Positions 1-26,382 of a stretch of DNA of 26,382 nucleotides are shown here, piece after piece. Origin of the DNA: a virus; IMG/VR virus record IMGVR_UViG_3300034167_000694, positions 1-26,382 of that record; one strand, given 5' to 3'. A program made the position numbers and the translations under genes. The notes under the pieces were generated by a model, which was given only the letters and a program-made list of their open reading frames with translations, was not told the origin of the DNA and ran no database searches. The first letter of the stretch is position 1. Each line of letters begins with the position of its first letter.

Positions 1-2695
1 TCTGTGAAAGTTCTAAATTGTATGTTTGTTTTGCCGCGGCTGACGCACTTCCCAATAATTCTATTACAACTTTAGATGAAGGGTTATTCTTCATCACTGT
101 TTTGAGTTCATTGAAGAAATTTACTTGGATGTGATTGTAATTCTGAGTTACAACATTGTTTATAAAAACTCCTTGCCCCGCGTAAGTGGTTGTACTTTGG
201 TTGATATAATCTGTATAATATTGTGAATAACTTCCAACCACAGGTGATACTGATGGAGGTGCTGGAATGTCATTGGGAAAATACAATGCAAAGTTTTGGA
301 ATTGTTTCAGTGTGTCTTGTGGTGTGTTCTGTGAAGGTTGTGTGATTGGTTGTGAACTACTTTGAGTATCTCTTGCCCCCGTAGCTAAAGTATTTTTAGC
401 AACACTTACTTGTTCTTTACTCAGATTTTTTGACGCAATAGCTTGTTGAATATCTTGTAATTCATTTGGAGGAATTGTGTAATATCTTTTAGCCAGTTCA
501 TATAAATCGTATTTTTTACAACCAGCAAAGAATGATTCCAAAATTCCATTAATTCTTTCTTTATTACTTTCGTTATTCAAAACCTTATTCACAATAACAT
601 TCAGAACTGATGGATGGTCAACAACAATTTTCCATTGTAATGAACCACCTCTACTTGTATTTGTATAAGTGTAAATTGGTTCAGGTCTACCAAGAAAATC
701 TTGTGTCTTCCAATTCGCATTTACAGTCTCATTAAATGTCAACCCATAAGGTGGGAACCACATCACTCTTCCACCATTTGGACCTCTCTCACAAATTGGT
801 AACTCATTCACATTTATACCAGGAGTATTTGATGTTCTCCATGCTAAATTTTCCAATGAGAACATATATTTCTTAGCAAAAGCAGTATTATTTGTTCCTA
901 TCAAGTTTGATGAAGCCTGACCTCCTTCTTGTTTGTTAGGTGCAATATTCAAATTATATGTTTTGTCGAATACAGAATAAGAAAATCTTCTACCTTCATT
1001 TACAACACCGTCTTGTTTTTGAAGGTCATTATACTGAAGATATGGTATATCTTTAGCAAAAACTCTACAATACTCGGTTCCAACCTCATTACCTAAAGAA
1101 CCGACATATCTTAAAACTCTTGAACCTTTAGTAAGTTCTTTATATCCATCGTTGAAAACTTTACTTACTTGGTCCATAGCATTACCAACATGTTGTAATC
1201 TTCTTCCACCCTGTGGTTGACTATTTATAATCCTTTGGGTATCATCAAGTATTGAACCCTGTCTGAATTCTAAATTTACGGACTCAGTTGAATTGTATGA
1301 TGATGGTTTAAAGTCTTCATCTAATTGTGTAACTTCTCCCCCAATTCCTACTTTTTTACCGGCATTCCCCCTATACTTTGGTGAGACCCAAGTAAATCCA
1401 CCCTCGATACCACCACCATTTATATATGCAGGACCGTTGGCCCCAAGTTTGATTTCTCTACTAGGTCCTTCATAAAGTTGGGCCAATTCTTGAGGACCAT
1501 AGACAGGAGCTTGAACTTCTTGTCCAAATTCGTTGTTGGGTAAATCTCCTGTCGGTGAAAAAACTCTTGACGGTTCTGAAGTTGGTGAACCAATGTAGTA
1601 ATTAGAATTATTTACTGTAGTACCAAATAAAGCTCCCCCTACTCTGTCGAAAATATTCCTTTCATATCCAGGTTTGTACTTGTTATAATTTATACTCCCG
1701 AATAATCTCGATTTTTGTCCTCCCCCTGTATTGTTCAAAAATATTTGAGAACCTGATTTAGGTGGCCCTAACAATTGTCCAAAGAAATTACCTACACTTG
1801 TATTAGACCTAGTAAAGGCCGCTTGTAATTGTTGTATGGTTGTGGGGAATCCTGAATTTATAGATGGGTCAAAATAAGAACCAGGAATCGGTGATGTTGG
1901 CAAAATACTTCCGGCTAATCTCAACGCGAAGTCTGTTGCTGCTAAAATAGGTCCTGAAGGTTGTGTGATTACCCAATTTGGTTCAATCAGGGGTACTCGT
2001 GTGGTTAGTAGATTGAATATATCTGTACCACTATCTATGTTGAATAAATTTATTCTTCCTAAAGTTTGTTGTCTTATTTCAGTTGCAATCCTTTCTTCGA
2101 AAGACCTTCTAAGAGTAAATGCTCCCAATCTAGCGATATAGGAATCTTGTGTCAGTAAACCATTACTTCCCTGTGGGTCCCTTGTTAAAAGGATTTGAAC
2201 GGGGTTATAAGATGATGGTACAAAAGTTGTTGGATAAGGTTGGTTATTATAAAGGTTTCTTGAACCACTTCTTATATAATCAGGTTCAGTTATGTATTCA
2301 CCACTATCTAGAACTGTTTGAGAACCATTGGAATATGCGTTTTTAGGTTTCCACTGAAGTGATGCAGGCTGAGCTTGGTCTATTATATGAGCGTCTTGTT
2401 GACCTGGTCCGTATTCACCTTGGTTTGAACGAGTATTATTCAATCCTCCAACATCCCCCACAATTCTATATCCACCTTCCGCACCAAACTGATTTAATGG
2501 ATAAAGTCTGTTAGCTAAAATTGGAGAATCAATTAGTACGTCAGGACTATCGGTAACCGCTAATTGTGATTGTTGATATTCATAAGTTATTGGTGGATTC
2601 GGACGATTTGGGGACTTGGGATAAGGGGCAAGATTTCTTGTCATCAATCTCGACCTGAATCGTTCCGAATTATTATAATCTAATGGACTTGGCAC
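1..2695 (-). CDS. Large baseplate/tail structural protein with C-terminal OmpA-like start, partial at window edge
   Basis: The minus strand is open without a stop from a TAG at 2707-2705 to the left edge, about 898 codons, so the C-terminus lies outside. I chose GTG at 2695, with a weak AGAAG 6 bases upstream; ATG at 2644 is the alternative. The first 650 residues are rich in Asn, Gly, Pro and Ser and I do not recognise them. Around residues 655-695 there is a segment with WFPPYGLTF, then FLGRPEPIYTYTNTSRGG and WKIVVDHPSV, a pattern I associate with baseplate or hub proteins of large phages. The last visible residues, after about 850, read VVIELLGSAS and YNLELSQ, matching the start of an OmpA-type peptidoglycan-binding domain. 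It follows the tape measure gene, where baseplate genes are expected. Virion location is likely; the exact baseplate role is unknown. Confidence 0.75.
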   Translation of the reverse strand, partial: MPSPLDYNNSERFRSRLMTRNLAPYPKSPNRPNPPITYEYQQSQLAVTDSPDVLIDSPILANRLYPLNQFGAEGGYRIVGDVGGLNNTRSNQGEYGPGQQDAHIIDQAQPASLQWKPKNAYSNGSQTVLDSGEYITEPDYIRSGSRNLYNNQPYPTTFVPSSYNPVQILLTRDPQGSNGLLTQDSYIARLGAFTLRRSFEERIATEIRQQTLGRINLFNIDSGTDIFNLLTTRVPLIEPNWVITQPSGPILAATDFALRLAGSILPTSPIPGSYFDPSINSGFPTTIQQLQAAFTRSNTSVGNFFGQLLGPPKSGSQIFLNNTGGGQKSRLFGSINYNKYKPGYERNIFDRVGGALFGTTVNNSNYYIGSPTSEPSRVFSPTGDLPNNEFGQEVQAPVYGPQELAQLYEGPSREIKLGANGPAYINGGGIEGGFTWVSPKYRGNAGKKVGIGGEVTQLDEDFKPSSYNSTESVNLEFRQGSILDDTQRIINSQPQGGRRLQHVGNAMDQVSKVFNDGYKELTKGSRVLRYVGSLGNEVGTEYCRVFAKDIPYLQYNDLQKQDGVVNEGRRFSYSVFDKTYNLNIAPNKQEGGQASSNLIGTNNTAFAKKYMFSLENLAWRTSNTPGINVNELPICERGPNGGRVMWFPPYGLTFNETVNANWKTQDFLGRPEPIYTYTNTSRGGSLQWKIVVDHPSVLNVIVNKVLNNESNKERINGILESFFAGCKKYDLYELAKRYYTIPPNELQDIQQAIASKNLSKEQVSVAKNTLATGARDTQSSSQPITQPSQNTPQDTLKQFQNFALYFPNDIPAPPSVSPVVGSYSQYYTDYINQSTTTYAGQGVFINNVVTQNYNHIQVNFFNELKTVMKNNPSSKVVIELLGSASAAAKQTYNLELSQ

Positions 2696-2714
2696 TTGAT
2701 ACTTCTATTTAATC

Positions 2715-2722
2715 AATAAATA
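2715..2722 (-). promoter_or_regulatory. TATTTATT element before the baseplate protein gene
   Basis: The minus strand reads TATTTATT, 19 bases before the GTG start at 2695, in the 61-base gap after the tape measure gene. It is one of about nine sense-oriented TATTTAT elements in front of genes in this window. A role as a -10-like promoter element is inferred from recurrence and position only. Confidence 0.35.
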
Positions 2723-2756
2723 GGTAAACATTATTTTTTTTAAAACTAAATCACAA

Positions 2757-4742
2757 TTATGTTGTTACCGAATATTGCCCCTTCTTTGCAATTTTACCAG
2801 CTCTCAATAGGGCACCCTCAGTAACTTCCAAAAGTGCTTGTTTAACAGTTTCAGGAGATTGTAGAATGTATTCAGTAAAAGCAGGATACGATGGCATACT
2901 ACTAAAATCTGGCGGAAGTTTTACTGTAAGTTCTGCAGGTATCGGAGTTTTTTCATCAAAAGAAACTTTCATGCTCATTCCTGTTGAAGTTGACTTCAAC
3001 CCAGATTCATTTATAGCATTTAATATCGGTAAGAAAGATTTAGTTGAGGCTGCGTTTACAACAAATTCACCATTCGAAAGTTTGGCATCTATGGAATCGC
3101 TTGTTGATGTACCGGGACCTGTCACCAATCCTCCACTTGCTCTTCTCAATGGTCTTCTTCCCGTAGGTTCACCAAACATGTCAAAACCCGTACTTGTGAG
3201 AATTGATTTCATCATATCACCCATATCTCCTTGTTGTCTTTGTCTTTCAATCTCATAATTCTTGAAAGCATCTGGAAGTCTTTGAGTTAAATTCATTAAC
3301 TCCTTAAATAATAGGTCCTCTTGCTTTTTTCGGTCCGCATCGGGTAACTTTTGAGCCTCTTTGAGTTTTTCTCTAATTTCTTCCGCATCTCTAAAATAAC
3401 CTGATTTTCTCACTGCTTTAGCAAAACCCTCAGCAGATTTTCTTGTCATGTTCAAAGCATCTTCCATATTTCTCAAGAAACCTGGTTGTGTATAAATTGA
3501 AGTTTTGACTAATTCTTTAATGAATTTAATTTCCGCATATGTTTTTTCAGCGGTGTTTAATTGGCTTTCTTGTATCTGTTGTACAGTCTTTGGTGCCTTT
3601 TCTTGTTGTTCTATAATTCTTTTGAAATCTTGTTCTTGTAAATCAACTAATTTTCTTTGATACTCATTACCCCTTTCGTCTTTTATAGAAACCTCATATT
3701 CACCTTCTTTTCCCATACTTGCAACGTTAGCAATCATTTTTTTGTCTTCTTCACTAACATTGAAAGATAATCCTGTGGTAGAAATCCTTTTCAATTTATC
3801 ATCCATCTCCGCAGCAGCCAATGCAGTTCTTTTCAAGTTCTCAGCACTCAAGTCGGTTTCTGCTGCCAAAGCATTCATTGTTAGAATTCCTTGTGGACTG
3901 ACTCTGAAACTTTTAGTCTTTTCATCAAAATAGGTGAAAGACTTAGCCATATTGATTATACTATCCTGTAATCCTGATGGGTCATTTATAGATTGGTTCA
4001 TCAGTTGGAACGGGTCTGTCAAATTTCCTACTGAAACACCTAATCTTTGAAAAGCTGATGCCATTCTTACTGCATCTTCAGGGTTGAGAACTTTGTCGGC
4101 TAAAGTGAAAACTTCTTTCATATCAAACCTCAATCTCGATGCTTGTGCAGCCATTTTAGTAAACCCTAAAACTCCCTCACTGAAATTAAATCTTGCCAAT
4201 TTATCTGTGTTATTCAATACATCTGAGACGACAACTTTAGCGTTGAGTCCTATTCTTTGAACATAAACAATAGATTCTTCTAGTTTTTTGGCAATATTTT
4301 CATAAGAATACCCTGCCTCGGTAAATTCATCGACAATTTTCGATGTTACTGTACCCAAAATTTTACTTGTTGCATATAGTTCCTCAACTTGCTCTTTTTG
4401 TGCAACTAAATTTCTTCGAGTTCCCGCAGCTATTCCTTGTATTGCTCCTCCAACTGCTTCAATACTTCCTCCTAATTTTACGATACCTGGAGTCGCTTCA
4501 GAAACAGACCTAGCCATTTCTTGTATTCTCATTCTTGAAGCAACAAAGCTCGTATTCAGAGCCTCGGCAACTTCAGCTACGTTTGTGAGTTCTGTAGTTA
4601 TTGTGGATGCAAAACCTCCTGGAGTTCTTAGTGCCTCTACATCGGTTCTAATTTTTTTAAGAACCTCAGAATATCTATTAGCAATTTGTAAATCTTCTGA
4701 GGTTATCGGCGCTTTCTCCGCCCCACTTTGCTGGAAAAACAT
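2757..4742 (-). CDS. Tail tape measure protein
   Basis: This 661-aa protein is mostly predicted helix. The N-terminal 450 residues are long amphipathic stretches rich in Ala, Glu, Lys and Gln, as in tape measure proteins. The clearest mark is at residues 535-575: ASGGLVTGPGTSTSDSIDAK, then LSNGEFVVNA and a following helix. This Gly-rich 'GPGT-SDSI-LSNGEFVVNA' signature is common near the C-terminus of phage tape measures. It lies just downstream of the gp26-type gene and upstream of a baseplate gene, the expected place. T4 gp29 is 590 aa, so the tail is probably T4-like in length. No transmembrane segment or lytic enzyme domain is obvious. The ATG at 4742 follows a TATTTATA element by 13 bases, with no Shine-Dalgarno sequence. 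Confidence 0.87.
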   Translation of the reverse strand: MFFQQSGAEKAPITSEDLQIANRYSEVLKKIRTDVEALRTPGGFASTITTELTNVAEVAEALNTSFVASRMRIQEMARSVSEATPGIVKLGGSIEAVGGAIQGIAAGTRRNLVAQKEQVEELYATSKILGTVTSKIVDEFTEAGYSYENIAKKLEESIVYVQRIGLNAKVVVSDVLNNTDKLARFNFSEGVLGFTKMAAQASRLRFDMKEVFTLADKVLNPEDAVRMASAFQRLGVSVGNLTDPFQLMNQSINDPSGLQDSIINMAKSFTYFDEKTKSFRVSPQGILTMNALAAETDLSAENLKRTALAAAEMDDKLKRISTTGLSFNVSEEDKKMIANVASMGKEGEYEVSIKDERGNEYQRKLVDLQEQDFKRIIEQQEKAPKTVQQIQESQLNTAEKTYAEIKFIKELVKTSIYTQPGFLRNMEDALNMTRKSAEGFAKAVRKSGYFRDAEEIREKLKEAQKLPDADRKKQEDLLFKELMNLTQRLPDAFKNYEIERQRQQGDMGDMMKSILTSTGFDMFGEPTGRRPLRRASGGLVTGPGTSTSDSIDAKLSNGEFVVNAASTKSFLPILNAINESGLKSTSTGMSMKVSFDEKTPIPAELTVKLPPDFSSMPSYPAFTEYILQSPETVKQALLEVTEGALLRAGKIAKKGQYSVTT

Positions 4743-4755
4743 ATTTTAGTTTTAT

Positions 4756-4763
4756 TATAAATA
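4756..4763 (-). promoter_or_regulatory. TATTTATA element before the tape measure gene
   Basis: The minus strand reads TATTTATA followed by ATAAAAC, ending 13 bases before the ATG of the tape measure. The gap holds nothing else. The plus strand reads TATAAATA, identical to the T4 late promoter consensus but pointing away from the gene, so I assign the sense-strand version. Promoter function is inferred. Confidence 0.4.
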
Positions 4764-4777
4764 GAGTAATTGTGATT

Positions 4778-4942
4778 TTACTCCTTTTGATGAGTCTCAA
4801 TCCATTTATCTAAAAGATATTTTCTTACGAAAATGGGCATAATCATAAAATCAGAATAACTTATATGAAGCAACGTAGATAAGTAATATAATTCGTCTAA
4901 TTGTCCTTTTCTATACTCAGAAGAAAGGGCGAAAAAATTCAA
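4778..4942 (-). CDS. Small tail-assembly protein overlapping the gp26-type gene (TTG start or +1 frameshift product)
   Basis: A 54-codon frame overlaps the last 26 bases of the upstream gp26-type gene. It begins at TTG 4942 (reading MNFFALSSEYRKG) and ends ELLY-like helices with MPIFVRKYLLDKWIETHQKE before TAA. The pattern EYRK...L..L.......F...MP...RKY..DK resembles the short second reading frames found between tail tube and tape measure genes, where they encode tail assembly chaperone parts. The frame is +1 relative to the upstream gene. It could be translated from TTG by coupling, or reached by a +1 slip at the TTT-C in the T6 run (4932-4937), since one Phe tRNA reads both UUU and UUC. Too small for routine gene finding. 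Real gene: likely; mode of expression: unknown. Confidence 0.65.
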   Translation of the reverse strand: MNFFALSSEYRKGQLDELYYLSTLLHISYSDFMIMPIFVRKYLLDKWIETHQKE

Positions 4943-5663
4943 CCCCAAAACCAACGTTTACTGTTAGTCTTTCTCCTGATGGGGCTATAATTTGTTTGGT
5001 TAAATCCAATCTTGGTTCAGCATCTTGTAAGAACTTCCTAATATATTTTGAGTCCGCGATTGGCATTGACTCTACGAATTTAGCTATTTCAGCTTTATCA
5101 GAATTTCCATTTATCTCCAAAATTTGGTTTTGTAAAGTAAGAGTGATTTTAGGTGCTGGTCTTGTTGGGGGGTAACTATCGAAAATATTTTGGAGATTTG
5201 TTTGTTCTCCATAATTCATCAATTTTAGTTTCGCCTGTGCTTTGGAAACAGGTAGAGTTGTAGTAAAACTACCGTCTTCATTTGGTTCGTGAAGTGGTTT
5301 TTTTATATTCAACTCTTCCAACGAAATATTAGCTTCGAATTGTTTTTTTGTTTGTGGGTCAATTAAATTCATCATTATGTTAGGTCCAAATGATGTGTTC
5401 CTCAAAAAAATAAGAATTGCTTCAACATCCCCTTCCAATAAATCATCTATTTTAATATCAGGTTCGTAAATTTTATTTCTCAATAAAGTTCCAGTAATAT
5501 CGCTTGTATTACTCATCAAAATGTTTTCATCCGACGCTGTCAAATACCCAACTTTAACTGATTTTTTTTTGTTTTTATAAAACTTACCTCCTGATGGAAG
5601 TATTACAACATCGTGAGGTAATGAAAAATTTTGTTGTCCATAGTCTCTACTTTGGTCTTGCAT
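4917..5663 (-). CDS. T4 gp26-type baseplate/hub assembly protein
   Basis: 248 aa. The N-terminal half reads HDVVILPSGGKFY, then VGYLTASDENILMS, a central segment IDDLLEGDVEAILIFLRNTSFGP, and a Pro-ending C-terminus FGVEFFRPFF. These features match the T4 baseplate protein family typified by gp26 (T4 gp26 is 208 aa), a hub assembly factor that also occupies the position of a tail assembly chaperone before the tape measure. The ATG at 5663 is certain from the conserved start, but it abuts the U-tract of a hairpin, leaving no room for a promoter or Shine-Dalgarno sequence. The mRNA must therefore come from read-through from the tube gene side. The end overlaps the small 54-codon gene in another frame. 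Confidence 0.75.
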   Translation of the reverse strand: MQDQSRDYGQQNFSLPHDVVILPSGGKFYKNKKKSVKVGYLTASDENILMSNTSDITGTLLRNKIYEPDIKIDDLLEGDVEAILIFLRNTSFGPNIMMNLIDPQTKKQFEANISLEELNIKKPLHEPNEDGSFTTTLPVSKAQAKLKLMNYGEQTNLQNIFDSYPPTRPAPKITLTLQNQILEINGNSDKAEIAKFVESMPIADSKYIRKFLQDAEPRLDLTKQIIAPSGERLTVNVGFGVEFFRPFF

Positions 5664-5704
5664 AAAAAAAATTTAACCGTGAAGTTTATGTCTCCACGGT
5701 TAAA
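5664..5704 (-). terminator. Hairpin with U8 tract between tube and gp26-type genes
   Basis: Stem TTTAACCGTG (5672-5681) pairs perfectly with CACGGTTAAA (5695-5704) around a 13-base loop. On the minus strand it is followed by eight T and then immediately by the ATG of the next gene. It lies 31 bases past the tube stop codon. It has the form of an intrinsic terminator for the abundant tube message, probably leaky because the next gene has no separate promoter space. Confidence 0.8.
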
Positions 5705-5735
5705 TATACAAGTTTTATTTTTAATTTAAATACTA

Positions 5736-6224
5736 TTAGTAAACCAACACACAACGGTCTGGACGCAATCCACATGTGATATCAGCTAAAGCATCATTGC
5801 TATACGCTAATGAACCAAAGTTAGCACTTGTCAGGAAGGTTCCGTATAAAATCCATTTTTCTACGACTACTCCTGTTGGGTCCAACATCTCGAGGTCAAC
5901 ATCTTTTTTGTAACCCGCAGCATAACCCATACGACCTGTTACTGATTCAGCGTGTAAACGAACCCACTCCATCAATGCTTGAGCCGCAGACGGACCAATC
6001 GGGTCTCTGAATTTTACCTGAATTTCATCCCAATTAAATCTACCTGCAACAAATGTTGAAGTATTCAAGAATTGAATTTCGGTTGAATTTATTTTAATTG
6101 AGGGTCTTGAAGCAGATTCAACAAACCATTCATTGATACCCATGCTAGAAGGAAACCTTAAAATGAATCGATTCTGCCGTTTCGGTTCGTAGGGTAAGGG
6201 CATCTTCATCAGTAAATCAGCCAT
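5736..6224 (-). CDS. Tail tube protein (T4 gp19-like)
   Basis: 162 aa, against 163 in T4 gp19. It starts with a short hydrophobic lead, then YEPKRQNRFILRFPSSMGI, typical of the T4 tube family, followed by SASRPSIKINSTEIQFLN, FNWDEIQVKFRDPIGPSAAQ, and a C-terminal ILYGTFLTSANFGSLAYSND segment. These are the alternating beta strands and the loop that form the tube ring. The protein stacks as hexamers inside the sheath and is built up to the length set by the tape measure. It lies two genes after the sheath, as in T4 apart from the inserted HAD gene. The ATG at 6224 has no Shine-Dalgarno sequence but a TATTTATA element lies 33 bases upstream, and a terminator-like hairpin follows, so it probably has its own abundant transcript. 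Confidence 0.92.
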   Translation of the reverse strand: MADLLMKMPLPYEPKRQNRFILRFPSSMGINEWFVESASRPSIKINSTEIQFLNTSTFVAGRFNWDEIQVKFRDPIGPSAAQALMEWVRLHAESVTGRMGYAAGYKKDVDLEMLDPTGVVVEKWILYGTFLTSANFGSLAYSNDALADITCGLRPDRCVLVY

Positions 6225-6257
6225 ATTATAAAAATTTTAATTTCTGTGTTTATATGT

Positions 6258-6265
6258 TATAAATA
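6258..6265 (-). promoter_or_regulatory. TATTTATA element before the tube gene
   Basis: The minus strand reads CTATATTTATAAC in the 92-base gap between the HAD gene and the tube gene, 33 bases before the tube ATG. The rest of the gap is AT-rich and holds no other structure that I see. Spacing fits a -10-like element with a short leader. Function is inferred. Confidence 0.42.
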
Positions 6266-6316
6266 TAGTATTAGTGAAAATTTTTTCTATTTACTTTTAT
6301 TTTAAAAAACTCATCT

Positions 6317-7144
6317 TTATTTTACTTCTTTTTTGATTCCTCCAGCTGTTGAATAAGTCTTTACTAGTTCTGGTTTATCTTTAAAAGCTTTCTTCATTAC
6401 TTCTATATTCTTTAAATCGTCATCTGAAAAGCCAATTGTAGGTACTGCTGGAATAAACTTATTTACAATATCCATTTTAAGAAAACTTCTTTTATTTAGT
6501 AAAGCAGCCATCCCTTTTATATAGTCTACAAATTCTTGCATCGCAATTACCTTTCCGTGTTCGGGGTTTGTGGCACCTATATCATCACCAAAAGAAACGG
6601 GGTGGTACTTATTTAACTCCAAATATGTTTTTATAAGTTCTTCATCAGTCATATCCTGTTCTCCTGCGAAGGTTCTATATTTTTTTAAGTTTTTAATTAC
6701 TTGGTTTTTGTCTATTCCTTTGAAATCGGAAACTATATAATTGTAAACTGCTTGTTTAAGAGTTCTCGGGTTGTGTCCTCGAGCAGTTATTATCGCAAAA
6801 ATCGAACCATTGTTTACCGCTTCTACAAAATCCTTCCATGCTGGACCAGGTTTAGCTTTCATAGCATCAATCAAAAATTGTTTGTCACCATCCACTCTAA
6901 AATCCTTGAAGGCGTTTGGAGCAAAATCAACGATTGTACTCCCTTTGTATTTTAAAGGTCCTTTACCTATTTTACTTCTATATTCAGCAAAATCTTCAGT
7001 ACTCATTCCAACCTCATTACCATCATCATCTAACAAATAGATTTCTGTTGGCATATGGACAATGTTGTCATCCCAATCGAATGCGTAATACTTTAAATCT
7101 GGTGTCCCCTCGGGTTTTATTCCCTCTCGTAATATTTTTTTCAT
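6317..7144 (-). CDS. HAD-superfamily phosphatase-like protein
   Basis: 275 aa. Motif I is YAFDWDDNIVHMPTEI at residues 20-35, with the nucleophile and acid/base pair D23 and D25. Motif II is AIITARG (T120), and the acidic motif IV is FGDDIGATNPEHGK around residues 185-198. Together these indicate a HAD-fold hydrolase with all main catalytic positions present; the substrate cannot be told. Such DWDDN-type proteins occur in several large T4-like phages without assigned function. It is wedged between sheath and tube genes, an unusual place for an enzyme, and its ATG follows the U-tract of a hairpin by seven bases, so expression depends on read-through. The N-terminus MKKILREGI contains an LxE-G sequence like a T4 prohead protease site. 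The C-terminal 70 residues are Lys-rich and unassigned. Confidence 0.75.
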   Translation of the reverse strand: MKKILREGIKPEGTPDLKYYAFDWDDNIVHMPTEIYLLDDDGNEVGMSTEDFAEYRSKIGKGPLKYKGSTIVDFAPNAFKDFRVDGDKQFLIDAMKAKPGPAWKDFVEAVNNGSIFAIITARGHNPRTLKQAVYNYIVSDFKGIDKNQVIKNLKKYRTFAGEQDMTDEELIKTYLELNKYHPVSFGDDIGATNPEHGKVIAMQEFVDYIKGMAALLNKRSFLKMDIVNKFIPAVPTIGFSDDDLKNIEVMKKAFKDKPELVKTYSTAGGIKKEVK

Positions 7145-7151
7145 TAGGTAA

Positions 7152-7179
7152 TAAAAAAGTGGGGGGTTTTGGACCCCCC
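7152..7179 (-). terminator. GC-rich hairpin terminator after the sheath gene
   Basis: Stem GGGGGG (7161-7166) and CCCCCC (7174-7179) with a 7-base loop lies just after the sheath stop at 7187-7189. On the minus strand it is followed by ACTTTTTTAT; on the plus strand by GTTTTTATT, so it could work in both directions. It is the most GC-rich spot in the neighbourhood. It should end most sheath transcripts before the HAD gene, whose ATG is at 7144. Confidence 0.85.
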
Positions 7180-7186
7180 GTTTTTA

Positions 7187-10100
7187 TTATATATTTTCAA
7201 ACGAAGCACCTGTTGGTGTGATAAAGAACTCAATATCTATGAACTCCAAAGCCTTCGTTGGTTTAAGGTAAATTTTACCTGTGAGAGTGTTTCTGTCCAA
7301 GTCTTCAGGTGAAGAAGAAACAGTAACACGGAAGTCATATAAACCTCTATCTCTTCTGATTGAGTCAAGTATAGGGTTTACACTATCCAAGAATTGTTGT
7401 CTTACGATTTGGTCGTTTTGTTCAAATAACAATCTCACTGCTACAGCTGAAATCAACTTACGAGCTTGTAACAACAATCTTCTTACATTCAATCTGTTCA
7501 AAGCTGTGTCAGCAACTTGGAGGGTTTTATTACCCCAAATTACAGTTCCTACGTCAGCGAATGTCGCAATTGGGTTGATTCTACCTTGATAAAGTGTATC
7601 TCTATCTTGTTGAGTAAGTTTTACTCTCGCCTTGATTGAGTTTACTAAACCTCTTGTGTAACCAGCCGATGCAAACCATGGGAAAGAAATGTTATCTGTA
7701 AGAGCTAAGTTTCTACATACTTCACCTGTTGGTGGGATATAGATTTGTGTATTATTCACAGTATCTCTTACTAAAATCCATGGATAATAAGTTGCGGTGT
7801 AGTTAGAATCAATACCTGTATTATCAAGATTGTCTACCGCTGTTTGTGGGTAAATGATTTGATTTTGGTCTGTTGAATCTGGTAGTAACATGTTATAGTC
7901 AGGGGTAGTGACAATGTAAATTGAGTCAGCTCTTTGGAACTGAATCATATCTATTGCTGCTTCTACAAGAGTTTGGTTATAAACGTAATCGATACTTGCA
8001 GTTGCAAAAACATTTATATTTGTAGATTCTGGATTTGCAAAAGTAAGAATACCAAGAAGATATGCGTAATAGTCTGTATTTGCAAATGACTGACTGTCAG
8101 CATCAACGGTGATATTTTTGAAAGTACCGAAACCAGTTGCTGTTGGATATCTTGCCGAAGTACAAGCTCCTGCCAAGTAACCAGTACCACCTAAAGCGAA
8201 TCTATCTTCATTAGTCCTTCTTTCTTCATAGATGTCCCAACCGTCAAAACCACCCGCCATACAAAGTGTGAACTTTCTAGAGTAAATAAAATAATATGGA
8301 TTATCCTGACTACTTGGATTAGAAGTGAAATCAGCAACACCACATTCGAATGCTGTTTGACCACTTGTTGTGAACTCATTACCAATAGTCACCACCGTAG
8401 CACCTGAGTCCAAGTGGAAACCTTTAGTTAAACCGTTCCAAGGTGCCGATTCAGTTGCGGTACAAAAACCAACAACAGGATTCTTTTGACCTAAGTATTG
8501 CAAGAACGCATCCTCAATAGTAAATAAGTAAGAGGATGACATACCGAGATAAGTTCTACGAACAACGTCACCAGGAGAAGTAACCGTATTTGCACCACCT
8601 GCAGCAGAACCAAAAGGTGGGTCAAGAACTACCTCTTGAGGGAAATTGTATTTTGTCTTATAGAAAATCATTGGTGCTTGAACCGCTGTACTTCCATAGA
8701 TTCTTTGAGAATAACCATTGAATCCACAAGGAAGTGCGTCTACTGGAGCATTCTCAGCCATTTCAACCATAATATATCTTGAAATCAATGCGTATTCCCC
8801 ATCCTGAGAACCAATTTTTTTAGCGATAAAATTATTACTTGCTGGGTCTAAAACGCAGTTTTGGAATTTTTCAATTACGATAGGATTAGCATCTGTATCA
8901 AAAAACTGTCTTACCAAAACATCAAAAGTCATGTTGTCAAAAGAAAGATTTGCAATTGAAATCTTCACCTCTGTGTTAGCCGCATCACCATCTGAAATCG
9001 AAATAAATCTAAATAAGTTATAAACCTTATTACCTCTAAGTTCTGAAACTAAGAAAGGTGATTTTGGTGATTGATATCTTTGTAATTTCCAAGCAATAGA
9101 ATCTGAAGCCAAACTTCTAGCCGAGTCCAAAGCAACCATATTACAATTTAAGCCACGGATATAACTTTGGTTGTAAGCATATTCTAAAGAACCTGCATAC
9201 AACTCTTCAACAAAAATAGGAGTCTCAAATCTTGGTTTATCAAAGTTACTCACTCCTAAAACTTTTGTGATAAATTGTGATGAGGTAGTAAGTAATGAAT
9301 TCTCAAATGAAAATGTATTACCATCTCTTGTTACACCACTAAGTAAGAAAGTTGCAAATGGGTCTTGTGTGACACCTGAATATTGATTTGTACAAATCAT
9401 ATCTAAGTCTGTCGAACCTGTAACTTCGTATATTGGACCATGATTTGGACCTGAATTATTTGTATATAAAGAAATACCTCTCGACCTCAAGGTTGCAACA
9501 ACCATGTTATTATAATCAGGATAAGCAGTACCCGAGAAATTATATATGTTTCCTGAAACAGAACCTGTAAAGGTACCTGAACCAATATCCTGTATATCAT
9601 TTATGTAGAAATCCCAAGAATAACCATCATAAGAATTATTAGCTCCTGGGTCAAATGTTGCATAGAACCATGTATCATTGTCCGATGAACTTAGGTCATT
9701 GAACGCTAAATTTAAATTATTTACTCCGAACGCATTGTTAGTACTACTGTAAGTTGATGTGATACTATTATAATCTGCATCAGGTACAGAACCATAAAAA
9801 TAAGATGATGTTGCACTCAAAGTGTTATCACCTAAGACTTGTTGTATATAGTTGTCTAAACTCGCTTGGTAAGTGGAAGTGTTTCCATTAGATAAGATAT
9901 ATTGAGTTGTAAAATCATTTGATACTTCTGTAGGGAAGGTGTTACCCCAAACAGTCACGGTAGCCGTTGTTGCTGTAAATGTATTTGTAAACGAAGTCGT
10001 ACCGGTTGAGTCAACGGTTGTAGGGTCTACGTTTGCAATAGTTGTGATTGACCAAGAAGGACCCGCGTCATAACCTGATAATCCCAATACCCTTGTAACA

Positions 10101-10384
10101 AAAAGTTGATTTGATTGTTGTAAGTAAGATTTGGCTATATAAGCAGCTTCATACTTTGGTATCTGAGTGTTTACAAATTTTACCGGTTCAGTGCCACCGA
10201 AATAGGCTTGGAACTCGTCGTAATTTGTAATGAAGATGGGTTCAAATGCTGGACCTTTTATTGTCTCTCCTACGAGACCTAATGTTGTTACCCCCACACT
10301 CTGAGCTACGAACGATAAGTCGGTCTCAGAAGTGTAGACACCAGGTGACACATATACTTTTTGATTTACTTGTGCTGTTGCCAT
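7187..10384 (-). CDS. Contractile tail sheath protein (T4 gp18-like), enlarged
   Basis: 1065 aa, versus 659 in T4 gp18. The N-terminus VYVSPGVYTSETDLSFVAQS, followed by TTLGLVGETIKGPAFEP and the YDEFQAYFGG segment, is the classic sheath start. The last 180 residues carry the conserved C-terminal sheath domain: WGNKTL, LNVRRLLLQARKLI, LFEQND, FLDSVNPILDSIRRDRGLYDF, and a final strand IDIEFFITPTGASFENI that forms inter-subunit contacts. Between about residues 105 and 400 is a long insertion rich in Ser, Thr, Asn, Asp and Tyr, probably extra surface domains. It drives tail contraction during infection. The ATG at 10384 has no Shine-Dalgarno sequence; a TATTTATC element lies 32 bases upstream and a strong hairpin follows the stop, so it is likely a monocistronic, highly expressed unit. 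Confidence 0.95.
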   Translation of the reverse strand: MATAQVNQKVYVSPGVYTSETDLSFVAQSVGVTTLGLVGETIKGPAFEPIFITNYDEFQAYFGGTEPVKFVNTQIPKYEAAYIAKSYLQQSNQLFVTRVLGLSGYDAGPSWSITTIANVDPTTVDSTGTTSFTNTFTATTATVTVWGNTFPTEVSNDFTTQYILSNGNTSTYQASLDNYIQQVLGDNTLSATSSYFYGSVPDADYNSITSTYSSTNNAFGVNNLNLAFNDLSSSDNDTWFYATFDPGANNSYDGYSWDFYINDIQDIGSGTFTGSVSGNIYNFSGTAYPDYNNMVVATLRSRGISLYTNNSGPNHGPIYEVTGSTDLDMICTNQYSGVTQDPFATFLLSGVTRDGNTFSFENSLLTTSSQFITKVLGVSNFDKPRFETPIFVEELYAGSLEYAYNQSYIRGLNCNMVALDSARSLASDSIAWKLQRYQSPKSPFLVSELRGNKVYNLFRFISISDGDAANTEVKISIANLSFDNMTFDVLVRQFFDTDANPIVIEKFQNCVLDPASNNFIAKKIGSQDGEYALISRYIMVEMAENAPVDALPCGFNGYSQRIYGSTAVQAPMIFYKTKYNFPQEVVLDPPFGSAAGGANTVTSPGDVVRRTYLGMSSSYLFTIEDAFLQYLGQKNPVVGFCTATESAPWNGLTKGFHLDSGATVVTIGNEFTTSGQTAFECGVADFTSNPSSQDNPYYFIYSRKFTLCMAGGFDGWDIYEERRTNEDRFALGGTGYLAGACTSARYPTATGFGTFKNITVDADSQSFANTDYYAYLLGILTFANPESTNINVFATASIDYVYNQTLVEAAIDMIQFQRADSIYIVTTPDYNMLLPDSTDQNQIIYPQTAVDNLDNTGIDSNYTATYYPWILVRDTVNNTQIYIPPTGEVCRNLALTDNISFPWFASAGYTRGLVNSIKARVKLTQQDRDTLYQGRINPIATFADVGTVIWGNKTLQVADTALNRLNVRRLLLQARKLISAVAVRLLFEQNDQIVRQQFLDSVNPILDSIRRDRGLYDFRVTVSSSPEDLDRNTLTGKIYLKPTKALEFIDIEFFITPTGASFENI

Positions 10385-10417
10385 TATTAAATTATTCTAT
10401 TGCAGATTTATTTTACT

Positions 10418-10425
10418 GATAAATA
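10418..10425 (-). promoter_or_regulatory. TATTTATC element before the sheath gene
   Basis: The minus strand reads AATATTTATCAG, 32 bases before the sheath ATG, in the 119-base divergent gap between sheath and the ribbon-helix-helix gene. It is part of the recurring TATTTAT set. Promoter role is inferred from position. Confidence 0.4.
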
Positions 10426-10474
10426 TTCTAATAATTATGAAAAAACTTTGATTTATAATATCTATTTGATAGTA

Positions 10475-10492
10475 GGCAGAATAAATTCTACC
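10475..10492. promoter_or_regulatory. Symmetric operator-like site upstream of the ribbon-helix-helix gene
   Basis: GGCAGAATAAATTCTACC has dyad symmetry: arms GGxAGAAT and ATTCTxCC around a 2-base centre, 14 of 18 positions symmetric. It ends 11 bases before the ATG of a ribbon-helix-helix gene and lies about 50 bases from the sheath promoter-like element. Such proteins often bind symmetric sites in front of their own gene. The T-run that follows on the plus strand means a hairpin or attenuator is the alternative. Confidence 0.45.
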
Positions 10493-10503
10493 TTTTTTCT
10501 ACC

Positions 10504-10665
10504 ATGAAAAAGAAACGAGAAATAAAGAATATCAAAATAGACCCTGCTGTCCACGATTTACTAAAAACCTATTGTGAAAAAAGGGGAATAAAAATTTATA
10601 AGTTTTTGGAAAACTTGATAATAGAAAAGTGTAAAGAAAAGAAAGATATATACGGAGAGAATTAA
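10504..10665 (+). CDS. Small ribbon-helix-helix (Arc/CopG-type) DNA-binding protein
   Basis: 53 codons from ATG 10504 to TAA 10665, below usual length cut-offs. The sequence runs: basic start MKKKREIKN, a short strand IKIDPAVHDLLK, helix TYCEKRGIKIYKFLENLIIEK, then a Lys/Asp tail. The order strand, 'D-VH-LLK-YC-KRG' helix, turn, second helix 'KFLENLI' is that of ribbon-helix-helix repressors of the Arc/CopG kind, which dimerise through the strand and bind symmetric operators. It is on the plus strand, alone in a minus-strand tail operon, diverging from the sheath gene and overlapping the stop of the gp15-like gene by four bases. A symmetric site sits 11 bases upstream, so autoregulation and possibly control of the sheath promoter are plausible. 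Its target is inferred. Confidence 0.7.
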   Translation: MKKKREIKNIKIDPAVHDLLKTYCEKRGIKIYKFLENLIIEKCKEKKDIYGEN

Positions 10666-11702
10666 AATAGACTGTTTTCCAAACCTATAACAGCATCTTT
10701 AGTATTATCAAGTTTTACAACAATTACTTCCAGTATATCTTGGTTGGTTACCTGAATCAAAGGAACGTTCGTTCCATAAAAATCACCATTTATATAAACA
10801 TCGTAAGAGTCAACGTTCGTGAGATTTATAATTTTCATGTCCGCGGTGAAATAAATTTTATCGGTCAAAGTTGTATTACCCACAACAAACAAAAGTTCAG
10901 ATGGGAATGATTGTGGTGACTTTGGCCAAACTTCTCTTCTCCTACCAAGATTACTACCATCAATTTCAAAAACCTGAGCCATTCTTTGTATGGCGGGTTT
11001 GACTTGGAATTCTTCTTCGTCTATCAAATATCCTAACATAATGAACTCATATGATTGAATATAAAATTTTCTAGAATCAATATTGAGTTGAGACTCATCC
11101 GAAATATTCTGCATTATTATAGGAACATACTGACCTTTAATGAAAGTATATGCCTGTCTTGATGCAAAAGTTTGTAAAACATTTTTGTTCAGTTGATTCA
11201 ACTCTCTCATCCTGTTACAAATTATTTTCACAGAATAAGTAACATCTACAGGAACGGGTTGTGGGATTGTGTATATATCCATACCCTGCATGTTTCCATC
11301 CCAAGTGGGAACTGACGCATAATAAAATTGTTTTCTATTCGGTATATTCCATCTAAGAGCCGGATTGGTACCGTACTTCACTTCGGGGGTTCTTACAACG
11401 GTAACGAAAGGAGGTTCAGGATTATTATCTAAATCTACAAACTTCCAAGTTTCAACATATTGAGACCAGTTTTGTGTAGTGAGTATAATATCTAAAACAG
11501 GGATTGTCTTACCAGCGGTCACTACTTTCAATTCGTTTTTAACAAAGTCCAACATACCTCTGTCTAAGTCCGCATGTAAAACTGACTTTGGTAAATAAGT
11601 TCCATCTTTGTTTATATATTCCAAAAGTTCTTCTCTTCTAGAATACAAAGTTTTTTTTGGAACTAACGGTAAAGTTGGTTTAACTTGTTTAGGTAATGGC
11701 AT
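10662..11702 (-). CDS. Tail completion / sheath stabiliser protein (T4 gp15-like)
   Basis: 346 aa. The central part, roughly residues 145-245, reads VPVDVTYSVKIICNRMRELNQ, later YVPIIMQNISDES and SRKFYIQSYEFIMLGYLIDEEEF. T4 gp15 has the same layout: a strand-helix unit about monitoring two termini, then a RR-x-E...F-x-V-x-G-W-x-Y-P strand before a variable C-terminus. gp15 caps the tail so that it can join the neck. Here a further 90-residue beta-rich C-terminal segment (from about 255) is extra relative to T4 (272 aa). It comes one base after the stop of the preceding gene and before sheath, the T4 order. The match is by pattern, not by clear identity, so an unspecified neck or tail-terminator role remains possible. 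Confidence 0.5.
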   Translation of the reverse strand: MPLPKQVKPTLPLVPKKTLYSRREELLEYINKDGTYLPKSVLHADLDRGMLDFVKNELKVVTAGKTIPVLDIILTTQNWSQYVETWKFVDLDNNPEPPFVTVVRTPEVKYGTNPALRWNIPNRKQFYYASVPTWDGNMQGMDIYTIPQPVPVDVTYSVKIICNRMRELNQLNKNVLQTFASRQAYTFIKGQYVPIIMQNISDESQLNIDSRKFYIQSYEFIMLGYLIDEEEFQVKPAIQRMAQVFEIDGSNLGRRREVWPKSPQSFPSELLFVVGNTTLTDKIYFTADMKIINLTNVDSYDVYINGDFYGTNVPLIQVTNQDILEVIVVKLDNTKDAVIGLENSLF

Positions 11703-11703
11703 C

Positions 11704-12114
11704 TTACTGAGTTATGTAAATTTTATTTTTCATATTCACCATTTCAACTTCTTCTGCAAAATAAACTGGCTTGTCTGTACCTTTGAGTACGAATGTATCA
11801 TTCACATATGGATTATAGGTCACAATCAAATCACTATAAGGTTCCTCAATTCTATCACAAGGAAATTCACAAAAATCCAAAAGTGTACCTATGACAAAAG
11901 CATGTACATTTTTTCTTTTCTCATCTCTAACTCTTTCTTTTCCACCTGGTCTAACTCTGAACTCAACGTCTTTCAATCTAACGTAGTCAGCATGCATTAT
12001 AACCTTTCCCAAATATGAAATTGAAAATGTCTCCCTGTTCAAGTTATAGTAGACCATAACTCTTTGTCCCATAAATAATGAGTCAAATTGTGACTCTGTA
12101 ATTATCAATTTCAT
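11704..12114 (-). CDS. Conserved phage protein of unknown function in the neck operon
   Basis: 136 aa. The core is VYYNLNRETFSISYLGKVI, then HADYVRLKDVEFRVRPGG, then a basic stretch KERVRDEKRKNVHAFVIG. I recall this 'YNL-FSI--GKV--HAD-V-L-DV-F-V---G--RV--EKRKNVHAFV' arrangement from hypothetical proteins of T4-like phages, but know no function. A mostly beta fold with a conserved basic patch suggests nucleic acid or protein binding. The start MKLIITESQF carries an IxE-S sequence like a T4 prohead protease site. It shares one base with the gene before (TAATG overlap) and is one base from the gene after, so it is translated with the neck and completion proteins. Confidence 0.7.
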   Translation of the reverse strand: MKLIITESQFDSLFMGQRVMVYYNLNRETFSISYLGKVIMHADYVRLKDVEFRVRPGGKERVRDEKRKNVHAFVIGTLLDFCEFPCDRIEEPYSDLIVTYNPYVNDTFVLKGTDKPVYFAEEVEMVNMKNKIYITQ

Positions 12115-12626
12115 TATATTCCTCTAAATTCGTTTTCACTTACCCAAGTTGCCTCTATTGTTCTATAGAAAGGCTTGTAACCAGCGTATGTGTGTTTATT
12201 GTCTGATTTTACTCTTCCGTCATTTATTACAGTGTAATATCTGACTCTGTCTTCCGTTTCATAATACCCTAAATAATCTCCCATGTTCACTTCGACTTGT
12301 ACATCATCCAAAGTTTTTTGATAAACAGAAAATTTCATGTTACCAGGTTCCTGTTGTTTTACCCTAGAGTTACCAAGCAATTTGTTGGTTGGTGCCAATA
12401 TTTGAACCAAACCTTTAAGTTCAACAGGTGCCATAAATTGAATGCCGTCCTCAAGTACCTCACCATATACATCATCAGTTTTAGTTTTGTATCTATCAAT
12501 TCTGTATAATACAACAGTGAAGTTCATATCACCAATCAACCACTCCTCACCCATATCAATATCCAAAGAATAATCTTCCCCACCAAAGAACTTACCTAAT
12601 CTTGTTATCGGAACTAATTTTTGCAT
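12114..12626 (-). CDS. Probable neck / head-tail connector protein (gp14-like)
   Basis: 170 aa, first gene of the minus-strand tail operon. It has MNFTVVLYRIDRYKTKTDDVYGEV, a FMAPVELKGLVQIL strand, and VEVNMGDYLGYYETEDRVRYYTVINDGRV, ending in FYRTIEATWVSENEF. The DVYGE motif, the 'GD-L-YYE-----YY-V' stretch and the final strand recall neck proteins of T4-like phages, including gp14, though T4 gp14 is longer (256 aa). Its position just before a gp15-like gene agrees with T4 order 13-14-15. A TATTTATC element ends only five bases before its ATG at 12626, and no Shine-Dalgarno sequence is present. Identification is tentative; a different connector subunit is possible. Confidence 0.45.
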   Translation of the reverse strand: MQKLVPITRLGKFFGGEDYSLDIDMGEEWLIGDMNFTVVLYRIDRYKTKTDDVYGEVLEDGIQFMAPVELKGLVQILAPTNKLLGNSRVKQQEPGNMKFSVYQKTLDDVQVEVNMGDYLGYYETEDRVRYYTVINDGRVKSDNKHTYAGYKPFYRTIEATWVSENEFRGI

Positions 12627-12631
12627 ATATT

Positions 12632-12639
12632 GATAAATA
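12632..12639 (-). promoter_or_regulatory. TATTTATC element before the neck operon
   Basis: The minus strand reads ACTATTTATCAATAT then ATG. Only five bases separate the element from the start codon. If it is a -10 element, transcription would begin at or inside the start codon (leaderless), which weakens the promoter reading here. It lies in the 56-base divergent gap towards the SET gene, which otherwise is plain AT-rich DNA. Confidence 0.3.
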
Positions 12640-12682
12640 GTTTAAGTTTTATTATATTACAAGCAAAAATTTTTCATAAACC

Positions 12683-13048
12683 ATGGAAATAAGACCACCA
12701 AAAAAAATATATCTCAAAGACAGTACAACTCATGGGTTGGGTGTTTTTTGTTCCGAAGAGATACAATATAATGAAATTATTGACACTTGCCCATTTTTAC
12801 TCTTCCCACACCGAAGACAAGAAAAATTACCCTTTTTCCAAAATTACGCTTTTTGTTGGCCTAAATCAGAAAATTGGGTGAATCATGTTTTGGTTACAGG
12901 ATACGGGTCGTATTACAACCATAGTGAAATGCCGAACGTAAGTTGGGAATCAGACACTGAAAGAAACGTTTTTGTTTTCAAATCTCTGAGAAAAATCCAA
13001 GTTGGTGAAGAACTTTTCATTGATTATGGAAATGGTGTCCAATTTTAA
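12683..13048 (+). CDS. Minimal viral-type SET-domain lysine methyltransferase
   Basis: 121 aa, practically a bare SET domain. Visible motifs: HGLGVFCSEEI (17-27, cofactor-binding G-x-G-V-F), GYGSYYNHSEMPNVSW (73-88, the NHS motif) and VGEELFIDYG (107-116, the EEL-x-x-DY motif with the catalytic-site Tyr). It matches the plan of chlorella virus vSET (119 aa), including GFGAIFNHSKDPN there against GYGSYYNHSEMPN here. No post-SET Cys cluster is present, as in vSET. The enzyme should transfer a methyl group from S-adenosylmethionine to protein lysine; vSET methylates histone H3, but the target here is unknown. It opens the plus-strand accessory block, 11 bases before an SNF2-type helicase, suggesting the two are co-expressed. 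Confidence 0.85.
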   Translation: MEIRPPKKIYLKDSTTHGLGVFCSEEIQYNEIIDTCPFLLFPHRRQEKLPFFQNYAFCWPKSENWVNHVLVTGYGSYYNHSEMPNVSWESDTERNVFVFKSLRKIQVGEELFIDYGNGVQF

Positions 13049-13059
13049 CAAAATTTAAT

Positions 13060-14808
13060 TTGTCGAATACTTTAGAATCAAAAGCAATTTCATTATTAGA
13101 AACCTATAGCGGGGCTAATAACTACATCTTGGAACTTAAAAGAAAATCCGAGGTGAATAAAAAGTTTTACCCAACAAGAAGTCAGGCTGAATATATAATA
13201 AACAATTTTGATAAACAACCCAAAGTCGCAAAAAAATGGGTTGTACTCGATGCTTACTTTGCTCAAAAATTTGCAGACGATAAATTACTACACCAAATTC
13301 CCGAAAAAATTTGGGTAGAAAAACTATTAGCTGAAAAGGAAAAGGCATATCACATTTGGGGTAGGTTTTTTGAAACAGACCAACTCAACGAGTTTTGGAT
13401 TCCAAAAGCGGCTATGATTAAAGACAACACAGTGAAAGACGTTGTTTTAGATTTTGATAAGTATTCTAATCGACCACCACTATCTCACCAAAGAGAAGCA
13501 ATTCAAAAATTAGTAGAAAATAAGAAATACATTCTAGCGGATGATATGGGGTTAGGAAAGACCACCTCAACTATAATAGCGGCTTTGGAATGTGGGGCTA
13601 AAAAGGTTTTGATAATTTGTCCCGCAACCTTGAAGATAAACTGGAAGCGTGAAATCGAAAATTATTCAGATAAATCTATCTATATAGCTGAAGGTAAAAA
13701 CTTTGACCCTAATAACGATTTTGTAATAATAAACTACGATATAATAAAGAACTTCCATGACACTAAAAGAAAAGATGAATCGCAAATTATTAGCGCCAAT
13801 TTTGATTTGGTTATTGTTGATGAGGCACACTATATCAAGAATGCTCAAGCACAAAGAACAAAGCTTATAAATGATATAGTAAAAAAGGTAGATAGGATTT
13901 GGTTATTGACAGGTACCCCCATGACATCAAGACCAATTGATTATTATAATCTATTGAGTTTGGTTGACTCACCCGTTGCCAAAAATTGGATGGCTTACGT
14001 TATAAGATATTGTAGTGGATATCAATTTAGGGTTGGACCACGGAAAGTATGGAATGTTATGGGAGCCTCAAACTTAGAAGAACTGAGAGATAGAACTTCG
14101 AACCTTACACTTAGAAGATTAAAAGAAGACGTACTTGATTTACCTGATAAAATTATCACACCAATTTATTTAAGACTGAAGTCAAAAGAATATGAAGAGG
14201 TGATGGGTGAATACTATAATTGGTATGAGAAAAATCCTGAAGAGTCTAAATCTTTGACCGTTCAATTTACAAAACTCACTAAGGTAAGACAAATTATTGC
14301 AGATGAAAAAATAACCCAAACAATAGAACTTGCAGAAAATATAATCGAACAAGATAAGAAAGTTATAATTTTCTGTAATTTTACAAATTCCCTAAACAAA
14401 ATTTTGGAACATTTCGGGAAGACGGCGGTCAAACTAGATGGTTCCATGTCCAAAGCGGAAAGACAATTTTCAGTAGACCAATTCCAAGAAAATGATAAGA
14501 TAAAAGTTTTTGTCGGTAACATAAAAGCAGCCGGCGTTGGTATTACTTTGACTGCCGCTGAAGCTGTAATTATGAACGATTTATCCTTTTTACCCTCAGA
14601 CCACTCACAAGCAGAAGACAGAGCTTACAGATACGGACAAAAAAGTAATGTACTAGTTTATTACCCAATATTTGAAAATACTATTGAGGGAATCATATAC
14701 GACATATTAAATAAGAAAAAACACGTCATCGCCACAGTGATGGGTGACAACAACAATTCCGCAGACTACGTGGAAGAAATTCTCCAAAGAATCAACGAAA
14801 TGAGATAA
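13060..14808 (+). CDS. SNF2-type DNA helicase / translocase
   Basis: 582 aa. Motifs in order: LSHQREAIQ (141-149), Walker A DDMGLGKTTS (161-170), motif Ia ICPATLKINWKREI, DEAH in VIVDEAHYIKN (252-261), TGTPMTSRP (284-292), then in the second lobe IIFCNFTNSL, LDGSMSKAER, GVGITLTAAEAVIMND and motif VI QAEDRAYRYGQ. The order and the DEAH plus RAYRYGQ boxes place it in the SNF2 family, near SMARCAL1-like fork-remodelling enzymes. The first 130 residues precede the helicase core and are unassigned. No ATG is available; TTG at 13060 fits the spacing after the SET stop, with an in-frame TGA at 13021. Possible roles are replication fork restart, taking the place of T4 UvsW, or removal of proteins from DNA. 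I cannot tell which. Confidence 0.88.
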   Translation: MSNTLESKAISLLETYSGANNYILELKRKSEVNKKFYPTRSQAEYIINNFDKQPKVAKKWVVLDAYFAQKFADDKLLHQIPEKIWVEKLLAEKEKAYHIWGRFFETDQLNEFWIPKAAMIKDNTVKDVVLDFDKYSNRPPLSHQREAIQKLVENKKYILADDMGLGKTTSTIIAALECGAKKVLIICPATLKINWKREIENYSDKSIYIAEGKNFDPNNDFVIINYDIIKNFHDTKRKDESQIISANFDLVIVDEAHYIKNAQAQRTKLINDIVKKVDRIWLLTGTPMTSRPIDYYNLLSLVDSPVAKNWMAYVIRYCSGYQFRVGPRKVWNVMGASNLEELRDRTSNLTLRRLKEDVLDLPDKIITPIYLRLKSKEYEEVMGEYYNWYEKNPEESKSLTVQFTKLTKVRQIIADEKITQTIELAENIIEQDKKVIIFCNFTNSLNKILEHFGKTAVKLDGSMSKAERQFSVDQFQENDKIKVFVGNIKAAGVGITLTAAEAVIMNDLSFLPSDHSQAEDRAYRYGQKSNVLVYYPIFENTIEGIIYDILNKKKHVIATVMGDNNNSADYVEEILQRINEMR

Positions 14809-14814
14809 TCTCAT
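14800..14814. repeat. Perfect short palindrome at the SNF2 gene stop
   Basis: ATGAGATAATCTCAT is a perfect 7+1+7 inverted repeat that contains the SNF2 stop codon (TAA, 14806-14808) and abuts the TATTTATA element in front of the SOD fusion gene. It may be a protein-binding site or a weak hairpin. No U-tract follows, so I do not call it a terminator. Confidence 0.45.
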
Positions 14815-14822
14815 TATTTATA
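14815..14822 (+). promoter_or_regulatory. TATTTATA element before the SOD fusion gene
   Basis: TATTTATA is followed by GAAAAAACTTG and ATG, 11 bases on. The same TATTTATA...AAAACTTG layout recurs before the gp13-like gene (16328-16347). The shared spacing and tail make these two the best examples of the proposed element. Confidence 0.42.
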
Positions 14823-14833
14823 GAAAAAACTTG

Positions 14834-16327
14834 ATGAACACAGAAAACAAAAACAACTCCGAATCACAAAGACAAATATTGATTGAGGAAATGAAAAAAA
14901 TCGGAATTGAAAAATTACCATACTCCTACTCAGCACTGAAACCCTTTATTGATGCCGAAACTATGGATTTTCATTATAATAAACATTATAAGGGATACGT
15001 AGACAAACTAAATCAGGCACTCTCGAAAAAGAAAATGGGTGATTGGGATTTAGAAAAAATTATAAAAAACATAAGTAGATACGACAAAACAATAAGAAAC
15101 AACGCAGGTGGAGCATTCAACCACGCATTATTTTGGAATATGCTCACCCCGACCCCAGTCAGACTCAAAGGAGAATTACAAAAGAAAATTTTTTCTGAGT
15201 TCAAAACATTTTCCAACTTCAAGAAGAAGTTTGAACAAACCGCTAAAGAAAGATTTGGTTCAGGTTGGGTTTGGTTGGTTTTAACAAAAAACAACAAACT
15301 CAAAATAATGTCAACTCCAAATCAAGACAATCCACTAATGAATGTTATAGAGGGTGGGGGATTTCCTTTGTTGGGTCTTGACCTATGGGAACATGCTTAC
15401 TATCTGAAATATAAGAACAAAAGAGATGAATATATTTCAAATTTTTGGAAAGTCGTAAATTGGGATTTTGTTAGTAAATTGTTCGAACTGAAGACTCAAA
15501 CAAAACTTTTAGAAAATAAAATTTCCAAACAAATAATGACTGAAGGTAAATCTTATATTGTGGATTGTACAACCGAAGATGAGAAATTTTTTCAGAACCT
15601 AATGAAAGACAACGAAATAAGTAAGTTGTATGGTATGGGAATTTATGCCGCGTTGAAACAAGTGGACTGGTTAGAATTCAAACCCAAAGACCCTGAAAAC
15701 AATATAATGCAAGGATTTTATAAAAATGGAGAAAGACACAATATTAGTTTTTTGGCTGGTAACTACAGAGCTTTTTGTTTAATCACCAAAAGTGTAAACA
15801 GATTGTTAAAAGATAATAATCATGAAATAATTCATTTTCAGAATAGAACTCCCAAAGAACAGGTCATGGCGGTGAAAAAACTGACCTCTATTTTGAAAAA
15901 ATATTCAAACAAAATTTTTGTTGAAGACTCCCCCTTTTTTCAGAAAATTATGTCCAATTTAGGTAATAGTAAAACCAAAGGGGACAAGGTAGAAAATCAA
16001 ACAAAAACAAGATTAGAAAAAGAATTCGGAAAAGAAAACGTTGATATCAAAAGTGGGTTTGGCGCTGAAAGTGACAACCAAGGATTAGATGGTCAAATTA
16101 TAAAAAATGAAAAAATAAACACTTTCCAAATTAAACCTCTTACAAGTTACAAAATAGAAGATGATTTAGTTTACGTAGAAACAACTGGTAAAATTTTACC
16201 ATACGAACAAGATTGGATGATTTTCACAAATAAGTTTGAAACCGTAATTTTAGAAAATAATGCCACAACCTTTGGCAGTAACGTTTACATATTCCCCGTG
16301 AGTAGTTTGATTTATACCTTAGTATGA
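14834..16327 (+). CDS. Mn-type superoxide dismutase fused to a long C-terminal region with a PD-(D/E)XK-like motif pattern
   Basis: 497 aa from ATG 14834 (a TTG lies directly before). Residues 22-216 are a complete Fe/Mn superoxide dismutase: metal ligands H47, H97, D183 and H187, with RNNAGGAFNHALFW, FGSGWVWLVL, STPNQDNPLMN and LDLWEHAYYLKY. Gly at 93 and Gln at 164 follow the E. coli MnSOD pattern rather than FeSOD. It should convert superoxide to peroxide and oxygen. The remaining 280 residues are foreign to the family (normal length about 200). Residues 381-435 show TKGDKVENQT, GLDGQII and FQIKP, with E387, D419 and Q432-x-K434 spaced as in PD-(D/E)XK nuclease folds. The middle part, 230-375, is unassigned. 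It follows the SNF2 gene and precedes a neck gene. SOD is certain; the nuclease assignment is a motif-level inference. Confidence 0.85.
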   Translation: MNTENKNNSESQRQILIEEMKKIGIEKLPYSYSALKPFIDAETMDFHYNKHYKGYVDKLNQALSKKKMGDWDLEKIIKNISRYDKTIRNNAGGAFNHALFWNMLTPTPVRLKGELQKKIFSEFKTFSNFKKKFEQTAKERFGSGWVWLVLTKNNKLKIMSTPNQDNPLMNVIEGGGFPLLGLDLWEHAYYLKYKNKRDEYISNFWKVVNWDFVSKLFELKTQTKLLENKISKQIMTEGKSYIVDCTTEDEKFFQNLMKDNEISKLYGMGIYAALKQVDWLEFKPKDPENNIMQGFYKNGERHNISFLAGNYRAFCLITKSVNRLLKDNNHEIIHFQNRTPKEQVMAVKKLTSILKKYSNKIFVEDSPFFQKIMSNLGNSKTKGDKVENQTKTRLEKEFGKENVDIKSGFGAESDNQGLDGQIIKNEKINTFQIKPLTSYKIEDDLVYVETTGKILPYEQDWMIFTNKFETVILENNATTFGSNVYIFPVSSLIYTLV

Positions 16328-16335
16328 TATTTATA
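16328..16335 (+). promoter_or_regulatory. TATTTATA element before the gp13-like gene
   Basis: TATTTATA begins right after the stop of the SOD fusion gene and is followed by TAATAAAACTTGTCT and the ATG at 16351. It shares the AAAACTTG tail with the element at 14815. Promoter role is inferred. Confidence 0.42.
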
Positions 16336-16350
16336 TAATAAAACTTGTCT

Positions 16351-17478
16351 ATGTCAGTAATTCCTGAACCAGAAAGAAGTAGAATATATACAAGAATCAA
16401 ACATCAATTAGGGGCACCTTTAAGAAGTGTTGAATTGACGGATGAAATGTTAGATTCTTTAATGGAATTATCTATTGGAGATTATGAAGAGTATGTTCTT
16501 CAATGGTTGATTGATAGTCAATGGGTAAACCTTGTAAATCTGAACATGAATGAGAAATCAGTGGCAAGGGCTTTGGTGACAAGAACGATGGATTTTGAAC
16601 AACAATTCGCATATTCATACTCAAAGATAGTTGGTCTACAAACTATGGGACCTTGGGTCCTGAAGAAAGATTATTTTGTTTTAGAGAGAAACAAACAAAA
16701 CTATGAAATCCCTGCCGGTAGAGAAGTGAATGAACTTTTATGGTTTTCCAATCAACCGTGGACAGCATTCGGATTAGGTGGTATAGGTGGATTTGGTTTC
16801 GGTGGAATTGGTTTGGGCGCAAATGAAGCAGGATACGCACAGATGGGATATCAAGGTTCTTACTTTATGATGAGTGGGTTTGATTATCTCATTAGAATGC
16901 AAGAAGCCAACATCCTGAATAGAATTTTGGGAGGTTCCCTAACATACAGAATCACAGGTTTACCTGATGGAAAGAAAAATATATTCCTTTATAATACCCC
17001 TGGAGGTCGTTTTAATTGGAATAACTACAGCTTGTATGAAGGTAAAGCCGTATGGTATTGGTATTATGACGTTGGTCCTGATGACAGAGCTAATTGTTTG
17101 AAAGCTAATCCCGATATTATAAAATTACCAACAGATGTTCCTATTTCTGAATTGAGTTGGGAAGAACTGAATGTACCTGGCCAACAATGGGTTAGAAGAT
17201 GGTTTACAGCATATGCAAAAGAAACTTTATCGAGAGTTAGAGGTAAGTATAGCGGAAACCTGAAAACTCCTGATTCAGAATTGACGATGGACTATCAAAT
17301 ACTTCAAACAGAAGCTAAAGATGAGAAAACAAAGCTATTAGAAGAATTGATTGGTGCAGAGGGATGGCTTACGAGATTGAGACCCGAAAAGGTAATGGAA
17401 AGGGAAGCTCAAATTGCTGAAAATTTAAATAAACAAATGAAATTCAGAGCAATGCCTCGTCAAATATACGTAATCTAA
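16351..17478 (+). CDS. Neck protein (T4 gp13-like)
   Basis: 375 aa from ATG 16351; an in-frame TTG two codons earlier is less likely. The N-terminus, PEPERSRIYTRIKHQLGAP with VELTDEMLDSLMELSIGDYE, and the C-terminal YAKETLSRVRGKYSG... followed by LTMDYQILQTEAKDEKTKLLEEL, match the plan of gp13-type neck proteins (T4 gp13, 309 aa), where the last part reads LIWGRNLSKFTG and NGEQIYNEA. gp13 connects the filled head to the tail. Residues 141-156 form a striking Gly-rich loop, GLGGIGGFGFGGIGLG, absent from T4. It is on the plus strand, opposite in direction to the gp14/gp15-like genes and 3.7 kb away, so the neck genes have been split by the accessory block. It overlaps the next gene at TAATG. 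Confidence 0.62.
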   Translation: MSVIPEPERSRIYTRIKHQLGAPLRSVELTDEMLDSLMELSIGDYEEYVLQWLIDSQWVNLVNLNMNEKSVARALVTRTMDFEQQFAYSYSKIVGLQTMGPWVLKKDYFVLERNKQNYEIPAGREVNELLWFSNQPWTAFGLGGIGGFGFGGIGLGANEAGYAQMGYQGSYFMMSGFDYLIRMQEANILNRILGGSLTYRITGLPDGKKNIFLYNTPGGRFNWNNYSLYEGKAVWYWYYDVGPDDRANCLKANPDIIKLPTDVPISELSWEELNVPGQQWVRRWFTAYAKETLSRVRGKYSGNLKTPDSELTMDYQILQTEAKDEKTKLLEELIGAEGWLTRLRPEKVMEREAQIAENLNKQMKFRAMPRQIYVI

Positions 17479-17813
17479 TGGCAATAGTTAAAAATATACC
17501 ATCAAAAAGAATAATAAATGGGTTTGCAATAGAGACCTCAGACAGCGCTGTCGTTACTGAAAAAGACTACAAAGTAAACGGAGAAGCGGTGATTGTTGTG
17601 AGAGGTGTACCAAACGCAACTTTGACTTTGGACTCTATGACCTCAGACCACGTTGTTGTTAAATCGATGACAAATCTCAAAGTGAAACCTGATATCAATA
17701 GGATTGATGAAGAATACGATGAGGTTGATTTAGATAAGTTCGCCTGTGTTGAATTTAAATTTATAAGAGATACTTGGTATATTCTTTCATCAGACGGACT
17801 CAAGAACTCCTAA
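17478..17813 (+). CDS. Small unknown protein, probably virion-associated
   Basis: 111 aa. The ATG shares one base with the stop of the gp13-like gene (TAATG), so the two are translationally coupled. I do not recognise a family. Beta strands appear to dominate (KVNGEAVIVVRGVPNATLTL, HVVVKSMTNLKV), followed by an acidic loop IDEEYDEVDLDKF and a final strand FKFIRDTWYILSSDGLKNS. The ending 'WYILSSDGLK' recalls small beta-rich phage structural proteins. Its 3' end overlaps the 3' end of the DNA polymerase gene by 24 bases, and I see no terminator hairpin there. A head or neck accessory role is a guess from the neighbour. Confidence 0.65.
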   Translation: MAIVKNIPSKRIINGFAIETSDSAVVTEKDYKVNGEAVIVVRGVPNATLTLDSMTSDHVVVKSMTNLKVKPDINRIDEEYDEVDLDKFACVEFKFIRDTWYILSSDGLKNS

Positions 17814-20618
17814 TTTAATTTTCCAATCTTCTTCCGCTAATTCGTAAATATATTCTGAACTAAGACCTCTTCTACCCCAATAGTTTAATTCCTGTTCAGT
17901 AATATCCAAAACATCCTCTTTAAGTTTGTCTTGGTCGCCCTCTTCAAATGGCATCCCGTTTATCAATTCACATTGAGCGGTTGTAAATATACCTCTTTGT
18001 TCAGGGTCGGTCACTAACAAATTGTCACGAACCTCTTGTTGGAATACCACTAACAAAGGTTCAATTCTTTTATTGAAAGTAACGATTGCCCTCGGAACAT
18101 TATACTCACCTGTCAGATTGGGGTTGTTTTCCAAAATATCTGCCTTCAACATATAACAATTCACAATTACTCCATCTTGTACTGGTTTCGAATTTGGGTT
18201 TTGGACTTTGTTATATTCATTTAAATCTTTGATTTGTTTAGCGGTCATTTTTTGTACGTCACCTTGAGACGCCTTTTTACCGTTATTGACATACATTATA
18301 ACATCACCAAGGTTTACATTCAAACCCTCCTGTATTGCCAATTCCATGTGTGCCATACGAGACATACTATTACCGGCCTTGGTTTTTTGTGTCAACCTTT
18401 TTTTATACTCGTCCAAGGTCAATTTTACTTTGGCTCTCTGAGCAATTTGGGATAAAGGAATTTTTTGGTCAAAAATTATTTTTAGATACTCATAGTAGTA
18501 CTCGATAAAATCTTTACCTCTACCTTCTAATAGGAGTTTAATTCCTTTGTCCAAAAAGGTTTCGATATACAAGGGAAGTTTTTTTGACTTGATTGAATTA
18601 CCTGTCAATTTGATTTTACCTCTTGCATCCATAACTGCGTAGTTTTTTCTTGCCAAATTGATACACGAAGGCCAAACTCCGTCAGTATCCAAAGCCATTT
18701 CACCCCTCATGAAAATATCGTTATATTCAGCAACATCCGCATCAGGTCCTGTATATTCTTTACCAACTTTGACCTTCCAATTTAAACCACGACCAATATA
18801 TTTGTGTTTGTCGACATCATCAGGACTTGAGAAGTTTACACCGTCAGTATCCATAACCAAGGGAGTATAACCTCGAGACATAAAGAATTTAATCATCTGT
18901 CTCAGATACTGACGACCCGTACAAGTAATCTGTTCACCCATGTACATATCACCCCAAGCAAAAACCTGAGGGGCGGACAAAGCACCGAACATTGAGTTGA
19001 TGAAGATTTTGATGGGTAATTGTTTGTTAGAATAAGATGCTGATTTTTGAGGGTCAGTTTTCTCAAACTCTTCGGCAAGTTGTTTGTAACGGATACGAGT
19101 ATCACGAAAATACTTTAACATTCCTTTCATCGCACCTGTAACATCACAGTCGGGGAAAACATCGTGTACGAGCTGAATAGAGGGGTATAGAGAGGAGAAG
19201 TCTAGCTTTAGGACATTCTTACTGTACCCGACTTTTAATAGTCGAGAAAGACCTCCTACGAAGTCTGTCTTTGATTGTTTCTCAGGGATTGCCAAACCGT
19301 GTTTATAAGACCACGCAAGCATTAGCATTTTCCAAAGGGTTGCCGTTCCCATAGTAGAAACCCTCTCATATGTGGTGGGAATCATTGAAGCTAGTAAGAA
19401 TGAGGCTTGATTGAACTCTTGGTCTACGGCTAAGGTTTCTTCCAAGTCATCATCCAAATATCTCTCAACCAAATTATCTCCTGTTGTTACAATATACACA
19501 TCAGGTCTTTTTTTACAAGCCGTATCGATTTTCTCATCCAATCCGACCTTTTTGTAATTTCCATTCTGAATGTTCAACCAATACTCTTCTTTGGCCGCAT
19601 ACATTTTACCAATATCAGTGTGTTCAATATAGACACGGTCAGTTGCTTCTTTACCGATAAACTTGGTAATATATTTCAAACCAGCAGCTTTAATGTTCGA
19701 GTTGATTGCTTGTGCTCTACGCACCGCATGAATGATATCAATGACATTATAACCCCAAATTGAAGTTTGTAGATAATCTTCTACCTCGTTTGCTAACTTT
19801 AGGATAGATTCCTTTCTTGTATAAGAATGTTGGGGATGTAAGGATTTGATAGACTTTCTTAAATCTATTCCTAGTTTTTGACTTCTTTCAAATATCCAGT
19901 GCCAATCGAAGTTCGCCGAATTATAACCACCGATAATACTTGGTTTAATTTCATCAATTACTTTGAAGAATTCTAAGATTGCATCTTTCTCATCCTTTTC
20001 ATCAAGACATTCAATTACCCTGTGGTAACCCTTATTTGTTTTGATTCCAATCATGAATATACGACCGTCTTTTGGGTCCAAAGCGTTTGTCTCCAAGTCA
20101 AATACAAGTCGCGTCACTTGATTATAATCATCAAAACCTTTGAACAATCTTTTTTCTTTGGATATCAGATATTGTTCAACAGGAGGTAAAACCATAATTT
20201 TGTCCTTGGTTTTTTCACCCCACGGGTCACAACCACCGTCACGGAAGAACTGAATTAGTTCACGATAACCTTTAAGGGACTTGACCATGAAAGTCAAACC
20301 ATTCTCAAGACGTTCATTATCTTTCGTTTCTAATTTTTGAATTACAATCCCATATTTTGACATCGCTTCTTTCTGAGCAATTTTGGAATTGTTATAGAAA
20401 TTTATACCACGGAGGTCTCCAACCCAAGCGAATGGTATAAATGTATCCTTACGAATCTCTTTACCCTTATTGGGTATTTCTTTGATTTTGAAAATGGAGT
20501 TTGAAACATAATCAAACTCAATAGCTACAATAAATTCTTCGGGGTCGTTACCATGTAAGAACGACTCAATTTCTTGAGGGTCAATCATATATTTTTCGAG
20601 TGGTTTATTGGCTTTCAC
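17790..20618 (-). CDS. Family B DNA polymerase with 3'-5' exonuclease (phage replicative polymerase)
   Basis: 942 aa (T4 gp43 is 898). Exonuclease motifs: Exo I VFDLETNA (D174, E176), Exo II YNSANFDWHWIFERSQ (D238), Exo III RYLDDDLEET (around D389-391). Polymerase motifs: region II KLDFSSLYPSIQ (D473), region III KIFINSMFGALSAP (537-550) and region I VMDTDGVNFSSPDD (D590, D592). The usual YGDTDS is here MDTDGV, with both catalytic Asp kept. All catalytic residues for synthesis and proofreading are present. The start is GTG 20618, inside an inverted repeat; ATG 20588 is the alternative and would remove ten residues. It stands alone on the minus strand between the plus-strand neck block and the glycosyltransferase cassette. 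Confidence 0.95.
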   Translation of the reverse strand: MKANKPLEKYMIDPQEIESFLHGNDPEEFIVAIEFDYVSNSIFKIKEIPNKGKEIRKDTFIPFAWVGDLRGINFYNNSKIAQKEAMSKYGIVIQKLETKDNERLENGLTFMVKSLKGYRELIQFFRDGGCDPWGEKTKDKIMVLPPVEQYLISKEKRLFKGFDDYNQVTRLVFDLETNALDPKDGRIFMIGIKTNKGYHRVIECLDEKDEKDAILEFFKVIDEIKPSIIGGYNSANFDWHWIFERSQKLGIDLRKSIKSLHPQHSYTRKESILKLANEVEDYLQTSIWGYNVIDIIHAVRRAQAINSNIKAAGLKYITKFIGKEATDRVYIEHTDIGKMYAAKEEYWLNIQNGNYKKVGLDEKIDTACKKRPDVYIVTTGDNLVERYLDDDLEETLAVDQEFNQASFLLASMIPTTYERVSTMGTATLWKMLMLAWSYKHGLAIPEKQSKTDFVGGLSRLLKVGYSKNVLKLDFSSLYPSIQLVHDVFPDCDVTGAMKGMLKYFRDTRIRYKQLAEEFEKTDPQKSASYSNKQLPIKIFINSMFGALSAPQVFAWGDMYMGEQITCTGRQYLRQMIKFFMSRGYTPLVMDTDGVNFSSPDDVDKHKYIGRGLNWKVKVGKEYTGPDADVAEYNDIFMRGEMALDTDGVWPSCINLARKNYAVMDARGKIKLTGNSIKSKKLPLYIETFLDKGIKLLLEGRGKDFIEYYYEYLKIIFDQKIPLSQIAQRAKVKLTLDEYKKRLTQKTKAGNSMSRMAHMELAIQEGLNVNLGDVIMYVNNGKKASQGDVQKMTAKQIKDLNEYNKVQNPNSKPVQDGVIVNCYMLKADILENNPNLTGEYNVPRAIVTFNKRIEPLLVVFQQEVRDNLLVTDPEQRGIFTTAQCELINGMPFEEGDQDKLKEDVLDITEQELNYWGRRGLSSEYIYELAEEDWKIKLGVLESV

Positions 20619-20630
20619 ACTATTGTGAAA
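20613..20630. promoter_or_regulatory. Inverted repeat covering the DNA polymerase start codon (possible translational operator)
   Basis: TTTCACA (20613-20619) and TGTGAAA (20624-20630) form a perfect 7-bp inverted repeat with a 4-base centre. In the mRNA the GTG start at 20618-20616 lies in the 3' arm of the stem. T4 gp43 is known to repress its own translation by binding a hairpin at its ribosome site, so a similar operator is plausible. It could equally be a DNA-level operator or chance in AT-rich sequence. Confidence 0.5.
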
Positions 20631-20649
20631 TTTACCTTACTCATTCAGC

Positions 20650-20657
20650 CATAAATA
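20650..20657 (-). promoter_or_regulatory. TATTTATG element before the DNA polymerase gene
   Basis: The minus strand reads CGTATATTTATGGCTG, 31 bases before the GTG start, in the 65-base gap after the small unknown gene. It would give the polymerase gene its own start of transcription upstream of the inverted repeat. Inferred from the recurring element. Confidence 0.38.
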
Positions 20658-20683
20658 TACGAAGAATATCTGTAATATCAAAA

Positions 20684-21061
20684 TCAACAACAACCTGTTT
20701 CAGAAATAAAACTGTCTTGTACGTTGATATATAACTCCTCTCTTATCGGTAGAATTAAATTACCCTCGTCGTTTTTGATGAGAAATTGACCTTGATATCT
20801 ACCCACGGTATTTGTGTCTCTTGATGTAAATCTGAAATAAACATAATACTCAGGGGTTGCACCTAAGGGAAGGGTTATAGAAGTTATGTAACAGGGGGCG
20901 GATACTATTTTGGGAATACCAGTTTCAACATTTATCATCGTGAAATAGATTGTTGAAATGGGTAATGCCTCCATAAGCTCCAAATATCCGGCCCTACCAT
21001 CTTTTACAACTTGCATTTTCAAGAGTGGTAAAGTAGCATTTTTCTTGATAAAAAATTCCAT
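20684..21061 (-). CDS. Small beta-rich protein of unknown function
   Basis: 125 aa. The body alternates strands: ATLPLLKMQVVKDG, ISTIYFTMINVETG, ITSITLPLGATPEYYVYFRF, GRYQGQFLIKNDEGNLILPI, and a conserved-looking end REELYINVQDSFISETGCC. The 'G-Y-G-F-IKNDEG-LILPIRE-LYINV-DSFI' stretch recalls small proteins of baseplate or fibre regions in large phages, where such immunoglobulin-like modules serve as structural connectors, but I cannot name a family. A Cys pair closes the chain. The ATG at 21061 is 16 bases after the stop of the two-domain glycosyltransferase gene, with a TATTTATT element in that gap. It may be made with the cassette, though it does not look like an enzyme. Confidence 0.65.
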   Translation of the reverse strand: MEFFIKKNATLPLLKMQVVKDGRAGYLELMEALPISTIYFTMINVETGIPKIVSAPCYITSITLPLGATPEYYVYFRFTSRDTNTVGRYQGQFLIKNDEGNLILPIREELYINVQDSFISETGCC

Positions 21062-21064
21062 AAC

Positions 21065-21072
21065 AATAAATA
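21065..21072 (-). promoter_or_regulatory. TATTTATT element before the small beta-rich gene
   Basis: The minus strand reads AGTATATTTATTGTT followed by ATG, only three bases after the element, inside a 16-base gap. The distance is too short for a normal leader, so this case may be chance or a leaderless start. Listed because it fits the recurring pattern. Confidence 0.22.
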
Positions 21073-21077
21073 TACTG

Positions 21078-22751
21078 TTATGACTCTTTACGTAACTTCC
21101 TATCGTAATGGTCGAACCTATTATGTTCGGTTGGTGTCATAAGAAGTAACCCTGGTTTGAGTTTGCCCGCAACAGTCTGCTGATACATATGACTCATCCA
21201 CGTTTGTTCAAATGGGTGAGCCCAAGTTGTTTCTAAAAACATCTTTTTATTACCGGGCCTTGAGACTATTTGTGGCCAATTACAATAGTATATTTCACCT
21301 GTTGCATATGGTATACCTTTGTGGGAATCTATTTTGGTGAATTTTGTTTTTGGGGCATTTGGGTCTAATCCCATGTTTGGGAGTCGGGGTTTTTCAGGCC
21401 AAAACTTTAATCTTACATCTTGAGGGACATTATACCAAGACCATTGAGTACTATTATCACCAAAAAACTCTGAAAAATTTAATTTTAAAAAATCAAAATT
21501 TTCTTTTTTAACAATTTCTAAAGATTTTGAATAAAGATTATCTGTGAATCTGTTGAAACCATTTTTACAAACCTCTTGATTCGGATAGAAGAACATATCG
21601 TCCTCAAAGAAAAGGTAATAATCTAAATCCGTTTCTGTGTCAAAATGTTCTGCAATCCACTGTCTTCCACCGCAGATACCTAAATTATCCTTTTTTATTT
21701 CTTCGAAACCATAATCATCACATAATTGACTATAAGTTAAATCTGTTGTCCTGTCTGTAGAATTATTTAAAAGAAATTTTTTAGTTTTTAATAAAAAATC
21801 TTTATCATAAGAATTCATCGATTGTATCAGAGTTTCAAATTGTTCTGGACTGTTAAATGTTATAACATATAAACCAACTTTATTTGTATCTAACATTTCC
21901 TGTGAGACAAATCCGCTCTCAGATTTTACTTCTAAATTGTTATTTTTCAAACCCTCAAAAAATTTACCTATGAGACCGTTACCTTCTATCTCAAAATAAT
22001 TTATTAAATCTGAGTGTTTATAACACATTATACTAAAAATAGATTCTTCGGTACCCATCAACCCTTGGTCTAATGTAGATTTCAATAAACCATAATAAAT
22101 TGAATTTATTTCTGGTATAGTATACTTTGGTCCACCAAAGAATCCTCCTCTTGCAACTTTGTCTACTTTAGCACCGGCAATCTCATTTAATCTTGAATAC
22201 TCAAATCCATGAATTTCATTATTTGCCTCATATGGAAAACAAATAAAAGAAAACTTTGAGATGTATTTAGGAAGATTATTTAAAACCTTGTCGTGTGTGA
22301 AATATCCGGAGTGCACGGTGTTTGTAATACCTCCGTCAATCCAAAACATATATTCCGAATTAAATTGGTCCATAATCTTGGCATCATGAAGTAGAAAAAC
22401 TTTGGACATGACTAAAGGATTATAGTTTTCTAATTTCGATTGAGTTGAGTCTCTAAGCCACCCCGCAAGATTTTTCCAATCTTCATTGTTTCTTATCAGT
22501 TGTATTTTTTCAAAAAACTCATTTTCTCTGAACCAAGATATTGGTCTTCTAATAAATTGAGTATTCTCCTTATTCCTTTTTCTAAAAACAAATTCTTCTA
22601 AAGACTCATCCCCGAAAATAATCATATTTTCAGACGCATCCAAAAGAGAATCAAATTTTTCCAAATAATGTTCATAGGGTCGTTTCCAACCCTCATTTAA
22701 TTCAGACCTCCCGATGTCCCAAATACCCGTTACTAAAGTAATGTTATTCAT
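21078..22751 (-). CDS. Two-domain glycosyltransferase: HtrL/YibB-like plus GT2-like domain
   Basis: 557 aa. The first 275 residues fit the HtrL/YibB family: ITLVTGIWDIGRSELNEGW, YLEKFDSLL, then the sugar-nucleotide-site-like YMFWIDGGITNTVHSGYF (134-151), ICFPYEANNEIHGFEY and GGFFGGPKY. Residues 290-557 begin again with a GT-A start, VGLYVITFNSPEQFETLIQS, and hold a D-D motif YYLFFEDDMFFYP (378-390), as in GT2-type enzymes, with a Trp- and His-rich end (ETTWAHPFEQTWMSHMY). The two halves look like two complete catalytic units fused in one chain, so it may add two sugars in turn. Its start overlaps the end of the previous gene by eight bases. The acceptor and donor are unknown. DNA here is visibly more AT-rich than in the GT60-like gene of the same cassette. 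Confidence 0.72.
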   Translation of the reverse strand: MNNITLVTGIWDIGRSELNEGWKRPYEHYLEKFDSLLDASENMIIFGDESLEEFVFRKRNKENTQFIRRPISWFRENEFFEKIQLIRNNEDWKNLAGWLRDSTQSKLENYNPLVMSKVFLLHDAKIMDQFNSEYMFWIDGGITNTVHSGYFTHDKVLNNLPKYISKFSFICFPYEANNEIHGFEYSRLNEIAGAKVDKVARGGFFGGPKYTIPEINSIYYGLLKSTLDQGLMGTEESIFSIMCYKHSDLINYFEIEGNGLIGKFFEGLKNNNLEVKSESGFVSQEMLDTNKVGLYVITFNSPEQFETLIQSMNSYDKDFLLKTKKFLLNNSTDRTTDLTYSQLCDDYGFEEIKKDNLGICGGRQWIAEHFDTETDLDYYLFFEDDMFFYPNQEVCKNGFNRFTDNLYSKSLEIVKKENFDFLKLNFSEFFGDNSTQWSWYNVPQDVRLKFWPEKPRLPNMGLDPNAPKTKFTKIDSHKGIPYATGEIYYCNWPQIVSRPGNKKMFLETTWAHPFEQTWMSHMYQQTVAGKLKPGLLLMTPTEHNRFDHYDRKLRKES

Positions 22752-23631
22752 ATATTCTATTAAATTCCTCTAAGATTTTATAAAAACTTTTATTTTTCAG
22801 AAATAGTTCTTCACTAGTCCCTTGTGGTGCGTTATCCCTACACCACCAAATATCAAAATGTTTCCTAACAAACAAATCGTTGTGGTTATAAAACATTAAA
22901 GTCATTATTTGTTCTTCATGAGGTAAAAACTTACAAGAATCATCCGACAAGATTTTTACAACATAATCTTCGAATGTACTAACCATGTTATCCCATCTAT
23001 CTCTATGACCACCGAACAAACCACCAATAATATGAATTTGTCTTATATAGTTGGTATACCATTTTTGGTCCACGGTTCCAGACCAATAATTCCTTTCATT
23101 CTCTTTCCCTAATATTAAAAATTTATCACTTGTGTCGATTATTAAATTTTCTGAAAAAGAATTGTTAAACAACGTACTCTCATAAAATCTTCTCATACCA
23201 TGAGGAAAATTCAAATACTTCAATGGTATCAAACCACAATGTGATAATCCGGCGTCTATCCAATAATAATAATCGTATGATTTATCTTCGTTCCACCACC
23301 AAGAAAATTTAGAGTATTGAATTTCAATACATCTATCACCTCTCTTTATGTCCTCCACATTTTTTCTAAGATTTATTAAATCTTTGAATTTGGAATTAGT
23401 CAAATCAAATATTTCAAATTTTAATTTGTTTTCTGATATATTGTTTTCTTTATAAAAAAACTCTTTCAAAGATTCTATCTCTCTTTCAGAAGTATAACAC
23501 AGAAAATCTGCATTAGTCATTTTTAAAAGAGATAGAAGACTGAACCTATAGTGAGTACCTCTGGCAGGCCTACCCCCCAACTCTGTTCCATTCAAATCAC
23601 TATAAATTGCTGTTATAAATTTAATTCTCAT
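22744..23631 (-). CDS. HtrL/YibB-like glycosyltransferase
   Basis: 295 aa. It starts with a short GT-A type strand MRIKFITAIYSDLNG, continues with HYRFSLLSLLKMTNADFLCY, and carries the family-like centre YYYWIDAGLSHCGLIPLKYL (121-140), followed by IIGGLFGGHRD. The WIDAGLSH box, the GGLFGG box and the order of parts agree with HtrL/YibB proteins and parallel the first half of the neighbouring 557-aa protein (WIDGG, GGFFGG). The two are probably distant paralogues. Function in the family is poorly known, with sugar transfer in surface polysaccharide synthesis suspected. Overlaps at both ends (11 bases before, 8 after) show translational coupling within the cassette. Confidence 0.68.
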   Translation of the reverse strand: MRIKFITAIYSDLNGTELGGRPARGTHYRFSLLSLLKMTNADFLCYTSEREIESLKEFFYKENNISENKLKFEIFDLTNSKFKDLINLRKNVEDIKRGDRCIEIQYSKFSWWWNEDKSYDYYYWIDAGLSHCGLIPLKYLNFPHGMRRFYESTLFNNSFSENLIIDTSDKFLILGKENERNYWSGTVDQKWYTNYIRQIHIIGGLFGGHRDRWDNMVSTFEDYVVKILSDDSCKFLPHEEQIMTLMFYNHNDLFVRKHFDIWWCRDNAPQGTSEELFLKNKSFYKILEEFNRIYE

Positions 23632-24364
23632 TATAATGGAAGTGTTTTTTTTCTTCTTTGAATTTATTATTCGTATCTTGATTCAAAAATTTGTGATGTA
23701 TTTTTACTGGTGAGTATTGATTCCAATTATATGTTTGAGTATAAAAATTATTATACATCCCATGAGATACATCAGAATATGAATTTTTCTGTGGTGCTAT
23801 TGGTAAAATTGGAGTGTAAGATTGGAATTTAGGGTATACGTTTTTAACCAAATGTTCGTCTATTGGAAGAACATAATCACCGCTTTGAAATGCATAATCT
23901 TTTATTGTTCTGACAGCATCTAACACCTTTAAATCGTAAATCAAAATATTTGTTGCAAATATTTCTGTCAGTCTATCGTTTGGTTTAGGTGGAAGATTAG
24001 TTATATCCAACAATAAATCATATTTTGAACTTTTGTTTACTGGTCTATTCAATGTTGGTGCCAAATTCATTACACCGAACTCGATGTCCGATATTTGTGA
24101 TTCCAAGTCCTGAATTAAAGATTTACAATAAGGCATGAATTGACAATCATCTTCGATAATCATAACCCTTTGGTATCCTCTCTCTTCAGATATTCTCAGA
24201 ATTTCTAAATGAGAAAGAGTACATCCCATGTAACTATTTCTATTTATCGCGTTGAATAATTCAAAATCCCAACCAACATATTCTAATTCAAATTTTATGT
24301 CTTCTAACCTATCGGGACGAGATTCCAAATTTATTACAAACTTAGGTAATTCTTGGAATTTCAT
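23621..24364 (-). CDS. GT25-family glycosyltransferase
   Basis: 247 aa. The start KFVINLESRPDRLEDI (8-23), the FNAINRNSYMGCTLSHLEIL stretch (37-56) and VMIIEDDCQFMP (67-78, with the metal-binding E-D-D) are the three marks of GT25, the family of LPS galactosyltransferases and collagen-type galactosyltransferases. A typical GT25 domain is about 200-250 residues, so the enzyme is whole. The tail, after 215, is His-, Lys- and Asn-rich and varies in the family. It should transfer a hexose, often galactose, to a glycan or protein. The ATG at 24364 shares one base with the stop of the GT60-like gene. Its end overlaps the next gene by 11 bases. Confidence 0.8.
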   Translation of the reverse strand: MKFQELPKFVINLESRPDRLEDIKFELEYVGWDFELFNAINRNSYMGCTLSHLEILRISEERGYQRVMIIEDDCQFMPYCKSLIQDLESQISDIEFGVMNLAPTLNRPVNKSSKYDLLLDITNLPPKPNDRLTEIFATNILIYDLKVLDAVRTIKDYAFQSGDYVLPIDEHLVKNVYPKFQSYTPILPIAPQKNSYSDVSHGMYNNFYTQTYNWNQYSPVKIHHKFLNQDTNNKFKEEKKHFHYNEN

Positions 24365-25629
24365 TAGCTTACATGGTTATGAGATAATTGTCCCGTCAAT
24401 CTATCGCACCATCCCTTTGATTCTGAATGGGGCCATACAACCCAATACTTAGGTAATACATCAGTTTGAAACTCCCTCCAAATTTTACAATATTTGTCAG
24501 GGTCATTCATTAGTCTTGTAATCTCAGATTTATCTGCATCTTTTCTATACAGGGTTTCGTCATTAGGTCCATGGAATGCGACAACCCAAAAATCATAGTC
24601 TTTTTCAGGAACAGAGGAGTAACCAACATCAATACAGTGTTTATAAACAGTACAGAAAGACTTTTTCCAATCTTCTTCAGTTTCTATTGCAGGACTTGGC
24701 GGATAGTTTTTATCTAAACACCACTTATCTACAGCTCTTTTTTCGAATAAGAGACCCGAATACTTTTCATAGTCCCTTAGTGTTCTAACAGGTCCAAAAC
24801 CATAAAGTCCATCATGTCCCTCTTGGTTTTCACCATCCATACCAAACAGTTTTCTGTTTGTAAGATGTGAATGTTTATTTCTATCTCCCCAAGTTTTGTC
24901 ATCATCCCATTGTTTAGTTCTACCCTTGCGAGTATACTCGTGATAAATTACTGGAATATGTGGATGAAATAAATCATAACCCCAAGTATAAGCTCTTGCA
25001 GCAATAGAGATTTCTTCACCGTGAAAATAATATTCAGGATTGTGTTGAACCTCTTTTGCGAATGAACCTAAGGTAAAACAAAAATGTGCAGAATAAAATC
25101 TTGCTGGTACAGGTTTTGTCATTTCCCTCCAACCAGGAATTGTTTCAGGTAAAAAGAAAACTGCACCTTCAGGAATAAATCTATCAAACACCATTCTCCA
25201 AGCATCTTGTGCTCTTCCTGCAGGGTCGTTATCAGGGTCAAAGGAGGGTACATAACCCGTAAGTAGAGGTTTCTTATACCCATCCTTTTGAAGACCCTTT
25301 ATCATGTTGATTAGGATTTCATCCCAATCTTTGACAAATCTCATGTGTGAGTCTATCTGTAAAGTATATTTTTCACCAGAGTATAATTGTTGAACTAAAT
25401 TTCTTGCCCAACAAACCCCCTTAGCTTCTTGATAGGGAATGTCTAATATTCTAAAACGTTCATCATCTTTGTATTCGTCTAAATTGTCAAATTTATCTGA
25501 CTCAGAAAATTGTCTTGCAATACCAATAACCAAATTTTTTGGTTTTTTTGCATTTGCTAACATATCTTTTATGGTTAAAACTAATTGTGGGTCACGATAA
25601 CTAGCAATCTGAATAAAAATTTTGCTCAT
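24364..25629 (-). CDS. GT60-like polypeptide N-acetylglucosaminyltransferase
   Basis: 421 aa. Start IFIQIASYRDPQLVLTIKDM, then KNLVIGIARQ, GVCWARNLVQ (71-80), TLQIDSHMRFV with the D-S-H metal/donor motif (93-95), and RFYSAHFCFTLGSFAKEV, FHGEEISIAARAYTWGYDLF and HIPVIYHEY. This series marks the 'GlcNAc' (GT60) family, whose known members attach N-acetylglucosamine to Thr or hydroxyproline in proteins, as in Dictyostelium Skp1. The fit is clear and the length is normal. It is the first gene of the four-gene sugar cassette and lies directly after a Thr-Pro-rich protein gene, a likely acceptor type. Its ATG is 21 bases after the U-tract of a hairpin, so much of its message may depend on read-through. 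Confidence 0.82.
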   Translation of the reverse strand: MSKIFIQIASYRDPQLVLTIKDMLANAKKPKNLVIGIARQFSESDKFDNLDEYKDDERFRILDIPYQEAKGVCWARNLVQQLYSGEKYTLQIDSHMRFVKDWDEILINMIKGLQKDGYKKPLLTGYVPSFDPDNDPAGRAQDAWRMVFDRFIPEGAVFFLPETIPGWREMTKPVPARFYSAHFCFTLGSFAKEVQHNPEYYFHGEEISIAARAYTWGYDLFHPHIPVIYHEYTRKGRTKQWDDDKTWGDRNKHSHLTNRKLFGMDGENQEGHDGLYGFGPVRTLRDYEKYSGLLFEKRAVDKWCLDKNYPPSPAIETEEDWKKSFCTVYKHCIDVGYSSVPEKDYDFWVVAFHGPNDETLYRKDADKSEITRLMNDPDKYCKIWREFQTDVLPKYWVVWPHSESKGWCDRLTGQLSHNHVS

Positions 25630-25650
25630 TGAAAATGGTTTTTTTTAAAA

Positions 25651-25681
25651 ATAAAAAACCCTCAACAAAAGTAGAGGGTTT
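25651..25681 (-). terminator. Hairpin terminator after the Thr-Pro-rich protein gene
   Basis: AAACCCTC (25656-25663) pairs with GAGGGTTT (25674-25681) around a 10-base loop. On the minus strand a TTTTTTAT tract follows. It lies 24 bases past the stop of the Thr-Pro protein gene and before the glycosyltransferase cassette. Form and place are those of an intrinsic terminator. Confidence 0.82.
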
Positions 25682-25704
25682 GATAATAAGATTTATTGTA
25701 AAAA

Positions 25705-26382
25705 TTAGACGTTCAATACCGCCGATACATAAACAGTGTCACCTGTGACCCATGTCGTTGTTGCAGATTGTATCAGTACTGCATTTCCTGAGGGTTCTGG
25801 TATCGGAGGTACCCCTATACCTGTACCAAACACAAATCCTGTATCTCCTGAAGTTGACCAAAATTTGAAAGAATCTGTGTCTCCTGAATATATTGCAGAG
25901 TCACCATTCTGAGTAAATGTAATTGTTATAGTTTGTCCTGTAAAAGCTGAATAATAAGATGTTCTATCAGTTAAACTTGTGTCTATAGAGTTGAAATAAA
26001 AACCTCGTGATGAAAGACCCAATAAGTTTATTTCGGTACTTCCGAAATTATTAGGTTCGTTATTCATAATTGCATTTCCATCGGATGGCAAGTTATATGG
26101 TAAAGCAATCAAATTGTAAGAGAATCCTGAAACAGGTAGTGGACTTTCAGAGGGTGAAGGTGTAATTGTTGGTGTTGGAGTCACCTCTTCGGTCGGTGTT
26201 GGTGTAGGTGTTACTTCTGCTGTTGGTGTTGGTGTCGGGGTTTCTGGAGGTGCGATACATGAACCATCCTCAGCCAATACTGTGATTGGTGTTGTACAAT
26301 TCAAAGTCACACCTAAGAAATCATAATTAGATGGTCCAGTTCCAGTTATATCATAACACTGAACATTACCTAAACTGTCTGT
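25705..26382 (-). CDS. Thr-Pro-rich virion-type protein (adhesin or fibre), partial at right edge
   Basis: The frame is open to the window edge, so the N-terminus lies outside; 225 residues are seen. A GTG at 26310 exists but the frame runs on with similar composition (SNYDFLG before it), so I do not take it as the start. Two Cys flank a short domain (LNCTTPITVLAEDGSC). Three 10-residue units follow (TPTPTPTAEV, TPTPTPTEEV, TPTPTITPSP), a stiff extended linker. Then comes a beta-rich C-terminal domain of about 140 residues, with GRFY-like surface strands, YSAFTGQTITITFTQNG, SFKFWSTSG and a last strand TVYVSAVLNV. No transmembrane segment is seen. Likely a receptor-binding or decoration protein; the Thr-Pro units are good glycosylation sites. 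Family unknown. Confidence 0.72.
   Translation of the reverse strand, partial: TDSLGNVQCYDITGTGPSNYDFLGVTLNCTTPITVLAEDGSCIAPPETPTPTPTAEVTPTPTPTEEVTPTPTITPSPSESPLPVSGFSYNLIALPYNLPSDGNAIMNNEPNNFGSTEINLLGLSSRGFYFNSIDTSLTDRTSYYSAFTGQTITITFTQNGDSAIYSGDTDSFKFWSTSGDTGFVFGTGIGVPPIPEPSGNAVLIQSATTTWVTGDTVYVSAVLNV
26152..26241 (-). repeat. Three 30-bp tandem units encoding Thr-Pro decapeptides
   Basis: Three consecutive units of ten codons encode TPTPTPTAEV, TPTPTPTEEV and TPTPTITPSP. The first two differ at one amino acid and the third is degenerate. The DNA is also repetitive (ACACCAACACC-type), so unit number could vary between strains by slippage or recombination. Confidence 0.85.

Follow-up and report, generated by a model that had tools for sequence, protein, structure and literature searches.

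The gene at positions 14,834 to 16,327 (plus strand) of the window, the whole 26,382-nucleotide stretch of viral DNA analysed here, encodes a single chain of 497 amino acids, in which the open reading frame (ORF), Pfam matches and an alignment of homologues delimit an N-terminal tail, an Mn-type superoxide dismutase (SOD), a linker, a helical domain and a PD-(D/E)XK nuclease-like domain. We consider it fairly probable, from comparison with related sequences, that the product is a head-cargo polyprotein, which would be packaged in the phage head and cut by the prohead protease, so that SOD and nuclease would enter the host as free enzymes together with the DNA; packaging, cleavage and enzymatic activities are all predicted. 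What sequence and computation show are the identities of the domains and their conservation, motifs of the cut-site type, a gene for the protease in relatives, a fixed genomic slot and the exchange of modules.

In the proposed course of events, a single chain, encoded in a slot among the virion genes, would be synthesized, probably at a late stage of infection, and its tail would direct it to the core of the prohead in the way that T4 internal proteins are directed by their capsid-targeting sequence. A T4-type S77 prohead protease would cleave after E19, E227 and E237, giving a SOD of normal size and, apart from it, a nuclease (about residues 20-227 and 238-497, respectively), and both would be ejected into the host along with the DNA. 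More speculatively, the nuclease might stay inactive as long as it is in the chain or in the head and, once released, cut host or rival DNA, and the SOD might remove superoxide during takeover or entry. Prohead targeting and cutting at the joints seem likely to us on the sequence comparisons below, and we would expect ejection into the host with somewhat less confidence.

Domain architecture of the protein

The ORF is intact, running without internal stops from an ATG at 14,834 to a stop codon that ends at 16,327; a TTG at 14,831 lies directly 5' of the ATG, and the choice of start is without consequence. We aligned 98 full-length members of the family, which reduce to 48 non-redundant representatives at 90% identity. 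The first 19 residues (14,834-14,890) form a variable tail in this alignment, the proposed capsid-targeting propeptide. Pfam recognizes Sod_Fe_N at residues 26-104 (E 2.4e-25, 89.2 bits for a cut-off of 27) and Sod_Fe_C at residues 112-215 (E 3.8e-40, 136.5 bits for a cut-off of 20.9), and by sequence the PDB entries matched best belong to Mn/Fe SODs (E 4e-60). The metal ligands H47, H97, D183 and H187 are kept in 48/48 representatives, and the protein has NQD at residues 163-165 and GG at 92-93, features of Mn-type enzymes. Together with the fold search, this makes residues 26-217 (14,909-15,484) by sequence a complete Mn-type SOD with its four ligands, as the earlier note had read it; dismutase activity is predicted only. 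Bacterial Fe/Mn SODs have the same fold and ligands, at 35-52% identity, but those found are stand-alone and lack the nuclease extension: when bacterial genomes were searched with the whole alignment, the matches were to the SOD only, and those checked were stand-alone proteins, some with signal-peptide-like N-termini, none of them a fusion.

The 280-residue C-terminal extension described in the earlier note is present, but it falls into two parts, a helical one (about residues 240-365) and a nuclease-like one (376-497). A model of the full-length chain was weak (pTM 0.40) and a fold search with it gave SODs only; the C-terminal part was thus modelled alone with AlphaFold, residues 228-497 being built from a 43-sequence alignment (pLDDT 87.8, pTM 0.70). 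In the fold search against the PDB, the region aligned was model residues 149-270, that is, protein residues 376-497 (15,959-16,324). The top match was the SPARDA effector (Z 7.7; 9qcc and 2ost are among the matched entries), followed by I-Ssp6803I and Hjc (7.5 each), NhoI (7.0), HhaI and DpnI (6.5) and RecU (about 5). Nearly all leading rows are known PD-(D/E)XK enzymes, at moderate Z (6.5-7.7), and Foldseek fills its top ten with I-Ssp6803I and Hjc-type resolvases, although their E values are 0.03-0.3.

The predicted catalytic motif spans 15,992-16,135, with E387 (15,992-15,994), D419 (16,088-16,090) and Q432-x-K434 (16,127-16,135); all four residues are invariant in 48/48 representatives, as are G383, Y457 and F464. 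They follow the order of the PD-(D/E)XK motif, in which an acidic residue in the first helix precedes D...(D/E/Q)xK on core strands, and Q at the third motif position is an accepted variant. Since the fold ranking agrees with the invariant motif, we regard the assignment as sound, the moderate Z scores notwithstanding: a PD-(D/E)XK fold is supported for residues 376-497 by model and motif, and nuclease activity is predicted. The suggestion of such a nuclease in the earlier note has therefore stood up, the fold being found in the model and E387, D419 and K434 being retained in homologues. I-Ssp6803I, archaeal Hjc, the SPARDA effector, NhoI, HhaI and DpnI have the predicted fold and the E...D...QxK motif in common with the phage protein, which differs from them by an extra helical domain in front. 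For the C-terminal half, none of the sequence matches in Pfam, PHROGs, PADLOC or the PDB passed the threshold; scattered single-sequence matches to DUF6602, MC4, LmuC and ShosA fell below threshold and were rejected as identities for it.

The helical domain itself (residues 240-365, 15,551-15,928), delimited by alignment and model, has invariant C245, R301, N310 and F314-C315 and matched no known fold in a search that is a very weak test of this domain. C245 (15,566-15,568) and C315 (15,776-15,778) are invariant in all 48 representatives and are retained in members that lack the SOD; the pair is possibly a metal site, a disulfide or a redox switch.

Candidate protease sites at the joints

The T4 prohead protease gp21 cleaves after the short motif L/I-X-E (PMC9026906). 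It removes the N-terminal targeting peptides of T4 internal proteins (PMC9958956) and cuts Alt at ITE-6 and LTE-619 (PMC5694885). Three sites of this kind are proposed in the window protein (arrows mark the putative cuts): E19 at the end of the tail (14,888-14,890; I-E-E↓M), E227 C-terminal of the SOD (15,512-15,514; L-L-E↓N, usually L/I-x-E↓S in the family) and E237, a second linker site (15,542-15,544; M-T-E↓G, L/I-x-E↓G in most members). Two of them have L or I at P3 in this protein (E19 and E227), and E237 has M. Though tail and linker are variable, these three positions are Glu in 98/98 aligned members and never Asp, and P3 is L, I, V or M in 98/98 (L, I or V at E19). Among the 40 columns with a Glu majority, only six are invariant in the 48 representatives: these three, two in the SOD (E42 and E186) and the catalytic E387. 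Because gp21 cuts after L/I-X-E, and because Asp in place of the site Glu blocks the processing of T4 IPIII (PMC9026906), both the P3 residues and the strict Glu support the head-cargo reading, and the position of invariant L/I-x-E sites at the joints suggests that the parts are separated by a head protease. The calculated products of such cutting are a 208-residue SOD, which is a normal size, and a 260-residue nuclease.

Could these glutamates have a more ordinary role? If the protein were an auxiliary enzyme made in the cell and not packaged, they would cap helices or contribute to the folding of a coiled-coil tail and linker. Plain stand-alone SODs are indeed found in phages, MIJ3 and Vibrio phage 2.275.O among them, and short motifs arise by chance in Glu-rich tails; at the N-terminal site, [LI]xE occurs in 47 of 50 proteins against 34 +/- 3, an enrichment that is modest taken alone, the motif being short and the tail Glu-rich. 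The site after the SOD is another matter. In a set of 50 representative SOD proteins of all architectures, 46 extend beyond the SOD, and 42 of these 46 have [LI]xE[GSA] after it, against 4.5 +/- 1.9 in shuffled sequences (0 of 500 shuffles). The motif shows no enrichment within the SOD, and the site is missing from the listed proteins whose chain stops at the SOD (L319, L337, L345). That just these three glutamates are invariant, with no Asp, also speaks against an unpackaged enzyme, as do the location of the gene among virion genes, described below, and the observations on modules, capsid protein and protease that follow; we judge this alternative unlikely.

The most telling comparison in support of head cargo is that of modules occurring both free and fused. 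One and the same module appears as ETINE↓SVDRREKSALKWLNKKF within a polyprotein and as MKIIITE↓SSRDRVVLKWLNKEF when it is a free gene, and a second module behaves alike. In two relatives, [LI]xE[GSA] lies within the first ten residues of 30 ORFs against 6.4 expected (p 1e-11) and of 23 against 5.3 (p 1e-8), in tails that include MKKIIRLTESDL and MKYLITES. Tails ending in L/I-x-E, of the types MKKIIRLTESDLxRIVKRxIxE, MKYLITESKL and MKKILREG, are seen on many genes of the relatives G010 (L267-L283) and G009 (L385-L399), and likewise in the window at 11,704-12,114 and 6,317-7,144. We regard short tails of this kind as candidate capsid-targeting tails.

A candidate protease for such sites is encoded by the relatives. 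A gene for an S77 protease (E 1e-23 to 1e-31) is found in G032, the nearest relative, whose fusion is 99.8% identical to that of the window, in the relatives of about 300 kb (G009, G010 and G011) and in most other long relatives; the window fragment is too short to include this gene, and its presence is read through them. Records with no S77 match are mostly shorter fragments, but also include one of 224 kb and one of 200 kb. Gp23-like capsid proteins of the relatives have a conserved LINE↓A at residue 60. T4 gp23 loses a 65-residue N-terminal part, and we read LINE↓A, by analogy, as the counterpart of this cut. The S77 protease of the relatives itself has ILIE near its N-terminus, to be compared with LIE-9 in T4 gp21 (PMC9026906). 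The site after the SOD, the S77 gene and the capsid-protein motif all support the head-cargo reading.

A slot of changing content among virion genes

The gene occupies a fixed place. In more than 30 loci the order is sheath, g10662, (11704-type gene) and g12114 on one strand, next SNF2, the SOD-nuclease gene, gp13 and g17478, and last the DNA polymerase gene PolB on the other strand. By annotation and locus comparison, the constant neighbours in the window are an SNF2-type helicase gene upstream (13,060-14,808, plus strand) and a neck gene downstream, encoding a gp13-like head-tail adaptor (16,345-17,478, plus strand). Identity between loci is mostly 55-92% for SNF2, gp13 and PolB, and the SOD-nuclease gene is the most variable. 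The earlier note had placed the gene in one accessory system with SET and SNF2; this does not hold, since SNF2 is constant, SET is found at some loci only and the next gene is a virion gene. Locus order and patchy SET place the gene in the virion (neck/tail) cluster and not in an accessory island.

An octamer, TATTTATA, lies 12 nt before the ATG (14,815-14,822, plus strand), and gp13 has its own copy at 16,328-16,335. In the relatives G010 and G009 it occurs about 8-45 nt before ORFs that include gp13, structural-type genes and the SOD-nuclease gene, with 33 copies before genes against 1.9 expected in the former and 18 against 1.0 in the latter. By its distribution in the sequences it is probably a late-type promoter of this phage group. 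Its association with tailed genes was inconsistent (Fisher p 0.53 and 0.045), and we use it solely as a feature that the gene has in common with structural genes. The family B DNA polymerase (17,790-20,618, minus strand) shares only about 25% identity with the cultured phages that it matches best, Salinibacter phages, so the phage group has no close cultured relative. By capsid protein, the cultured phages nearest to the group are Flavobacterium phage immuto and Microcystis phage Mel-JY01. Beside it, at 21,078-25,629 (minus strand), lies a run of four genes that we judge by eye to encode glycosyltransferase-like or related sugar-processing proteins.

A search with a phage protein consisting of the SOD only revealed other occupants of the slot: an HExxH domain with SOD (about 362 residues), the same with small modules (466-620 residues), HExxH and SOD with a second nuclease-like domain of E...D...SxK pattern (about 700 residues), the tail with SOD and two nuclease-like domains (878 residues), a chain of 958 residues, and the tail with the nuclease but without SOD (307 and 322 residues). 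HExxH and additional nuclease-like domains are assigned here by sequence motifs. The metallopeptidase-like N-terminal domain (HEWVH, about 130 residues) precedes the SOD in L310:4500-5585, L313:4500-6596 and L338:2308-5181 and has no Pfam match; a free ORF near 66,915 in G010 opens with a similar sequence. Further nuclease-like domains (TRGxDFE...SPYD...SxKI; GQDxxV...VQVKP) are joined to SOD in L359:4899-7532, L338:2308-5181 and L313:4500-6596. A small module, MKIIISESQYKLIKENVSLKEKLLGL..., has several free copies near the polyprotein in L324, L381, L316 and L320, as if these were a reservoir for module exchange.

On a tree of gp13, the slot architectures need 12 changes. Two clean losses of the SOD, with tail, site and nuclease kept, fall in different places of the tree, each beside SOD-bearing relatives. 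In L209/L382 and L340/L341 the SOD and the nuclease of the fusion lie in separate ORFs, owing to a frameshift, a sequencing error or possibly a natural split; L209 and L340/L341 look like split ORFs of the former two kinds and were left uncounted as losses. A SOD-only protein of 241 residues with the tail MNLKIVDILREG (L292, on the 222-kb phage contig G021) has neighbours different from those of the slot. The changing content of a fixed slot before gp13, with an octamer common to structural genes, supports the head-cargo reading. The balance tips slightly towards a broader view, in which this slot would be a cassette that swaps SOD, an HExxH domain, several PD-(D/E)XK-like nucleases and small modules, with a head-protease site at the border of each; a single tail could then load several injected enzymes at a fixed ratio, and the maturing head would free them.

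The same exchange bears on two further explanations. The SOD stays more constant than any other part of the slot, its partners being exchanged, and SODs form dimers or tetramers; its fold could then be chiefly a packing or oligomerisation carrier that loads nucleases into the prohead, dismutation being incidental. We find this rather improbable, since all four metal ligands are invariant, beyond a carrier's need, free modules have tails without SOD, and some members do without it. Still less probable is a stable bifunctional enzyme, in which the SOD would sense or remove superoxide and so gate the attached nuclease in the infected cell. The ORF is single and intact in most members, both active sites are invariant, and the two cysteines of the nuclease half could be redox-sensitive; however, this half persists with both cysteines in members that lost the SOD, the 318-kb relative G011 has no SOD anywhere, in the same slot the SOD is found lacking this nuclease or joined to different partners, and the linker sites resemble protease sites. 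These observations, with the invariant L/I-x-E at the joints, leave the redox-triggered two-in-one enzyme suggested in the earlier note without support.

Phages with a protein of this kind number in the hundreds; they are uncultured freshwater phages of T4 type and often giant. In a search of viral contigs, nearly all of the best 80 loci were full-length fusions (51-100% identity), on contigs from dozens of metagenomes, and iterated alignment searches reached members at 43-50% overall identity and about 27-30% in the C-terminal half. The window is itself a 26-kb metagenomic contig, but the intact ORF, the 98 full-length members from many metagenomes and the constant flanks in more than 30 loci make the single SOD-plus-extension ORF real, and the chance that it is an assembly chimera or a chance resemblance is negligible, the homologues having already refuted it.

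Related systems and significance

Protease-trimmed, injected head proteins are known from T4 and phiKZ-type giants, and multidomain injected proteins as polyvalent proteins (PMC5512222). T4 gpAlt and IPI-IPIII, which carry a capsid-targeting sequence, are processed by gp21 and are injected, have in common with our system the L/I-x-E sites and the S77 protease gene (PMC9958956, PMC9026906, PMC5694885); the sites of Alt, one N-terminal and one further down the chain, are arranged as in the phage fusion, and the L/I-x-E site near residue 60 of the gp23-like capsid protein is matched in the relatives. Unlike the T4 proteins, the phage chain combines at least two unrelated enzymes that are separated by sites, its processing is predicted, and neither SOD nor PD-(D/E)XK is among T4 head cargo. 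Several disparate enzymatic domains per chain, thought to be injected early, characterize the polyvalent proteins of phages and conjugative elements (Iyer et al. 2017, PMC5512222). The window protein resembles them in joining a SOD to a PD-(D/E)XK fold, as its relatives do with other combinations; in polyvalent proteins, however, some of which contain zincin-like metallopeptidases, release is ascribed to embedded peptidases and not to a separate head protease, and SOD is absent from the text of that paper (PMC5512222). Giant eukaryotic viruses have SOD in the virus particle, for example the Cu,Zn-SOD of Megavirus (cited in PMC9405923), as is proposed here for the phage protein; the Megavirus enzyme belongs to an unrelated SOD family and is not presented there as a fusion.

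Several features weigh against head cargo. The tails are longer than the T4 targeting peptide of about 10 residues and are coiled-coil-like; P1' at E19 is mostly Met, whereas E↓A/G/S is usual at T4 cleavage sites; P3 at E237 of the window's own protein is Met in place of L or I; and helix capping by L-T-E-S-type motifs could explain part of the conservation. A packaged nuclease would also have to be kept off the phage's own DNA. Head packaging of enzymes is nevertheless physically possible, since T4 heads have been artificially loaded with nucleases and other enzymes through a tail-and-cleavage route (PMC9026906). In the literature searched, which comprised sources other than subscription journals and preprints, we found no chain in which unrelated enzymes are joined through head-protease sites, no phage SOD as head cargo and, in agreement with the earlier note, no SOD-PD-(D/E)XK architecture.

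If the head-cargo reading is true, phages make injected enzymes by a polyprotein strategy like that of eukaryotic RNA viruses, and the capsid protease does the processing. Superoxide would be suggested as a challenge that these phages meet at entry. The L/I-x-E tails would let sequence alone predict the first-entering proteins of abundant uncultured freshwater giant phages, making head cargo predictable genome-wide, and the slot would be a source of natural cassettes of tail and cleavage site with which enzymes could be loaded into phage heads, something already achieved artificially with T4.
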